Part shown: one piece after another, positions 1 to 64,000 of the stretch
Numbering within the stretch: the stretch's first letter is position 1
How the letters are laid out: each line of letters opens with the position of its first letter
Origin: Subtercola vilae
GTDB lineage: Bacteria; Actinomycetota; Actinomycetes; Actinomycetales; Microbacteriaceae
NCBI RefSeq assembly: GCF_004923255.1
Contig: NZ_QYRT01000009.1
Span: 62,001-126,000 of the forward strand
Direction: 5' to 3'
Length of the DNA stretch: 64,000 nucleotides
Notes under the pieces: model-generated
The model's database searches: none
The model's input: the letters and a program-made list of their open reading frames with translations, nothing else
Told to the model about the DNA's origin: nothing
Position numbers and translations under genes: made by a program

Positions 1-434
1 CGGCCGCCGCCCGTGCCGCCGTGCACGGCCTGAGCGAGTTCGGCGACGAGCTGGCGGTGCTTCGCGATCGGCTGGTGGCGGGCATCCTGAGCCGTGTGCC
101 GGAGGCGGTGCTGCGCGGCGACCCTTCGCGCGATGGGCGGCTGCCGGGCAATGCGCACTTCACATTTGCTGGCTGCGAGGGCGATTCGCTGCTTTTTCTG
201 CTCGATGTTGCGGGGTTTTCGGTGTCAACTGGGTCGGCGTGCCAGGCGGGGGTTCCTGAGGTGTCGCACGTGCTGACCGCGATGGGCGTGCCCGAACTCG
301 AGGCGCGCGGGGCGCTGCGCATGACGCTCGGGCACGGCACGACGGTGGCCGATGTGGATGCGCTCGTCGGGGCGATGCCGGCGGCGGTCGCGCGGGCGTC
401 GAAGGCCGGGTTCGCCGACCGGGTGGTGGCGTAG
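1..434 (+). CDS. Cysteine desulfurase, C-terminal part (5' end outside window)
   Basis: This is the C-terminal part of a class V aminotransferase-fold cysteine desulfurase (NifS/IscS type), a PLP enzyme that moves sulfur from cysteine to an active-site cysteine persulfide. The frame is open from base 3 and stops at 432-434. The visible part holds the active-site loop STGSACQAG with its catalytic Cys, followed by the family's usual ending (LRMTLGHGTT then a DVDALV helix). The gene precedes mnmA at 2982, and in many bacteria the desulfurase next to mnmA supplies sulfur for tRNA 2-thiouridine. That link is inferred from neighbourhood, because two other genes lie between them. The true start is upstream of the window. 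Confidence 0.9.
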   Translation, partial: AAARAAVHGLSEFGDELAVLRDRLVAGILSRVPEAVLRGDPSRDGRLPGNAHFTFAGCEGDSLLFLLDVAGFSVSTGSACQAGVPEVSHVLTAMGVPELEARGALRMTLGHGTTVADVDALVGAMPAAVARASKAGFADRVVA

Positions 435-497
435 AGCGATCGGCCGCTCGGGGCGCGTCGTGCCGGGTCGCTTCGTGCGCGGCGTGCGGGTCTGCAG

Positions 498-1787
498 CTA
501 CAGGGGTAGCCGAGTGGTGTCTCGCCTGTCGGAGACGTCTGAAAGGTCAGCGGCGGCGGCGGCCGACTCGGAGGCGGCGTTCAGCTTGGCGGTGAGCATT
601 TCGCGGGCGGACTCGCGGTCGACGAGCGGCCCGTACGTGGCCAGGAGCGGCGATGCGGTGACGGGCGACTCGATCTGGGCATCCGGAGTCGGCGACATGG
701 AGCCCTGCGGCGCTCTCCGTCGGGTCCAGGCGACGGGGCTCGGGGCGCCTTTCTCGTTCATGACGGTAACGATGGCCTCGCCGGTCGCGAGGTTCTGCAG
801 TACCTCGGCCAGGTCATACCCTGACTTCGGGTAGGTCGAGACGGTGGCGCGCAGGGCTTTCGCGTCGTCAGGCGTGAACGCGCGGAGCTGATGCTGGATG
901 CGCGACCCGAGCTGTGCGAGAACCTCACCCGGCACGTCTTTCGGGGTCTGCGTGACGAAGAAGATGCCCACGCCCTTCGAGCGGATCAGCCGGACGGTCT
1001 GGGTGATCGAGTCGAGAAAGTCTTTCGAGGCGCCCCGAAACAGGAGGTGCGCCTCGTCGAAGAAGAACACGAGTTTCGGTTTGTCGAGGTCGCCCACCTC
1101 AGGTAGGTCGTTGTAGAGGTCGGCGAGCAGCCACATCAGGAAGGTCGAACAGAGCCGGTTTGTCGGCAACGCCCGGTACCTCGAGCAGGCTCACGATTCC
1201 GCGGCCGTCGGCGGTTGTGGGATGCCCCGGCCGATGCCGCCCAGACTGAAGAACTCGGTCGGGGTGGCTGTCGATTGCCAGTCCTGGCCGATTCCCTGCG
1301 TGCGGGCGAGAAGTTTTTCGTTCGATTCGCCTGCGGAGGCGATGCCGGAGAGATCGCCCTTGATGTCGGCGGCGAAGACGGGAACGCCGGCTGCGGCGAG
1401 TTGCTCGGCGAGCACCTGCAGGGTTTTGGTCTTGCCTGTTCCGGTGGCGCCTCCGACCAGTCCGTGGCGGTTCGTCATGGCCAGGGGGATGCGCACCTGA
1501 ACAGCCGGCTGGGCGTCGCCGTTGACCAGGGCGCCCATCTCGAGGGCTGCTCCTTCAAAGGTGTAGCCGGCACGAATGGTGTCGACGGCTTCGGGGGTGA
1601 GTGGGCCGAGTTTGGCAGCGGGGGTGGGGCTGGCGGCGACGGCAGCGGCTGCGGCGTTGACCGCCGCAGTATCGACGGCGTCTTGGGCCCGCTTCAGAGC
1701 GGCTTCGGCCACCTGTTGGGCGCGGCGAGCGGCTTCGACCGCGGCGGCGGCTTCTTCTTGGGCGAGGCGAGGAGCGTCATCGGTCAT
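498..1787 (-). pseudogene. HerA-like DUF853 ATPase, broken by an internal deletion and frameshift
   Basis: Two adjacent minus-strand fragments belong to one DUF853 (HerA/YjgR-like) helicase-ATPase. The N-terminal piece (1191-1787) has an Ala-rich coiled region, then GATGTGKTKTLQ (Walker A) and AADIKGDLSGIA, and stops soon after EFFSLGGIGRGIP. The C-terminal piece (498-about 1150) has KLVFFFDEAHLLF (Walker B), FFVTQTPKDVP and TPDDAKALRATVSTYP. Between them the residues DGRGIVSLLEVPGVADKP can be read at about 1150-1210 in a third frame. The roughly 110 residues that family members carry between the GxGxGIP and DGRGIVSLLE motifs are absent. A further 2-base loss near 1148 (expected F-S-T codons read ttcgacc) shifts the frame again. 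With one deletion and two frame changes the gene cannot make the full ATPase. A sequencing or assembly error cannot be excluded. Confidence 0.8.
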
Positions 1788-1815
1788 GTCGCCAGCTTAG
1801 AACGCGGGCATTCGC

Positions 1816-1840
1816 GGCGATAGGCGATAGGCGATAGGCG
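1816..1840. repeat. 7-bp tandem repeat, three copies
   Basis: GGCGATA occurs three times in a row at 1816-1836, followed by a partial fourth copy (GGCG). It lies in the 71-base gap between the start of the broken DUF853 gene and the end of the EEP-family gene. It looks like a small slippage-prone repeat with no evident function. Confidence 0.7.
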
Positions 1841-1858
1841 TTGGTCCGGCCTGGTGTC

Positions 1859-2854
1859 TCAGAGGTTCAGAGCCGTGAGAATGGCTCGGTGGTCGCTGGC
1901 GCCGGCGCTGAGGGTGGTGTTGGAGGTGACCTGCATTCCGCGTTGCAGGAGGTGATCGAGCCGCGTGACCGGCATGTTCGACGGCCAGGTGTTGCCGAAC
2001 AAGCCGCCACTCTGGTTGGCCTCGCTGAGCTGACCCTCGATGCCGCTCATCGCCCGATCGGTGAGGGCGGCGTTGAAGTCGCCGACCGCGATGACGCGCT
2101 GGTTCTCGTCGCGCGGCAGCGTCTCAGCTAGAGCGCTCAGCATGGAGTCGCGGTCGGAGACCTCGCCGGGGCGGGCCGACGCGGCATGGATGACGTAGAT
2201 GCTCACGAGGCCCTGCGGTGTTTCGAGATCGGCGGCCAGCGCCCTGTTCCAACCGAGGCCGAGCGGCAGCGGCTGGGCGTGTACGACCGGGTACTTGCTC
2301 CACAGCCCGACGGTGCCCACCCCGAACGAATAGGGATATTTCTCGGCCAGCGTTGACGACACGGTGGTGAAGTCGGGTGCGGTCATCTCTTCGAGCGCGA
2401 TGACATCGGCGCCGGTTGCAGCAAGCGTCAGCGCTGATTCGTCGCCGGTCGACGACGATGCCTCGATGTTCTGGCTCGCCACGGTGAGGGTCGTGCCGGC
2501 GGCTGTGTTCGCGGCCGGGGCCGACCAGCTGAGGGGCACTGTCGCAGACCCGAACAGCAGGGCCCAGGCGAAAACCGGCACGAGCACGGCCGCACGGCTC
2601 CACCGACGCCGGGCCACCAGCCCGAGAACGGCGAGCGGAACGATGAGAAGGCCGAGCCACGGGATGATCGTGTCGATGATGAGCCCCACCCCGCCGACAT
2701 CCGGAATCGCCCGGTGAAACACGAGTATCAGCGTGAGAAAGACGGCGAGAGCTACGACGACTGCGGCAAGCGCCGGATGCCCGGGGCGACGCCCGGAGGC
2801 TCGTTCGAGCGGCTCGACCGGGGTCGGGCGCGTGGGGCTCGAAAGCAACGACAT
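1859..2854 (-). CDS. Endonuclease/exonuclease/phosphatase (EEP) family membrane protein
   Basis: The 331-residue protein has three N-terminal membrane segments (about residues 25-45, 55-80 and 88-105) and then an EEP (DNase I-like) phosphohydrolase domain facing outwards. The metal and catalytic signatures are in order: SQNIEA, IALEEM (metal-binding Glu), [20 protein letters not shown] and GASDHRAI (catalytic Asp-His pair). The architecture is common in actinobacteria as an endonuclease/exonuclease/phosphatase family protein. The substrate (phosphoester, lipid or nucleic acid) cannot be read from sequence. The ATG at 2854 has no clear ribosome site. The gene is divergent from mnmA. Confidence 0.85.
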
Positions 2855-2896
2855 GGTTTCATTGTCGACGACGCGGCTGAGGCTTTGGTGTCAGAA

Positions 2897-2932
2897 CTGT
2901 GCACAGGGTTGCGTGTCGCGCAGTTGTGCACA
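2897..2932. promoter_or_regulatory. Two TGTGCACA palindromes between EEP gene and mnmA
   Basis: A perfect 10-base palindrome CTGTGCACAG lies at 2897-2906 and a second TGTGCACA core at 2925-2932, in the divergent intergenic region. The same core recurs at 15745-15752 in another divergent intergenic region. They may be operators for an unidentified regulator. They also differ by one base from the actinobacterial DnaA box TTGTCCACA, so weak DnaA binding is an alternative. Confidence 0.4.
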
Positions 2933-2969
2933 GATGAGGCAACCCGGCGCGCGTGTCAGCGGGGGCTCA

Positions 2970-2975
2970 TACACT
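2970..2975 (+). promoter_or_regulatory. Candidate -10 of mnmA (leaderless transcript)
   Basis: TACACT fits the actinobacterial -10 pattern TANNNT and ends 6 bases before the mnmA ATG at 2982, so transcription would start at or next to the start codon. There is no Shine-Dalgarno sequence in front of that ATG, which agrees with a leaderless mRNA. No convincing -35 is visible. Confidence 0.45.
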
Positions 2976-2981
2976 TGGTAC

Positions 2982-6484
<3,503 letters not shown>

Positions 6485-6502
6485 GCCCGAATCGCATGCG
6501 AG

Positions 6503-6530
6503 CATTACTCACAGCATTTAGTGAGCAATG
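6503..6530. promoter_or_regulatory. Imperfect inverted repeat, possible operator
   Basis: CATTACTCAC (6503-6512) and GTGAGCAATG (6521-6530) form an inverted repeat with one mismatch around an AT-rich 8-base centre. It is followed by TATATT (6535-6540), a plausible -10 for the gene at 6607. There is no T-run, so it looks more like an operator than a terminator. Confidence 0.35.
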
Positions 6531-6606
6531 ATCGTATATTCTCGACTCAGCAGACGATCGAGCCGACCACCCGGGCGGTGACCGCTGCGCAAACGAGGAG
6601 TCAGCC

Positions 6607-7389
6607 ATGTCATTGCGCGATCTGATCAAAGGCCTGGGTAGTGAGGTGGCAAGCAACCTGTCACTCGGTCTCTCGGCGGTGGGTACACCGCGGGTCATGC
6701 CCCCCGATCTTCGTGCAAGCGGCATCGACGGCACAGCCACGGTGCAGAGCATGTCGACGATGAATGTCGGTTACGGCAACACTCAGAACAATCCGATCAT
6801 CTCGTTTCAGCTCGAGGTGGCGGTGCCGGGTCGGGAAGCGTACTCGATCGTCACCAACCAGACCGTGCCGTACCTGCTTGTGGGGGCGATCATTCCAGGG
6901 TCCACCGTGTTCGTGAAAGTCGATGCGAACAACCCAGGGAGGCTCGCCATAGATTTCGAGAACATCATCCCCAACGCCGGATCGTCTGGTGTTGGTCTGC
7001 CGGGCGGTGGCCTCTCGGGTGCCAATTTGCCTTCCAGCGGAACTCAAGGTGGCACTGGTGTCGGCGGGGCCATGAGTGGGGCAAGCATGCTCCGCACAGG
7101 TCAGCCCGGCACGGCGATTCTGCAGCAGACGTTCAGCGTCGGCAACATCACCGCGCCAAACGGCGATCCGGTGCTCGGTGTCATCATGCAGATCACCTAC
7201 CCCGGGCTAGCGCCTCTGATCGGTAAGAATGGCCAACGAATTCCCCGGGCGCGTTACGAGCACGTCGTCGCGGGCGCGCAGTTTCCGATTAAGGGCAACC
7301 CCGGTAACCCCGATCTGTTCGCCATCGACTGGCCGGAGATGGATCGGGCTGACGGCACCGTGACGGCTGACCCGGCAGGCAACGTATGA
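6607..7389 (+). CDS. Hypothetical protein with a duplicated beta domain
   Basis: The 260-residue protein has no signal peptide or membrane segment. It holds two related copies of a domain typical of uncharacterised actinobacterial proteins. Copy 1 is about residues 38-122 (GIDGTATVQSM ... PGSTVFVKVDANNPGRLAIDF) and copy 2 about 164-252 (GQPGTAILQQTF ... GNPGNPDLFAIDWPEM). A flexible Gly/Ser-rich linker of about 35 residues separates them. Each copy runs from a G-x-A/T-x-V strand through a P-G-xx-F/V core to a D-x-x-N-P-x-x-x-AID strand. A good ribosome site (GAGGAG) precedes the ATG. It stands alone between ligA and gatC, and its function is not known. Confidence 0.75.
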   Translation: MSLRDLIKGLGSEVASNLSLGLSAVGTPRVMPPDLRASGIDGTATVQSMSTMNVGYGNTQNNPIISFQLEVAVPGREAYSIVTNQTVPYLLVGAIIPGSTVFVKVDANNPGRLAIDFENIIPNAGSSGVGLPGGGLSGANLPSSGTQGGTGVGGAMSGASMLRTGQPGTAILQQTFSVGNITAPNGDPVLGVIMQITYPGLAPLIGKNGQRIPRARYEHVVAGAQFPIKGNPGNPDLFAIDWPEMDRADGTVTADPAGNV

Positions 7390-7492
7390 CCGTGGACTAG
7401 GAAGGCTCGCCGATCTGTGTGTCAACAAGGAGGCCGCGCGGCTCGGCCCCGCGCAGACGAGAAGCTCGCAGGCGGGCATCCGGCGCACCGAA

Positions 7493-7498
7493 TACACT
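7493..7498 (+). promoter_or_regulatory. Candidate -10 of the gatCAB operon
   Basis: TACACT matches the same TANNNT element seen before mnmA. It would give a leader of about 70 bases before the gatC ATG at 7577, which has its own ribosome site (CGGAG). No clear -35 is seen. Confidence 0.35.
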
Positions 7499-7576
7499 TG
7501 ATGGGTTGTCGCAGCCACGAGCGCGCGACCCGACCAGCGCAGAGGCCCAGACCAGCGCAGAGTATTACGGAGCCGC

Positions 7577-7984
7577 ATGTCTACTGAAACACCCCCGACC
7601 ACAAGCGAGAGCGCCCGCCCGGCGACGAGCGCCAACAGCCGGCCGGTCGCCGCGAACAGCAACGGCAACGGCGGCAGCAACGGCCCCGGTGAGATCACCA
7701 CCGAGCAGGTGGCGCACCTCGCGAACCTCGCCCGCATCAACCTCACGACGGCCGAGATCGCAAAGATGACCGTCGAACTCGCCGCGATCGTCGAGAACGT
7801 TGCAAAGGTCACCGAGGTGGCGACGCCTGACGTTCCGGCGACGAGCCACCCGATTCCCCTCACGAACGTGTACCGCCCCGACGTCGTCGGCGAGACCCTC
7901 ACGCAGGAGCAGGCGCTCTCGGGGGCGCCCGAGCACGACGGCAGCCGCTTCCGCGTCTCAGCAATTCTGGGAGAAGAGCAGTGA
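7577..7984 (+). CDS. gatC: Asp/Glu-tRNA(Asn/Gln) amidotransferase subunit C
   Basis: GatC is the small subunit that clamps GatA to GatB in the amidotransferase that converts Glu-tRNA(Gln) and Asp-tRNA(Asn) to the amidated forms. The core [22 protein letters not shown] and the ending [11 protein letters not shown] match the family. At 135 residues it is about 37 longer than usual because of an N-terminal Ser/Thr/Asn/Gly-rich tail. The tail is probably real, since the ATG at 7577 has an upstream GGAG site and there is no equally good internal start. The stop overlaps the gatA GTG (GTGA), which implies translational coupling. Confidence 0.95.
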
Positions 7985-9528
7985 GTCACGACCTGACCCG
8001 CCTGAGCGCGTCGAACCTCGCCGAGAAGCTGACGAGCGGCGAGGTGTCGAGCGCCGAGGCCACGGATGCCCACCTGAACCGCATTGAGGCCGTCGAGCCC
8101 GACGTGCACGCCTTTCTACACGTCGCGGCCGACGCTGCACGTGCCACAGCGAAAGCCATCGACGCGCGCCGCGCCGACGGGGAGAAGCTCGGCCCCCTCG
8201 CTGGAGTACCGATCGCCATCAAAGACGTTCTGTGCACGATCGACATGCCGTCGACCGCCGGCTCGAAGATTCTTGAAGGCTGGGTGCCGCCGTACGACGC
8301 CACCGTTGTGAAGCGGCTGCGCGCGGCCGGCCTTGTGCCGCTCGGCAAGACCAACATGGACGAGTTTGCCATGGGCTCCTCCACCGAACACTCCGCGTAC
8401 GGCCCCACCCACAACCCGTGGGATCTCGATCGCATCCCCGGTGGTTCGGGCGGTGGCAGCGCGGCCGCAGTCGCGGCGTTCGAGGCGCCGCTGGCGCTCG
8501 GCAGCGACACCGGCGGCTCCATCCGCCAGCCCGCAGCCCTCACGGGCTCGGTCGGTATGAAGCCCACCTACGGTGGGGTGAGTCGCTACGGCGCCATCGC
8601 GCTGGCGTCGAGCCTCGACCAGGTCGGGCCGGTGAGCCGCACGGTTCTCGACTCGGCGCTGCTGCACGACGTCATCGGCGGGCACGACCCGCGCGACTCG
8701 ACGAGCCTTCGCGACGAGTGGCCGAGCTTCGCCGCTGCGGCTCGCGAGGGTGCCGCCACGCGCAGCTTGAAGGGCCTCACGATCGGCATCGTAAAAGAGC
8801 TGCAGGGCGACGGTTTCCAGGCCGGCGTCACGCAGCGCTTCCAGGAGGCCGTCGAGTTGCTGACCGCCGCCGGCGCCGAGGTCGTGGAGGTCAGTACTCC
8901 GAGTTTCGAGTACGCGATCTCGGCCTACTACCTCATTCTGCCCGCCGAAGCGTCGAGCAACCTGGCGAAGTTCGACTCGGTGCGCTTCGGGCTTCGGGTG
9001 AACCCGGTGGGCGGCGGAACCGTCGAAGACGTCATGTCGGCCACCCGCGAGGCCGGGTTCGGCCCCGAGGTGAAGCGCCGCATCATCCTCGGCACCTACG
9101 CGCTCAGCGCCGGCTACTATGACGCGTATTACGGCTCGGCCCAGAAGGTGCGCACGCTCATCCAGCGCGACTTCGCCCGCGTGTTCGCCGACGTCGACGT
9201 GCTGGTGAGCCCCAGTGCCCCGACCACGGCGTTCAAGCTCGGCGAGAAGCTCGACGACCCGCTCGCGATGTACCTGAACGACCTCACCACGATTCCGGCC
9301 AACCTGGCGGGCGTGCCCGGCATCAGCCTGCCCGTAGGGCTTGCTCCTGAAGACGGGCTGCCGGTGGGCATCCAGTTCATGGCCCCGGCCCGTGAGGATG
9401 CCCGGCTCTACAAACTCGGTGCAACCCTCGAGGCGCTGCTCGAAGACAAATGGGGTCACACCCTGCTCAGCCAGGCGCCCGATCTGGCACCACAAGAAAT
9501 GTTCGCGTCTGAAGAAGGTGCCGTCTGA
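7981..9528 (+). CDS. gatA: Asp/Glu-tRNA(Asn/Gln) amidotransferase subunit A
   Basis: GatA is the glutaminase of the GatCAB complex and releases ammonia from glutamine. The 515-residue protein carries the amidase-signature triad: Lys81 ([10 protein letters not shown]), Ser156 ([11 protein letters not shown]) and the nucleophile Ser180 ([12 protein letters not shown]). The numbering is close to that of characterised GatA enzymes. It starts at a GTG overlapping the gatC stop, and its own TGA overlaps the gatB ATG (TGATG). The three genes therefore form a tightly coupled operon. Confidence 0.97.
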
Positions 9529-11042
9529 TGGCCAAAGCTGAACTGATGCCGTACGACAAGGCCATCGAGATGTTCGAGCCTGTGCTCGGCTTCGAGGTGC
9601 ATGTCGAGCTCAACACCAAGACGAAGATGTTCTCTGACGCCCCGAACTTCTTCGGCGGCGAGCCGAACACGAACGTGACGCCGGTCGACCTCGGCCTGCC
9701 GGGTTCGCTGCCCGTCGTGAACGAGCAGGCCGTGAAGTACTCGATCAGCCTGGGGCTGGCTCTCGGATGCTCGATCGCACCCTCATCGCGGTTCGCTCGC
9801 AAGAACTACTTCTACCCCGACCTGGCGAAGAACTACCAGATCAGCCAGTTCGACGAGCCCATCGCGTTCAGCGGATCGGTCGAGGTCGAGTTGCCCGACG
9901 GGCGCCTCTTCACGGTGCCGATCGAGCGCGCGCACATGGAGGAAGACGCGGGCAAGCTGACGCACGTGGGTGGGGCCACCGGCCGCATCCAGGGTGCAGA
10001 GTATTCGCTGGTCGACTACAACCGTGCCGGTGTTCCGCTGGTCGAAATTGTCACTGACATCATCTACGGAGCCGAAAGCGACGCGCCTGAGCTTGCGAAG
10101 GCCTACGTGTCGACCATTCGCGACATCGTGGTGTCGCTCGGCATCTCAGATGCCAAGATGGAGCGCGGAAACCTGCGCTGCGACGCGAATATCTCGCTGC
10201 GCCCGCGTACTGCGCCGGGGGAGCCGCCGGCAAAGCTCGGCACCCGCACCGAGACCAAGAACGTGAACTCGCTGCGCTCGGTCGAGCGGGCCATTCGCTA
10301 CGAGATCCAGCGCCAGGCGGCCATTCTGGCCAAGGGCGGAACCATCACGCAGGAGACCCGCCACTGGCACGAAGACACCGGTGAGACCTCTGCCGGGCGC
10401 CCGAAGAGCGACGCCGACGACTACCGGTACTTTCCGGAGCCCGACCTGCTGCCCGTCGAACCGAGCGCCGAGCTGATCGAAGAGCTTCGCGCCGCCCTGC
10501 CCGAAGCCCCGGCGCTTCGACGTCGTCGGCTCAAGGCCGACTGGGGTTTCACGGATCTCGAGTTTCAAGACGTCGTGAACTCTGGCCTGCTGAACGAGAT
10601 CGTTGCCACGACGGCCGCGGGGGCATCCGCCCAGTCCGCGCGCAAGTGGTGGACCGGCGAGATCGCTCGCGTCGCCAACGTGCGCGGTGTCGACGCGTCG
10701 AGCCTGGTCTCGCCGCTCCATGTGTCTGAGCTTGTGGCGCTCGTCGACGCGGGAACGCTCACCGATCGGCTGGCCCGCCAGGTTCTCGACGGCGTGATCG
10801 AGGGAGAGGGCACGCCCGACGAGGTCGTGGCGAGCCGTGGCCTCGCAGTGGTCTCCGACGACGGGGCGCTGATCGTGGCGATCGACGAGGCGCTGGCATC
10901 GCAACCGGATGTTCTGGCCAAGATTCGCGACGGCAAAGTTCAGGCGGCCGGCGCCGTGATCGGTGCGGTCATGAAGGCCATGAAGGGCCAGGCCGACGCC
11001 GCCCGGGTACGCGAACTGGTGCTCGAGCGCGCGAACGCCTGA
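9528..11042 (+). CDS. gatB: Asp/Glu-tRNA(Asn/Gln) amidotransferase subunit B
   Basis: GatB binds the misacylated tRNA, activates its carboxylate with ATP and uses ammonia delivered by GatA. The 504-residue product has the GatB N-terminal kinase-like domain ([56 protein letters not shown]), a helical linker, and a C-terminal YqeY-like tRNA-binding domain ending in [14 protein letters not shown]. It is the last gene of gatCAB and is followed by a strong hairpin at 11087-11120. Confidence 0.97.
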
Positions 11043-11086
11043 ACAAGGGCGTATCGGTAGAGGGTAGTCGCAGGGCCTGGGCCGGT

Positions 11087-11120
11087 TCGCGGCCCGACTG
11101 TTTCGACGGTCGGGCCGCGA
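11087..11120. terminator. Strong hairpin between convergent gatB and DUF1345 genes
   Basis: Bases 11087-11100 pair with 11107-11120 around the loop TTTCGA. The stem is 14 pairs, almost all G-C, with one G-T. It lies 44 bases after the gatB stop and 3 bases from the end of the opposite gene, so it can serve both strands. There is no T-run, which is common for actinobacterial terminators. Confidence 0.6.
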
Positions 11121-11123
11121 CGC

Positions 11124-11780
11124 CTATTTGCCGGCGAGCCCCGCCACCAGATTGATGGTGGCCGCGAGAATGACGGCTCCGAACACGTATGACAGCAAGG
11201 CGTGCCGGAGGGCGGTCGAACGAAAGTCGCTCGATTGGAATGTCGTGTCAGAGACCTGGTATGTCATTCCGATGGTGAATGCGACATACGCGAAATCGCT
11301 GTACCGCGGCGACTCCTTCTGGTTGAAGTCGACGCCGCCGTCAGACCCTCGGTAGAAGAGCGAGGCGTAGCGCAGTGTGTACAGCGTGTGCACGAGCGTC
11401 CACGACAGGGCGAGGCTGACCAGCCCGAGTGCCCCGGCGCCGAATCTCTCTGCGCCACTCTGATCGCTCGAACCCAGCAGCACAATCACCACCGCGCCGA
11501 TGCTCGCAACGCTGGCGAGCAGGATGAGAACTTCGGCGACGGGCCGCGAGGGATCTTCGCGCGTGGCGTGGCTCGCCGTCTGTTCCGGTGACAAATGATG
11601 CACGCGAGCCCACACCCACACCAGATAGGTCAGTGAAGCTGCGATCCAGCCGACGACAACCGCGCCCGACCAGTAGCCGAGCGCGCCGGCGCCCAAGCCG
11701 AAGAGAAGGCCGATGACAAGCATCACCAGCACACGAGAGACGGAGCGGTGCGTGACCGGCAGTTGAGAGGGAGTGTTCAC
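11124..11780 (-). CDS. DUF1345 family membrane protein
   Basis: The 218-residue protein has about five membrane segments and the DUF1345 signatures: SWTLVHTLYTLRYASLFYR and FNQKESPRYSDFAYVAFTIGMTYQVSDT. The function of the family is unknown. I place the start at the GTG 11780, 7 bases after the stop of the upstream MFS gene. The reading frame is open farther upstream, but that part overlaps the MFS gene and is not hydrophobic. Its own ribosome site is poor, so translation may depend on the preceding gene. Confidence 0.8.
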   Translation of the reverse strand: MNTPSQLPVTHRSVSRVLVMLVIGLLFGLGAGALGYWSGAVVVGWIAASLTYLVWVWARVHHLSPEQTASHATREDPSRPVAEVLILLASVASIGAVVIVLLGSSDQSGAERFGAGALGLVSLALSWTLVHTLYTLRYASLFYRGSDGGVDFNQKESPRYSDFAYVAFTIGMTYQVSDTTFQSSDFRSTALRHALLSYVFGAVILAATINLVAGLAGK

Positions 11781-11787
11781 CTCAGGA

Positions 11788-13134
11788 TCATGCCACGAAC
11801 GACTGCCGTGACTCCTCGTCGGCGCGCGGAACAATCGTGATGAACCGCGGTGCAGAGCGCAGGGTGACGCGTACACGCATCCGGCCCTGCCGCAGCAGGA
11901 TCATGGCGATGACGCCAGCGGCCAGCACCGGCATCAGTCCCGAGATGGCCATGCCCACGTGGGCGCCGTAGGTTTCGACGATCCAGCCCATCAGCACGCC
12001 TCCGATGGCCTGCCCGCCGAGCAGCACCATCACATACACCGACATCACGCGGCCACGCACGCCCATGTTCGACGAGAGCTGCACGAGCGAGTTCGCGCCC
12101 GTGATGAACAGAAGGTTTGCGAAGCCCACGCCGACGAGCACCACCGAGAAGAACACCTGGTTCGGCATGAACGCCACCACTGCCTGCAAGCCGCCCAGCA
12201 CGGCGGCGGCTCCAATGACCGTGCGAAGATGAATTCCCAGGCGCCGGGTCGAGGCGATTGCTCCGGCGAAGGCTCCGACGGCCATCAGTGTGTTGAACAA
12301 CCCATACCCGCCCGCGCCCGCGTTGAACACGTCTCGGGCGTACGCGGCCAGAAGCACGGGCATCGAGAAGGTGAAGAGCGACATGACGGCGATCATGGCG
12401 ACGGTCCAGAAGATGGCGGGCTTGGATGCCACGTACCGCAGCCCCTCACGCAATTGCCCCTTGGCGCGCACTGCCGGCGTGGTGCGGTGCAACTCGGAGG
12501 GGCGCAGCAGCAGCAACGCGGCTACGACGAACAGACAGCTGACGGCGTTGAGGGCAAACGACCATCCGGCGCCCACCGCCACTAGTAGCAGACCGCTGAG
12601 GGCGGGGCCGATGAGCCCGCCCAACTGGAACACCGATGAATTCACGCTGATGGCGTTGTGCAGGAGCTTCGGGCCCACCAGCTCGGTGACGAACACCTGG
12701 CGCGCGGGGTTGTCGAACACGGTCACCGAACCGAGCAGGAAGGCGATGACATAGACGTGCCACACCTGCACGCCGCCGCTCAGGGTGAGCGCCGCGAGTG
12801 CGGCGGCCAGCACGAAGCTCGCCAGCTGTGTGAAAAGCAGAATGGTGCGCCGCGAGTGGCGGTCGACGAAGACGCCGCCGAACAGGCCGAACAGCAGCAT
12901 GGGGGCGAACTGCATGGCCACGGTGATTCCCACGGCGGCGACGCTGCCCGAGAGTTCGAGAACGAGCCAATCCTGAGCGATGCGTTGCATCCAGGTGCCG
13001 GTCATCGAGACCATGTTCGACAGGGTGAAGATGCGGTAGTTGCGCACTCGCAGTGACACCAGGGTGTCGCGCCACGGTGGGCGGTGGTGAATGACGGTGA
13101 TCGGCGCTGTTGCCGGCGAAGCTGAGGGAGACAC
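11788..13134 (-). CDS. MFS transporter (EntS/MFS_3-like exporter)
   Basis: This is a 448-residue, 12-segment major facilitator. The N-terminal half has the MFS_3 features FTLSNMVSMTGTWMQRIAQDWLVLEL and the loop GVFVDRHSRRTILL between segments 2 and 3 (motif A). Segment 4-5 has DNPARQVFVTELVG. The family includes enterobactin exporters and drug efflux pumps, and the substrate here is unknown. The GTG start at 13134 has AGG 8 bases upstream. It is divergent from a LysR gene that may regulate it, and a DUF1345 gene follows in the same operon. Confidence 0.9.
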   Translation of the reverse strand: MSPSASPATAPITVIHHRPPWRDTLVSLRVRNYRIFTLSNMVSMTGTWMQRIAQDWLVLELSGSVAAVGITVAMQFAPMLLFGLFGGVFVDRHSRRTILLFTQLASFVLAAALAALTLSGGVQVWHVYVIAFLLGSVTVFDNPARQVFVTELVGPKLLHNAISVNSSVFQLGGLIGPALSGLLLVAVGAGWSFALNAVSCLFVVAALLLLRPSELHRTTPAVRAKGQLREGLRYVASKPAIFWTVAMIAVMSLFTFSMPVLLAAYARDVFNAGAGGYGLFNTLMAVGAFAGAIASTRRLGIHLRTVIGAAAVLGGLQAVVAFMPNQVFFSVVLVGVGFANLLFITGANSLVQLSSNMGVRGRVMSVYVMVLLGGQAIGGVLMGWIVETYGAHVGMAISGLMPVLAAGVIAMILLRQGRMRVRVTLRSAPRFITIVPRADEESRQSFVA

Positions 13135-13258
13135 GAGAAGAACCTGAAATCTGTTGCGCAGTAATTGTCTTGTTCTTCGAAGTTATCGGCCTGGCGCCCA
13201 TTGTTGAGGTAAATTGAGGCTATTACTCGTATTACGTTTTCGAATGCAAGGACAATGG

Positions 13259-14113
13259 ATGTTCGATCCTGTGCTGCTCAGAACCTTCCTCGCGGTGGTC
13301 GAAACCCACAGTTTCACGGGCGCCGCCCAGCGGCTCGGCATCAGCCAACCCACCGTCAGCCAGCACATTCGCAAACTCGAACAGGCCGCGGGCCGTGTGT
13401 TGGTGGCGCGCGACACCCGTGATGTACGAATGACCGACAACGGTGACGCGATGGCGGGGTTCGCGCGCACGATTCTTGCGGCGCACTCGGCGGCGTCGGC
13501 GTATTTCTCCGGATCGGCGATGCGGGGGCGGCTGAGGTTCGGGGCGGCCGACGACCTCGCGATCACACAGTTGCCGCGCATCCTGCGCCATTTCAGGCAG
13601 CTCTACCCGCAGATCAACCTCGAACTGACGGTCAACCAGAGCACGCCGCTGTACCGGCGGCTGAAGAGCGGTCAGCTCGACCTGATCTTCATCAAACAGA
13701 TGTCTGATTCAGATGAGGGCTCGCTTGTGCGGCGCGACGATCTGGTGTGGGTGGGGCAGGAGAAGACGCTGGTCGAACCGGGTGCGCCGGTGCCGCTGAT
13801 CGCCTACCAGGCGCCGAGCATCAGTCGGCAGAGTGCCATCGACGCGCTGGAGGCGGCCGGGCGCACGTGGCGCATCACGTGCAACACCCGCGAGGTGAAC
13901 GGAATGCTCGCGGCGGTGCGAGCGGGGCTTGGAATCGCGGTGTTCCCGCAGTCGCTGATTCCTGACGATCTCGTCATTGTGGGGCCGCGGTTCGGGCTGC
14001 CAGAGCTCGGGCACGTCGACTTCAGGCTGCTCGCGAACCCGGCGGCGTCGGCCGAGCCGATCGCGGCGCTGACGACGGCGATCATGGGTCGCGCGCTGAA
14101 CTGGGCAGCGTGA
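13259..14113 (+). CDS. LysR-type transcriptional regulator
   Basis: The 284-residue protein has an N-terminal winged helix (FDPVLLRTFLAVVETHSFTG then LGISQPTVSQHIRKLEQAAG) and a type 2 periplasmic-binding effector domain (RGRLRFGAADDLAI onwards). The ATG at 13259 is chosen because AAGGA lies 6 bases upstream; in-frame starts at 13214 and 13244 have none. It is divergent from the MFS gene across 124 AT-rich bases that include an 8-base palindrome CTTCGAAG at 13175-13182. LysR proteins usually act on a divergent neighbour, so control of the MFS exporter is the simplest hypothesis. Confidence 0.92.
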   Translation: MFDPVLLRTFLAVVETHSFTGAAQRLGISQPTVSQHIRKLEQAAGRVLVARDTRDVRMTDNGDAMAGFARTILAAHSAASAYFSGSAMRGRLRFGAADDLAITQLPRILRHFRQLYPQINLELTVNQSTPLYRRLKSGQLDLIFIKQMSDSDEGSLVRRDDLVWVGQEKTLVEPGAPVPLIAYQAPSISRQSAIDALEAAGRTWRITCNTREVNGMLAAVRAGLGIAVFPQSLIPDDLVIVGPRFGLPELGHVDFRLLANPAASAEPIAALTTAIMGRALNWAA

Positions 14114-14132
14114 ACGGTGCCGAGGCAGCGGG

Positions 14133-15086
14133 TCAGTCGGTGGGGAAGTGCACGCCCGTGAGGTTCTCTGAGGCGGCCCAGAGGTGCGCGCCGGGGCGCT
14201 CGGTTTCGGCGCGTTTGGCGAAGTGGGCGAAGGTGGGCGCGCCGGTGAGCTCGAGAAAACCCGCGGGGCCGAAGTAGTCGCCGCCCAGAACCTCGGGGCT
14301 TGTCGCCGCGAACAGTTCGGGCAGGGCACCCGCCTCGGCTGACTGCGTCATGCCCGGCAGCGAACTCATGCGTTTCGACAGTGCCGAGGGCTTCGCGCGG
14401 CCGAGGTTCGGGCCCGCCGACTGCAGATTGGTACGGCTGAACCCGGGGTGCGCGGCTGCGCTCACGATCTGCCAGCCGTTGGCCTTGCTGCGCCTGGCGA
14501 ACTCTTTCGCGAACATCAGGTTGGCGAGCTTCGAACGGGCATAGACGATCCAGGCGTTGTAGTGGTTCTCGCTCTGCAGATCGTCGAAGTCGAGACGACC
14601 GAACCAGTGCATGATGCTCGACATGGTGACGACGCGTGCCCGGTCAGAGCGCAGCAGCGCCGGTAGCAGCCGACCGGTCAGGGCAAAATGGCCCAGATGG
14701 TTCGTGCCGAACTGCAGCTCGAAGCCGTCATCGGTGAGGGTACGCCGGGGAACAGCCATGACGCCCGCATTGTTGAACAGCAGGTCGAGCGGATGCCCGT
14801 TGCCGACAATCTCGTCTGCCAGGCGCTCGATCGACCCCAGATTCGCCAGGTCGAGCGCTGCCAGGGTGACCCTGCCGCGCCCGGCCTCGCTGGCATTCGG
14901 AGTCTGCTGCAGGCGGGCAAGCGCGGCAGCGCCTTTGTCGGGGTTGCGGGCGGTGATGACGACGTCGGCGCCGGCGCCCAGCAGCCGCGCCGCGGTGGCG
15001 AAACCAAGCCCCGAATTTCCGCCCGTCACGAGCGCGCGAACGCCCGTGAGGTCGGGAAGGGTGATGTCGGGTTCTACTGCTGCCAT
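14133..15086 (-). CDS. SDR family NAD(P)-dependent oxidoreductase
   Basis: This is a classical short-chain dehydrogenase of 317 residues, of the retinol-dehydrogenase/WW-oxidoreductase-like group. The nucleotide motif is VTGGNSGLGFATA (TGxxxGxG), the structural motif is NNAGVM, the catalytic Ser lies in VVTMSSIMHW, and the YxxxK pair is YARSKLAN. The substrate is unknown. An unrelated in-frame extension upstream of 15086 is low-complexity and overlaps the TIGR03086 gene, so the ATG at 15086 with GAAGG upstream is preferred. It lies 31 bases downstream of the TIGR03086 gene on the same strand. Confidence 0.92.
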   Translation of the reverse strand: MAAVEPDITLPDLTGVRALVTGGNSGLGFATAARLLGAGADVVITARNPDKGAAALARLQQTPNASEAGRGRVTLAALDLANLGSIERLADEIVGNGHPLDLLFNNAGVMAVPRRTLTDDGFELQFGTNHLGHFALTGRLLPALLRSDRARVVTMSSIMHWFGRLDFDDLQSENHYNAWIVYARSKLANLMFAKEFARRSKANGWQIVSAAAHPGFSRTNLQSAGPNLGRAKPSALSKRMSSLPGMTQSAEAGALPELFAATSPEVLGGDYFGPAGFLELTGAPTFAHFAKRAETERPGAHLWAASENLTGVHFPTD

Positions 15087-15117
15087 GGTCGTCTCGCCTT
15101 CTTCTTCTTCTCTCTCG

Positions 15118-15678
15118 TCAGACGCGGTCGTCGCGCCCGGTGAGGGCAAGCAGTCGAGACTGCAGGGGAGCGTCAGCCGGCACCGGAACGGGTGAAGCGA
15201 ACAGCCCGCTCGCCTCGAGCGTGTCTTTCTGCGGCTCGAAGACGGTGTAGACCGCCTCGACGAGAGCCGGGTCGAGGGTGTCGCTCGTGGCGGTGGCGCG
15301 CGCCAGATCCCACGTGTGGATCGTGACGTCAGAGACCTGCTCTCGCAGGTAGTCGCGCGCGGGGATCGTCGCGTACGACACGTGCACCGGCGATTCGGGG
15401 TCGGCCTTGCTCCACGCCGAGGTGGCGGCGGCAGAGTAGCGGTGCCATTCGGCGATGAGGTCATCGCCGAGCGGGCGGATGAGCGCCTGAGCCTGGCGCA
15501 CGGTGCGCCCCTCGAGCAGCAGTGGCACCCACTGTTGCTCTTCGACGACGTGCTGCACGAGCTGGTGGATGTTCCACTCGGTGTCGGGCGTGGGCGCTGA
15601 CCAGTCAGTGACAGCCGACAGGCGGTCGCCGAACTCGGCGTGGGCGGTTTCGTGGAGGCTAATCCAGTCGGTGGTCAT
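15118..15678 (-). CDS. TIGR03086-like / mycothiol-dependent DinB-fold protein
   Basis: The 186-residue protein has the maleylpyruvate-isomerase N-terminal (DinB-like four-helix) fold. Putative metal ligands are the histidines in WNIHQLVQHVVEEQQ and in VSDVTIHTWDLARAT. Relatives in actinobacteria are metal-dependent enzymes that use mycothiol as the thiol. The actual reaction is not known. The ATG at 15678 has an excellent GAGGAG ribosome site. The SDR gene follows on the same strand, which suggests a two-gene unit. Confidence 0.85.
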   Translation of the reverse strand: MTTDWISLHETAHAEFGDRLSAVTDWSAPTPDTEWNIHQLVQHVVEEQQWVPLLLEGRTVRQAQALIRPLGDDLIAEWHRYSAAATSAWSKADPESPVHVSYATIPARDYLREQVSDVTIHTWDLARATATSDTLDPALVEAVYTVFEPQKDTLEASGLFASPVPVPADAPLQSRLLALTGRDDRV

Positions 15679-15744
15679 GGGTTCTCCTCGGGTCTTCACA
15701 AGAGTAAAGCTTCTGGTGCGATCATCCATTCCTGAGTCCCTCCC

Positions 15745-15752
15745 TGTGCACA
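15745..15752. promoter_or_regulatory. Third TGTGCACA palindrome in a divergent intergenic region
   Basis: TGTGCACA lies between the TIGR03086 gene (start 15678, minus) and the GNAT gene (start 15809, plus). On the minus strand it reads TTGTGCACAGGG, close to the two copies before mnmA at 2897-2932. A related half-copy, TTGTGCAGG, follows at 15771. Confidence 0.35.
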
Positions 15753-15808
15753 ACGCGCGCAGTGCGGCTATTGTGCAGGAGTCTCGCCGCGGCGTGTACG
15801 GTCGTCTC

Positions 15809-16327
15809 GTGCCCCTTCAAACCCGTGCGTTGACACCGGATGACCTGCCCCAGCTGCTCGCTCTCAATACCGCTGCCGTTCCGGCCGTGAACGAGGTCGA
15901 GAGGGAGACTCTCGGCCGACTTGTCGAACTCAGCCATCTGCCGGTCGGAGTGGTCGACGACGACGCCCCAGCCAAGGTCGTGGGCTTCGCCCTGGCGATG
16001 CTTGCCGATGCGCCGTACGAAAGCGAGAACTACCGCTGGTTTTCCAAGCGGACGAAAGACTTTCTCTACGTCGACCGCATTGTTGTAGCCGACGGCGCGC
16101 GCGGCCACGGCATCGGCCAGCTGCTCTACGCCGCGGTCTTCGAGGCGGCTCGAGCCGCAGGCCAGCACCGCGTGTTCTGCGAGGTGAACGTCGAGCCGCC
16201 GAACCCGGGTTCGATGCGTTTTCACGGCCGGCTCGGGTTCACCGAGATCGGCCAGCAGGCCACGAAGGGTGGCACCGTCATCGTCGCGATGCTCGAGGCG
16301 CCGCTGCCCAGCCAGGCGCAGGCATAA
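15809..16327 (+). CDS. GNAT family N-acetyltransferase
   Basis: The 172-residue protein has the GNAT acetyl-CoA fold. Strand 4 plus motif A reads YVDRIVVADGARGHGIGQLLYAAVFEAAR, with the R-G-x-G-I-G pyrophosphate loop, and motif B is VEPPNPGSMRFHGRLGFTEIG. The substrate is unknown; the NPxSMxFHxxxGF pattern is seen in many uncharacterised acetyltransferases. The GTG start at 15809 has a weak ribosome site. The open frame upstream is antisense to the neighbouring gene and is not counted. Confidence 0.9.
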   Translation: MPLQTRALTPDDLPQLLALNTAAVPAVNEVERETLGRLVELSHLPVGVVDDDAPAKVVGFALAMLADAPYESENYRWFSKRTKDFLYVDRIVVADGARGHGIGQLLYAAVFEAARAAGQHRVFCEVNVEPPNPGSMRFHGRLGFTEIGQQATKGGTVIVAMLEAPLPSQAQA

Positions 16328-16366
16328 GCACAGCCGCCATTCGGGCACGGCGGCTAGCGTCGCAGC

Positions 16367-16870
16367 ATGAAACGCACGCAGATCACACGTGAGGTGCCGG
16401 GCCCCGGTCAAGAGTCGGTGTGGGAGTACCCGCGCCCGCCCCGCGCCGAACCATCCGCCGAACGCATCGTCATCGTGTTGGGCGGCGAGAGCATCGTCGA
16501 CACCACCGACTCGGTACGCATACTCGAGACGAGCCATCCGCCCGTCTACTACCTGCCCGTGGCGGCGTTTCGCCCGGGGGCACTGTCGGATGCCCCTGGC
16601 CAGTCATTCTGCGAGTTCAAGGGACTCGCGGGCTATCTCTCGGTACACGGTGGCTCGCAGACGGCAGCCTCGGCAGCCTGGTACTACCCCGACCCGTCGC
16701 CGGGTTACGAGGTGCTCGCCGGGCGGGTGGCGGTGTATCCGTCGGCCATGCAGCAGTGCACCGTCGACGGCGAGGTCGTGACGAGCCAGGAGGGCGACTT
16801 CTACGGCGGTTGGATCACCTCGCGCGTCGTCGGCCCCTTCAAAGGAGCGCCCGGCACGCTCGGCTGGTGA
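16367..16870 (+). CDS. DUF427 domain-containing protein
   Basis: The 167-residue protein belongs to the DUF427 family: ESVWEYPRPPRAEP, the central VYYLPVAAFRPGAL, FCEFKGLAGYLSV and the C-terminal YGGWITSRVVGPFKGAPGT are the conserved blocks. The biochemical role of the family is unknown. It follows the GNAT gene by 39 bases on the same strand and is convergent with the GntR gene. Confidence 0.9.
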   Translation: MKRTQITREVPGPGQESVWEYPRPPRAEPSAERIVIVLGGESIVDTTDSVRILETSHPPVYYLPVAAFRPGALSDAPGQSFCEFKGLAGYLSVHGGSQTAASAAWYYPDPSPGYEVLAGRVAVYPSAMQQCTVDGEVVTSQEGDFYGGWITSRVVGPFKGAPGTLGW

Positions 16871-16881
16871 TGCAGCACGAC

Positions 16882-17550
16882 TCACACCACCGCGAACCCG
16901 CGCGCCCGTAATCGGCGCCTCTCGGCCTCCAGCGTCGCCAGCAGGTGCTCCCTGGTCTGCCTGATGTGCTCCACGGCGAGCCGCTCGGCCGTGAGGGCAT
17001 CACGCTGCCGCATCGCGGCCACGATCGCCCGGTGTCCGTCTCTGGAGTGCGCCCGCGATGCCTCGGTCTGCACCTCGAGCCAGCGGGTGCGGGCAAGCCG
17101 GGTCATCGACCCCGTGGCCGCGGCGACGAGAAACGGGTTCTGTGACAGCCGGGCGACCTCGACATGAAAGTCGGTGCCCGCTCGCAGCACCTCCTCGCCC
17201 GGCCCCGACGGGTCGACCGCCTCGAGCATGAGGTCGAGCGAGGCGAGTTCGGCATCCGTGGCCCTCGAGATGGCGAGCCCGATGGCGGCGGCCTCGATGA
17301 TCTCGCGGTACTCGAGCAGGTCGCGGGTCTCAGCGAGGTCGATGGGCGCGACCATCCACCCTCTGCCGTCACGCTGCATGAGGCCCTCGGCTTCAAGACG
17401 GGTCAGCGCGGCACGCACGGGGGTGCGTGAGGCCGAGAGTTCGGTTTCGAGCCCGCGTTCGGTGAGCCGCTCGCCCGGAGTCATATCGAGGCTCAGGATG
17501 CCCGCCCGAAGCCGTTCGTAGATGACGGCGGTCTGCGACGTGTCGGTCAT
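16882..17550 (-). CDS. GntR-family regulator (FadR/FCD subfamily)
   Basis: The 222-residue protein has an N-terminal GntR winged helix (LTERGLETELSASRTPVRAALTRLEAEGL) and an all-helical FCD ligand-binding domain (YREIIEAAAIGLA, FHVEVARLSQNPFL, DGHRAIVAAMRQRD), where Asp and His residues normally hold a metal. FCD regulators usually sense small carboxylic acids. The start at 17550 puts the winged helix at the N-terminus. Three GGTATACC-type operators lie 22-55 bases upstream, between this gene and the divergent MFS gene, so the regulator probably represses both. Confidence 0.92.
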   Translation of the reverse strand: MTDTSQTAVIYERLRAGILSLDMTPGERLTERGLETELSASRTPVRAALTRLEAEGLMQRDGRGWMVAPIDLAETRDLLEYREIIEAAAIGLAISRATDAELASLDLMLEAVDPSGPGEEVLRAGTDFHVEVARLSQNPFLVAAATGSMTRLARTRWLEVQTEASRAHSRDGHRAIVAAMRQRDALTAERLAVEHIRQTREHLLATLEAERRRLRARGFAVV

Positions 17551-17571
17551 GCCTCCCAGCCTAGTCGATGT

Positions 17572-17605
17572 GGTATACCGTGTTGGTATACCGCTATGGT
17601 ATTCC
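17572..17605. promoter_or_regulatory. Three phased GGTATACC operators between gntR and MFS genes
   Basis: GGTATACC occurs at 17572-17579 and 17585-17592, and GGTATTCC at 17598-17605, each exactly 13 bases after the last. The 8-base cores are palindromic and resemble GntR-family operators. The third site ends one base before the ATG of the MFS gene at 17607. TATGGT at 17595-17600 could be the MFS -10, which would give a leaderless mRNA and place the repressor directly on the promoter. Confidence 0.75.
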
Positions 17606-17606
17606 A

Positions 17607-18854
17607 ATGACAACTTCTCTGCGCAAGAGCCAGAGCGCCAATACACCGAGACCGGCACCGACACCGACACTGGGCTTTCGGCCCTGGTCGATGCTTGCGC
17701 TCGGCGTACTGGCGCAGGTCGCGGGCACCATCGCCATCAGCGGGCCGGCGTTCCTGATTCCGCTGCTGCACTCCGAACGCGGGCTGTCGCTGGCCGAGGC
17801 GGGCCTGTTCGTTGCTGCGCCGAGTGTGGGCATGGTACTCACCCTCATCGCGTGGGGCGCGCTGGCCGACCGCATCGGGGAACACTGGGTGATCGGTGCC
17901 GGGCTCGTCGTCACCGCCCTCTCGGCGGTGGGCGCGCTGTTCGCGACCGACCTCGTCTCCACTGGCGCGTTCCTGCTGGTCGGCGGTATGGGCGCCGCCA
18001 GCGCGAACGCTGCAGGGGGTCGTCTGGTGGTGGGCTGGTTTCCGACCCGGCGCCGCGGGCTCGCCATGGGCATCCGGCAGATGGCCCAGCCGCTCGGCGT
18101 GGCCGTCGCGGCCATCGTCATCCCGCCCCTTGCTGCGGGCGGGGGCCTGAGCGCCGCGCTGCTTTTCCCACTCATCGTCGTGGCCGTCGCTGCCGTTCTG
18201 GCCCTGGTCTTCATCGTCGACCCGCCGAGGCGTGCCGACGACGTGCTGGTGCCCGGTCAGCGGCCTAAGAACCCGTATCGTGCGACATCGCTGCTGTGGC
18301 GCATCCACGGGGTCTCTGTGCTGCTGGTGATCCCGCAGTTCGTGGTGTCGACGTTCGCGCTGGTGTGGCTCATCGGCAACGAGGGCTGGCCGCCGCTCGC
18401 CGCTGGCATCGTGGTGGGCGGCTCACAGTTCGTCGGCGCCGTCGGGCGCATCGTGGTGGGTATCGTCTCCGACCGGGTGGGCAGCCGCATGAGGCCGCTG
18501 CGGGTGGTCGCCGCGGCTGCCAGCGCCATCATGCTCGTGCTCGCTCTGACCGATTCGCTGCACCTGGCAGGGTTCGCGGCGGTCGGCATCGTTTTCGCAT
18601 CGGCCATCACCGTGGCCGACAACGGGCTGGCTTTCACCTCGGTTGCCGAGATCGCCGGCAGCAGATGGTCGGGCCGGGCGCTCGGCGCACAGAACACGGC
18701 GCAATACATGGCTTCGGCGGCAACGGCCCCGCTCATGGGTCTGCTGGTGGGTGCCGTGGGGTTCGGGGCGGCCTTCGCCGTCGTCGCAGTACTGCCGTTG
18801 GTGGCCATACCGCTCGTTCCGCTTCAAGACAAGGTCTCAGGCAAAAAGTTGTAG
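17607..18854 (+). CDS. MFS transporter controlled by the divergent GntR regulator
   Basis: This is a 415-residue protein with 12 predicted membrane segments. Motif A is present as WGALADRIGEHWV between segments 2 and 3, and the central loop has RQMAQPLGVAVAA. It resembles anion or cyanate/nitrate-type MFS permeases, but the substrate is not evident. Since the FCD regulator next door likely senses a carboxylate, a small organic acid is a reasonable guess. The ATG at 17607 has no ribosome site and abuts the operators. A GTG-like start at 17568 would translate the operators and is unlikely. Confidence 0.9.
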   Translation: MTTSLRKSQSANTPRPAPTPTLGFRPWSMLALGVLAQVAGTIAISGPAFLIPLLHSERGLSLAEAGLFVAAPSVGMVLTLIAWGALADRIGEHWVIGAGLVVTALSAVGALFATDLVSTGAFLLVGGMGAASANAAGGRLVVGWFPTRRRGLAMGIRQMAQPLGVAVAAIVIPPLAAGGGLSAALLFPLIVVAVAAVLALVFIVDPPRRADDVLVPGQRPKNPYRATSLLWRIHGVSVLLVIPQFVVSTFALVWLIGNEGWPPLAAGIVVGGSQFVGAVGRIVVGIVSDRVGSRMRPLRVVAAAASAIMLVLALTDSLHLAGFAAVGIVFASAITVADNGLAFTSVAEIAGSRWSGRALGAQNTAQYMASAATAPLMGLLVGAVGFGAAFAVVAVLPLVAIPLVPLQDKVSGKKL

Positions 18855-18892
18855 ACGCCATGCCGTGACCTCAGATCGTTACAGCAGCATGC

Positions 18893-18898
18893 TAGCGT
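18893..18898 (+). promoter_or_regulatory. Candidate -10 of the type III PKS operon
   Basis: TAGCGT fits TANNNT and ends 6 bases before the ATG at 18905. No Shine-Dalgarno sequence precedes that ATG (only A-rich sequence), so the operon may be transcribed without a leader. Confidence 0.35.
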
Positions 18899-18904
18899 GC
18901 AAAA

Positions 18905-20008
18905 ATGCCTCGAATCGCGGGAGTCGCCGCAGCGTTCCCCCCTCATTCCTATCCGCAAGCAGAGATCACTGAGCTGCTCGGCCCGATCATCACTAATGAC
19001 GCCAGCAAACGGTTGTTACTGAACCGGCTGCACCAGAACAGCAAGGTGGCGTCGCGGCACCTTGTCATGCCGTACGAGTGGTATCGCGACAGCTCGTTGA
19101 ACTTCACGTTGACAAACAACATCTTCATCGGTGCGGCCGTCGACCTGGCCGAAGAAGCGGTCGTGAGCGCCCTGGCAAAGGCCTCTTTGCAGGCAACTGA
19201 CATCGATTACGTCATCTTCACGTCGGTGACGGGCATCTCGGCTCCGTCGGTCGATGCCCTGCTCGCACTGAGGCTGGGGTTTCGTTCTGACGTGAAACGC
19301 GTGCCCATGTTCGGGCTCGGGTGCGTGGCCGGTGCAGCCGGCATTGCTCGTGCGAACGACTACCTGCTCGGGCATCCGAATGACGTGGCCTTACTCATCT
19401 CGGTCGAATTGTGCTCGCTCACCGTGCAGCGCGGCGACGACTCGATGGGCAATCTTGTCGCCAGCGGGCTCTTCGGCGACGGAGCAGCGGCCGTTCTGAT
19501 GGTCGGCAGCGACCGCGCCGAGACCATGGCCGTCACCGGGCCCGACGTGCTCGACTCGCGCAGCCGCCTGTACCCGGGAACGGAGGCGGTGCTCGGCTTC
19601 AACCCCGGCGAGAGCGGTTTTCGCATCGTGTTGACGGCGGGCGTCGCCGACGTCATCGATGAGCATTTCGACGACGATGTGGTGGGCTTTCTCACCGAGC
19701 ACGACCTCGCCGTGGCCGATATCGACGTCTGGATGGCCCACCCCGGTGGCCCCCGCGTGCTCGAATCGTTCTCGTCGGCACTGGGGTTGCCACAGGGTGC
19801 CCTCGATGTGAGCTGGCAGTCGATGGCGGCGAAGGGCAACATGTCGTCGGCCTCGATTCTGCACGTGCTCGCCGAGACTCTCAGCCTCGAACGGTTCGAT
19901 GAGGGTGGCCTCGGGCTGCTGTTCGCGCTGGGCCCGGGCGTCTGTGCCGAGATCGTGCTGCTGAAATGGCCGGAATCGCAGGCGCAGGAACAGCAGACGA
20001 GCGACTAG
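18905..20008 (+). CDS. Type III polyketide synthase (chalcone/stilbene synthase family)
   Basis: The 367-residue protein has the type III PKS catalytic triad: Cys140 (FGLGCVAGAAG), His279 (WMAHPGGPRV) and Asn312 (AAKGNMSSAS). The enzyme extends an acyl starter with malonyl-CoA and cyclises the chain. The next two genes encode an ICMT-like methyltransferase and an FAD hydroxylase, the gene set of Streptomyces srsABC, which makes alkylresorcinol-derived phenolic lipids. An alkylresorcinol or alkylpyrone product built on a fatty-acyl starter is therefore likely, but the ring type is inference. The TAG overlaps the GTG of the next gene. Confidence 0.95.
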   Translation: MPRIAGVAAAFPPHSYPQAEITELLGPIITNDASKRLLLNRLHQNSKVASRHLVMPYEWYRDSSLNFTLTNNIFIGAAVDLAEEAVVSALAKASLQATDIDYVIFTSVTGISAPSVDALLALRLGFRSDVKRVPMFGLGCVAGAAGIARANDYLLGHPNDVALLISVELCSLTVQRGDDSMGNLVASGLFGDGAAAVLMVGSDRAETMAVTGPDVLDSRSRLYPGTEAVLGFNPGESGFRIVLTAGVADVIDEHFDDDVVGFLTEHDLAVADIDVWMAHPGGPRVLESFSSALGLPQGALDVSWQSMAAKGNMSSASILHVLAETLSLERFDEGGLGLLFALGPGVCAEIVLLKWPESQAQEQQTSD

Positions 20009-20541
20009 TGCTTCTCTATCTCGCCCTCATTCTGGCCACGGGCGGCGAACGATTCGTCGAACTCGGCGTCTCCGCGCGCAACGCCGCGTGGGCTTTTGAA
20101 CGAGGGGGAGTGGAGTTCGGCCAGAAGCACTTTCCGTTCATGGTCGTGCTGCACACGGCGATGTTGCTGGCGTGCCTCGGCGAGGTCTTTCTCCTCGGGC
20201 GGGAGTTCGTGCCCTGGCTCGGCTGGCCCATGCTCGCGATTGCGCTCGCGAGCCAGGTGCTGCGTTGGTGGTGCATCGGTACGCTCGGCCGGCGCTGGAA
20301 CACCCGCGTCATCGTGGTTCCGGGCCTGCCGCTGGTGAACCGCGGGCCTTACCGCTGGTTCGCTCACCCGAACTATGTGGCCGTGATTGCCGAAGGGGTG
20401 GCGCTGCCGCTCGTATACAGCGCGTGGATCACCGCCGTCGCGTTCACCGCGATCAACCTCGTACTGTTGCTGCGCGTTCGCATTCCCGTCGAAGAGACCG
20501 CCCTCGCCTTCGGGCTGACCCAGGCGCGACAGGAGTCGTAG
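20008..20541 (+). CDS. ICMT-family (isoprenylcysteine carboxyl methyltransferase-like) membrane methyltransferase
   Basis: The 177-residue membrane protein has four or five segments and the ICMT/PEMT signature near its C-terminus: NTRVIVVPGLPLVNRGPYRWFAHPNYVAVI, with the R-G-P-Y-x-x-x-x-H-P-N-Y SAM-binding core, and the late Glu pair VEETAL. In srs-type operons the homologue O-methylates the phenolic lipid made by the PKS, and the same role is expected here. The GTG at 20008 overlaps the PKS stop by one base (TAGTG), so translation is coupled. An ATG at 19966 in the same frame lies within the PKS gene and is less likely. Confidence 0.9.
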   Translation: MLLYLALILATGGERFVELGVSARNAAWAFERGGVEFGQKHFPFMVVLHTAMLLACLGEVFLLGREFVPWLGWPMLAIALASQVLRWWCIGTLGRRWNTRVIVVPGLPLVNRGPYRWFAHPNYVAVIAEGVALPLVYSAWITAVAFTAINLVLLLRVRIPVEETALAFGLTQARQES

Positions 20542-20546
20542 GCGGC

Positions 20547-21653
20547 ATGCCTGGAGTGAGCGCCTTCGACGCCGACGTCGTAGTGGTGGGCGGCGGCCCG
20601 GTGGGGCTCGCAGCGGCCATCGGGGCGCGTCTGGCCGGTCTCAGCGTGATCGTCGTCGAACCGAGAGTGGCGCCCGTGCAGAAGGCCTGCGGCGAGGGGC
20701 TGATGCCGGCGGCGGTTGACGAACTTCGGCGGCTCGGGGTGGCGGTGGCCGGGCATCCGATCGCCGGAATCACCTACCGTGACGCCCGCCGCTCGGTCTC
20801 GCACCGGTTCGGCGGCGAGGCCGGGCGCGGGGTGCAGCGCGTCGATCTGTCGGGCCTACTGACGGCGCGTGCAGAGCAGCTCGGAGTGCTCTTTCGGGTG
20901 GGCCGGGCCGAGACGCTGGTTCAGGATGCCCGCTCGATCACGCTCGGGCTCACGGGTTCGTCGACCCTCCGTGCCCGCTGGTTGCTCGGCAGCGACGGCC
21001 TGCACTCCACCGTGCGCACCCTCGCGGGGCTCGATCACGCCGCCATACCGTCGCCTGCAGCGCGGCGGTATGGGTTGCGGCAGCACTTTCACATCGCTCC
21101 GTGGAGCGACTTCGTCGAGGTCTACTGGAGCCCAGGGTTCGAGGTCTACGTCACCCCGGTGGGCGACCGGATGATCGGGGTCGCGATGCTCGGCCCCCGC
21201 GGTCTCGACTTCGCTGAGGCCGTGCGTTCGGTACCGGCGCTCGCGGCGGTGAACGATCTGCAGCGGTTCGCGGCCGACACGCTGCAGGGTGCAGGCAGCC
21301 TGCGCCAGCGGGTGACGCGGCACTCGGAGGGAAGGGTGCTGCTGGTCGGCGACGCCTCGGGGTACATCGACGCGCTTACCGGCGAGGGCCTGCGCATCGG
21401 GTTTGCGCAGGCGGCGGCCGCGGTGGCGGCGATCGTGGCAGAGCAGGGGGAGGCCGACAGTCGAGCTGCAGAGTCCGCGCAGACCGTTGGCGCGGCCTAC
21501 GAACGCGGCTGGCGTCGGGTGAGCGGGCCCGCGAACAGGCTGACCACGGCGCTGCTTCTCGCGTCGCGATCGCCGCTGCGGGCATCCATTGTTCCACTGG
21601 CGGTTCGGGTTCCGAGACTGTTCGGAGCCGCTGTCGACCGCCTCGCCCGCTGA
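20547..21653 (+). CDS. FAD-dependent monooxygenase (geranylgeranyl-reductase-like)
   Basis: The 368-residue flavoprotein has an N-terminal FAD dinucleotide-binding motif (VVVVGGGPVGLAAAIGARLAGLSVIVVEP), the CGEGLMP segment typical of geranylgeranyl reductase-type hydroxylases, the DG motif (LLGSDGLHSTVR) and the second FAD motif (LVGDASGYIDALTGEGLRIG). It starts 5 bases after the methyltransferase gene. By comparison with SrsC it probably hydroxylates the resorcinolic lipid ring on the way to a quinone. That role rests on synteny and family. Confidence 0.92.
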   Translation: MPGVSAFDADVVVVGGGPVGLAAAIGARLAGLSVIVVEPRVAPVQKACGEGLMPAAVDELRRLGVAVAGHPIAGITYRDARRSVSHRFGGEAGRGVQRVDLSGLLTARAEQLGVLFRVGRAETLVQDARSITLGLTGSSTLRARWLLGSDGLHSTVRTLAGLDHAAIPSPAARRYGLRQHFHIAPWSDFVEVYWSPGFEVYVTPVGDRMIGVAMLGPRGLDFAEAVRSVPALAAVNDLQRFAADTLQGAGSLRQRVTRHSEGRVLLVGDASGYIDALTGEGLRIGFAQAAAAVAAIVAEQGEADSRAAESAQTVGAAYERGWRRVSGPANRLTTALLLASRSPLRASIVPLAVRVPRLFGAAVDRLAR

Positions 21654-21707
21654 GTGCGCCTGCACGCCACATCGCCCGCTGAGTGCGCCTGCACCCCACA
21701 TCGCCCG
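21643..21707. repeat. 29-bp tandem direct repeat spanning a stop codon
   Basis: A 29-base unit beginning TCGCCCGCTGAGTGCGCCTG starts at 21643 and again at 21672, with one difference (ACGCC against ACCCC). A third start (TCGCCCG) at 21701 is cut short. The first copy contains the TGA stop of the FAD gene at 21651-21653, so the repeat arose from, or grew into, the end of that gene. I did not see this unit elsewhere in the window. Confidence 0.8.
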
Positions 21708-21772
21708 GGAGTGGGCTGGGAGTTGCCGTCAAGGGGCCGGGGGTCGGCCGCCGCGAGGCAGAGACTAGGAGG

Positions 21773-22693
21773 GTGAACGTTTTTCCTGAGAGCATGCGCA
21801 ACCGGTTGCGGTCGACCTTCACCGGGCAGCTCGAAGGCCAGCCCGAGTGGGTACTGAACCTCGATCGGGGTGACGACGCCGGGTTCTTCGCGCCGGGTTC
21901 GGCCACGTGGGCGGTGCACGGTCAGACGGCCACCATCGTCGCCGGTGTTCGTGCGCTGCTGATGCAGGCGCTGCACCCGGGAGCCATGGCCGGGGTGCAC
22001 GACCATTCCAGGTACAAGGAAGACCCGCTGGGGCGTCTGGCCGGAACCATCCGCTGGATCTTCACCGTCAGCTACGCCGACACCGAAACCGCTGTTGCGA
22101 CCTCGAACTGGGTGCTGAAGCTGCACGAGCGCGTGGTGGGCACCTACCTCGACGCCCAGAACGTCGAGAGCCCGTACGCGGCGAACGACCCCGAGTTGCT
22201 CTCGTGGGTGCATCTGGCGTTCACCGACTCGTTTCTGGCCACGGCGAAGCTCTGGTCTGGGCCGATTCCCGGCGGCGCCGACGCCTACGTTCGCGAGTGG
22301 GCGAAGGCCGGGGAGCTGATGGGGGTGCCGAACCCGCCGCGGTCAGAGGCCGAGCTGCGCGACCAGCTGCACGCGTTCGTCGAGGCCGGAGTACTGAAGA
22401 GCGACGACAGGGTCGCCGAGGCGGTGAAGTTCATTCGCCGGCCACCGCTCGCACGAGCACTGATGCCGGGGTACGCCGTGCTCTTCGAGGGCGCCGTCTC
22501 CTCTATTCCAGGCGAATATCGCCGGATGCTCGGCCTCACCCCCGCGCACATCGGCCCACTGCAGCTGCCCACCATCGGGGCCACCGGGCTGGTGCTGAAG
22601 GTGATCGGCAGCATGCTCGGCGCAGACAAGCCGAGCGAGCTCGCTGCCCGGCGCCGCCTCACGCGCCTCGGCCTGCTCGAGGGTGCCGCGTAG
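21773..22693 (+). CDS. DUF2236 (MpaB-like oxygenase) family protein
   Basis: The 306-residue protein belongs to the DUF2236 family, which includes the MpaB/latex-clearing-protein heme oxygenases. The family hallmark is ALLMQALHPGAMAGVHDHSRY, with histidines that bind heme in characterised members, followed by RLAGTIRWIF and the C-terminal WVHLAFTDSF and MPGYAVLF blocks. The substrate is unknown. The GTG at 21773 is directly preceded by AGGAGG, unusually close; the alternative ATG at 21794 has no ribosome site. It follows the PKS operon by 119 bases and may not belong to it. Confidence 0.85.
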   Translation: MNVFPESMRNRLRSTFTGQLEGQPEWVLNLDRGDDAGFFAPGSATWAVHGQTATIVAGVRALLMQALHPGAMAGVHDHSRYKEDPLGRLAGTIRWIFTVSYADTETAVATSNWVLKLHERVVGTYLDAQNVESPYAANDPELLSWVHLAFTDSFLATAKLWSGPIPGGADAYVREWAKAGELMGVPNPPRSEAELRDQLHAFVEAGVLKSDDRVAEAVKFIRRPPLARALMPGYAVLFEGAVSSIPGEYRRMLGLTPAHIGPLQLPTIGATGLVLKVIGSMLGADKPSELAARRRLTRLGLLEGAA

Positions 22694-22741
22694 CCGCAGC
22701 CGGCGCACGCATGACGCCGGCCCGCAGTAGCTCAGCGTACC

Positions 22742-22984
22742 TCAGCGAAAGCGCATGGTCGGCGGCATCGGCTTCGGAGGTTCAGAGAGCTTCCGCAGCC
22801 GCCGCCGCTCGAGGCGGGCCGACACCACCATGACCAGCGCGAACACGATGCCCGCCATCATCACGATGAGCAACACCGGGCCGTACAGACCGTGGGTCAC
22901 TGCGTTGGCGACGGCAGCGCCCACCGTGACGAACGACCCGAGAAAGCCGAGCAGCGAGAATCGCGTGGCGCGGTCGAGGTTCAC
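22742..22984 (-). CDS. Small two-helix membrane protein
   Basis: The 80-residue protein has two hydrophobic segments (about residues 9-29 and 34-54) and a basic, Pro-rich C-terminal tail (ARLERRRLRKLSEPPKPMPP). Its GTG start is 6 bases after the aldo/keto reductase stop on the same strand, so the two are probably one transcript. I do not recognise a family, and the function is unknown. Confidence 0.65.
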   Translation of the reverse strand: MNLDRATRFSLLGFLGSFVTVGAAVANAVTHGLYGPVLLIVMMAGIVFALVMVVSARLERRRLRKLSEPPKPMPPTMRFR

Positions 22985-22990
22985 GGTCGG

Positions 22991-23995
22991 TCAGGCCAGT
23001 CGGCTGGCCGGCGAGGTGGTCTTCGCCGGGTCGCGCTCGACGATGTCGCCCAACGCCTCGTCGATGGCGGTGAGCACGGCGGCCTCGAGCTTCACTCCGG
23101 CGGCCGCCACGTTCGACGCGATCTGCTCGGGTTTGGATGCCCCGATGATGGCCGACGCCACGTTGGGGTTCTGCAGCACCCACGCCACCGCGAGCTGCGC
23201 CATGGTGAGCCCCACCTCATCGGCGATGGGCTGCAGTTTCTGCACCCGCTCGAGGGTCTCGTCGCGCAGCCAGTTCTTGATCATCTCGTCGCCACCTTTG
23301 CTGTCGGTGGCGCGTGAGCCCTCGGGAACAGGCGCGCCCGGCTTGTACTTGCCGGTCAGCACACCCTGCGCCACAGGTGACCAGACGACCTGCGAGATGC
23401 CGAGTTCTTCTGAGGCGGGAACCACGTCGCTCTCGATGACGCGCCAGAGCATCGAGTACTGCGGCTGGTTCGAGATGAGCTGAAAACCGAGCTTCGAGGC
23501 GAGGGCGGAGGCCTCGCGCAGCTGCGGCGCCGTCCACTCGCTCACGCCGATGTACAGCGCCTTGCCCGCCCGCACGATGTCGGCGAACGCTGTCATCGTC
23601 TCTTCGAGCGGGGTCTCGTAGTCGTAGCGGTGGGCCTGGTAGAGGTCGACGTAGTCGGTGCGCAGGCGCTTCAGCGAGCCGTCGATCGATTCGAAGATGT
23701 GCTTGCGCGACAGACCGGTGTCGTTGTGCCCCTTCGGGCCGGTGGGAAAGTACACCTTGGTGAAGATCTCGACCGACGCACGGCGCTCGTTCTTCAGCGC
23801 CTTGCCGAGCACCTCTTCTGCCACGGTGTTCGCGTAGGCGTCTGCGGTGTCGAATGTGGTGATGCCCGCTTCGAGCGCGGCCCGCACGCTGAGCTTGGCG
23901 ATGTCATTCTCAACCTGCGAACCGTGCGTGAGCCAGTTGCCGTAGGTGATTTCTGAAACCTTGAGTCCGCTGTTGCCGAGATACCTGAAGTCCAT
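22991..23995 (-). CDS. Aldo/keto reductase (AKR, Kv-beta-like)
   Basis: This is a 334-residue TIM-barrel NADPH-dependent oxidoreductase. The catalytic tetrad is visible: Asp and Tyr in TFDTADAYANTVAEEVLG, Lys in EIFTKV, and His in LYQAHRYD. The cofactor end has SAIIGASKPEQIASNV. N-terminal MDFRYLGNSGLKVSEITYGNW is typical of the Kv-beta/AKR6-like group. The substrate is unknown. Confidence 0.95.
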   Translation of the reverse strand: MDFRYLGNSGLKVSEITYGNWLTHGSQVENDIAKLSVRAALEAGITTFDTADAYANTVAEEVLGKALKNERRASVEIFTKVYFPTGPKGHNDTGLSRKHIFESIDGSLKRLRTDYVDLYQAHRYDYETPLEETMTAFADIVRAGKALYIGVSEWTAPQLREASALASKLGFQLISNQPQYSMLWRVIESDVVPASEELGISQVVWSPVAQGVLTGKYKPGAPVPEGSRATDSKGGDEMIKNWLRDETLERVQKLQPIADEVGLTMAQLAVAWVLQNPNVASAIIGASKPEQIASNVAAAGVKLEAAVLTAIDEALGDIVERDPAKTTSPASRLA

Positions 23996-24013
23996 GCTTC
24001 AAACGCTACCCCC

Positions 24014-26857
24014 TCAACGGCCGAGCCCCATGCGGGCGATGCCCAGCAGTGATTCTCCGGGGAGAAAAGCGCGGGTCAGTGCCAGTGCGATCTTCGGCAG
24101 ATCGCCCTCGTCGCGAAACAGCAGGCTCATGCGTTCGTAGCGCGGGTTGAACTTGGTCTTGAAGTTGTGCAGCGACTGAAAACCGTAGAGCGGTTCGAGC
24201 GCGGTGCCGAGCGAGTCGAGTACGGCGTCGATGCCCGTGGGCTGGTAGTCGGCCCCGTGCGCGAGGGGCGCTCCCGAGAGCGAGACGAACAGGGCGCCCT
24301 CGGCCTGAAATGCCAGGCACGACGACGCGATGAGAAACTCCATCACCAGCTTGAACCCGTCGTCACGCCGGCGCATCAGGTCGAGGGTCCAGCCGCGAAT
24401 CGTGCCGTCGGCGCCATATACCGGCAACCACGAGAGCACTCCGTGCACCGTTCCCGACTCGTCCAGCGCCAGCGCGGTCTTCACGTGTGGGTCGAGCGCC
24501 TCGTCGACGCCACCCAGCGTGAACCCCATCTCGGGCAGCGCTTTGTCGCCCACCCATTCCTCAGAGATGGCGCGCACCTGCGACACGACAGCCCACGGTT
24601 CGTCAGCCAGCGCGGTCATGCGAAAACTGATGTTCTCGCGCTCGGCTCTGTTCAGCGCCGACCGGATGCCCTGCCATTTCTTTCCCGTCATCTCGAGCGT
24701 GGGCAGGTCGATGATGGTGTCTTCCGCGACCTGCAGGTTTGCCCAATCGGTGGGTGCGGCATCCAGTACCGTGTCAGACACCGAGAAGAGACACGGCGCC
24801 AACCCGATGCGCTCGCACTCGGCCACGAACTCCACGATGGTCTGTGCGAGCTTCTCGGGTGGCCCAACAGGGTCACCGAGGGCGATGGCCACGCCGGAGT
24901 GGCGCTGGTAGGCCACGAAACTCTCGCCATCGGCCGTGATGAAATACGAGTTGGCGGGCCACATGGTCATCCACGACAGGGTTCCGCCGCCGTCGGTGGT
25001 GAGAATCTCGAGCGGGCTCGCGGCGGCCGTGGCATTGCGCACGACCCGTCTCGACCGGCGAAGCGGCACCCGGTATGCGCGGTGCCCGAGCAGAAAAATG
25101 ACGAGCAGGGCGATCCAGAGCGCCGAGTTGGCCATGGCCGTGAAGAGGTCGGCAGGAAAGTCGAGGGCGACGATGGCGTAGATGGCGAGCCCCACGAACT
25201 CGAGCACGTTCAGGGCGCCCAGAATGACGCCGAGAACCCACGGCAACCGATGGCCGAGGCGGATGCCGTTCGCGATGAACGCGATGATGATGACGTCGAC
25301 GGCGACATCGATCCACACGCTCGTGTCAGAGGTCGTGGCCCGCAGAGAGTCGTCGGTGGGAAAGAGCGTTCCGATGACTTCGACCGCCGCCAGAATGACC
25401 AGGCTGGCGAACGCGAGGATGCGCCACTCCCGTGCGCTCGGACGCCCGGCGGGATGCGCCCGGTCGAGTACAAACGGAGCAACCAGCATCACGACGGCGA
25501 CACCCAGGAAGTGTTCGAGGTCGGCGAGAGTGCCGAGGTAGATCAGAGAGACCGTTACATACGCGAGCAGGGCGAACCGCAGACGCAGCCGCCATGGCGC
25601 ACGCACGGTGATGAGCGCGGCGGCCAGGCACGCCAGCACCCCGCCCGACGGCCCTACGTCGTAGTGCGAGGCCAGGTCGGCCGCCCAGGCGCTGTCGAAC
25701 GAGCGCGCCGCCAGCAGCACGAAGAGCGTGCCAGAGACGGCGGCGATCTGGCCGCCGGCGAAGATGCCGAATGCGCGCAGCGTTCCGAACTTCACTTCGG
25801 CCCAGCCCACTGCCACGACGATGCCGATCAGAATGAGGGCGTACTGAATGGGAACCTGCGACAAGAACGTGCCCGTGATCAGCGTGTACCAGTGCCCGTC
25901 GAGAAACGACGGAACCCCGTAGGCCACATCGTGGTACCAGCTGCGGCGTGCAATCGGGCTCCACAGGGCTCCGGTCGCGAGGGCAACCACCACAAAAGCG
26001 CCGAGCAGCCCGGCGGTGAACGGGGTGCGCCTGGCGGCCCGGGCGAGCGGGGCGAACACGGTGGTGACGGCCGACCGGATGCCCCGCAGCGGCTTCTCGC
26101 CCGAGTGCATGCCGGCGGCGCTCGCGAGCGGGCTGAGGCTGCCGTCGGGCTCGAACAGATCGGCCATTTCGAGGGGCGCGGGGGTGGTATCGGAATCGGG
26201 TGTGCTGCCGTCGGCACTCCCGGCTGCACCAACGGCAGTTGTCGACGAGCCCGCTGCGGCGGCTGCCGCCGTGTTTCGCCGGTACACCACGGTGATCGCC
26301 ACCACCACGATCGCCACCGCCACGGCGACGAGCGCGATCCAACTGAATTGGTGGATGATCGCCACCGCGGCCCGCCCCAGGGAGTAGACGATGGTGGTTA
26401 CGGCCCCGGCCCAGAGCACTGCGCCGGTGGCATTCGCGGCGAGGAAGCGGCGGTAGGGCATCCGGAGCGTACCGGCGAGAGGCCCGACGAGAATGCGCAG
26501 GAACGCGACGAACCGCCCCCCGACGACAGCCCACGCGCCCCAGCGGTTCATGCCGGCGATGGCGCGGTGAATCTGCTCGGCGCCGAACTGTTTCGGAAAT
26601 CTGCGCGCGCCGACCGTGAGCAGCCGAACACCGAACCGCCGCCCGATCAGGTACCCGATGGAGTCGCCGAGCACCGCGCCGATGACGGCCGAGGTAGCGA
26701 CGAACCACGGTGAGACGTGCCCGTCGATCGAAAGCAGGGTGGCGGCGATGAGAACCGTTTCGCCCGGCAGCGGAATTCCGATGCTTTCGACTGCCACGAA
26801 GAAGGCCACCACGAGTAGTACGGCAAGCGGGGGAATCGTGGCCAGCCATGCGATCAT
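24014..26857 (-). CDS. DedA / rhomboid-like / DUF2156 (MprF-type transferase) fusion protein
   Basis: This is one 947-residue protein in three parts. Residues 1-195 are a DedA/SNARE-associated membrane domain (VESIGIPLPGETVL, GDSIGYLIGRRFG, GGRFVAFLRILVGPLAGTLRMPYRRF). Residues about 196-275 are a low-complexity linker. Residues about 280-600 are a polytopic rhomboid-like domain with WYTLITGTFLSQ, GPSGG (Ser404) and LEHFLG (His449). Residues about 612-930 are a soluble DUF2156 domain as in MprF/LysX lysyl-phosphatidylglycerol synthases (FITADGESFVAYQRHSGVAIALGDPVG, KKWQGIRSALNRAER, FVSLSGAPLAH, SLHNFKTKFNPRYE). MprF transfers an amino acid from aminoacyl-tRNA to phosphatidylglycerol, and DedA proteins are linked to lipid flipping. 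A synthesis-plus-flip machine is plausible but unproven. The ATG at 26857 has AAGGGG 7 bases upstream. Confidence 0.88.
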   Translation of the reverse strand: MIAWLATIPPLAVLLVVAFFVAVESIGIPLPGETVLIAATLLSIDGHVSPWFVATSAVIGAVLGDSIGYLIGRRFGVRLLTVGARRFPKQFGAEQIHRAIAGMNRWGAWAVVGGRFVAFLRILVGPLAGTLRMPYRRFLAANATGAVLWAGAVTTIVYSLGRAAVAIIHQFSWIALVAVAVAIVVVAITVVYRRNTAAAAAAGSSTTAVGAAGSADGSTPDSDTTPAPLEMADLFEPDGSLSPLASAAGMHSGEKPLRGIRSAVTTVFAPLARAARRTPFTAGLLGAFVVVALATGALWSPIARRSWYHDVAYGVPSFLDGHWYTLITGTFLSQVPIQYALILIGIVVAVGWAEVKFGTLRAFGIFAGGQIAAVSGTLFVLLAARSFDSAWAADLASHYDVGPSGGVLACLAAALITVRAPWRLRLRFALLAYVTVSLIYLGTLADLEHFLGVAVVMLVAPFVLDRAHPAGRPSAREWRILAFASLVILAAVEVIGTLFPTDDSLRATTSDTSVWIDVAVDVIIIAFIANGIRLGHRLPWVLGVILGALNVLEFVGLAIYAIVALDFPADLFTAMANSALWIALLVIFLLGHRAYRVPLRRSRRVVRNATAAASPLEILTTDGGGTLSWMTMWPANSYFITADGESFVAYQRHSGVAIALGDPVGPPEKLAQTIVEFVAECERIGLAPCLFSVSDTVLDAAPTDWANLQVAEDTIIDLPTLEMTGKKWQGIRSALNRAERENISFRMTALADEPWAVVSQVRAISEEWVGDKALPEMGFTLGGVDEALDPHVKTALALDESGTVHGVLSWLPVYGADGTIRGWTLDLMRRRDDGFKLVMEFLIASSCLAFQAEGALFVSLSGAPLAHGADYQPTGIDAVLDSLGTALEPLYGFQSLHNFKTKFNPRYERMSLLFRDEGDLPKIALALTRAFLPGESLLGIARMGLGR

Positions 26858-26968
26858 GCCCACACCCCTTTGGTTCTCTGCGGAGCGCGACTCCCCGTGG
26901 GTTTCCATGATAGGTCGGTGGCGCTGCGAGCAGCAGCACCCGGGCAGCCGGGCTGCGAGAATGGAGTC

Positions 26969-28606
<1,638 letters not shown>

Positions 28607-28608
28607 GC

Positions 28609-29157
28609 GTGAGCGCCCAACACTACGTCGGCCTCGTGCGCGGCATCAACGTCGGGCCGACCACGCGTGTGGCGATGGCCGACTTCCGCCAGGTGTTCGA
28701 GTCGCTCGGCTTCGCCGACGTGAAGACTCTGCTGCAGAGCGGCAACGTCGTCTTCACAACCGACCGCATGCTGACGGCCGACGATACGGCGGCGGTCGAA
28801 CGAGACTTTCACGCAGCAACGGGTCTCAAAGCCGGGTTCGTCATTCTGGCGGCTGCACGTTTTCACGAGATCGTCGCGGCGAACCCGCTGCAGAGCATTG
28901 CCGCCGACCCATCGAAAGCGGTCGTCACGTTCGTGCCGGGGGCTCTGGATGCCCAGAGCATCGCCCTTCCCGACCCCGCCGCCACTCTGCCCGAAGTTCT
29001 CGCGCTCGGCGACGGCGCCGTCTACTCATGGCACCCCGAAGGCATCTCGAACTCGCGCCTGCCGGTCTCGTTCTGGAAGCAGCTGGGCCCCGTCTACACC
29101 GCCCGTAACCTCAACACGGCCGCGAAGCTCCAGGCGCTGCTCGACGAGCGCGCCTGA
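28609..29157 (+). CDS. DUF1697 domain-containing protein
   Basis: The 182-residue protein is a clear DUF1697 member: YVGLVRGINVG, MADFRQVFESLGFADVKTLLQSGNVVF, HEIVAANPL and SRLPVSFWKQLGPVYTARNLNT are the family blocks. The role is unknown. The GTG at 28609 follows the ABC-F stop with 2 bases between, so the pair is co-transcribed. Confidence 0.92.
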   Translation: MSAQHYVGLVRGINVGPTTRVAMADFRQVFESLGFADVKTLLQSGNVVFTTDRMLTADDTAAVERDFHAATGLKAGFVILAAARFHEIVAANPLQSIAADPSKAVVTFVPGALDAQSIALPDPAATLPEVLALGDGAVYSWHPEGISNSRLPVSFWKQLGPVYTARNLNTAAKLQALLDERA

Positions 29158-29173
29158 GCGCGGGCAGGATCCA

Positions 29174-29220
29174 CTGAGCCTCGCTGATCCGGCTGAGCCT
29201 CGCTGAGCCCGGCTGAGCCG
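29174..29220. repeat. Short GAGCC-rich tandem repeat before dinB
   Basis: The unit CTGAGCCTCGCTGATCCGG (29174-29192) is followed by CTGAGCCTCGCTGAGCCCGG (29193-29212) and a partial CTGAGCCG. It sits in the gap between the DUF1697 gene and dinB. It looks like a degenerate slippage repeat. Confidence 0.65.
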
Positions 29221-29255
29221 CCGCGATGTCGGTGGCGCAGCATAGGCTGGAGGGT

Positions 29256-30578
29256 ATGGCCGAGGGAGCGAAGCGAGCAGCGGGGTGGGCGTCGAAGCCC
29301 GTGCGGCAGGCGGCGTCCGCAGCCCGGCCACGGGTGTTCGGTGGCGGTGAAGACGACGGCAGTGCGACCATGCTGCACATCGACATGGATGCCTTCTTCG
29401 CGTCAGTAGAACTGCTCGAGCATCCAGAACTCGTCGGAAAAGCGGTGATCATCGGCCACGCGGGTGGGCGCGGAGTGGTGACCTCGGCGACGTATGAGGC
29501 GCGGCGGTTCGGTGTACATTCGGCGATGCCGGTGGCTCGGGCGTTGCAGCTGTGCCCGCATGCCGTGGTGCTTCCGGGGCACATGGAGAAGTACAAGCGG
29601 TTCTCGGGCGAGGTGATGCGCATCTTTCGGAGCGTCACTCCGCTGGTCGAGCCGCTCAGCATCGACGAGGCGTTTCTCGACGTGGCCGGCGCCAAGCGGT
29701 TGCTCGGGCTGCCGTCGACCATCGGGGCGCTGGTGCGCGCGCAGGTCGAGGCCGAGACGGGGCTCACGTGCTCGGTGGGGGCTGCGTCGACGAAGTTCAT
29801 TGCCAAAATGGCGTCGGGGAGGGCGAAGCCCGACGGGATGCTCGTGATTCCGGCCGCAGAGACGCTCGCGTTTCTTCACCCGCTGCCCATCTCTGCCCTC
29901 TGGGGAGTCGGCGCGAGCACCGCCGAGTCGCTCAGCCGACTCGGCATCAAAACCGTCGGAGAGCTTGCGGCCACCCCGCTCGACACGCTCATCCGGCGGG
30001 TGGGGGAGGCGTCGGGAGCGAAACTTCACGCCCTCGCGTCGGGGCTCGACCCGCGTTCGGTGGTCACCGAGCGGGTCGAGAAGAGCATCGGGCACGAGAT
30101 CACGTTCGAGTTCGACGTGGCAGATGAGCAGAAAATCAGGCTCGAATTGTTGCGTCTGAGCGACCAGGTGGCCGTGCGGCTGCGTCGCGCGGGGCTGGCC
30201 GGCAAGACGGTCGCGCTGAAACTGAGGTTCACCGACTTCTCGACCATCACCAGGTCACGCACGCTCGCCGAGCCCACCGACCTGGCGCAGACCATCTCCG
30301 ACGCTTCGCGCGAGCTGTTCGCGGCGCTCGGGCCCGTCGACCAGCGTGTGCGCCTCATCGGCGTGCGCGTGGAGAACCTCGTGACGGCCGGCGACACCGT
30401 GCACCAGCCCTCCCTGTGGGACGACGAGTCTGCTCCGCCCTCCGGCTGGCGCGATGCCGAGGCCACCGCCGACCTCATCGCGGCCAAGTTCGGCCGCACC
30501 CTCCTCAAACGCGCCTCCCTCGTGCAGCCGGGCCCCCGCGACCGCCCGGCCGCCACCCCACAGCCGCCCACCCCCTGA
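29256..30578 (+). CDS. dinB: DNA polymerase IV (Y-family translesion polymerase)
   Basis: DinB is an error-prone polymerase that bypasses damaged bases. The palm holds MLHIDMDAFFASVE and SIDEAFLDV (the metal-binding Asp and Asp-Glu), and VTSATYEARRFGVHSAMP is the fingers motif. Helix-hairpin-helix thumb and little-finger domains follow. A QPSLWD-type beta-clamp binding motif (HQPSLWDD) is seen near residue 390. The 440-residue product has a 37-residue N-terminal extension before the palm. The ATG at 29256 follows GGAGGG very closely; an ATG at 29226 would add 10 residues. It is convergent with treZ. Confidence 0.95.
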   Translation: MAEGAKRAAGWASKPVRQAASAARPRVFGGGEDDGSATMLHIDMDAFFASVELLEHPELVGKAVIIGHAGGRGVVTSATYEARRFGVHSAMPVARALQLCPHAVVLPGHMEKYKRFSGEVMRIFRSVTPLVEPLSIDEAFLDVAGAKRLLGLPSTIGALVRAQVEAETGLTCSVGAASTKFIAKMASGRAKPDGMLVIPAAETLAFLHPLPISALWGVGASTAESLSRLGIKTVGELAATPLDTLIRRVGEASGAKLHALASGLDPRSVVTERVEKSIGHEITFEFDVADEQKIRLELLRLSDQVAVRLRRAGLAGKTVALKLRFTDFSTITRSRTLAEPTDLAQTISDASRELFAALGPVDQRVRLIGVRVENLVTAGDTVHQPSLWDDESAPPSGWRDAEATADLIAAKFGRTLLKRASLVQPGPRDRPAATPQPPTP

Positions 30579-30617
30579 ACCGCGTTTTTGCCCTCAGGGT
30601 TCGGAGTACGGACGGGG

Positions 30618-32567
30618 TCAGGCGCGACGGTAGACGATGGCCGAGTGCGGCGGGAGCGACGAGGGTGACGACGCGTCAGGAGGGGAATCGTTTGACGAGG
30701 CTGCCGAGGCTGAGGCAGCGGCGGGGTTGGGATCGGCCAGAACGTCGGCGGTGGCGAGCAGCAGCTCGCCGAGGGGGGCGTCGATTATGGAGTCAGCGAC
30801 GGCGGAGGCGTCGAGGGGGGCGTCGGAGAAGTTGATCAGGATGCTGATCGCGCCGCGACGCAGCTCGAACCACCGCGCCTTCTCGTCGAAGCGCACGTCG
30901 ATGTGGTCGAAGCGCGGGTCGGTGAACTCGGGCGCGGTGCGCCGCAGCGTCGCCAGCTCGCGGTACAGCCGCAGTAGCTTCACGTGCCGGCTCTCGACGC
31001 CAGGAGTCGAGTCGCCAGCTGCGCGCGGGTCGGCAGCGCGCGAGTCGGCAGCGCCGGCGACGGCAGGCGAAGACGCGTCGGCGAGGCCGGCCTCGGCCCA
31101 GTCGAGCTTCGAACGCTCGAAGGTCTCGGGGTCTTGGGGGTCGGGCACAGAGGCTTCGTCCCAGCCCATTTTAGCGAACTCGGCGATGCGGCCTTTGGCG
31201 GTGGCTTCGCCGAGGTCGTGTTCCGGATGCGACGTGAAGAACTGCCACGGTGTCGATGCGGCCCACTCCTCGCCCATGAACAGCATGGGGGTGAACGGCC
31301 CGAGCAACGTGATGACGGCGGCGATGGCGAGCTGGCCATCCGTCAGCTGTGCGCTCAGGCGGTCGCCGGTGGCCCGGTTGCCGATCTGATCGTGGTTCTG
31401 GTTCGCCACGACCAGCCGCCACGAGGAGGTGTGTGCCGTGTCGATCGGCTTGCCGTGCTTCGTCTCGCGAAAGCTCGAGTAGGTGCCGTTGTGGAAGAAG
31501 CCCTCGGTGAGCACCTTCGCCAGCGCCGCCAGTGAGTCAAAGTCGGCGTAGTAGCCCGTGGTCTCGCCAGTGAGGGCGACGTGCACGGCGTGGTGGAAGT
31601 CGTCGCTCCACTGGGCGGTCAGGCCGTGGCCCTCGCTCTCCCGCGGAGTGAACATCACCGGGTCGTTGAGGTCAGACTCGGCGATCAGTGTGAGCGGCCG
31701 CCCGACGAACGACGAGAGCGCGTCGACCTCGGTCGACATCTCTGCGAGCAGGTGCGGGGTCGAGCTGTCGTGCAGCGCGTGCACCGCATCGAGGCGCAGC
31801 CCGTCGACGTGGTAGTCATTCAGCCACATCAGGGCGTTGTCGATGATGTACCGTCGCACTTCGGCCGAGTCGTCGCCGTCGAGGTTGATCGACGAGCCCC
31901 ACGTGTTCGAGGCCGCGTCGTTCAGGTACGGGCCGTACAGCGGCAGATAGTTGCCGCTCGGGCCGAGGTGGTTGTAGACGACGTCTTGGATGACCGCCAG
32001 GCCTTTTTCGTGACAGGCGTCGACGAACCGCTGGTACGCGGCGGGCCCGCCGTAGAGTTCGTGCACGGCGAACCAGAGCACTCCGTCATAGCCCCAGTTG
32101 TGCGTTCCGTTGAAGCCGTTCACGGGCAGAACTTCAACGAAGTCGACACCGATCGACACGAGGTGGTCGAGCTTGCCGATGGCCGCGTCGAGGGTGCCCT
32201 CAGGGGTGAACGTGCCGATGTGCAACTCGTAGATCTCGCCGCCGGCAAGCTGGCGGCCCTTCCACGTGCTGTCGTTCCATTCGTGCGAGGCCGGGTCGTA
32301 GGTGCGCGAGAGACCGTGCACACCGCCTGGCTGCCGCCTCGACCTGGGGTCTGGCAGGGCCGGAGCATCGTCGCCGCCCGAGCCGTCGAGCACGTACCCG
32401 TAGTCGGCCTCGACGAACGCTCGGCCGTCGAACTCGGGAGCCGTGAACCAGCCGTCGCCGCGTGGTGTCATGGCGATGGAATGCAGCGGCAGATCAGCGC
32501 CCTCACGCACACGCAGCGTCACATCTTTCGCCCGCGGGGCCCACACATCGAACTGTTTCAGCGTCAT
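30618..32567 (-). CDS. treZ: Malto-oligosyltrehalose trehalohydrolase
   Basis: TreZ releases trehalose from maltooligosyl-trehalose. The 649-residue protein starts with an E-set/CBM48 domain ([13 protein letters not shown]), then a GH13 barrel: [28 protein letters not shown] (nucleophile Asp), LIAESDLND (acid/base Glu) and [13 protein letters not shown] low-complexity Ala/Asp/Ser insert of about 35 residues (around [19 protein letters not shown]) interrupts the C-terminal part. The gene follows treY with 2 bases between, the third step of the TreX-TreY-TreZ route from glycogen or maltodextrin to trehalose. Confidence 0.96.
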
Positions 32568-32569
32568 GG

Positions 32570-34954
32570 TCAGGCTTCCTCTGCGGGCACCAGCAGTGCC
32601 ACCGGGTAGGTCGAGAGCAGGTCGGCGAGCAGGATGCGCGCCCCATCGTACGAGCGACCCGTGATGACGTCGACCACCCGCGGGTGATCGGTGCCGATGC
32701 TGGTGTCGCCCCAGCCGCCCGCCGCGGCGAGCCCCACGGGCAGCCGGGTGGCCACGGTGATGGCGTCGTCACGGTCGAAGGCCACCACGTGCAAGGCGGC
32801 TGACCCTGCGGCCACGAGCGGGCGGTATCCCACGAACAACCCGGGCCGGTCGCGCCGCAACCGGAGCGCACGAGACGTGACCAGGAGCTTCGCCGCGCCA
32901 GAACCGTCGATCGCCGGCACTTCGCCGGCGTCGATGCGTGCCAGCAGCTCGCGGCGCATGCCGTAGTCGACCGGGCGGCGGTTGTCGGGGTCGACGAGCG
33001 ACGTCTCCCAGAGTTCAGAGCCCTGGTACACGTCGGGGGCGCCCGGCGCGGTGAGTTGCAACAGCTTCAGCGACAGCGAGTTCGACCACCCCGGCGCCAG
33101 AACCTGGCTGAGAAAGGCATCGAGTAGCGAACCCACGGCGGGGTTGTCGAATGCGCTGTCGACCAGCTCGTGCATCCGTGCCTCGAATTCGTCGTTCACG
33201 TCGAGCCAGTCGGTCGAGTCGCCAGCTTCGCGGGCGGCCTTCTCTGCGTAGGCGTGCAGACGTTCGCGTGACGCGGGCCATGACCCGATGATGGCCTGCC
33301 AGAGCAGGTTCTCGAGCTGACCGTCACCGAGCGGCACGAGTTCACGGAGTTTCGCGACAGTGGATGCCCACTCCGTCGGCAGCTCAGAGATGACGCTGAT
33401 GCGTGCCCGGGTGTCTTCGCCGCGCTTGGTGTCGTGGGTCGAGAGAGTGGTCATGGCGTTCGGGTACGAGCGCATGCGGGTGACCTGGCGTTTGTGGAAC
33501 TCGGCCACGTCGATGGCGAACTCTCCCGGGTCGGCTCCGACCTCGTTGAGCGAGGTGAGGCGGTTGTAGCGGTAGAACGCGGTGTCTTCGACGCCCTTCG
33601 CCATGACCATGCCCGAGGTCTGCTGGAAGCGGATGGCGGCCTCGTTCGAGGCGTCGCCGAGCGCGGGCAGAATGGCGTCGATCGTGGCGGCGAGGTCGGG
33701 CCGGTGCGAAGCCGCGAGGGCTGCGGCCTTCTGCAGCTGGTCGAGGCCGAGCGGCAGGTACGAGCGGTACACCGGAAAGCAGGTGAGCAGCTCGCCGATG
33801 GCGTCGGCGACGGTCGCTGGTTCGAGCGGAGAGCCGGCGGGCGAGCCTCCGGCCGCATCGGCCTCGGGGGCAGGGCCGATTCCGAACCTGTTCACCGCCC
33901 CGCTCGCCTCGAGGTCGCGCGCGATGCGCAGCACCTCCGAGTGCAGAATGCCGTCGGCGACTTCGCGCTTGGTCTCGTGGATGAGCGCCTCGAATGACGA
34001 AGGAACGGGGCGCGAAGGAGTCGCGAGCGACTGATCGAGGGCATCCAGGGCCGCCTGCCCCGCCGGGTCGACGAGCACGCGGTCGAAGTCGGCGAGCGCG
34101 TCGTAGCCCGTGGTGCCCGCCGTCGCCCACTCGGGCGGCAGCTGCTCGCGCCCCTCGAGAATCTTTTCGACGAGCACATAGCCGTGCCCGGTCAGCTCGC
34201 CGAGCCGTTCGAGGTAGGCGCCGGGGTCGCGCAGGCCGTCAGGATGATCGACCCGCAGCCCATCGGCCAGCCCCTCGGTGAACCACCGCGCGATCTCCGC
34301 GTGCGACTCGGCGAACACGGCCTCGTCTTCGACCCGGATGCCCGCGAGCGTGTTCACCGCGAAGAACCGTCGGTAGTTCAGATCGTAGTCGGCCCGTCGC
34401 CAGTTGATCAGTTCGTAGTTCTGGCGCGCGTGCACTGTGGCCGCATCGGCCCCGTCGTCAGCGGTGCCGGGCGCCAGAGGGTACCGGTTCTCGTAGTAGT
34501 GCAGCTCGTCGCCCACCACCTCGAGCCCGTCGAGCGAGTCGTCGCCCAGCACAGGTAGACGCACCTTGCCGCCGCCGAACTCCCAGTCGATGTCGAACGC
34601 AGCCGCGTAGCGCGAGGCCTGGCCGTGCGTCAGCAGATCCCACCACCACAGGCTGTCGCCCGGCGTCGCGACGCCCACGTGGTTCGGCACGATGTCGATG
34701 AGCACGCCGAGCCCGAGCGACCGAGCCTCCGCCACCGCCTTCTCGAGACCAGCCGCCCCGCCCCGGTCGGGGTCGACCTGCGCGTGATCGACCACGTCGT
34801 AACCGTGGTCTGACCCCTTCTCGGCCTTCAGCAACGGCGAGAAGTAGAGCCAGTCGGCCCCGAGGTCTCGGAGGTACTTCGCTGCCTCTGCCGCTTCGGC
34901 GAGAGTGAACGCCGAAGTGATCTGCAGGCGGTAGGTCGACGTGGGGCTCGGCAT
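32570..34954 (-). CDS. treY: Malto-oligosyltrehalose synthase
   Basis: TreY turns the reducing-end alpha-1,4 linkage of a maltodextrin into an alpha-1,1 trehalose end. The 794-residue GH13 protein shows [16 protein letters not shown] at the N-terminus, [23 protein letters not shown] (nucleophile Asp) and [12 protein letters not shown] (Glu), and the late [16 protein letters not shown] and [11 protein letters not shown] blocks. Length and motif order are as in the family. It sits between treX (21 bases upstream) and treZ. Confidence 0.97.
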
Positions 34955-34975
34955 TGTGCTCGTTTCTGTGTGAGG

Positions 34976-37177
34976 TCAGCCGACCGACGGCCGGTTGGCG
35001 GGAATGATCGGCACGGCGCCGGTCATGCTGCTGAGAGAGGCCGCGACCGAGTGGTCGGGGTCGGGAAGGTCGGTTCGGTGCGCGCGCAGCACCAGCATCG
35101 ATTTCGGGTAGACAGTGATGACGTCGCCCGGTTTGCTGGGCGCCTCATCGGTGGCCTGGCCCGCGGTGTCGATGACGACATCCCAGGCCCGGGCGTACTC
35201 GACGCTCGGCAGGGTGAAGGGCACGGCCGCGTCGTCGGCGTTGAAGTAGAGCAGAAAGTTCACGTCGGTGACGCGCTCGCCGCGGTAGTCGCGCCCGCGA
35301 ATGCCCTGCCCGTTGAGAAACACGCCCACCGAGCGGCTGAGCGGGGTGTCCCACTCCTCTGGCTCCATCTCGCGTGCCTCAGTGTTCAGCCATACGATGT
35401 CGGGCAGCGGCTCGCCGCGCCCGCGCCTCACCGGCCGGCCATCGAAGAAACGGCTGCGCCGAAACGTGGGGTGCTCCTTGCGCAGGCGCATCACGGCTGA
35501 CGTGAACTCGGTGAGCGGCTCGTCAGCCGTCTTCCAGTGCACCCATGAGAGCTCGTTGTCTTGCGCGTAGGTGTTGTTGTTGCCCATCTGCGTGCGGCCG
35601 AGTTCGTCGCCGTGCAGAAGCATCGGTACACCCTGGCTGAGCAGCAGTGTAGCCAGAAAGTTGCGCTGCTGCCTCGCGCGGAGGGCCCGGATGCCCGGGT
35701 CGTCGGTTGGCCCTTCGACACCGCTGTTCCAGCTGCGGTTCGACGACTCGCCGTCTTGGCCGTTCTCGCCGTTGGCGTCGTTGTGCTTCTCGTTGTACGA
35801 CACCAGGTCGGCCAGCGTGAAGCCGTCGTGCGCGGTGACGAAGTTGATCGAGGCCACCGGGCGACGCCCGGAGTGCTCGTACAGGTCAGAAGACCCCGTG
35901 AACCGCGAGGCGAACTCGCCGAGCGAGGCGGGCTCGCCCCGCCAGAAGTCACGCACGGTGTCGCGGTACTTGCCGTTCCACTCCGACCATTGAGGCGGAA
36001 AGTTGCCCACCTGGTACCCGCCCGGCCCGACATCCCACGGCTCGGCGATGAGCTTCACCTGCGACACCACCGGGTCTTGCTGCACGAGCTCGAAGAAGCT
36101 CGACAGTCGGTCGACGTCGTAGAACTCGCGGGCGAGAGTCGAGGCGAGGTCGAACCGAAAACCGTCGACGTGCATCTCGGTGACCCAGTAGCGCAGCGAG
36201 TCCATGATCAGCTGCAGCGAGTGGGGGTGCCGCACATTGAGGGTGTTGCCGGTACCGGTGTAGTCCATGTAGTACCGCTTGTCGTCATCCATCACGCGGT
36301 AGTAAGCCTCGTTGTCGATGCCCCTGAACGAGAGCGTCGGGCCTAGATGATTGCCCTCGGCGGTGTGGTTGTACACAACGTCAAGAATCACTTCGATGTT
36401 GGCCGCGTGCAAGGCCTTGACCATGCCCTTGAATTCCTGCACCTGCTGGCCGCGCTCGCCCGCAGACGAGTAGGCGCTGTGCGGTGCGAAGAACCCGATC
36501 GTGTTGTAGCCCCAGTAGTTGTGCAGGCCCTTTTCCAGCAGGGTCGAATCCTGCACGAACTGGTGCACGGGCATCAGTTCGATGGCCGTGATGCCCAACC
36601 GCTGCAGGTGTTCGATGGTGGCCGGGTGGGCGATGCCGGCGTACGTGCCGCGCTGGTCTTTCGGCACCTCGTGGTTGAGCTCGGTGAGCCCCTTCACGTG
36701 CGCCTCGTAGATGATGGTCTCGTTGTACGGCACCTTCAACTCGCGGTCGCCCGACCAGTCGAAGAACGGATTGATCACCACGCCGTACATCATGTGCTTG
36801 GCCGAGTCGAGGGTGTTCTCTGAGTCGGGGTCGCCGAAGTTGTACGAGAACAGCGACTGATCCCAGTCGATAGTGCCGCTGGTCGCCTTTGCGTACGGGT
36901 CGAGCAGCAGCTTGTTCGGGTTGAAGCGCTGACCGTTCTTCGGGTCGTACGGGCCGTACACGCGGTACCCGTAACGCTGCCCGGGCTGAACCTGGGGCAG
37001 GTAGCAGTGCCAGACGAAGGCGTCGACTTCGTGCAGCAGAATGCGGGTCTCTGCGCCTTTCTCGCCGAACAGACAGAGCTCCACCTTCTCTGCGCCTTCA
37101 CTGAAGATGGCGAAGTTGGTGCCGCTGCCGTCGAATGTCGCGCCGAGGGGGTATGCAGATCCGGGCCAGCTGTCCAC
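34976..37177 (-). CDS. treX: Glycogen debranching enzyme TreX/GlgX
   Basis: This enzyme hydrolyses alpha-1,6 branches and feeds linear maltodextrins to TreY. The 733-residue protein has a CBM48 N-terminus (YPLGATFDGSGTNFAIFSEGAEKVELCLF), the GH13 motifs VVYNHTAEGN, VDGFRFDLAST (nucleophile Asp), LIAEPWDVGPGGYQVGNFPP (Glu) and FVTAHDGFTLADLVSYN, and a C-terminal beta domain. The GTG at 37177 has AGGAGA upstream. It is the first gene of the treXYZ operon on this strand. Confidence 0.96.
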   Translation of the reverse strand: MDSWPGSAYPLGATFDGSGTNFAIFSEGAEKVELCLFGEKGAETRILLHEVDAFVWHCYLPQVQPGQRYGYRVYGPYDPKNGQRFNPNKLLLDPYAKATSGTIDWDQSLFSYNFGDPDSENTLDSAKHMMYGVVINPFFDWSGDRELKVPYNETIIYEAHVKGLTELNHEVPKDQRGTYAGIAHPATIEHLQRLGITAIELMPVHQFVQDSTLLEKGLHNYWGYNTIGFFAPHSAYSSAGERGQQVQEFKGMVKALHAANIEVILDVVYNHTAEGNHLGPTLSFRGIDNEAYYRVMDDDKRYYMDYTGTGNTLNVRHPHSLQLIMDSLRYWVTEMHVDGFRFDLASTLAREFYDVDRLSSFFELVQQDPVVSQVKLIAEPWDVGPGGYQVGNFPPQWSEWNGKYRDTVRDFWRGEPASLGEFASRFTGSSDLYEHSGRRPVASINFVTAHDGFTLADLVSYNEKHNDANGENGQDGESSNRSWNSGVEGPTDDPGIRALRARQQRNFLATLLLSQGVPMLLHGDELGRTQMGNNNTYAQDNELSWVHWKTADEPLTEFTSAVMRLRKEHPTFRRSRFFDGRPVRRGRGEPLPDIVWLNTEAREMEPEEWDTPLSRSVGVFLNGQGIRGRDYRGERVTDVNFLLYFNADDAAVPFTLPSVEYARAWDVVIDTAGQATDEAPSKPGDVITVYPKSMLVLRAHRTDLPDPDHSVAASLSSMTGAVPIIPANRPSVG

Positions 37178-37228
37178 AGAGATCTCCTGTTCAGTTGAGG
37201 TGGGGTCGTTGTGAAAGAGGGTGGTGCG

Positions 37229-38152
37229 TTAGGAGAAGTGAGGTGCGATCTCGCTCGCGATGAACTCGAGATGATCGAGGTCGCTGAGGTCGAGTACCTG
37301 TAGGTAGAGTCGTTCGGCCCCGAGGTCAGCCAGTTCGCCGATGCGGTCGATGGCTTCGGATGCTGTGCCGCCGAGCCCGCTCTTTCGTAGCTCCTCGGGG
37401 TCGCGCCCGATCGCCGCCGCCCGAAGTCTGAACTCTGCCTCGTCTGCCCCGACTGCGGTTGTCACCGCAACCGAGTAGACCATCGAGTCGGCGTCGCGGC
37501 CGATGGCCTCGCAGGCGGCCCGAACGCGCTCGAACTGCGGCCGGATGTCGGCGATCTCAGGAAACGGAATGTTGAATTCCGTGGCGAACCGTGCGGCCAT
37601 GGCCGGCGTGCGCGCCTTGCCGGAACCACCCACGATGATGGGCAGCGCGGCCTGCACCGGTTTCGGCAGCGCGGGCGAATCGACGAGGCGGTAGTGCTCA
37701 CCCTCGAACGAATACGTCTCGCCCACCGCGGTGCCGAAAAGCCCGGTGACGATCTCGAGCTGCTCTTCGAGTAGGCCGAAACGCTTCTCCGGGAACGGGA
37801 TGCCGTAGGCCTCGTGCTCGCGTGCGAACCAGCCGGTTCCGAGGCCGAGTTCGGCTCGGCCGCCCGACATCTGGTCGACCTGGGCGACCTGAATCGCAAG
37901 GATGCCCGGGTACCGGTACGTCACCGACGAGACCAGCGTGCCCAACTTGATGCGGGAGGTCTCCCGGGCCAGCCCGGCCAGAGTAGTCCAGGCGTCGGTC
38001 GGGCCCGGTAGCCCCGGCTCGTCGCCCATGGCGAGGTAGTGGTCAGAGCGAAAGAACGCGTCGAAGCCCAGTCGTTCACTCGCCTGCGCCACAGCGAGAA
38101 TGTCGTCGTACGTGGCGCCCTGCTGGGGCTCTGTGAAGATTCGCAAGTGCAT
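37229..38152 (-). CDS. LLM-class F420-dependent oxidoreductase
   Basis: The 307-residue TIM-barrel protein belongs to the luciferase-like monooxygenase superfamily, in the group annotated in actinobacteria as F420-dependent. It has AQASERLGFDAFFRSDHYL, LGTLVSSVTYRYPGILA, QVDQMSGGRAELGLGTGWF (cofactor-binding loop) and LPIIVGGSGKARTPAMAARFATEFN. F420 use is inferred from family, and the substrate is unknown. It lies 51 bases upstream of treX on the same strand, but shared function is not evident. Confidence 0.92.
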   Translation of the reverse strand: MHLRIFTEPQQGATYDDILAVAQASERLGFDAFFRSDHYLAMGDEPGLPGPTDAWTTLAGLARETSRIKLGTLVSSVTYRYPGILAIQVAQVDQMSGGRAELGLGTGWFAREHEAYGIPFPEKRFGLLEEQLEIVTGLFGTAVGETYSFEGEHYRLVDSPALPKPVQAALPIIVGGSGKARTPAMAARFATEFNIPFPEIADIRPQFERVRAACEAIGRDADSMVYSVAVTTAVGADEAEFRLRAAAIGRDPEELRKSGLGGTASEAIDRIGELADLGAERLYLQVLDLSDLDHLEFIASEIAPHFS

Positions 38153-38189
38153 GCCTTCAGCCTGACATACTTCGCTGCGAACGCGCGGT

Positions 38190-38579
38190 TCAGGCTGCTT
38201 GACGCAGGCGCACCCGGTGCCACGTAGTAGGCTCCGCGCCGAAACCCACCCGAATGCGGTCTTCGCTCGTGGGCCGATCGGCGTCGTAGAGCACCGTCAC
38301 GCCGCCGCCGGCGAGGGCCACAGTGAACGTCATCGCCCCCGAGCGCGGGGTGAGGCTGCGCGCCTGGCCATCGCGAGATGTGAACGAGATGATGGTCACC
38401 GTCGAGGAGAGCCGTGACAGCAGGCCCGCCGAGAGCGGGGGAGCAACCGTGACGGCCCGGCCGTTCACACGGGTGCCGTTCGTGCGGAGCCAGGCCTCGG
38501 TCATTCGGCGATGCGCCGCTACGGCCAGGAACATGACAGCAATGATCACGATCACGGCGAGAACGAACAGCGGCATCAT
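38190..38579 (-). CDS. Small membrane-anchored protein, DUF3592-like
   Basis: The 129-residue protein has one N-terminal membrane helix (PLFVLAVIVIIAVMFLAVAA) and a soluble beta-rich part (RTNGTRVNGRAVTV ... GGGVTVLYDADRPTSEDRI), a pattern resembling DUF3592 proteins, in which a V-L-Y-D/Y-P strand is typical. The match is weak. The tandem ATG at 38579/38576 lacks a ribosome site. The gene is divergent from the thiamine operon. The open frame farther upstream crosses the riboswitch region antisense and is not used. Confidence 0.65.
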   Translation of the reverse strand: MMPLFVLAVIVIIAVMFLAVAAHRRMTEAWLRTNGTRVNGRAVTVAPPLSAGLLSRLSSTVTIISFTSRDGQARSLTPRSGAMTFTVALAGGGVTVLYDADRPTSEDRIRVGFGAEPTTWHRVRLRQAA

Positions 38580-38615
38580 GGTGGAGTCAGAATAGCGGGT
38601 CGCCCGCGGAAGTGG

Positions 38616-38621
38616 GATAAT
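38616..38621 (+). promoter_or_regulatory. Extended -10 promoter of the thiamine transporter operon
   Basis: GATAAT at 38616-38621 is preceded by TGG at 38613-38615, an extended -10 (TGn then GATAAT). The start of transcription would fall near 38628, right at the 5' edge of the TPP aptamer. No -35 consensus is visible, which fits an extended -10 promoter. Confidence 0.6.
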
Positions 38622-38623
38622 GG

Positions 38624-38718
38624 CCTCACACGGGAGTCCGGTGAGCCGGGCTGAGAGGAAGGTTCTCAACCTTCGACCGTCGAACCTGATCTGGATCATG
38701 CCAGCGCAGGGAGCAGAC
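38624..38718 (+). promoter_or_regulatory. TPP riboswitch (THI element) aptamer
   Basis: The aptamer shows the conserved TPP-binding core: CGGGAGTCCGG at the 5' side, GGGCTGAGAGG (CUGAGA block) at about 38647-38658, a variable stem (AAGGTTCTCAACCTT), and ACCTGATCTGGATCATGCCA plus GCGCAGGGAGC to about 38714. It lies directly upstream of ykoE-ykoD-ykoC. Thiamine pyrophosphate should shut these uptake genes off. Confidence 0.95.
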
Positions 38719-38730
38719 ACTCTCCGAGCC

Positions 38731-38822
38731 GTCGCTTCCGTCGGCTCCCGCTTACTGCGGTGCTGACGGAAGCGACGTCTCATCACCCGTGCCCTGAAAA
38801 ATTCGTTCAACGAAAGGGCACG
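38731..38822 (+). promoter_or_regulatory. Riboswitch expression platform with SD-sequestering hairpin
   Basis: Two stem-loops lie between the aptamer and the GTG at 38827. The first pairs GTCGCTTCCGTC (38731-38742) perfectly with GACGGAAGCGAC (38765-38776) and has no T-run. The second pairs CGTGCCCT (38788-38795) with AGGGCACG (38815-38822) plus an inner TTCG/CGAA stem (38102-type numbering avoided: 38802-38805 with 38811-38814), and buries the ribosome site AAAGGG (38813-38818). GCTCCC at 38744-38749, in the first loop, can also pair with the aptamer's GGGAGC (38709-38714), a possible switch helix. This points to control of translation. Confidence 0.7.
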
Positions 38823-38826
38823 ACAA

Positions 38827-39453
38827 GTGCAGACAGCAACAGCAAGAATCGGTGTATCAGCGGCGCGCAGTTCGCTCGGGCGCTGGCGGGTGGTCGACAT
38901 CATCGTGGCCAGCGTCATCGGCGTGGCGGCGGGGCTCATCTTCTGGGGCTGGGGGTTGGCGTACAACCCCATCGGCACTCCGCTCGAGGCGGCTCTGCCG
39001 GGGCTCCAGGGTCTGGTGAACGGCGGCTGGCTGTTTGCTGGCGTGCTGGGTGCACTGGTCATCCGGAAGCCCGGTGCGGCACTGTACACCGAGCTCGTGG
39101 CCGCCATCGTGTCGGCTCTGATCGGCACCCAGTGGGGGCCGTGGACCTTGGTCTCGGGGCTCACACAGGGCATCGGCGCGGAGATCGTGTTTGCGCTCTT
39201 CCTCTACTCGAGCTACCGGCTCGGAGTGGCGCTGCTCGCCGGGGTAGGAGCCGCTGTTGCGCTCTCGATCACCGACCTCATCGTGTCGTACCCGGGGTCA
39301 GACACTCCGTTCATCATCATCTACACGGTCACATCGATCATCTCGGGCGTCGTGATCGCCGGGCTGCTGTCGTGGCTGGCGATGCGCGGAATCGCCCGAA
39401 CCGGTGCGCTCAGCCGGTTCGCGTCGGGTCGCGAATCAGCGGTGCGGGTCTAG
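38827..39453 (+). CDS. ykoE: ECF-like thiamine/HMP transporter substrate-binding membrane protein YkoE
   Basis: The 208-residue protein has about six membrane segments and matches the YkoE family: RWRVVDIIVASVIGVAAGLIFWGWG, NGGWLFAGVLGALVIRKPGAALYTELVAA and GTQWGPWTLVSGLTQGIGAEIVFA. In this transporter type YkoE binds thiamine or its HMP precursor, while YkoC and YkoD form the energy-coupling part. The GTG at 38827 has AAAGGG about 9 bases upstream, inside the riboswitch hairpin. Regulation by the TPP riboswitch supports the substrate. Confidence 0.95.
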   Translation: MQTATARIGVSAARSSLGRWRVVDIIVASVIGVAAGLIFWGWGLAYNPIGTPLEAALPGLQGLVNGGWLFAGVLGALVIRKPGAALYTELVAAIVSALIGTQWGPWTLVSGLTQGIGAEIVFALFLYSSYRLGVALLAGVGAAVALSITDLIVSYPGSDTPFIIIYTVTSIISGVVIAGLLSWLAMRGIARTGALSRFASGRESAVRV

Positions 39454-39456
39454 CGC

Positions 39457-41136
39457 ATGGCCCGGGGTCGCTCGGTGCCGCCGCCACGCGGTTCTGCCGC
39501 GGTGGCGGGGTCGAGCGACCCCGCGGGAGCCGTGGCCGGCGTTGCCGGCGGCGCGGGCACCGGCGGCGGTGGCGCACGGGTCGAAGCGCGCGGCTGGGGC
39601 TGGCGGCACGCCGGTCGAGCGGCGTGGGCCGTGAGCCAACTCGACCTCGTCATAGAGCCGGGCGAACGCGTGCTGCTCTTGGGAGCATCCGGAGCCGGCA
39701 AGTCGACGCTCATCTCCGCGCTCGCGGGCGTGCTCGGCGGCGACGACGAAGGCGAACAGTCGGGGGAGTTGAGCGTCGGCGGGGTGCGTCCGGTGGATGC
39801 GCGCGGCCGGGTCGGGCTGCTGCTGCAAGACCCCGACTCGCAGGTCATGCTCGCGCGGGTCGGCGACGATGTCGCCTTCGGCTGCGAGAACCTCGGGGTT
39901 TCTCGAGATGAGATCTGGCAGCGGGTGGCAGAGGCGCTCGACGCCGTGGGGCTGCGAGTTCCGCTCTCGCACCCGACCTCAGAGCTCTCGGGAGGGCAGA
40001 AGCAGCGCCTCGCGCTTGCAGGCGTGCTGGCCATGCAGCCGTCGCTGCTGTTGCTTGACGAACCCACTGCCAACCTCGACCCCGAGGGGGTACGCGAGAT
40101 TCGCGATTCGGTCGCGCGGGTGCTCGAGCACTCCGAGGCCACGTTCGTGGTGATCGAGCACCGCGTCGAGATCTGGCGGCACCTGGTGAACCGTGTCGTG
40201 GTGCTCGCGCCCGGCGGGGGAGTGCTCGCCGACGGGCCTCCCGGCGACGTGCTCGTCGAGCGCGGCGCTGAGCTGGCGGCGTCGGGGGTATGGGTTCCCG
40301 GGTTTCCGCCGGCGCGGCCGGTACGGCGCGCGCGCCTCTCCTCCGCGGGTAGTGGCTGGCCTGTGGGTGATGACTGGTCTGAGGGTGGCGGGTCGGCTGC
40401 GGGTCTCGACGCGGATCAGCAGAGGGCCGCCCACGCGGCCGCGAGTGGCCTCGGGGTCGAGCGGCTGCTGCGCGCCACAGACCTCTCAGTGGCGCGGGTG
40501 AAGGGCCGAGCCGTGGCGGTGGGTCTTGCGCTCGAGATCGAGCGCGGCACAGCCACCGCTATCACCGGGCCGAACGGCGCCGGCAAATCGACACTGGCGC
40601 TCACCCTGGCCGGGCTACTGCCGCCCCTGGCCGGGCGGCTCGAAGCCGGTGAGGCCTTCGCCGCGGGTGCCGGGCCGAGCCCCATCCGCTGGATGTCGCG
40701 CCAGCTGCTCACCCGCGTGGGCACCGTCTTCCAAGACCCCGAACACCAGTTTCTGAGCACCACCGTGCGCGGTGAACTCGCCGTCGGCCCGCGCGCCCTC
40801 AAGCTTCCGCAAGCCGAGATCGATGAGCGAGTGGATGCCCTGCTCGCGCGTCTGCGCCTCACCGCGCTCGCGGCGGCGAACCCCTTCACCCTGTCGGGCG
40901 GGGAGAAGCGGCGCCTCTCGGTGGCCACCGTACTCGCCACCCGCCCCTCGCTGCTCGTGCTCGATGAGCCCACGTTCGGGCAGGACTCTCGCACCTGGGC
41001 CGAGCTCGTGGCGCTGCTCGCCGAGCTGCTCGACGAGGGCACCGCGCTGGTCGCCGTCACGCACGACACCGATTTTGTCGACGCGCTCGCCGACCGGGAG
41101 CTGCGCATGCCGGCGCGGGCCGAGGGGCTGGCATGA
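39457..41136 (+). CDS. ykoD: Thiamine/HMP transporter double ATPase YkoD
   Basis: The 559-residue protein has two fused ECF-type ATPase domains. Domain 1 has GASGAGKST, the Q-loop LLLQDPDSQVM, LSGGQKQRLALAG and LLLLDEPTANLD. Domain 2 (after about residue 345) has GPNGAGKST, TVFQDPEHQFL, LSGGEKRRLSVA and LLVLDEPTFGQD. All catalytic motifs are intact. A Gly/Ala-rich stretch of about 40 residues precedes domain 1. It starts 3 bases after ykoE, and its TGA overlaps the ykoC ATG (ATGA). Confidence 0.95.
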   Translation: MARGRSVPPPRGSAAVAGSSDPAGAVAGVAGGAGTGGGGARVEARGWGWRHAGRAAWAVSQLDLVIEPGERVLLLGASGAGKSTLISALAGVLGGDDEGEQSGELSVGGVRPVDARGRVGLLLQDPDSQVMLARVGDDVAFGCENLGVSRDEIWQRVAEALDAVGLRVPLSHPTSELSGGQKQRLALAGVLAMQPSLLLLDEPTANLDPEGVREIRDSVARVLEHSEATFVVIEHRVEIWRHLVNRVVVLAPGGGVLADGPPGDVLVERGAELAASGVWVPGFPPARPVRRARLSSAGSGWPVGDDWSEGGGSAAGLDADQQRAAHAAASGLGVERLLRATDLSVARVKGRAVAVGLALEIERGTATAITGPNGAGKSTLALTLAGLLPPLAGRLEAGEAFAAGAGPSPIRWMSRQLLTRVGTVFQDPEHQFLSTTVRGELAVGPRALKLPQAEIDERVDALLARLRLTALAAANPFTLSGGEKRRLSVATVLATRPSLLVLDEPTFGQDSRTWAELVALLAELLDEGTALVAVTHDTDFVDALADRELRMPARAEGLA

Positions 41137-41921
41137 GCATCCTGACTCCGACGCGTGGCACACACGTGGTCTATTCGATCAACCCGGTCGCCAAACTGGC
41201 GGCGGCATTCGTGCTGAGTTTCACGCTGGTGCTCTCGATCGACTGGGTGTCGGCGTCGGTCGCGCTGGTGCTGGAGGGCATCCTGTTTCTGTGGGCGGGG
41301 CTGAGCGCGCGGCAGTTCTTTCTGCGCACGCTGCCCGTGTGGGTTGCCGCGCCCGCCGCGGCCGTGACCACGGTGCTCTACGGCAGGCCGGCGGGCGCCA
41401 CCTACTTTCAGCTCTACCTGATTCACGTCACCGACGGCTCGTTCGAGCTGGCGCTGGCTACTCTGCTGCGAGTGCTCGCCATCGGGCTGCCCGCGGTGGT
41501 GCTCTTCGTCACCATCGACCCCACTGACCTCGCCGACGGCCTGGCGCAGGTGCTGCACCTGCCGAGCCGATTTGTACTCGGCGGCCTTGCGGGCCTGCGG
41601 CTCGTGGGGCTGTTTCTCGACGACTGGCGGTCGCTGCAGCTCGCGCGGCGGGCCCGTGGGGTGGGCGATTCGGGGCGCATCAGGCGGTTCTTCAGCCAGG
41701 GATTCGCACTGCTGGTGCTCTCGATCAGACGCGGCAGCAAGCTCGCCACCGCGATGGAGGCGCGTGGATTCGGTTCGACGATCGAGCGGACCTATGCCCG
41801 CGAATCGCGATTCGGGTGGCGGGAAGCGGTGCTCATCGCGCTGGCGGCGCTGGTCGCGTTGGTGGCTGTCACGGTGTCGGTGTCAACCGGAACGTGGAAC
41901 TTCATCGGCAGCGCCAGCTGA
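41133..41921 (+). CDS. ykoC: Energy-coupling factor transmembrane protein YkoC (EcfT)
   Basis: The 262-residue membrane protein is an EcfT/CbiQ-type scaffold with about five segments. The two cytoplasmic coupling helices with the A-R-x motifs are seen as LQLARRARGVGDSGR and TAMEARGFGS. It couples the ATPase YkoD to the substrate-binding YkoE. The ATG overlaps the ykoD stop. Confidence 0.95.
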   Translation: MSILTPTRGTHVVYSINPVAKLAAAFVLSFTLVLSIDWVSASVALVLEGILFLWAGLSARQFFLRTLPVWVAAPAAAVTTVLYGRPAGATYFQLYLIHVTDGSFELALATLLRVLAIGLPAVVLFVTIDPTDLADGLAQVLHLPSRFVLGGLAGLRLVGLFLDDWRSLQLARRARGVGDSGRIRRFFSQGFALLVLSIRRGSKLATAMEARGFGSTIERTYARESRFGWREAVLIALAALVALVAVTVSVSTGTWNFIGSAS

Positions 41922-41947
41922 GCGCACGCTCGCGATACGGTGGATGC

Positions 41948-42226
41948 ATGACAGATTCAACAGCACCCACCGGTTACACCGTCGAGTACGTCGACGGCCC
42001 CCTGAAAGGCCAGATCGATACCCGTCTGTACGTCGACGGCGCGTACGACAAGACGTTCGGCGTCATTGCGCTGGTCGACGGCCTCGAGTCGAACTTCGAG
42101 TACACCGCCGTCGGTGAGCGTGAGCTCAACGGCCAGACCCACGTCAGCTACTCGTTCGACGCCGCCTCGAGCGACTCGCCCGTGAGCGACGACAACGCGC
42201 AAGACCTGGGCGAGGCCCTCGTCTAG
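41948..42226 (+). CDS. Hypothetical acidic protein
   Basis: This is a 92-residue soluble acidic protein (TGYTVEYVDGPLKGQIDTRLYVDGAYDKTFGVIALVDG ...), with the pattern of a small beta-rich fold and a Ser/Asp-rich tail. I recognise no family. It starts 26 bases after ykoC and could be co-transcribed. It is followed by a large inverted repeat that probably ends the transcript. Confidence 0.65.
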   Translation: MTDSTAPTGYTVEYVDGPLKGQIDTRLYVDGAYDKTFGVIALVDGLESNFEYTAVGERELNGQTHVSYSFDAASSDSPVSDDNAQDLGEALV

Positions 42227-42245
42227 GTTCTGCGCTCGATTGTCG

Positions 42246-42306
42246 ATCGACTTTCCCCACTCCGTCGGCCGCCTCCGCGCTGGGCGACAGGGTGGGGAAA
42301 GTCGAT
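42246..42306. terminator. 15-bp perfect inverted repeat between convergent genes
   Basis: ATCGACTTTCCCCAC (42246-42260) is repeated inverted and perfect at 42292-42306. The pairing continues inward with one mismatch (CGTCG with CGACA-type bases) to give a stem of about 22 pairs around a 17-base GC-rich loop. It lies between the convergent gene ends at 42226 and 42344, so it can stop transcription from both sides. No T-run follows. A REP-like mobile palindrome is an alternative. Confidence 0.6.
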
Positions 42307-42343
42307 TTGTTCGCGGAGCGACGGATGCGGGTGTGGGCGCAGG

Positions 42344-43591
42344 TCAGGAGCGCGAGGCGATGAGGGCCTGGATGACCTCCACGGGGTGGGTGAGGCGCCA
42401 GAGCGGCCCCGGGTCGGTGAGCGCATGGTCGAGTTTCAGCGGCACGGTGAGCGCTCCGCCCGGCAGGTTGAACGACACCGTGCCCGCGGCTGTTCCACCC
42501 GAGCCGGTGGAGACGGTGGCCGTCGAGACGGAGTGCGTGATGGGGGTCGCCGACCAGAGCATCCGGGAGTCGTCGCTGACAGCTACGCCCTGTGCACTCT
42601 GGCCCCACGGGGTCGAATACGTCACGAACGCGTCACCTGTCGTCACGATGGTCGTCGACGTGAGATTGGTGGCGGCAGAGGCGAGCAACGTGCCCATGTC
42701 GGCGTTCAGCGTGTCGTAGCCAGGCTCCCGCAGCATGCTTCCGTAGAGGGTGGCCGGCTTGCCGCTCACCTGCACCGTGGCCTTGTAGAGCAGGCAGAGC
42801 CCCGCCTGGTCGGTGTAGCTCAGCGACAGGCCGGTGACCCCCTTGTCGGGCATGTAGCTGGCCAGGTTCGTCACCAGGCGGCCGCCGTTCACGGTGGTCG
42901 AGGGCAGTGGCATGATCTCGCCGATGACGGGCACGCTGAAGGCGAGCTTTGCAATACGGGCGAGATCGGATGCTGTACCCACCGAATCGCTCGACAACCC
43001 CGTGGCGTCGGAGACATGGGTGCCCGTGAAGCCGTTCTTCGCCAGCCACGCGTTCGCGGCCGTCACATACCCGTCGACGGAGCCGAATGCCCACCGCGCC
43101 AGCGCATCGGCGTGGTTGTTGCTCGAACCCAGCAGCATGGCCTGCAGCATGTCGCGCTCGCTCCACGACTCGCCCGTGATGAACGAGATGGCCCGCGCGC
43201 TGTCGGCGATGTAGCTCACGTAGCCGGCGTAGTCTTCGGGCGTGATGACGATCGACTCGCCCTGCTTGCCAGCGTCGACGGGCTTGGCGTCGAGCACCAC
43301 GAGTGCCGTGATCACCTTGGTGGTGCCCCCGAGCGGAACCGCCGAAGCGTCGCCAGACGAGGCCAGAACGCTGTCGGCGCCGTCAGCTGTGAGGGCGCTC
43401 GCTCCGGTCTGCGGCAGAGTGGGGGGAGTGGGCGCCGCGATGGTGGTGTCAGCCCCCAGAACGGTGGCACTCGCAGCGGGAAGAGGGCCGATGAGGGTGG
43501 CCGGCCCGTAGACCCCGATGCCCAGAATGACGAGGGCGCCGACCCCCACGAAAACACCACGGCGGATGCGGCTGGCTATCGTCGAGGGCAT
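42344..43591 (-). CDS. D-alanyl-D-alanine carboxypeptidase-like protein, catalytic motifs lost
   Basis: The 415-residue protein has an N-terminal signal/anchor helix and the S11 (DacA-type) penicillin-binding fold. The SxxK motif should lie in PLGGTTKVITALVVLD, but the Ser position is Gly89 (G-T-T-K92). The SxN motif is intact (Ser156-Ser-Asn158 in LGSSNNHADALARWA). The KTG box, expected before Y-T-D-x-A-G, reads Ser256-Leu-Ser258. With the nucleophile and KTG both gone, D,D-carboxypeptidase activity is unlikely. The overall fold (DATGLSSDSVGTASDLARIAKLAF) is well kept, so it may be a peptidoglycan-binding or regulatory protein. Confidence 0.88.
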   Translation of the reverse strand: MPSTIASRIRRGVFVGVGALVILGIGVYGPATLIGPLPAASATVLGADTTIAAPTPPTLPQTGASALTADGADSVLASSGDASAVPLGGTTKVITALVVLDAKPVDAGKQGESIVITPEDYAGYVSYIADSARAISFITGESWSERDMLQAMLLGSSNNHADALARWAFGSVDGYVTAANAWLAKNGFTGTHVSDATGLSSDSVGTASDLARIAKLAFSVPVIGEIMPLPSTTVNGGRLVTNLASYMPDKGVTGLSLSYTDQAGLCLLYKATVQVSGKPATLYGSMLREPGYDTLNADMGTLLASAATNLTSTTIVTTGDAFVTYSTPWGQSAQGVAVSDDSRMLWSATPITHSVSTATVSTGSGGTAAGTVSFNLPGGALTVPLKLDHALTDPGPLWRLTHPVEVIQALIASRS

Positions 43592-43610
43592 GCCTCAGGC
43601 TAACCCGCAA

Positions 43611-43961
43611 TCACGCCCAACCGAGGTCGTGCAGGCGTGCGTCGTCGATTCCGTAGAAGTGGGCTATCTCGTGCACGAGAGTGATGTGGATCTGGTCGCG
43701 CAGTTCGTCGAGGTCTGCACAGATGCTGAGCAGTGGTTCGCGGTAGAGCACGATGCGGTCGGGCATCTCGCCGAAGCCGTACTGGCCGCGCTCGGTGAGG
43801 GCGACTCCGTCATACAGGCCGAGGAGGTCGAGCGAGCCGTCTTCCGGGCGGTCTTCGACCACGAAGACGACATTGTCGAGGCCGTCGATCATGTCATCGG
43901 GCAGCAGGTCGAGTTCGGCCACGACCAGGGTCTCGAACGCGTCTTCGTCGAGGTCGAGCAT
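43611..43961 (-). CDS. Zincin-like metallopeptidase family protein
   Basis: The 116-residue protein carries LVHEIAHFYGIDDARLHDLGW, with HEIAH as the HExxH zinc site and a third ligand expected downstream in the Asp/His-rich part. It matches the small minimal zincins of family PF06262 (DUF1025). The ATG at 43961 has AAAGGGG 7 bases upstream. No protease activity has been fixed for the family as far as I know. It follows the tRNA-His gene on the same strand. Confidence 0.88.
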   Translation of the reverse strand: MLDLDEDAFETLVVAELDLLPDDMIDGLDNVVFVVEDRPEDGSLDLLGLYDGVALTERGQYGFGEMPDRIVLYREPLLSICADLDELRDQIHITLVHEIAHFYGIDDARLHDLGWA

Positions 43962-44027
43962 CCGGAAGCCCCTTTCACGAAAAAACGAGCGGCCCGGCGA
44001 ACCGGACCACTCGTTCATTCACTCGGT

Positions 44028-44103
44028 GGGGTGAGTAACGGGGCTCGAACCCGCGACCTCCTAGACCACAACCAGGCGCTCTGCCAACTGAGCTATACCC
44101 ACC
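44028..44103 (-). tRNA. tRNA-His (GTG)
   Basis: On the minus strand a full cloverleaf is readable. It has the extra 5' G (G-1) pairing with C73, acceptor GTGGGTA with TACTCAC, D arm AGCTCAGTTGGCAGAGC, anticodon arm CCTGG-TTGTGGT-CTAGG with anticodon GTG, and T arm GCGGGTTCGAGCCCCG. The G-1 is a histidine identity element. A CCA end appears to be encoded (44027-44029). Confidence 0.96.
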
Positions 44104-44138
44104 ATGTGCCATGCGAACACGGCAACCAGACGATTCTA

Positions 44139-44759
44139 TTACAGCTTTGAGGCGAACTCTGCCACAACCTCGGCCGCGATGACTTTCAGGTCTGCCGAAG
44201 CGGGCCCGGGAGCGGGTACGAACACGGCTTTGCGGTAATACTCGAGCTCGCGAATCGACTCGAGAATGTCGGCCAGTGCACGGTGGCCGCCGTCTTTTGC
44301 GGGGGCGTGAAAGTAGATGGGCGGAAACCAGCGGCGCGCGAGCTCTTTGATCGACGAGACATCGACGCTGCGGTAGTGCAGGTGGGCGTCGACCCGCGGC
44401 ATGTACTTCGCGAGAAACATGCGGTCGGTGCCGATGGTGTTGCCCGCGATCGGCGCCTTCAGCTCGTTGGGAACGAACTTCAGAATGTACTCGAGCACCT
44501 CGAACTCGGCCTCGGCCAGGCTCACGCCGTTCGGAATCAGCTTGTCGAGCCCCGACGTCTCGTGCATCGTGCGCACGAAGTCGTTCATGTGCTCGAGGGC
44601 CGAGTCGTCGGGCTTGATCACGATGGTGAATCCGGGGTCGAGCAGGTTCAGCTCGAAGTCGGTGACCACCACCGCCACTTCGACGAGTTCGTCGACGGCG
44701 AGGTCGAGCCCGGTCATTTCACAGTCGATCCAGACCATGCGGTCTGTTTGTGCACTCAT
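44139..44759 (-). CDS. orn: Oligoribonuclease
   Basis: Orn degrades 2-5 nucleotide RNAs and is usually essential. The 206-residue DEDDh exonuclease shows [11 protein letters not shown] (Asp and Glu), [17 protein letters not shown] (Asp) and [16 protein letters not shown] (His and Asp). [13 protein letters not shown] is also typical. The ATG at 44759 gives the usual N-terminus; an upstream GTG at 44786 would add nine residues. Confidence 0.96.
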
Positions 44760-44845
44760 GCGCCCAAGTCTATCCGGCGGCATCACCGCGTCACGGTGCG
44801 GCGGTGGTGCGCGGCCGGGAGCTGCCCGCTGGCATGATGTCGTGC

Positions 44846-46372
44846 ATGGATGAGGGAAACGGAACGGCGAACGGTGAGCGGTTCGGCATCACCGAGCCGG
44901 CGCGCCTGGGCGACGAGCGCACGAGCATCGTCGGCATGCTGCAGCGCCAGCGCGATCTTGTCTGCTGGAAGCTGCGGGATGCCCCGACTGACGCACTCGG
45001 TGCCGGCCAGACCCCGAGCGGCATGAGCCTGCCCGGGCTGGTGCGGCACCTCACGAACGTCGAGCGCTCGTGGCTGCGCGACGTCTTCGCGGGCGAGCAG
45101 GGGCTTGAGTACGACTGGAGCGACGACGACCCCGACGCCGAGTGGCGAATGCCCGCGGCAACCACGATGGCCGCGCTGCTGGCCGACTACACGGCCGAAT
45201 CGCAGCGCTGTGACGCCGTCGTGGCCTCCGCTGCCGACCTCGACGTTGTTTCGGCGCGGCGTGGCTTCTCGCTGCGCTGGATTCTGCTGCACCTCATAGA
45301 GGAGACCGCGCGCCATCTCGGGCACGCAGACCTGCTGCGCGAGCAGCTCGACGGCTTCGTGGGCGAGGAGCCCACGGATGAGAGCTGCCCGGTGGCCGAC
45401 GACGCAGCGGCACAACGACCGGCTGCTCCCAGCCGCAAGGAGGAGAGTGGCAGGAGCGACTCGGGCGAAGCCGGGGCCGCGCCCATCGACGACAGGACAC
45501 CCATGGCATCCACAGCTCTCCCCGGCGGCACCTTCACCCTCGCTGGCGGCCCCACCCTCACCCGCATGGGGTATGGCGCAATGCAGCTCGCGGGCCCGCA
45601 CGTCTTCGGGCCCCCGGCCGACCGCGAGGGCGCCGTCGCCGTGCTGCGGGCGGCCGTCGAGCTCGGCATCACCCACATCGACACGTCTGACTTCTACGGC
45701 CCGTATGTCACCAACGAGATCATCAAAGAGGCCCTGCACCCCTACCCCGCGGGCCTGCACCTCGTCACGAAAGTCGGTTCGCTGCGCGACGCCGAAGGCA
45801 ACTGGCCGAAGGCGCTCTCACGCGACGAGCTGCGCAAGGCCGTCGACGACAACCTCGAGCATCTCGGTCTCGACGCGCTCGAGGTTGTGAATCTGCGGGT
45901 GGGTGGGTTCGACGCCCCCGCACCCGGTTCGCTCGCCGAGCCGTTCACCGTGCTCGCCGAGTTGCAGCAGGAGGGGCTCATCCGGCACCTCGGCGTGAGC
46001 ACCGTCGATGCCGCCCAGCTCGCCGAGGCCCAGAGCATTGCGCCCGTCGTGACCGTGCAGAACTTCTACAACATCGCCAACCGCGCCGACGACGCACTCA
46101 TCGATTCGCTCGCCGCACAGGGTATCGCCTACGTGCCGTACTTTCCGCTCGGCGGGTTCACGCCGCTTCAGTCCGACACGCTCAGCCACGTCGCCGAGCA
46201 GCTGTCGACGACACCGATGGCCGTAGCGCTGGCGTGGTTGCTGCAGCGCTCGCCGAACATCCTGCTCATTCCGGGCACCTCGTCGGTCGCTCACCTGCGC
46301 GAGAACGTGGCGGGTGCCGCTCTCGAGCTGGCACCGGATGCCCTCGAGAAGTTGAACGCCATCGCGGGCTGA
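44846..46372 (+). CDS. DinB/DUF664 domain fused to an aldo/keto reductase
   Basis: This is a single open frame of 508 residues. Residues about 15-170 form a DinB/DUF664 (mycothiol-dependent transferase-like) domain with [18 protein letters not shown] and [25 protein letters not shown] charged linker of about 50 residues follows. From residue 220 an aldo/keto reductase begins ([18 protein letters not shown]), with [18 protein letters not shown] (Asp, Tyr) and LHLVTKVG (Lys). The His of the tetrad is replaced by Arg in VVNLRVGG, as in the YdbC-like subgroup. No stop codon separates the parts. An internal ATG at 45503 with AGGA 5 bases upstream could also make the reductase alone. The start could instead be the ATG at 44834. 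Confidence 0.85.
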
Positions 46373-46431
46373 GCGCCGCCGCGTAGCCCGGGCCCCGCGG
46401 CCTCAGCCGAGGGTGCGCGGCGTGCGCCGGG

Positions 46432-46800
46432 TCAGCCGGGAAGCTGCTGCAGGGCCCACGAATTGCCGTCGGGGTCGCTGAAGTAGGCGTAACGCACTCC
46501 GCCACCCATGTCGCTGACGTCGGAGACATCGACACCCCGCCCGCCCAACTCGGCCCGGGCCGCATCGACGTCGTCGACGACGAGGTGGATGCCGTGCACC
46601 GGTGGGCCTCCAGCAGCCCCCATGCCCACCCCGATGACGATCGAGCAGGCCGAACCGGGCGGCGTCAGCTGCAAGATGCGCATGCCATTGCCGGGTTGCA
46701 CGTCGTGGTCGAGCAGAAACCCCACTCTGTCGACGTAGAAGGCGATGCTGCGGTCGATATCGCTCGAGGGCAGCGGAATCAGTTCGAGTCTCATGTGCAT
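46432..46800 (-). CDS. VOC family protein (glyoxalase/dioxygenase fold)
   Basis: The 122-residue protein has the paired beta-alpha-beta-beta-beta modules of the vicinal oxygen chelate fold: LIPLPSSDIDRSIAFYVDRVGF and HGIHLVVDDVDAARAELGGRGV, ending YAYFSDPDGNSWALQQL, which holds the usual metal-site Glu/His-equivalent region. Function is unknown; relatives include glyoxalases, dioxygenases and antibiotic-binding proteins. The start is ATG 46800 or ATG 46794. Confidence 0.88.
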   Translation of the reverse strand: MHMRLELIPLPSSDIDRSIAFYVDRVGFLLDHDVQPGNGMRILQLTPPGSACSIVIGVGMGAAGGPPVHGIHLVVDDVDAARAELGGRGVDVSDVSDMGGGVRYAYFSDPDGNSWALQQLPG

Positions 46801-46816
46801 GGTGGGTACCTGGTGT

Positions 46817-46969
46817 TCAGTGGTTCGCAGAGATGATGCCCACGATGCCATTGATCAGAAAGTACGCACCTACGGCGGCAACTCCGATCCAGATGGCGAT
46901 TCTGCTCGTGCTCGGTTTCTTCGGATCTCCGGGCTCGTTCGGCTCGAGTGGAGGTGGGGTGTAACTCAC
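46817..46969 (-). CDS. 50-residue single-helix membrane protein
   Basis: A short frame begins at GTG 46969 and stops at 46817-46819. It encodes a Pro-rich N-terminus (SYTPPPLEPNEPGDPKKP), a hydrophobic helix (IAIWIGVAAVGAYFLINGIV) and a short tail. AGG lies 8 bases before the GTG. It sits 16 bases upstream of the VOC gene on the same strand. The charge pattern (soluble acidic/proline N-terminus, then one helix) is typical of real small membrane proteins. Function is unknown. Confidence 0.55.
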   Translation of the reverse strand: MSYTPPPLEPNEPGDPKKPSTSRIAIWIGVAAVGAYFLINGIVGIISANH

Positions 46970-47014
46970 GATGGCAGCCTTACCTGATTGACGATACTGA
47001 GAGAATTCTCACGA

Positions 47015-47047
47015 GTGACTGTCACATTTGTGACATGTGACAGTCAC
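47015..47047. promoter_or_regulatory. Nested GTGAC/GTCAC palindromes upstream of the LacI gene
   Basis: GTGACTGTCAC (47015-47025) and GTGACAGTCAC (47037-47047) are perfect inverted copies separated by 11 bases. Inside them TGTCACA-TT-TGTGACA (47020-47035) is a second perfect palindrome. Five GTGAC/GTCAC half-sites occur in 33 bases. This is a dense operator for a dimeric regulator other than the LacI protein, or a cruciform. The regulator is not identified. Confidence 0.6.
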
Positions 47048-47102
47048 CTTGGGAGAACGGCCCCATGCGAACGGTACATAATGGGCGAGCGTACCATTTT
47101 GG

Positions 47103-47114
47103 TTGAACGTTCAC
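47103..47114. promoter_or_regulatory. LacI-type operator at the regulator's own promoter
   Basis: TTGAACGTTCAC contains the palindrome TGAACGTTCA (47104-47113) with the central CG typical of LacI-family operators. It lies 53 bases before the ATG at 47167 and about 20 bases after a possible -10 (CATAAT, 47077-47082). The same motif is found before the sugar operon at 48294-48317, which indicates autoregulation. Confidence 0.75.
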
Positions 47115-47166
47115 ATTGGCGTGACACTGGGCCGCGACACCCATTCGTTTGCAGAGACAGGCCCTC

Positions 47167-48180
47167 ATGGCAGCTGATCCCCGCCCAGAGCGTGCGCCGA
47201 GCATCCGCGATGTCGCCCGATTGTCAGGTGTTTCGCACCAGACCGTCTCACGCGTGCTCAACAATGCCACCGGTCTTCGCGACGAGACCCGCCAGCGTGT
47301 GCAGGAGGTCATCGACGAGCTGCATTACCGGCCGAACCGGGCCGCTCGCATGCTCGTCACGAGCCGCTCACGCACCTTCGGCATTCTCTCGGCGTCGAGC
47401 GCCCAGTACGGCCCGGCCTCCAGCATTGCCGCCATCGAGCACGCGGCGCGCGACGAAGGGTACTTCGTCAACACGGTCACGCTCGACAGCGGCGACCGGG
47501 CATCCATCGAACGCGGCCTCAACCATCTGCTCGACCAGGCCGTCGAGGGCGTGGTGGTCATTGCGCCACAGGTGCGGGTCTTCAACACGCTTCGCGAGAT
47601 GAACCTCACGGTGCCCATTGTCACTCTGCAGTCGAACGGCACCACTGACCACGCACTGTCTGTCGATCAGATTCTCGGTGCGCGGCTGGCCACCCGACAC
47701 CTCATCGAGCTGGGGCACCGCGACATCTATCACCTCGCGGGCCCGCAGGACTGGATCGAGGCCGAAGCCCGCATGCACGGCTTTCTCACCGAGATGTCTG
47801 ACCACGACGTGCCGGCGACGGCTCCTATTCTCGGAGACTGGACCGCCGAGTTCGGCTTCTTTGCCGGCCGTGAGCTTCTGCGCGTGCGAGACTTCACGGC
47901 GATCTTCTCCTCGAACGACCAGATGGCCCTGGGCCTCATTCATGCGATTCGGGATGCTGGCCTCGATGTGCCCGGCGACATCAGCATCGTCGGGTTTGAC
48001 GACATTCCCGAAGCGCGGCACTTCTGGCCGCCGCTGACAACCGTGCGCCAAGACTTCGCCGAGCTGGGGCGGCGGTGTGTGGCGCTGCTGCTGAACGGTG
48101 GCGCGGCTGAGACGGGCGTGGCTTCTGAGCTCGTTCCCGAGTTGCTCGTGCGCTCGAGCACAGCACCGCCTGCCCGCTGA
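47167..48180 (+). CDS. LacI-family transcriptional regulator
   Basis: The 337-residue regulator has an N-terminal LacI HTH and hinge (SIRDVARLSGVSHQTVSRVLNNATGL, RVQEVIDELHYRPNRAARML) and a periplasmic-binding-like sugar domain (VTLQSNGTTDHALSVDQILGARLATRHLIELGHRDIYHLAGP; FSSNDQMALGLIHAIRDAGLDVPGDISIVGFDDIPEARHFWPPLTTVRQD). It lies just upstream of the epimerase/sugar-importer operon and has matching operators before both. It probably represses the operon until the imported sugar or its phosphate binds. The ATG at 47167 has AGG upstream. Confidence 0.95.
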   Translation: MAADPRPERAPSIRDVARLSGVSHQTVSRVLNNATGLRDETRQRVQEVIDELHYRPNRAARMLVTSRSRTFGILSASSAQYGPASSIAAIEHAARDEGYFVNTVTLDSGDRASIERGLNHLLDQAVEGVVVIAPQVRVFNTLREMNLTVPIVTLQSNGTTDHALSVDQILGARLATRHLIELGHRDIYHLAGPQDWIEAEARMHGFLTEMSDHDVPATAPILGDWTAEFGFFAGRELLRVRDFTAIFSSNDQMALGLIHAIRDAGLDVPGDISIVGFDDIPEARHFWPPLTTVRQDFAELGRRCVALLLNGGAAETGVASELVPELLVRSSTAPPAR

Positions 48181-48220
48181 TCGAGCTCGCCCGACGGGCG
48201 TGTCTGACGGCTGCAGCAAG

Positions 48221-48247
48221 CGCGGTTACCGAACTGTGATAACCGCG
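48221..48247. other. Inverted repeat after the LacI gene
   Basis: CGCGGTTA (48221-48228) and TAACCGCG (48240-48247) form a perfect 8-base stem with an 11-base loop. It lies 41 bases after the lacI-type stop and 2 bases before the -35 of the next operon. It may be a weak terminator or another operator; no T-run follows. Confidence 0.4.
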
Positions 48248-48249
48248 GC

Positions 48250-48317
48250 TTGACAGCGCGCATTGCCATGTGGCTCAATGAGTTCAGCCCAAAGTGAACG
48301 TTCACATGAACGGTCAC
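48250..48317 (+). promoter_or_regulatory. Promoter and double LacI operator of the sugar operon
   Basis: TTGACA at 48250-48255 is a perfect -35, and CTCAAT at 48274-48279 is a weak -10 after 18 bases. Downstream, GTGAACGTTCAC (48294-48305) is a perfect 12-base palindrome, followed directly by ATGAACGGTCAC (48306-48317). The two sites have a period of 12 bases and lie just past the expected transcription start, where a LacI repressor would block elongation. The 200-base gap 48181-48380 holds nothing else that I recognise. Confidence 0.7.
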
Positions 48318-48380
48318 ATCTGGGGTTCCCCGGCGTGAATCGCCTGACCCAACCGCATTTTGTGACGAAGGAGTCCGCAC

Positions 48381-49091
48381 GTGAACTACGGCGCTGAAGT
48401 TGAGGTCACCATTGCGCGTGTTCGCGCTGAGGTGTCTCGTCTGCACGCCGAGCTCACTCGCTACGAGCTCGTCATCTGGACGGGCGGCAACATCTCGGCC
48501 CGGGTGCCGGGTGCCGATCTCTTCATCATCAAGCCCAGTGGTGTGAGTTACGACGACCTCGCACCCGAGAACATGATTCTCTGCGATTTCGACGGTGTCG
48601 TCATCGAAGCGACTCCGGGGTCGAACCGTTCGCCCTCAAGCGATACCGCGGCGCACGCCTACGTGTACCGCCACATGCCAGAGGTCGGCGGCGTTGTACA
48701 CACGCACTCCACGTACGCCACGGCGTGGGCCGCACGGGGTGAGGCCATCCCGTGCGTCATCACCGCGATGGCCGACGAGTTCGGCGGAGAGATTCCTGTC
48801 GGCCCGTTCGCCATCATCGGCGACGATTCCATCGGCGTGGCCATCGTCGAGACGCTCACCGGTCACCGTTCGCGTGCCGTTCTGATGCAGAACCACGGTG
48901 TCTTCACTATCGGCGCCGATGCCAAAGACGCCGTGAAAGCCGCGGTGATGGCCGAAGATGTGGCCCGCACCGTGCACATCTCCCGGCAACTCGGCACCCC
49001 GTTGCCGATTGCACCAGAAGCGATTGACGCCCTTTTCGACCGCTACCAGAACGTCTACGGACAATCTGCCCTCCCCACTTCTCGTCGCTGA
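48381..49091 (+). CDS. AraD-like L-ribulose-5-phosphate 4-epimerase / class II aldolase
   Basis: The 236-residue protein has the class II aldolase/AraD fold. Zinc ligands are in GGVVHTHSTYATAWAA (two His) and VLMQNHGVFTIG (third His). WTGGNISAR, IIKPSGVSYDDLAPE and the 4-epimerase-type phosphate site are present, and length matches AraD. The reaction would link L-ribulose-5-P (or a similar pentulose phosphate) to D-xylulose-5-P. No araA or araB lies next to it, so substrate identity is open. The GTG has AAGGAG 8 bases upstream. It is the first gene of the importer operon. Confidence 0.88.
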   Translation: MNYGAEVEVTIARVRAEVSRLHAELTRYELVIWTGGNISARVPGADLFIIKPSGVSYDDLAPENMILCDFDGVVIEATPGSNRSPSSDTAAHAYVYRHMPEVGGVVHTHSTYATAWAARGEAIPCVITAMADEFGGEIPVGPFAIIGDDSIGVAIVETLTGHRSRAVLMQNHGVFTIGADAKDAVKAAVMAEDVARTVHISRQLGTPLPIAPEAIDALFDRYQNVYGQSALPTSRR

Positions 49092-49186
49092 CGAGACACA
49101 AGCCTGCGCGACCTCGCACCGATGTCCGCTGGAATCACAGCATCTGCTGAACAACGAAGTCCAAGCACGAATTGAAAGGAAATACT

Positions 49187-50317
49187 GTGAAGAAGAAGGT
49201 TGTACTTTCTCTCCTGGCCTCAGCCGCCATGGTTGTCTCACTGGCCGCCTGCTCTAGCGGCAGCTCATCGTCGTCGTCGTCGACCGGAGGCGCCGCAGCC
49301 GGCGCCGGCGGCCTCATCGGCGTCGCAATGCCCACCAAGTCGAGTGAGCGTTGGATCGCTGACGGAAACAACATCAAGCAGCAGCTCGAGGCAGCCGGTT
49401 ACACCGTCGACCTCGAGTACGCAGAAGATGACATCCCCACCCAGGTCACTCAGCTCGAGAACATGATCACCAAGGGCGCCAAGGCCCTGATCATCGCCTC
49501 GATCGACGGCACCACGCTGACGAACACGTTGCAGAACGCCAAAGACAACAACATCCCGGTCATCGCTTACGACCGCCTCATTCGCAACTCGCCGAACGTG
49601 GACTACTACGCGACCTTCGACAACTACAAGGTCGGAGTCGAGCAGGCGACCTCGCTGCTCACCGGGCTGAAGGTTCTCGACGCCAGTGGCAACAAGACCG
49701 GCACCAAGGGCCCGTTCAACATCGAGCTGTTCGCCGGTAGCCCCGACGACAACAACGCCACGTTCTTCTTCAATGGCGCGATGGACACCCTGAAGCCGTA
49801 CATCACCGATGGCACCCTCGTTGTGAAGAGCGGCCAGACCGACTTCAACACGGTGGCAACACTGCGTTGGGACCCGGCCACCGCTCAGGCGCGCATGGAG
49901 AACATCCTGACGTCGACCTACTCGAACGGCACCACGAAGGTCAACGGCATCCTGTCGCCCTACGACGGCCTGTCGCGCGGCATCATCTCGGCGCTGACCT
50001 CTGCTGGGTACACCACGGCTGATATCCCCGTCATCACCGGTCAAGACGCTGAGCTCGACTCGGTCAAGGCCATCAACGCCGGCGAGCAGTACTCGACCAT
50101 CTACAAAGACACTCGCGAGCTCGCGAAGGTTGCTGTAGCCATGGCCACCGCTGTTCTCACCGGGGCAACGCCTCAGACGAATGACACGAAGACCTACAAC
50201 AACGGCATCAAGGTCGTTCCGGCCCAGCTGCTGCAGCCGGTCACGGTCACCAAAGACAACGTCAAGAGCGTTCTGATCGACGGTGGCTACTACACCGCTG
50301 CTCAGGTCAACGGCTAG
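49187..50317 (+). CDS. chvE: Sugar ABC transporter substrate-binding lipoprotein (ChvE/multiple-monosaccharide type)
   Basis: The 376-residue protein starts with a lipoprotein signal peptide ([21 protein letters not shown], lipobox L-A-A-C) and a Ser/Gly linker, then a type 1 periplasmic-binding fold ([83 protein letters not shown]). This is the ChvE/XylF group, which binds aldoses such as arabinose, xylose, glucose or galactose. The GTG at 49187 has AAAGGA 6 bases upstream; the TTG at 49172 is rejected. A strong hairpin follows the gene. Confidence 0.94.
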
Positions 50318-50334
50318 TCTGAACCACCCCCACT

Positions 50335-50368
50335 CGGCCCGGTCCGCTGTCACCAGCGGGCCGGGCCG
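50335..50368 (+). terminator. Intercistronic stem-loop between chvE and mmsA
   Basis: Bases 50335-50349 pair with 50354-50368 around a TCAC loop, a 15-pair GC-rich stem with a single G-T. There is no T-run, and the next gene of the operon starts 45 bases later. Such hairpins after binding-protein genes typically protect the upstream mRNA from 3' exonucleases or reduce read-through, so the binding protein is made in excess over the membrane parts. Confidence 0.65.
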
Positions 50369-50413
50369 CACCCCTTACGCATCACCCCGCCCACTTATAA
50401 AGGAAGAGATATT

Positions 50414-51946
50414 GTGACCACCAATATCCTGGAAATGCGCAGCATCACGAAGACGTTCCCGGGCGTCAAGGCGCTGCAGAACGTGACGCTCGACGTCGGC
50501 CGCGGCGAGGTGCACGCGATCTGCGGCGAGAACGGCGCAGGCAAGTCCACGCTGATGAAGGTCTTGAGCGGCGTGTACCCGTTCGGAACCTACGAAGGCG
50601 ACATCGTCTTCGAGAACGAGACAATGGAGTTTCGCGACATTCGTGACAGCGAGGCCAAAGGCATCGTGATCATCCACCAGGAACTGGCGCTCAGCCCGTT
50701 CCTGTCGATTGCCGAAAACATTTTTCTGAACAACGAGATCACGGGCGCCTTCGGCCTGATCGACTGGAACAAGACCAACATCGAGGCATCCAAGCTCCTC
50801 GCCCGCGTGGGCCTCAGGGAGAACCCCACCACGAAGGTTCGCGAACTCGGGGTGGGTAAGCAGCAGCTCGTCGAGATTGCCAAAGCGCTCTCGAAACGAG
50901 TGAAGCTTCTGATTCTGGATGAACCGACCGCCGCCCTGAACGATGAAGACAGTGATCACCTGCTCGACCTGATTCTCTCGCTGAAGGCGCAGAACATCAC
51001 GTCGATCATCATCAGCCACAAGCTGAACGAGATCAAGAAGATCTCCGACACGGTGACGGTCATTCGAGACGGCAAGGCCATCGAGACCATCGCCAAGATC
51101 GACGTCACCGAAGACCGCATCATCAAAGACATGGTGGGTCGCGACCTCGAACACCGCTACCCCGATCACACGCCGCACATCGGCGACGAGATTCTGCGCG
51201 TCGAGAACTGGACCGCGTACCACCCGCAAGACCCGACTCGCGTCATGGTCGACAACGTGAACATCAACGTGAAGCGCGGCGAGATCGTCGGTATTGCTGG
51301 TCTGATGGGCGCGGGTCGTACCGAGTTCGCGATGAGTCTGTTCGGGCGCTCGTACGGCACCAAGATCTCAGGTTCGGTCTTCAAGAACGGCAAAGAGATC
51401 AAGACCCGCACGGTTTCGGAGGCCATCGACAATGGTCTGGCATACGCCACCGAAGACCGCAAGTTCTACGGGCTCAACCTCATCGAAGACATCAAGCGCA
51501 ACATCTCGATGGCGTCGCTGAAGAAGCTCGAGCGCGGCGGATTCGTCGACGACAACGAAGAGTTCAAGGTGGCTGAGGGCTACCGCAAGTCGATGAACAT
51601 CAAGGCACCCTCGGTACTGGCGAAGGTCGGCAAGCTGAGCGGTGGCAACCAGCAGAAGGTCGTACTCAGCAAGTGGATCTACTCAGACCCCGACGTGCTG
51701 ATTCTCGACGAGCCCACCCGCGGCATCGATGTGGGCGCCAAATACGAGATCTACACGATCATCAACCGCCTCGCAGCCGAAGGCAAAGGCGTGATCGTCA
51801 TCTCGAGTGAACTACCCGAACTCATCGGCATCTGCGACCGCATCTACGCGCTCGCCGAAGGCCGCATCACCGGTGAAGTGCCTATTGCAGAGGCCACCCC
51901 CGAAACGCTGATCAAGTACATGACCATGGAAAAGGAACGAGCCTGA
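50414..51946 (+). CDS. mmsA: Multiple-monosaccharide ABC transporter ATPase (MmsA/GguA)
   Basis: The 510-residue protein has two ABC domains. Domain 1 is intact: [16 protein letters not shown] (Walker A), [10 protein letters not shown] (Q-loop), [16 protein letters not shown] (signature region) and [12 protein letters not shown] (Walker B). Domain 2 has the naturally altered Walker A of RbsA-type proteins ([16 protein letters not shown]), [14 protein letters not shown] and [16 protein letters not shown]. It powers sugar uptake with MmsB. The GTG at 50414 has AAGGAAG upstream; its TGA overlaps the mmsB ATG. Confidence 0.95.
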
Positions 51947-53187
51947 TGTCCAACCTCGAAACGAAGCCGGCCGACGACACGGCAGCAGGCGGCCGGGTCA
52001 ATCCGGTCGAGAACAGATTCACCACCGCGATCACCCACGTACTCAGCGACCTGGGCAAGAACGGTATCTTCATCGCCCTCGTGCTGGTGGTCGTGGTCTT
52101 CGAGATCCTGACCAATGGTGTGCTGCTGCGGCCGCAGAACGTCTCGAACCTCATCGTGCAGAACGGGTACATCCTGATTCTGGCTATCGGCATGGTGATG
52201 GTGATCGTGGCCGGCCACATCGACCTGTCGGTGGGTTCGGTTGCCGCCTTCATCGGTGCCGTCTCGGGCGTGTTCGCAGTGAACATGGGGCTGCCGTGGT
52301 GGCTCTCGATCATTCTGTCGCTGCTGATCGGTGCCGTGGTGGGTGCATGGCAGGGGTTCTGGATCGCGTACGTCGGAATCCCGGCGTTCATCGTGACGCT
52401 GGCGGGCATGCTCATCTTCAGAGGGCTCGCGCTCGTGGTTCTCGGCAACGCGAACATCGGCTCGTTCCCCGAGCTGTACCGCTCGATCGGTAACGGTTAC
52501 CTGACGAACCTGTTCGGCGATTTCGCCGTCGACCCTCTCACCATGGGCGTAGCGATTATCGCCATCGTCGCATTCATCGTGCAGTCGGTGCGTACGCGCC
52601 GCGGCCGGCAGAGCTACGGGCAGGCTGTCGAACCGCTCGGCTGGTTCGTGGGCAAGCTGGTTCTGGTTGCGATCGTCGTCGGCCTGTTCGCCTACGCGCT
52701 CGCCACGTTCAAGGGCATCCCCGTCACGCTGATCATTCTCGCCGTGTTGGTGCTCATCTACGGGCTGGTCATGACCCGCTCGGTGTTCGGCCGCCACATC
52801 TACGCCATCGGTGGCAACCTGCACGCAGCCGAGCTGTCGGGTATCAAGACCCGAAACGTGACGTTCTGGCTGTTCGTGAACATGGGCTTCCTGGCCGCAC
52901 TCGCCGGCCTGGTATTCACTGCCCGGCTGAACCTCGCAGGCCCGAAGGCCGGCGACGGGTTCGAGCTCGAGGCGATCTCGGCCGCCTTCATCGGTGGCGC
53001 GGCGGTGACCGGAGGTATCGGTACCATCGGCGGTGCCATCGTGGGTGGTCTCATCATCGGTGTGCTGAACAACGGCATGTCGATCATGGGCATCGGCATC
53101 GAGTGGCAGCAAGCCGTCAAGGGCCTCGTACTGTTGCTGGCCGTTGCGTTCGACGTCTACAACAAGCGCCGCTCCGGCGGGCGTTGA
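51946..53187 (+). CDS. mmsB: Multiple-monosaccharide ABC transporter permease (MmsB/GguB)
   Basis: The 413-residue permease has 10-12 membrane segments and the BPD_transp_2 (RbsC/XylH) features: ILILAIGMVMVIVAGHIDLSVGSVAAFIG, GIPAFIVTLAGMLIFRGLALV, FGRHIYAIGGNLHAAELSGIKT and FIGGAAVTGGIGTIGGAIVGG. Length (about 400 residues) fits the MmsB/XylH subgroup, which is longer than RbsC. It overlaps mmsA by TGATG. Confidence 0.95.
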   Translation: MSNLETKPADDTAAGGRVNPVENRFTTAITHVLSDLGKNGIFIALVLVVVVFEILTNGVLLRPQNVSNLIVQNGYILILAIGMVMVIVAGHIDLSVGSVAAFIGAVSGVFAVNMGLPWWLSIILSLLIGAVVGAWQGFWIAYVGIPAFIVTLAGMLIFRGLALVVLGNANIGSFPELYRSIGNGYLTNLFGDFAVDPLTMGVAIIAIVAFIVQSVRTRRGRQSYGQAVEPLGWFVGKLVLVAIVVGLFAYALATFKGIPVTLIILAVLVLIYGLVMTRSVFGRHIYAIGGNLHAAELSGIKTRNVTFWLFVNMGFLAALAGLVFTARLNLAGPKAGDGFELEAISAAFIGGAAVTGGIGTIGGAIVGGLIIGVLNNGMSIMGIGIEWQQAVKGLVLLLAVAFDVYNKRRSGGR

Positions 53188-53235
53188 TCGCCAGCCGATC
53201 GCACTGATCGCGCTGCGAACACTGAGTGACAGCGG

Positions 53236-54813
53236 ATGCCCGTGTCTGGCCTCGCACTTCACCTGAGCTCTGTCTCGGCGAGGTCGTCGCCCGGCACGGG
53301 CATTCGTGCTGTGTCGTTCGCGGTGCCCGCGGGGGCCGTGCACGGCATTCTGGCCGAAAACCTCTCGGGGGCATCCGAGGTTCTCGCTGTGATCGGCGGC
53401 TTTCTGCCGGTCACCGAGGGTGTTCTCCGCATCGGCGGTGAGCCTCGCCGCTTCGACGGGTACCGCGCCGCCGAAACACTCGGCGTGCGGGTGCTGCGCG
53501 GCGAACCCGCCATCGTTCCGCACACCTCGGTGGCAGAGAACATCTTCCTCGGACACGAGAAGTCGGTGGGCGGTTTCATTCGATTCGACCGGTTGAACGC
53601 GAACGCCGCCGAGCTGCTCACCCGTTTCGGTCTCGGGGCGACGGTCGATCCGCGGTCACCCGGGTCGGGCTTGTCGCGTGCCGAACGCCAGGTCGTAGAG
53701 CTGGTGCGCTGCGTGGTGGCCCAGCGAACAGTCGTGCTGATCGACGAACCGTTCACGGGTCTCGACGCTGCGGGCCTCGCGTTGGTGGCAGCCGGCATCC
53801 GGCGGCTCTCTGCTGAGGGGGTCACCGTGGTGGTGGCGACGCACCGCATCGACATGCTGACGCAGGTTGCCCAGAACGTGAGCGTGCTGTCGCGCGGCGA
53901 GGTCGTCGAAACGGTGTCGATGCTCGAGGGGCGGCCCTCTGAGGCGCGGTTGATCGAACACATGACAGCGAACATCCGGGTGTCGCCGCGCCCGCTGCAC
54001 GAGACGCGTGAGGCCGGGCCCGTGGTCTTCGAGATCGCCGGGTGGAGCGCCTACCACGTGGTCGATTCAGACACGGCTGTAGTGCGGGATGTGTCGCTGA
54101 ACGCCCGTCGCGGTGAGATCGTCGGGCTGGCGGGACTTGCCGGTTCGGGTATCGCCGAGCTGGCGCTCAGCCTCTTCGCGCGCTCGTACAGCTCGAGCGT
54201 GACCGGCACCATGCTCGTGAACGGCAGCCCCCTGGTGGCCGAGACCCCGCAGCAGTCGGTTGCGGGTGGGGTGGGGCTCTCGACGAGCGCGAACCTGCGG
54301 TACGACCTGAAACTGTTGGGCGGCATTCCGTCACGCGTCTCGCCGTCGCTTCTCGGCAGGCTGGCACGTTTCGGCTTGGTCGACCGGCATCGCGACTACG
54401 AGACGGCGTCGCCCGCGTTCGGCCTCGGCGGAATCTCGGCGCTCGTCGGCAACCGCGCCGCCGCCGCAGCGGCGGCAGACGGCGGGTGGTCTGCGGGCGC
54501 CAGGCGGCATGTGGATGCCCTGAAGCTGTGGCTCGACCAGCCCCTCGAGGCGCGCCCCGTCGTTGTCGTTCTCGATCACCCCACCGCCTCGCTCGAGGGC
54601 GAGCAGTTGCACGCTGTGCGCGACCTCATCGTCGAACTCGCCACTGGCGGCACTGCCGTGCTGCTGGCCTCCGACAATCTCGACGAGCTGCTGATCATGA
54701 CGAACCGCATCTTCACTCTGGCCGAGGGGCGGGTGACCGCCGAGCTCGTGACGCGGCAGGCCACCGCACCCTCCGTGCTTGCCGGCATGATCGGTCGCAC
54801 CTCGTCATCGTGA
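53236..54813 (+). CDS. Degenerate MmsA paralogue (pseudo-ABC ATPase)
   Basis: The 525-residue protein aligns along its whole length with MmsA but lacks nearly all ATPase motifs. The first Walker A reads AENLSGASE at 40-48 where MmsA has GENGAGKST, so the Lys is Ala46. The Q-loop Gln is Gly89. The signature is LSRAERQVVEL. Walker B (LIDEPFTGLD, Asp170-Glu171) and the H-loop His (ATHRID) remain. In domain 2 the P-loop is GLAGSGIAE, the signature is lost (ADGGWSAGARRHV), and Walker B reads VLDHPTAS with His448 in place of Glu. The frame is long and intact with normal codon use, so it is a maintained protein, not debris. A regulatory or structural partner of the importer is a reasonable guess. 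It starts 48 bases after mmsB. Confidence 0.85.
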   Translation: MPVSGLALHLSSVSARSSPGTGIRAVSFAVPAGAVHGILAENLSGASEVLAVIGGFLPVTEGVLRIGGEPRRFDGYRAAETLGVRVLRGEPAIVPHTSVAENIFLGHEKSVGGFIRFDRLNANAAELLTRFGLGATVDPRSPGSGLSRAERQVVELVRCVVAQRTVVLIDEPFTGLDAAGLALVAAGIRRLSAEGVTVVVATHRIDMLTQVAQNVSVLSRGEVVETVSMLEGRPSEARLIEHMTANIRVSPRPLHETREAGPVVFEIAGWSAYHVVDSDTAVVRDVSLNARRGEIVGLAGLAGSGIAELALSLFARSYSSSVTGTMLVNGSPLVAETPQQSVAGGVGLSTSANLRYDLKLLGGIPSRVSPSLLGRLARFGLVDRHRDYETASPAFGLGGISALVGNRAAAAAAADGGWSAGARRHVDALKLWLDQPLEARPVVVVLDHPTASLEGEQLHAVRDLIVELATGGTAVLLASDNLDELLIMTNRIFTLAEGRVTAELVTRQATAPSVLAGMIGRTSSS

Positions 54814-54859
54814 CCGCGGTGCCTGCTCGTATGATGAAGGCGACCGAAGGAAGGTGCTC

Positions 54860-55237
54860 GTGACTCCCGCAGAAGAGATCGACAACCTGATCAGAACCCA
54901 CCCCGACTGGCGTGGGGCCGCACTGGCGAATGCCCGCCGCATCATCAGCGAGGTCGACCCCGGCATCGTCGAAGAGTGGAAGTGGATGGGCGCGCCCGTC
55001 TGGGAGCTCGACGGCATTCTGGTCGTGGGCAACATCTTCAAGACGAAGGTGAAGCTCGGCTTCATGTACGGCGCCCTCATCACCGACGCCACAGGTCTCT
55101 TCAACGGCGAACTGGGCGGCAACCAGCGTCGCTCGTACGAGTTGGCCGAGGGCGATGTGATCGACGAAGAGGGGCTGAAGGCTCTCGTTCGCGAGGCCAT
55201 CGCGTTCAACCATGCCAAGCGGGCCAATAAGAAGTAG
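54860..55237 (+). CDS. DUF1801 family protein
   Basis: The 125-residue soluble protein matches DUF1801: IDNLIRTHPDWRGAALANARRIISEVDPGIVEEWKWMGAPVWELDGILV followed by KVKLGFMYGA, with the usual W-K-x-P/G-x-W core. The fold is known, but its role is not. The GTG at 54860 has AAGG 5 bases upstream; a GTG at 54854 is also possible. It lies 46 bases after the pseudo-ATPase gene, and a shared role is not evident. Confidence 0.85.
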   Translation: MTPAEEIDNLIRTHPDWRGAALANARRIISEVDPGIVEEWKWMGAPVWELDGILVVGNIFKTKVKLGFMYGALITDATGLFNGELGGNQRRSYELAEGDVIDEEGLKALVREAIAFNHAKRANKK

Positions 55238-55932
55238 CGTTCCGAGACGGCACAGGGGAGGAGCACCGATGTCGCTTTCGTCCGCTCGGCCTGTCGCTGT
55301 CGCTGTCGCCCGACGGCCCGCGCTCGCCGCTGCTGCGCTCTGGGCCGCAGCGGGCCTCGCCTACGTCGCTGCCGAGGCCGCCGCCGCGGCAGCATTCCCC
55401 GGGTACAGCTACGCCACGAACTACATCAGTGACCTCGGTGTGCCTGAGGTGGGCGTCTTTCAGGGGCGAACCATCGACTCGCCACTGCATGACCTGGTCA
55501 ATCTCGCTTTCGTGGCGCAGGGCATCCTCTTCATCACCGCTGCGATTCTCCTCACGCGGGCGGTCACCGGCGGCGCTCGCCGCACCTTCCTCGTGCTCGC
55601 GGCACTGCACTCGGTGGGAATCGTTCTGGTCGGCGTCTTCCATGGCAGCCAGGCCAGTACCGCGGCCGGGCTCGAAGTGCTGCACGTCGGGGGAGCGGGC
55701 CTTGCCATCGTGGCCGGAAACGTGGCCGTCGTCGTGGCCGGTCTCGGCTCGACGGCACGCGGTACCCCCACCTGGTACCGCGTCGTGAGCACCGGGCTCG
55801 GGATGCTCGGCCTCGCCTCACTCGTACTGCTCGAACTCGGCTACTACACACCGGGCCTGAAACTGTTGCCTGACGGCGTGCTCGAACGGGGCTCGGTCTA
55901 CTCGATCATCGTATGGGAGCTGCTGACAGCGG

Positions 55933-58377
<2,445 letters not shown>

Positions 58378-58459
58378 GGCAGCCAGCATAGGGCGGGCGA
58401 CCGACAGGCGCTGGTCGATCGCTGATCAGTGTCGGTGGCGGGTGGTCGGGGCTCCCTCG

Positions 58460-59359
58460 TCAGTGCCGAAAACGGCTGATCGTCACTGCGACGCTCGTCG
58501 ACAGTGTGTCGGGCAGAGCCCGTGCCAGCTCCTCGATGTCGGCTCGTTCGCGATGAAACGCGTTCGGCCCCATCATGATGGAGTCGACCACGTCGGCGGG
58601 AGTGAGATCGACCACGTAGTCGAGGTCGACGGTGCCGGCGGGCTGCAGCGGTTGCATGGCTTCGATGAGCCGCGCCTGCTTGTCTGCCCCGATGGCGAGC
58701 AGCGCGAAACGTTCGCGCAGCTGCGCGAGGTGCGCTTCTCGAGGCGTGACCACAATCACCTCGCCGTCTGCTGCGAGCACCCGCGCCACTTCGTCGCCGC
58801 GGCGCGGGCCGAAGATGCTCAGCACCAGGTCGACCTGGGCTGAGGCGATCGGCAGCAGTGCGCGCACGTCACCGGTGGCCGAAGCGAGCCGGGGGTGGGT
58901 GCGGGCAGCGGCGCGGGCAGCGTTCTTCGAGACGTCGAGGGTGAGGCCGTGCATCCGGGGCCGGGCGTCGAGTACGTGTGCCGCGTAGTAGCCCGTGCCG
59001 CCGGCGAGCTCGACGCACCAACCGGATGGCCCGTTGCCCGTGCCCGTGCTGGTGCTGGTGTTCGCGTGCTCGGCGAAGGCCTTCGCGATCGCGTCGGCGA
59101 TGGGCGCGTAGTGCCCGCGCGCCAGGTGCCGGCCGCGGGCAGCAACCATCTCGGCGGTGTCGCCGTGGTGGTGCGGGCCGCCGCCGATGGTGAGCGAGGC
59201 ATAGCCCTGCCGGGCGATGTCGAAGGCATGGCCGTTCTCGCAGCGCAGCGATCGGCTGCCGACGCCGAAGGTACTGGTGCCGAATGTGCTGGTGCCGAAT
59301 GAGCCTCCGCAGAGTGGGCAGGCAAGAATGTCGAGGCTTCGCTCGAGAGCGTCTGTCAC
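58460..59359 (-). CDS. RlmA-type 23S rRNA (guanine) methyltransferase
   Basis: The 299-residue protein has an N-terminal zinc ribbon (CPLCGG and later CENGHAFD) and a SAM-binding Rossmann domain (WCVELAGGTGYYAAHVLDA, GLTLDVSKNAAR, ATGDVRALLP, LVLSIFGPRRGDEVARVLAADGEVIVVTP). This matches the RlmA(I)/RlmA(II) family, which methylates G745 or G748 of 23S rRNA; TlrB of this family gives tylosin resistance. The zinc ribbon holds a repeated GTSTF segment. The GTG at 59359 is chosen by alignment; the open frame extends to 59446. Confidence 0.88.
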   Translation of the reverse strand: MTDALERSLDILACPLCGGSFGTSTFGTSTFGVGSRSLRCENGHAFDIARQGYASLTIGGGPHHHGDTAEMVAARGRHLARGHYAPIADAIAKAFAEHANTSTSTGTGNGPSGWCVELAGGTGYYAAHVLDARPRMHGLTLDVSKNAARAAARTHPRLASATGDVRALLPIASAQVDLVLSIFGPRRGDEVARVLAADGEVIVVTPREAHLAQLRERFALLAIGADKQARLIEAMQPLQPAGTVDLDYVVDLTPADVVDSIMMGPNAFHRERADIEELARALPDTLSTSVAVTISRFRH

Positions 59360-59419
59360 GGCTGGGCTGGCGCGCTCTGCACGGGCGTGCGCTGGTTCTG
59401 GGGCATTCCCCGAGACTAG

Positions 59420-59459
59420 CCGCACGCCGCACGCCGCACGCCGCACGAGGCGCGTGCGG
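59420..59459. repeat. CCGCACG tandem repeat ending in a hairpin
   Basis: CCGCACG occurs four times in a row (59420-59447). The last copy pairs with CGTGCGG (59453-59459) around AGGCG, forming a 7-pair stem. It lies between the end of the AraC remnant and the start of the rlmA-type gene and may act as a terminator for the former. Confidence 0.6.
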
Positions 59460-59464
59460 CCCTG

Positions 59465-59881
59465 TCAGGCCGAGGCCGGGTAGCGCGAGGGCAGGTCACC
59501 GTAGACGCGCTTGAACGCGGCCCGCAGCCCGTGACTCGACGAGAACCCGCACAGTGTTGCTAACGCAGTGAGGCTGATTTTCGGAGTCTGGCGATCATCG
59601 AGATAGTCGGCAGCAGTGCGGGCGCGCGCGGCCTGCACGGCGCTGGCGACGCTGTCGCCATTGCTCTGGAACGCCCGCTGAAGGTGCCGGGTCGAGACGC
59701 TCAACTGTCGGCTCAGAGTCTGAGGGTCGAGAGTGGGGTCACGATGGCTGTTCCGGATGATCTCCAGAGCCCGGGCGTGAAGACCGGCACTCTCAACGGG
59801 GATGCTTCGAGCTGGGCGACCGGCATTGCGATGCTGAGCTGCCTGCTCGCGGTGTGGGCTTCGGTGGTACTCGAATCCCAT
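59465..59881 (-). pseudogene. AraC-family regulator remnant (C-terminal HTH only)
   Basis: The 138-residue frame contains an intact AraC-type double HTH: LDPQTLSRQLSVSTRHLQRAFQSNGDSVASAVQAARARTAADYLDD and ISLTALATLCGFSSSHGLRAAFKRVYGDLPSRY. Full-length members of this type have a further 150-200 residues of N-terminal effector domain, which is missing. The N-terminal 25 residues here do not look like a natural protein start. A piece resembling an AraC N-terminus (LRRHEITVR) can be read in another frame near 60060-60087. Deletion plus frameshift decay is likely, though a short HTH-only regulator cannot be excluded. Confidence 0.6.
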
Positions 59882-60189
59882 CCGGCTGAGATGTAGGGCA
59901 CTCCCAGCTCGTGGCAGGCCCCCACTGCTCGGCTGCAGATGTCGAAGCTGAAATCGACCGGAAAGTGTTGGTCACACCGGTTCCTCTGTGCGGTTGTCAC
60001 CGGAGACGGCTGCGTAGAGCAGGCGCCGATGAGTTCTTCCACTGAGGAAGACGCACGAACGGTGATTTCGTGACGCCTCAGGCCCAAGCCTGATCGGGTT
60101 TTTGCGTTGCGCCGAACTGTTGTCTGCGGCCGTGGGTGGCTCAGGATGCTTCCCTGCTGGATGCGTGGAGCCGGGCATCCAGCACCGGC
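59882..60189. other. 308-base gap without an intact gene
   Basis: No convincing complete gene is seen on either strand. On the minus strand the frame near 60087 begins LRRHEITVRASSSVEELIG, which resembles the start of an AraC effector domain. It soon diverges, and it is out of frame with the HTH remnant downstream. The stretch is best read as the decayed 5' half of that regulator gene plus its upstream region. Confidence 0.45.
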
Positions 60190-60846
60190 TCAGCGACGAG
60201 CTCGGTGAAACTGGTTGAGGGCTTCGCTGTAATGCCGGGGGTCGTCGCGTGTCTCGGCTGTGACAAGGAGCGAGTGCGGGCCGATGTCACGGGTGAAGGT
60301 GCCAACGCAGGGAACCACCACGACCGTGGTGAGCCCTGCCCTCCACGCTGCGCTGAGCGAGTCGACCGAAAGTCGCTCGGGGTGTTCGTTCAGAGGGCGC
60401 GAGTGCCCTCGGGCGAGGGCCTCGAAGTTCGCTCTGTTCCACGCTGCGTACTTCGGGGTGATGGCGTCATCGCCGAATGTGTCGCGCCAGTCAGGGCCCA
60501 CCAGGGTTCGCAGCAGTTCGGCGCGCTCGGCCGAGCCAGTTGGCGTTTCGCGCAGCTCTTCGAACAGTTTCTCATCGTGCACCCGGCCGGCGTGGTCGAG
60601 GCAGGCCTTCCAGAGGGCGGGCCAGGCGTTGCGCCACTCTGCGATCTGATCAGCCGACGCGCGGGCGTCGGGGTGCTCGCCGACCGATGTGTCAGACAGA
60701 AGCGGAGGGAGATCGAACCCGGTCGGTTGCAGGTTGCAGGCTTCGCGTATCCAGAGCAGCTCGATGAGGGCGTTCGGTTCGTCATCGACGGTGATGAGCA
60801 TGTCGTGTGGCCAGGGATTGTCTGGAATCGGAACGGATGAACGCAT
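60190..60846 (-). CDS. Hypothetical protein, 218 residues
   Basis: This is a soluble protein without signal or membrane segment. Its N-terminus (IPDNPWPHDMLITVDDEPNALIELLWIREACNL) and the Trp-rich helix RNAWPALWKACLDHAGR are distinctive, and DWRDTFGDDAITPKYAAWNRANFEAL is a charged helical part. It resembles uncharacterised proteins of Microbacteriaceae as I recall them, but I cannot name a family. The codon pattern supports this strand over the open frame opposite. Confidence 0.7.
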   Translation of the reverse strand: MRSSVPIPDNPWPHDMLITVDDEPNALIELLWIREACNLQPTGFDLPPLLSDTSVGEHPDARASADQIAEWRNAWPALWKACLDHAGRVHDEKLFEELRETPTGSAERAELLRTLVGPDWRDTFGDDAITPKYAAWNRANFEALARGHSRPLNEHPERLSVDSLSAAWRAGLTTVVVVPCVGTFTRDIGPHSLLVTAETRDDPRHYSEALNQFHRARR

Positions 60847-60879
60847 TACGTCTTCTGTCGGAGAAATCGGAGTGTTTGT

Positions 60880-61362
60880 TCAGTGCCCGAGGATTGCATC
60901 GACGAGGTCGGCGGCGTTCTCTCCCGGCGAGACGATGATCGACACCTCGCCACTCTCGATGGCGGCAAGCACGACAGGGGCACCGATGATCTTCTCGCCG
61001 GCCTTCATGACGAGTCGAGCGGTTGATCCCGCCGCGACGGCCTGTGTGGTGAGCGTGCTCAGAACCGTGCTGCCTTCGCCGGTGAATGTTACGTGCACCA
61101 GACTCTGCCCGTTGCTTTCATCGACAGCGGCGTCTTTCACCCCCGCGTCCGTGAAATCGGGTGGTGTCACCAAACTTTCGCCGTTGATCAAAACGCACGT
61201 CGCACTCGTAGCCTCAGTGCAGGTCTCAGACAGGGCGAGCTCGATCTTCGCGGAGCTGGATGCCGGTGTGGCTCCGGCTGAACCCCCGTTCGCGCTTGCG
61301 CAGGCGCTCAACGCGAGAACTGCGATCACTGCGATCGTCAATCCAGCCGATCGAACAGTCAT
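60880..61362 (-). CDS. Lipoprotein with a SecD P1-like domain
   Basis: The 160-residue protein has a lipoprotein signal (LTIAVIAVLALSAC, lipobox L-S-A-C). Residues about 80-160 (GQSLVHVTFTGEGSTVLSTLTTQAVAAGSTARLVMKAGEKIIGAPVVLAAIESGEVSIIVSPGENAADLVDAIL) follow the pattern of the extracytoplasmic P1 head subdomain of SecD (V-x-F-T-x-E-G, then L-A-I-V-L-x-G-K-V-I-S-A-P-V, then G-x-x-x-I-S). It lacks any SecD membrane part. The ATG at 61362 has GGGGGAAG upstream. It may bind unfolded or exported proteins at the outer membrane face. The next gene upstream is tRNA-Arg. Confidence 0.8.
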   Translation of the reverse strand: MTVRSAGLTIAVIAVLALSACASANGGSAGATPASSSAKIELALSETCTEATSATCVLINGESLVTPPDFTDAGVKDAAVDESNGQSLVHVTFTGEGSTVLSTLTTQAVAAGSTARLVMKAGEKIIGAPVVLAAIESGEVSIIVSPGENAADLVDAILGH

Positions 61363-61483
61363 GACTTCCCCCTCAGCCGATGGACTTCTGCGTCACACCC
61401 CTCAGGTCAGCCTACGCACTGTTCGCCCAAGCGCGTCAGCAACGGTGGCGATTCCCGAGGGAGGGCGAACGGCGCGGGCGGAG

Positions 61484-61556
61484 TGCCCCTGGTAGGAATC
61501 GAACCTACGACAAGCGGATTAGAAGGCCGCTGCTCTATCCACTGAGCTACAGAGGC
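61484..61556 (-). tRNA. tRNA-Arg (TCT)
   Basis: The minus strand folds into a complete tRNA of 73 bases: acceptor GCCTCTG with CAGGGGC, D arm AGCTCAGTGGATAGAGC, anticodon arm CGGCC-TTCTAAT with anticodon TCT, and T arm GTAGGTTCGATTCCTAC, discriminator A. CCA is not encoded. Confidence 0.96.
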
Positions 61557-61584
61557 AACTTCACGATGTTACTACGCCCGCCTG

Positions 61585-63147
61585 CTATTTCTCGTCGGGC
61601 GGAGTGGGCGCGCTCTTGTCCCGCAGGGCATCCGTTGCCTGCCGGGCAGGAATGACGGGGAACGGGCCGGTGATACCCTCGCGAGCCTGGGCGATGGCGA
61701 GAATCTTGCCGCGTGAGAGGTACCAGCCGAGAATGAGCAGCGGAATCACGATGATCAGCGATGCGACGGTGAAGGTTCCGATCGGGTAGTCGATCGCCAT
61801 CAGAACGAGCACACCCGCCAGAAAGACCAGCGTCAGCCAGGCGGTCACGGGCGCCCCTGGCAGCCTGAACTGCGGCCGCACGAGCTTGCCTTCTTTCGCC
61901 CATGTGCGTAGCCGCATCTGGCTCAGGATGATCGTGGCCCAGCCTGCGACGATTCCGAGTGCTGAGACGTTCAGTACGATCTCGAACGCCTGGCTCGGCG
62001 CTATGGCGTTCAGGCCCACGCCCAGCAGGGTGATGCTGGCAGTGAGCAGGATGCCCCCGAACGGTACCCCGCTCTTGTTCATCCTCGTGGTGAACTTCGG
62101 GGCCGAGCCGTTCATGCCCATCGAGTGCAGAACGCGCCCGGTGGAGTAGAGCCCGGCGTTGAGGCTCGAGAGGGCGGCGGTGAGCACAACGAAGTTCATG
62201 ATCGATCCGGCGATGAGCCCCACGTCGGTGCTGCCGATGCTGGAGAAGAACGTGACGAAGGGGCTCTGGCCTGCTGAGTACGCGGTGTACGGCAGCAGGA
62301 GTGACAGCAGCACAATCGACCCGACGTAGAAGACCGCAATGCGCAGAATGACGGTATTGATGGCCCTCGGGATGACCTCCTTGGCTTTCTGCGTTTCACC
62401 CGACGCGGTGCCCACCAACTCGATACCGGCGTAGGCGAACACGACGCCCTGCACCACGATCACGACGGGAAGCAGCCCATTCGGGAAGATGCCGCCATTG
62501 CTCTGAAGCAGTGACAGGCCCGGTGCCAGGGTCTGGCCGCCGACGTGAACCGGAAACTGGCCGGCCAGAAAGACGATGCCGATGATGAGAAACGCCACCA
62601 GCGCGGTCACTTTGATGAGGGCGAACCAGAATTCCATCTCGCCGAACACCTTCACCGAGACGAGGTTGAGGGTGAGAACCACGGCCAGGGCGATCAGGGC
62701 GAGGAGCCACTGTGGTGCCGAGGTGAAGAAAGACCAGTAGCGCACGTACAGGGCAACGGCGGTGACGTCGACAATCGAGGTCATGGCCCAGTTCAGAAAA
62801 TACATCCAGCCCGCGGCATAGGCGAACTTCTCGCCATAGAATTCGCGAGCGTAGGAGACGAACGAGCCCGACGAGGGGCGATGCAGCACGAGTTCGCCCA
62901 GTGCCCGCAGGATGAAGAACGCGAACACGCCGCAGATGGCGAAGACGATGGCGAGCGCGGGGCCGGCGCCGGCCAGACGACCGCCCGCGCCGAGGAACAG
63001 GCCGGTGCCGATGGCGCCCCCGATGGCGATCATCTGCACCTGGCGCGGCTTCAGCCCGTGCTGGAACCCCTGTTGTTCGTGGGAGAAGTCACGCGGAACG
63101 TGCGTTGGGTCTGGTGTGTCCTTTTCGCGGTCGTCGAGCTGAGTCAT
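61585..63147 (-). CDS. APC-family amino acid permease
   Basis: The 520-residue protein has 12 membrane segments of the amino acid-polyamine-organocation family. [36 protein letters not shown] is the conserved first segment with the substrate-binding GAIGTGLF loop. [31 protein letters not shown] and [31 protein letters not shown] follow. It is closest in pattern to CycA/AnsP-type permeases (D-Ser/Ala/Gly, Asn, and similar substrates). The ATG at 63147 has GGGG 5 bases upstream. The AT-rich 5' region holds an 8-base palindrome CTAATTAG at 63235-63242. Confidence 0.93.
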
Positions 63148-63275
63148 GAACACCCCATTCACGGCCGACGTGTGTCGGCGCCAAGTTTTTACAACCTAGC
63201 CCCGACCGAACGCTTTGGCGATGATTGAGCAGCACTAATTAGTTCTTGACTTTCGCGCCGACGGCGCGATCGATG

Positions 63276-64000
63276 CTATGACGCCGATCGGGCGTTGCCG
63301 GAGTCGATCTGGCGTTCGAGCGCGTCGACGTCGCTCAGCACGCGCTGTGTGTCGAGGGTGCCGGTGTTCGCGCGGGGTGCAGCCGGCGTCGCGTAGGCCG
63401 AAGCCTGGTATGCGGTCGGGGCAACGGCTGGGGTCGATTCGGCTGCCGAAGTCGAAGTCGAAGTCGAATTCGAAGCCGGAACAGGAGCCACGGGAGCTGC
63501 GTACTGCTCGTGGTGTTGCTGAGCGACCCACGCTTCTTGCTGCTGCTGAAGAGTGCGCTCGGTGTCGCCTGACTGGGCCTGCCAACGGTCGAGGTCGCTC
63601 TGGAAGCTGCGGCGTGTGCGACCCGGACGGTGTTGCCAGTCGACCAGCTGGTCGCGGAACTGGATCACCGCAGGTTCGATCTGGTAGCCGAACGTCGCCG
63701 AGTTGCGCTTCATCTCGGCGAGCGAGTGCGCGGCCCAGTTTGCGGCGACCGATGCGCCCTTGATGGGCAGCAGTCGCACCTGGATGTCGGCCTGCCCGGT
63801 GGCGCGGTCGGCGAGTATCTGCTCTTGGGGCGTTAGCGAGTTCCAGACGGAGGCCTGTTCGGCTGCATCGACGAGTGCGCCGATGGCAGCCACCTTGAGC
63901 TCGCGGTCGCGGCTGGTCAGCAAGCGCTTGATCGAGCCGCTGGCTATCAGCGATGCCAGCAGGCCCGCCACGACAATCGACACGGCGGGCACGGCCACGC
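63276..64000 (-). CDS. Hypothetical membrane-anchored protein (5' end may be outside window)
   Basis: At least 240 residues are visible. A hydrophobic segment (VPAVSIVVAGLLASLIASG) lies at the N-terminus, followed by a charged helical region (LLTSRDRELKVAAIGALVDAAEQASVW ... WQAQSGDTERTLQQQQEAW). The C-terminal third is low-complexity, Ala/Ser/Thr/Pro-rich (SNSTSTSTSAAES, from a repeated TCGAAG hexamer at about 63449-63472). A GTG at 63998 is the first visible start, but the frame is open to the window edge. No family is recognised. Confidence 0.65.
   Translation of the reverse strand, partial: VAVPAVSIVVAGLLASLIASGSIKRLLTSRDRELKVAAIGALVDAAEQASVWNSLTPQEQILADRATGQADIQVRLLPIKGASVAANWAAHSLAEMKRNSATFGYQIEPAVIQFRDQLVDWQHRPGRTRRSFQSDLDRWQAQSGDTERTLQQQQEAWVAQQHHEQYAAPVAPVPASNSTSTSTSAAESTPAVAPTAYQASAYATPAAPRANTGTLDTQRVLSDVDALERQIDSGNARSAS

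Follow-up and report, generated by a model that had tools for sequence, protein, structure and literature searches.

The DNA stretch analysed here (64,000 nucleotides of the Subtercola vilae genome, referred to as the window) carries on its minus strand an ORF of 947 codons, which runs from an ATG at position 26857 to a stop codon ending at position 24014. The original prediction had read this ORF as one chain that joins a DedA part, a rhomboid-like part and an MprF-type synthetase part, and this three-part architecture was borne out, with Pfam recognizing VTT_dom and LPG_synthase_C and with profile comparison identifying the middle as rhomboid-like (Table 1). The two residues singled out at that time, i.e., Ser404 within a GPSGG motif and His449, were numbered correctly.

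An aldo/keto reductase gene (22991–23995, minus strand) starts 18 bases past the stop codon of the fusion gene on the same strand, and is also adjacent to it in L007 (Subtercola sp. Z020); co-transcription of both genes is possible. On the other side lies a divergent ABC-F gene (26870–28606, plus strand), which at 379.3 bits narrowly misses the cut-off of 380 set for a ribosomal-protection-like family. A ketosynthase/type III PKS-like gene (18905–20008, plus strand) had DpgA as its best NCBIfam match, at a score below the cut-off (160.7 vs. 425); overlapping ORFs of the same orientation follow it. A promoter scan found none, and one terminator-like site was present within the fusion ORF, which is fewer than in shuffled sequences.

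Table 1. Parts and individual residues of the fusion ORF, with their positions in the window.
Feature	Coordinates	Strand	Basis
Whole ORF, 947 aa (DedA, rhomboid-like, approximately four TM, LPG synthetase)	24014..26857	−	ORF, Pfam, alignment
DedA/VTT part, residues 1–195	26273..26857	−	Pfam VTT_dom 30–158; alignment with 21 solo DedAs
Linker, residues 196–271, weakly conserved	26045..26272	−	Alignment, dN/dS comparison
Region with rhomboid-derived domain, residues 272–470	25448..26044	−	hhalign 97.1% over its columns 45–148; GlpG match of core model, Z-score 13.2
Ser404, rhomboid catalytic Ser column	25646..25648	−	Profile comparison, joint alignment
His449, rhomboid catalytic His column	25511..25513	−	Joint alignment
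Asp400	25658..25660	−	In 68/68 rows keeping Ser and His, 3/25 others
Glu448	25514..25516	−	In 63/68 rows keeping Ser and His, 0/25 others
Approximately four helices ahead of synthetase, residues 471–612	25022..25447	−	Low-confidence model; NCBIfam MprF match begins at residue 542
LPG_synthase_C domain, residues 621–910	24128..24997	−	Pfam 226.8 bits; motif alignment

The start position of the fusion ORF was found in an alignment to coincide with GTG or ATG starts of its relatives, and an AAAGGGG sequence precedes the ATG by 7 nt. The closest named relatives stem from Subtercola strains and MAGs (70–75% identity over residues 4–947), followed by fusion homologues from Pseudoclavibacter (48–49% identity). 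Across six pairs, the DedA part displayed dN/dS values of 0.06–0.25, indicating purifying selection in the same frame; these values resembled those of the remaining membrane parts and for the most part exceeded those of the synthetase. The frame is unbroken in 10 out of 11 Subtercola congeners and is divided over two ORFs in the 11th (L023), so that a chance fusion can be dismissed, and a survey of the domain order retrieved the fusion in 11/11 congeners and in five other Microbacteriaceae genera. Judged by these comparisons, the fusion is genuine and is predicted to be translated as one protein. An internal start past the DedA part, an objection that the original prediction had raised against itself, would suit both the weakly conserved linker between DedA and the rest and the existence of DedA-less relatives, but is highly improbable given the conserved start position, the ribosome-binding-like AAAGGGG sequence in the window and the in-frame purifying selection on the DedA part.

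In L007 and L023, which have equal match statistics and are probably one genome, a frameshift, which may reflect slippage or an assembly error, divides the fusion gene. Their downstream ORF becomes recognizable past an NS/TS repeat within the linker.

Profile searches placed the N-terminal VTT_dom (PF09335; 64.4 bits, cut-off 33.9) and the C-terminal LPG_synthase_C (PF09924; 226.8 bits, cut-off 27.5) well within their Pfam families, and found nothing above cut-off in the middle of the window protein, including Rhomboid (PF01694) and Rhomboid_2 (PF20401); the middle was recognized as rhomboid by profile–profile comparison. The synthetase motifs were intact in an alignment with solved synthetases (e.g., 4v36, 7f47, 6lvf and 9goe), in agreement with the predicted aminoacyl-phospholipid transferase of the MprF type. 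MprF itself is a bifunctional lysyl/alanyl-phosphatidylglycerol synthetase-flippase (NF033480; PF03706 plus PF09924), and the window protein scored 161.3 bits against the cut-off of 600 for this NCBIfam equivalog. A full-length model built from nine sequences reached a pLDDT of 45.6 and a pTM of 0.27, and its helix list lends weak support to four helices following the rhomboid-derived domain.

The ancestry of the middle domain emerged from a comparison (via hhalign) with 30 actinobacterial rhomboids, which returned a probability of 97.1% (E-value of 7e-11 over 96 columns) and placed Ser404 on the serine of the rhomboid GASG motif, while the DedA, four-TM and synthetase parts, serving as controls, received probabilities of 0.3–0.7% against the same rhomboids. 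Moreover, some relatives matched Pfam families directly: a Pseudoclavibacter relative (L009; 25.4 bits) and a long-TM relative (28.6 bits) exceeded the cut-off of 22.6 for Rhomboid, and a DedA-less relative (L152) barely surpassed that for Rhomboid_2 (27.1 vs. 27). When the core (residues 272–470) was modeled (pLDDT of 59.5), GlpG and iRhoms occupied ranks 1–21 among its structural matches with Z-scores of 10.4–13.2 (next row 6.5), bearing in mind that the structure aligner was run on Foldseek's own candidates and that Z-scores under approximately 13 can be common in helical bundles. Foldseek itself yielded a best E-value of 1.7 for this model, which is not significant. Since the model is weak, the Foldseek result non-significant, and a Z-score of approximately 13 within reach of helical bundles, the fold match was taken as support and not as proof. 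In this weak model, Ser404 starts a helix and His449 is located in the last helix. The original prediction had made itself dependent on a rhomboid fold around both residues, and a rhomboid origin of this region is now well supported by the profile comparison, the Pfam match of L009 and the weak fold match with GlpG and iRhoms.

A profile of the middle region was run over 349 Microbacteriaceae genomes, with the best few candidates per genome being scored, and gave matches at 1e-8 in 90 of them. The 106 matches listed comprise 60 strong ones (at least 217 bits, near full length) and 46 weak ones (at most 74 bits). The strong matches represent a compact family of approximately 700 aa (i.e., rhomboid-derived domain, four TM and synthetase), with an N-terminal DedA in 24 of the 60 (one of which is split), distributed over six genera. 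The weak matches that were examined belong to a long-TM family resembling L001, a paralogue within the window genome. In a class-wide search, 28 out of 394 genomes matched, and among the 20 strong matches a DedA profile recognized DedA in the window's own protein only. As delineated by these searches, the compact family of rhomboid–synthetase proteins, with and without DedA, is new here. In another family of the class, the order is reversed (L161:1-2049, plus strand), with the synthetase coming first and GPSGG and DVEH both retained in the rhomboid-like domain behind it.

Seven fusions from one genus (L085–L091) stood out by scoring 125–156 bits on the family synthetase profile, compared with 400 to 688 bits for the other intact DedA fusions. 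Two of them (L085 and L087) have a synthetase without the catalytic motifs that nevertheless remains above the Pfam cut-off of 27.5 (37.2 and 50.5 bits, respectively). The synthetase of this group is degraded and possibly dead. Ser and His are kept in all seven, and the DedA motifs in both members examined; five of the seven genomes hold a second, DedA-less compact copy (L094 and L096–L099).

In a joint alignment, Ser404 and His449 share the catalytic columns of 30 aligned rhomboids (i.e., the GxSG serine and the TM6 histidine), with the Ser–His spacing being 45 in 67/68 family rows and 46 in 26/30 rhomboids. Since these rhomboids were chosen by their Ser/His pattern, it is the position on the catalytic columns, rather than the conservation among rhomboids, that is informative. 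Among 73 distinct compact rows, 67 have Ser, 68 have His and 66 have both, with Ser alone in L112, His alone in L149 and L150, and neither in L117, L120, L122 and L151. All 26 distinct DedA-fused rows keep Asp, Ser and His, and have E (23 rows) or Q (3 rows) in the Glu448 column. A link between Ser/His and the DedA fusion was considered as well, and rejected because most DedA-less compact members also keep the pair.

The 68 rows with both Ser and His (66 compact rows, L161 and L162) were compared with 25 other family rows. Asp400 and Glu448 occurred in 68/68 and 63/68 of the former vs. 3/25 and 0/25 of the latter, a contrast that is partly due to shared descent since most of the 25 other rows form one clade. 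In the aligned rhomboids, the Asp400 column is mostly occupied by T, V or A, and the Glu448 column by A or G. Joint loss of Asp, Ser and His happened at least two times inside the compact family (L117/L120/L122 and L151), and at least four lineages are without Ser, His or both; a test based on phylogenetically independent pairs had too few Ser/His co-loss events for adequate power. As far as the alignments indicate, the retention or loss of Asp400, Ser404, Glu448 and His449 is largely joint.

Other hallmarks of rhomboids have changed. The HxxxN motif of TM2 corresponds to Q338/I342 in the window protein, and its His occurs in 16/26 fused and 6/47 other compact rows, its Asn in 1/26 and 0/47, respectively. 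The WR motif of loop 1 corresponds to Y324-T325, and among the 68 rows with Ser and His the Trp is found in 65 and a Thr replaces the Arg in 64. These changes argue against a working rhomboid site. Ser404 and His449 rank 27th and 24th in conservation among 206 core columns (44 representatives), and these modest ranks, together with the losses in at least four lineages, argue against a strict catalytic need.

With regard to the DedA part, an alignment with 21 solo DedAs matched E24, E33, R115 and R121 to the four residues that passages in PMC10127716 and PMC7818093 describe as essential in E. coli DedA proteins (E39, D51, R130 and R136), an acidic pair and an arginine pair located in two re-entrant hairpins. 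Both arginines are present in 13 of 14 aligned fusions. The L024 fusion has lost both and has kept Ser/His and the synthetase, and the L119 fusion has a Gln in place of Glu33, so that DedA transport may not be needed. Since Ser/His persists both in L024 and in L085–L091, the rhomboid site is common to all fusions examined. In a tree, twelve fused DedAs form one clade (support of 99/99), apart from the 21 solo DedAs. The fused type scored 219–291 bits in the 5 out of 30 searched genomes that have the fusion and at most 92.3 bits in the other matches listed, and was not found as a stand-alone protein among these 30 genomes. The single clade and the 30-genome search point to a single origin of the fused DedA, followed by losses, although the family trees, which have long branches and in which the presence of DedA changes three times in one and two times in another, leave room for more than one gain. 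No DedA structure came up when the DedA part was searched by sequence against the PDB.

The original prediction had also proposed that the DedA module could be the flippase, which is plausible. The MprF flippase domain PF03706 matched neither the window protein nor anything else in the window genome. On the other hand, PF03706 was above cut-off in just 1/11 Subtercola congeners and, among 29 other family genomes, in 2/9 of those with the fusion and in 2/20 of those with DedA-less members. With such counts, lack of this flippase is not peculiar to genomes with the fusion, and because the family is mostly devoid of it, DedA cannot serve as a general explanation. A role of DedA in simply making up for a missing MprF flippase is thus weakened.

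The DedA part could alternatively be an undecaprenyl-phosphate flippase or a regulator, and not an aminoacyl-lipid translocator. DedA-less relatives exist, and the subfamily that carries these E/D and R/R residues is believed, according to a passage in PMC10127716, to flip undecaprenyl phosphate. This alternative is a real possibility but not the favored one, as the fused DedAs constitute one clade with none standing alone in 30 genomes, as expected for a dedicated partner, and as PMC11980842 contains a remark on DedA–synthetase fusions. This remark, which cites Roney and Rudner 2023, concerns a DedA domain fused to the MprF synthetase, whereas other DedA fusions (i.e., with rhodanese, PAP2 and oxidoreductase domains) are mentioned in the consulted part of PMC10127716. 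By title or abstract start, no rhomboid–MprF or rhomboid–synthetase protein was found in the open-licence literature, and the combination of rhomboid and lysyltransferase had no match in its full texts. The DedA–synthetase fusion is already in print, and a mention of the rhomboid core was not found in the portion of the open-licence literature covered. Periplasmic hydrolases of lysyl-phosphatidylglycerol, such as AcvB, are described in the excerpts consulted.

Building on the anatomy, the homologies, the conservation and co-loss of the site and the single clade of fused DedAs, we tentatively favor a membrane protein for lipid aminoacylation, with other membrane modules standing in for the customary MprF flippase domain and all of its activities being predicted. 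The cytosolic C-terminal domain would transfer an amino acid from aminoacyl-tRNA onto a lipid (phosphatidylglycerol or diacylglycerol) in the inner leaflet, and the DedA domain would help to carry the aminoacyl lipid across the membrane. The rhomboid-derived domain would provide a re-tooled polar site (Asp400, Ser404, Glu448 and His449) for binding or converting a membrane substrate; the likeliest role of this site, which would not depend on the synthetase, is that of a serine hydrolase or of a lipid-handling site. More specifically, a rhomboid protease domain with Asp400 and Glu448 added around Ser404/His449 and without the oxyanion Asn might have become an intramembrane lipid-ester hydrolase or transferase, which in the outer leaflet would trim the aminoacyl group or pass it on, although we consider this specific form improbable. 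If it were true, one polypeptide would make, move and edit charged lipids, and the editing part would have outlived the synthetase in the genus of L085–L091.

The same site also allows other readings. iRhoms and derlins are inactive rhomboid-derived membrane scaffolds, and the domain could likewise be a pseudo-enzyme in which Ser, His, Asp and Glu are kept for packing or binding only. That reading fits the replaced HxxxN Asn and WR Arg, the sister long-TM family that mostly lacks Ser/His yet has the synthetase, and the compact lineages living without the pair; it is harder to reconcile with the persistence of the site beside a degraded synthetase and with Asp400 and Glu448 tracking the Ser/His rows, unlike plain decay (even if shared descent explains part of this), so that it is a real but not a favored possibility. 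The start of a helix at Ser404 and the location of His449 in the last helix of the weak model, both on catalytic columns, would be in keeping with a genuine rhomboid protease that cuts a membrane protein while tethered to a lipid-modifying enzyme, but this seems very unlikely from the sequences, considering the same two replacements, the separate standard rhomboid in the window genome, and the fusion to two lipid modules, which points to lipids. We similarly give little credit to Asp400, Glu448 and His449 forming a site for metal binding or proton coupling that powers lipid transport, with Ser404 being incidental: two acidic residues and a His are indeed retained together, but Ser is about as strictly kept as His (67 and 68 of the 73 compact rows), and we know of no such metal site in rhomboids.

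Returning to the lipid-aminoacylation reading, the exchangeable membrane modules on one synthetase constitute natural variants (i.e., with or without DedA, with or without Ser/His, or with a degraded synthetase). To our knowledge, little is known about how aminoacylated lipids are moved and their levels reset beyond MprF and a few periplasmic hydrolases, and these natural variants render both processes testable. Activity of the site would mean a rhomboid-derived enzyme with a non-protein substrate, of which we know no example.

Finally, the window protein can be set against known systems. It shares with MprF the motifs of the C-terminal synthetase domain, but lacks the PF03706 flippase domain and has DedA and a rhomboid-derived domain instead. 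Compared with the E. coli rhomboid protease GlpG (PF01694), the profile match, the fold of the weak model, and the columns and spacing of the catalytic Ser and His are alike, whereas the window family has other residues in place of the HxxxN Asn and the WR Arg, adds Asp400 and Glu448, and has its rhomboid-derived domain situated inside a lipid enzyme. Rhomboid_2 is reached by the relative L152 and not by the window protein itself. The long-TM paralogue L001 of the same genome equally combines a rhomboid-like N-terminus with a synthetase, but differs in that no DedA was found, in its longer inter-domain stretch and in the loss of both Ser and His. The published DedA–MprF synthetase fusions likewise have DedA and synthetase on one chain and may be the same proteins, although the passage concerned (PMC11980842) mentions no rhomboid core, which the window protein does have.

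Follow-up and report, generated by a model that had tools for sequence, protein, structure and literature searches.

A maintained ABC-ATPase paralogue, predicted to be catalytically dead, is inherited with one clade of multiple-monosaccharide importers in Subtercola vilae and its relatives

In this work, we have used sequence comparison and structure modelling to follow up a gene at the end of a sugar-importer operon of Subtercola vilae, here named ps (pseudo-ATPase), the name being used for the gene and for its protein. Our comparative analyses show that ps is a maintained duplicate of the importer ATPase, belonging to the GguA/MmsA branch and evolving under purifying selection, and that, judged by its motifs, it is catalytically dead, with no complete site left for ATP binding and hydrolysis. 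They show also that its inheritance follows that of one clade of its cognate importer. Regarding its role, ps would probably regulate the importer and not power it. Our best explanation, which we advance tentatively, is that it may dock on the permease MmsB as an alternative subunit, independent of ATP, and restrain or tune the importer.

The ps gene lies at positions 53236–54813, on the + strand, of the window, that is, of the whole 64,000-nucleotide stretch of DNA that was analysed. Its open reading frame has an ATG start, 525 codons, as the first-pass annotation had described, and a TGA stop; a GTG two codons in (53242) is a possible alternative start, and the ATG-CCC-GTG beginning, MPV in the protein, is invariant within the genus. 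The end-to-end alignment with MmsA (50414–51946) claimed in that annotation was recovered by BLASTP (152/515 identical residues, 30%, E 1e-75), and codon use indeed looks normal, with a GC3 of 0.836 in ps against 0.831 in mmsA. By its frame, its Pfam and NCBIfam matches and its AlphaFold model, the 525 aa product consists of two tandem nucleotide-binding domains (NBD1-NBD2) of the RbsA/GguA type. The Pfam ABC_tran model matched it at 70.4 bits (cut-off 25), which places it in the ABC ATPase fold family, and the same model matched 13/13 ps copies at E ≤ 0.001. The best NCBIfam model was GguA (NF040905), but at 266.7 bits ps stays below the curated cut-off of 810 and falls outside that equivalog. 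The AlphaFold model of the single chain (pLDDT 81.8, pTM 0.79) is a confident double NBD with the ABC-ATPase fold, and its structure matches are ABC ATPases, with Z up to 25.3; the top matches, whether by sequence or by structure, included no solved RbsA-type ATPase.

Upstream of ps the importer operon is complete, all of it on the + strand. It begins with a LacI-family regulator (47149–48180; Pfam LacI and Peripla_BP_3), whose role in the operon is suggested by its position, followed by an araD-like L-ribulose-5-phosphate 4-epimerase (48381–49091; NCBIfam PRK06557, 370.4 bits, cut-off 251) and a chvE-like multiple-monosaccharide binding protein (49187–50317; ChvE, 537.5 bits, cut-off 460). 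Then come mmsA, coding for a GguA-type ATPase with intact motifs that is the parent or closest paralogue of ps (GguA, 866.7 bits, cut-off 810), and mmsB (51946–53187), coding for the GguB-type permease that is the proposed docking partner of ps (GguB, 542 bits, cut-off 450). The ps gene follows directly behind on the same strand, and no promoter- or terminator-like site was found on the + strand in the gap between mmsB and ps. A short gene directly behind ps (54863–55237) is without counterpart in ten sister loci; the conserved part of the operon therefore ends with ps, in agreement with the place at the operon end assigned to it earlier. Further on, at 55933–58389 of the - strand, the window codes for an 818-aa protein that by eye resembles a short UvrA-type ABC ATPase.

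Of the two sites of intact GguA proteins, one is competent and composite, formed by the Walker A, Walker B, Q-loop and H-loop of NBD1 with the NBD2 signature LSGGNQQ, and the other is degenerate. Bacillus subtilis RbsA and NupO likewise have one competent and one degenerate ATP site (PMC11466899). We compared the 13 ps copies with 77 GguA sequences, in which the residues lost from ps are invariant, and a complete ATP site was lacking in 13/13. The NBD1 Walker A (AENLSGAS, 53353–53376, +) has Ala46 in place of Lys44 of MmsA; across the copies this position is Ala in 10, Ser in 2 and Cys in 1, against Lys in 77/77 GguA. Gln89 in the Q-loop of MmsA is Gly89 in ps (53500–53502, +; Gly 11, Ala 1, Ser 1), and at the degenerate NBD1 signature position (53671–53691, +) LSRAERQ stands for the LGVGKQQ of MmsA. 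The P-loop region of NBD2 (EIVGLAGLAGSGIAELALSLFARS, 54115–54186, +), among the best-conserved stretches of ps, has no Lys, and Arg302 of MmsA is kept there in only one copy. SAGARRH is found where MmsA has the NBD2 signature LSGGNQQ, and an intact LSGGNQ occurs in 0/13 copies. This signature region has been replaced by an Ala/Gly-rich low-complexity stretch (54445–54507, +) whose length varies in sister genomes, and the AlphaFold model has pLDDT < 50 at residues 391–415. Finally, His448 in LDHPT (54577–54579, +) replaces the NBD2 catalytic Glu (Glu433 in MmsA), this site being His in 12/13 and Leu in 1/13 ps copies and Glu in 77/77 GguA. In G009 (L038:2545-4632) and G004 (L041:5916-7802), ps carries long Gly/Ala-rich inserts of very unequal lengths, always in frame; they occur both in the linker between NBD1 and NBD2 and in the region that has lost the NBD2 signature.

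The alignment to MmsA thus confirmed Ala46, Gly89, His448 and the loss of both signatures, as listed in the first-pass annotation, and it revealed a further loss absent from that list: at the A-loop position (53284–53286, +) the adenine-stacking aromatic residue, Phe15 in MmsA and Phe in 77/77 GguA, is Ser17 in ps and Ser in 13/13 copies. With the Walker A Lys, the Q-loop Gln and the A-loop Phe gone from every copy, ps does not have the one competent site of an active RbsA-type ATPase. The earlier statement that ps keeps none of the motifs was too strong, since NBD1 retains the Walker B and D-loop (VVLIDEPFTGLDA, 53731–53769, +; Asp in 13/13 and Glu in 12/13 copies), with Asp170-Glu171 and His203 in ps itself, and the H-loop His is kept in most copies; what holds is that ps keeps no complete set.

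Our analysis of selection showed that ps is nevertheless constrained. Pairwise dN/dS in five close pairs was 0.21, 0.18, 0.14, 0.21 and 0.26, well below 1, with 95% limits of 0.09–0.33; the Nei-Gojobori method used does not model GC-rich codon bias, yet these limits are far from 1. The constraint acts on both NBDs, and ps evolves faster than MmsA, for which the same pairs gave 0.02–0.07. Neutral drift simulated at dS 0.15, the smallest divergence, produced a stop in 99% of trials, and none is seen in ps: the frames are intact in 13/13 copies, with no premature stop in sister strains. Neither mark of a pseudogene, a broken frame or a dN/dS near 1, was found, and with orthologues, low dN/dS and uninterrupted frames the initial description of a maintained pseudo-ATPase paralogue proved correct. 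When sites were classified, 69 were found to retain the GguA residue and 46 to be fixed in ps in a state differing from the GguA-conserved one; a further 60 are conserved in ps only, and 135 GguA-conserved sites drift in ps. The fixed new states include S17, E48, R88 and H448, which, together with a fixed block in NBD2 (residues 356–388), speak for a change of function and against decay.

The search for orthologues in related genomes found ps in 11/12 genomes of the genus, in frame, full length (525–696 aa) and without internal stops. In 11/11 of these carriers it is directly 3' of mmsB on the same strand, with a gap of 18–103 bp; in the other genus genome (G002, 86% complete), ps and a close MmsA are both missing. 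A survey of 400 family genomes added two species of other genera that carry ps. In one of them (G280) it is again behind mmsB. In the other (G396), it is flanked by uppS and a ROK-type regulator, away from mmsB, and is still intact; the mmsA-mmsB operon of this genome is on another contig. In this genome (L152:6057-7883 and L226:4710-5951), ps, outside the importer operon, overlaps the end of uppS, and downstream of mmsB a terminator-like hairpin is found instead of ps, followed by xylB- and xylA-like genes on the opposite strand. No additional copies were found in the order and phylum samples, in which the profile (A3) leaves nothing between true ps copies, at 690 bits or more, and ordinary GguA, at 394 or less, and a plasmid search for ps returned one match of 31.5%, a GguA-like level.

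The presence of ps follows the identity of the importer ATPase. Within the 400 family genomes, an MmsA at least 92% identical to that of the window is accompanied by ps in 12/12 sampled genomes, which are exactly the sampled ps carriers, while with an MmsA 80–88% identical ps is found in 0/88. The MmsAs of the carriers form one clade with a support of 100. Those of G280 (L151) and G396 (L226) are 92–94% identical to the MmsA of the window and lie inside its clade, with their congeners elsewhere in the tree. Their position in the carrier clade, and not with their own genera, suggests that the operon and ps have been inherited or transferred together; a between-genus transfer of the whole operon, or misplaced species, are both possible. 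The protein itself is placed with GguA, apart from other RbsA-type ATPases (support 97), an indication of descent from the GguA/MmsA lineage, not of function, and the GguA motif W[TS]AxHPxD is present in 9/13 ps copies vs 0/24 other RbsA-type proteins. A topology uniting ps and the MmsAs of the carriers in one clade was not rejected (p-AU 0.50), long branches limiting the resolution. The simplest reading is that ps originated by an mmsA duplication in the ancestor of the carrier clade, followed by fast divergence; the distribution of ps is compatible with a recent origin by duplication of the adjacent mmsA, the resolution of the tree being limited by its long branch.

What could be the role of ps in vivo? 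Since two permeases are predicted to share a single fused ATPase in RbsA-type complexes (PMC11466899), MmsA could be exchanged as a whole for a dead copy that is likewise fused. We propose that ps still folds as a double NBD and would take the place of MmsA on the MmsB dimer, docking at its two coupling-helix loops. The MmsB2-ps complex would be unable to cycle, and ps would thereby lower or gate the count of active MmsB2-MmsA importers per sugar or energy state. The best residue-level argument for this docking is the sequence of the NBD1 groove (AIVPHTSVAENIFLGHE, 53509–53559, +), where the coupling helix of MmsB is likely to sit; this sequence is retained in ps as VP-x-x-SVAEN-x-x-LG, close to MmsA. 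GguA-invariant sites are kept in ps at 7/14 positions of this groove vs 9/39 of the ATP site, a difference that is suggestive and not significant (p = 0.09), and for that reason we do not treat groove retention as proof. In NBD2 the groove has diverged, with 3/9 sites kept, and the place of the post-Q-loop groove of MmsA is taken in ps by a specific block from residue 355 (YDLKLLGGIPSRVSPSLLGRLARFGLVDRHRDY, 54298–54399, +), with the motif YDLxLxGGxPxRxS and invariant Y, D, L, L, GG, P, R, AR, G, D, R and Y across the 13 copies (residues 356–388). In view of this block and of the relocated copy of G396, ps might bind a different partner instead of MmsB.

Such a partner is central to the alternative that survives best, in which ps is a maintained regulator acting away from MmsB by binding MmsA, the LacI-type regulator or another soluble protein. 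MalK, by analogy, has regulatory partners besides its permease. Two elements conserved in ps and absent from MmsA, the block 356–388 and SARS at residues 14–17, would fit such a role, as would the preservation of ps in G396 at an unrelated locus beside a ROK regulator; however, ps sits behind mmsB in every other carrier, and we consider this alternative unlikely. We think it improbable that ps works as a non-hydrolysing sensor of a nucleotide or ligand, with a nucleotide bound at NBD1 or at the conserved P-loop region of NBD2. The NBD1 Walker B Asp-Glu, most of the H-loop His residues and the conservation of that P-loop region would suit a sensor, but the losses of the A-loop aromatic, the Walker A Lys and the Q-loop Gln make this the least likely of the three functional readings put forward earlier, the others being a competitor of MmsA and a sensor binding MmsB, and the P-loop region of NBD2 has no Lys and, in all copies but one, lacks the Arg302 of MmsA. 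Equally improbable is an assembly or stability factor that would hold MmsB while MmsA is scarce and be displaced later; the position of ps and the groove arguments apply to it as they do to our best explanation, but the 88 genomes with an MmsA 80–88% identical and no ps indicate that such importers in general need no ps. That ps is a decaying duplicate being lost is very improbable. The loss of every complete catalytic site, its faster evolution than mmsA and the growing Ala/Gly-rich inserts of G004 and G009 would suit such a decay, but it is contradicted by the low dN/dS, the frames intact in all copies, the conserved new residues and the retention of ps after its relocation in G396.

ABC transporters commonly have a degenerate ATP site, with one competent site normally kept. 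The GguA/MmsA proteins themselves (NF040905), multiple-monosaccharide ABC ATPases of the CUT2/RbsA type, resemble ps in having two fused NBDs and the same length class, but possess a complete ATP site, whereas ps evolves faster and scores far under the cut-off of their model. RbsA and NupO also have fused NBDs and a second P-loop without Lys; they keep the other ATP site, in contrast to ps, and the role of the degenerate site in fused-NBD importers is an open question (PMC11466899). In heterodimeric ABC exporters with a degenerate nucleotide-binding site one Walker B catalytic Glu is replaced, as in ps, but these proteins retain one competent site and themselves make up the transporter, while ps is an extra gene beside an intact ATPase (PMC7756269). 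Pseudoenzymes, dead duplicates kept as regulators, share with ps the dead active site, the kept fold and the purifying selection. In the literature searched, with its partial coverage, no pseudoenzyme case in an ABC importer and no fully degenerate RbsA-type subunit was found, and to our knowledge no ABC importer has been described in which a fused-NBD subunit has degenerated fully and is retained as a regulator.

Our proposal that ps acts on MmsB would imply that a dedicated pseudo-ATPase subunit can replace the motor of a CUT2-type importer, the non-pumping MmsB complex serving as a brake or a sensor; we regard this generalization as possible, with considerable doubt. Selection has kept a paralogue without a complete site beside an intact motor, a natural experiment on the function of NBDs without ATP, and this may represent a new bacterial route to throttle sugar uptake post-transcription.
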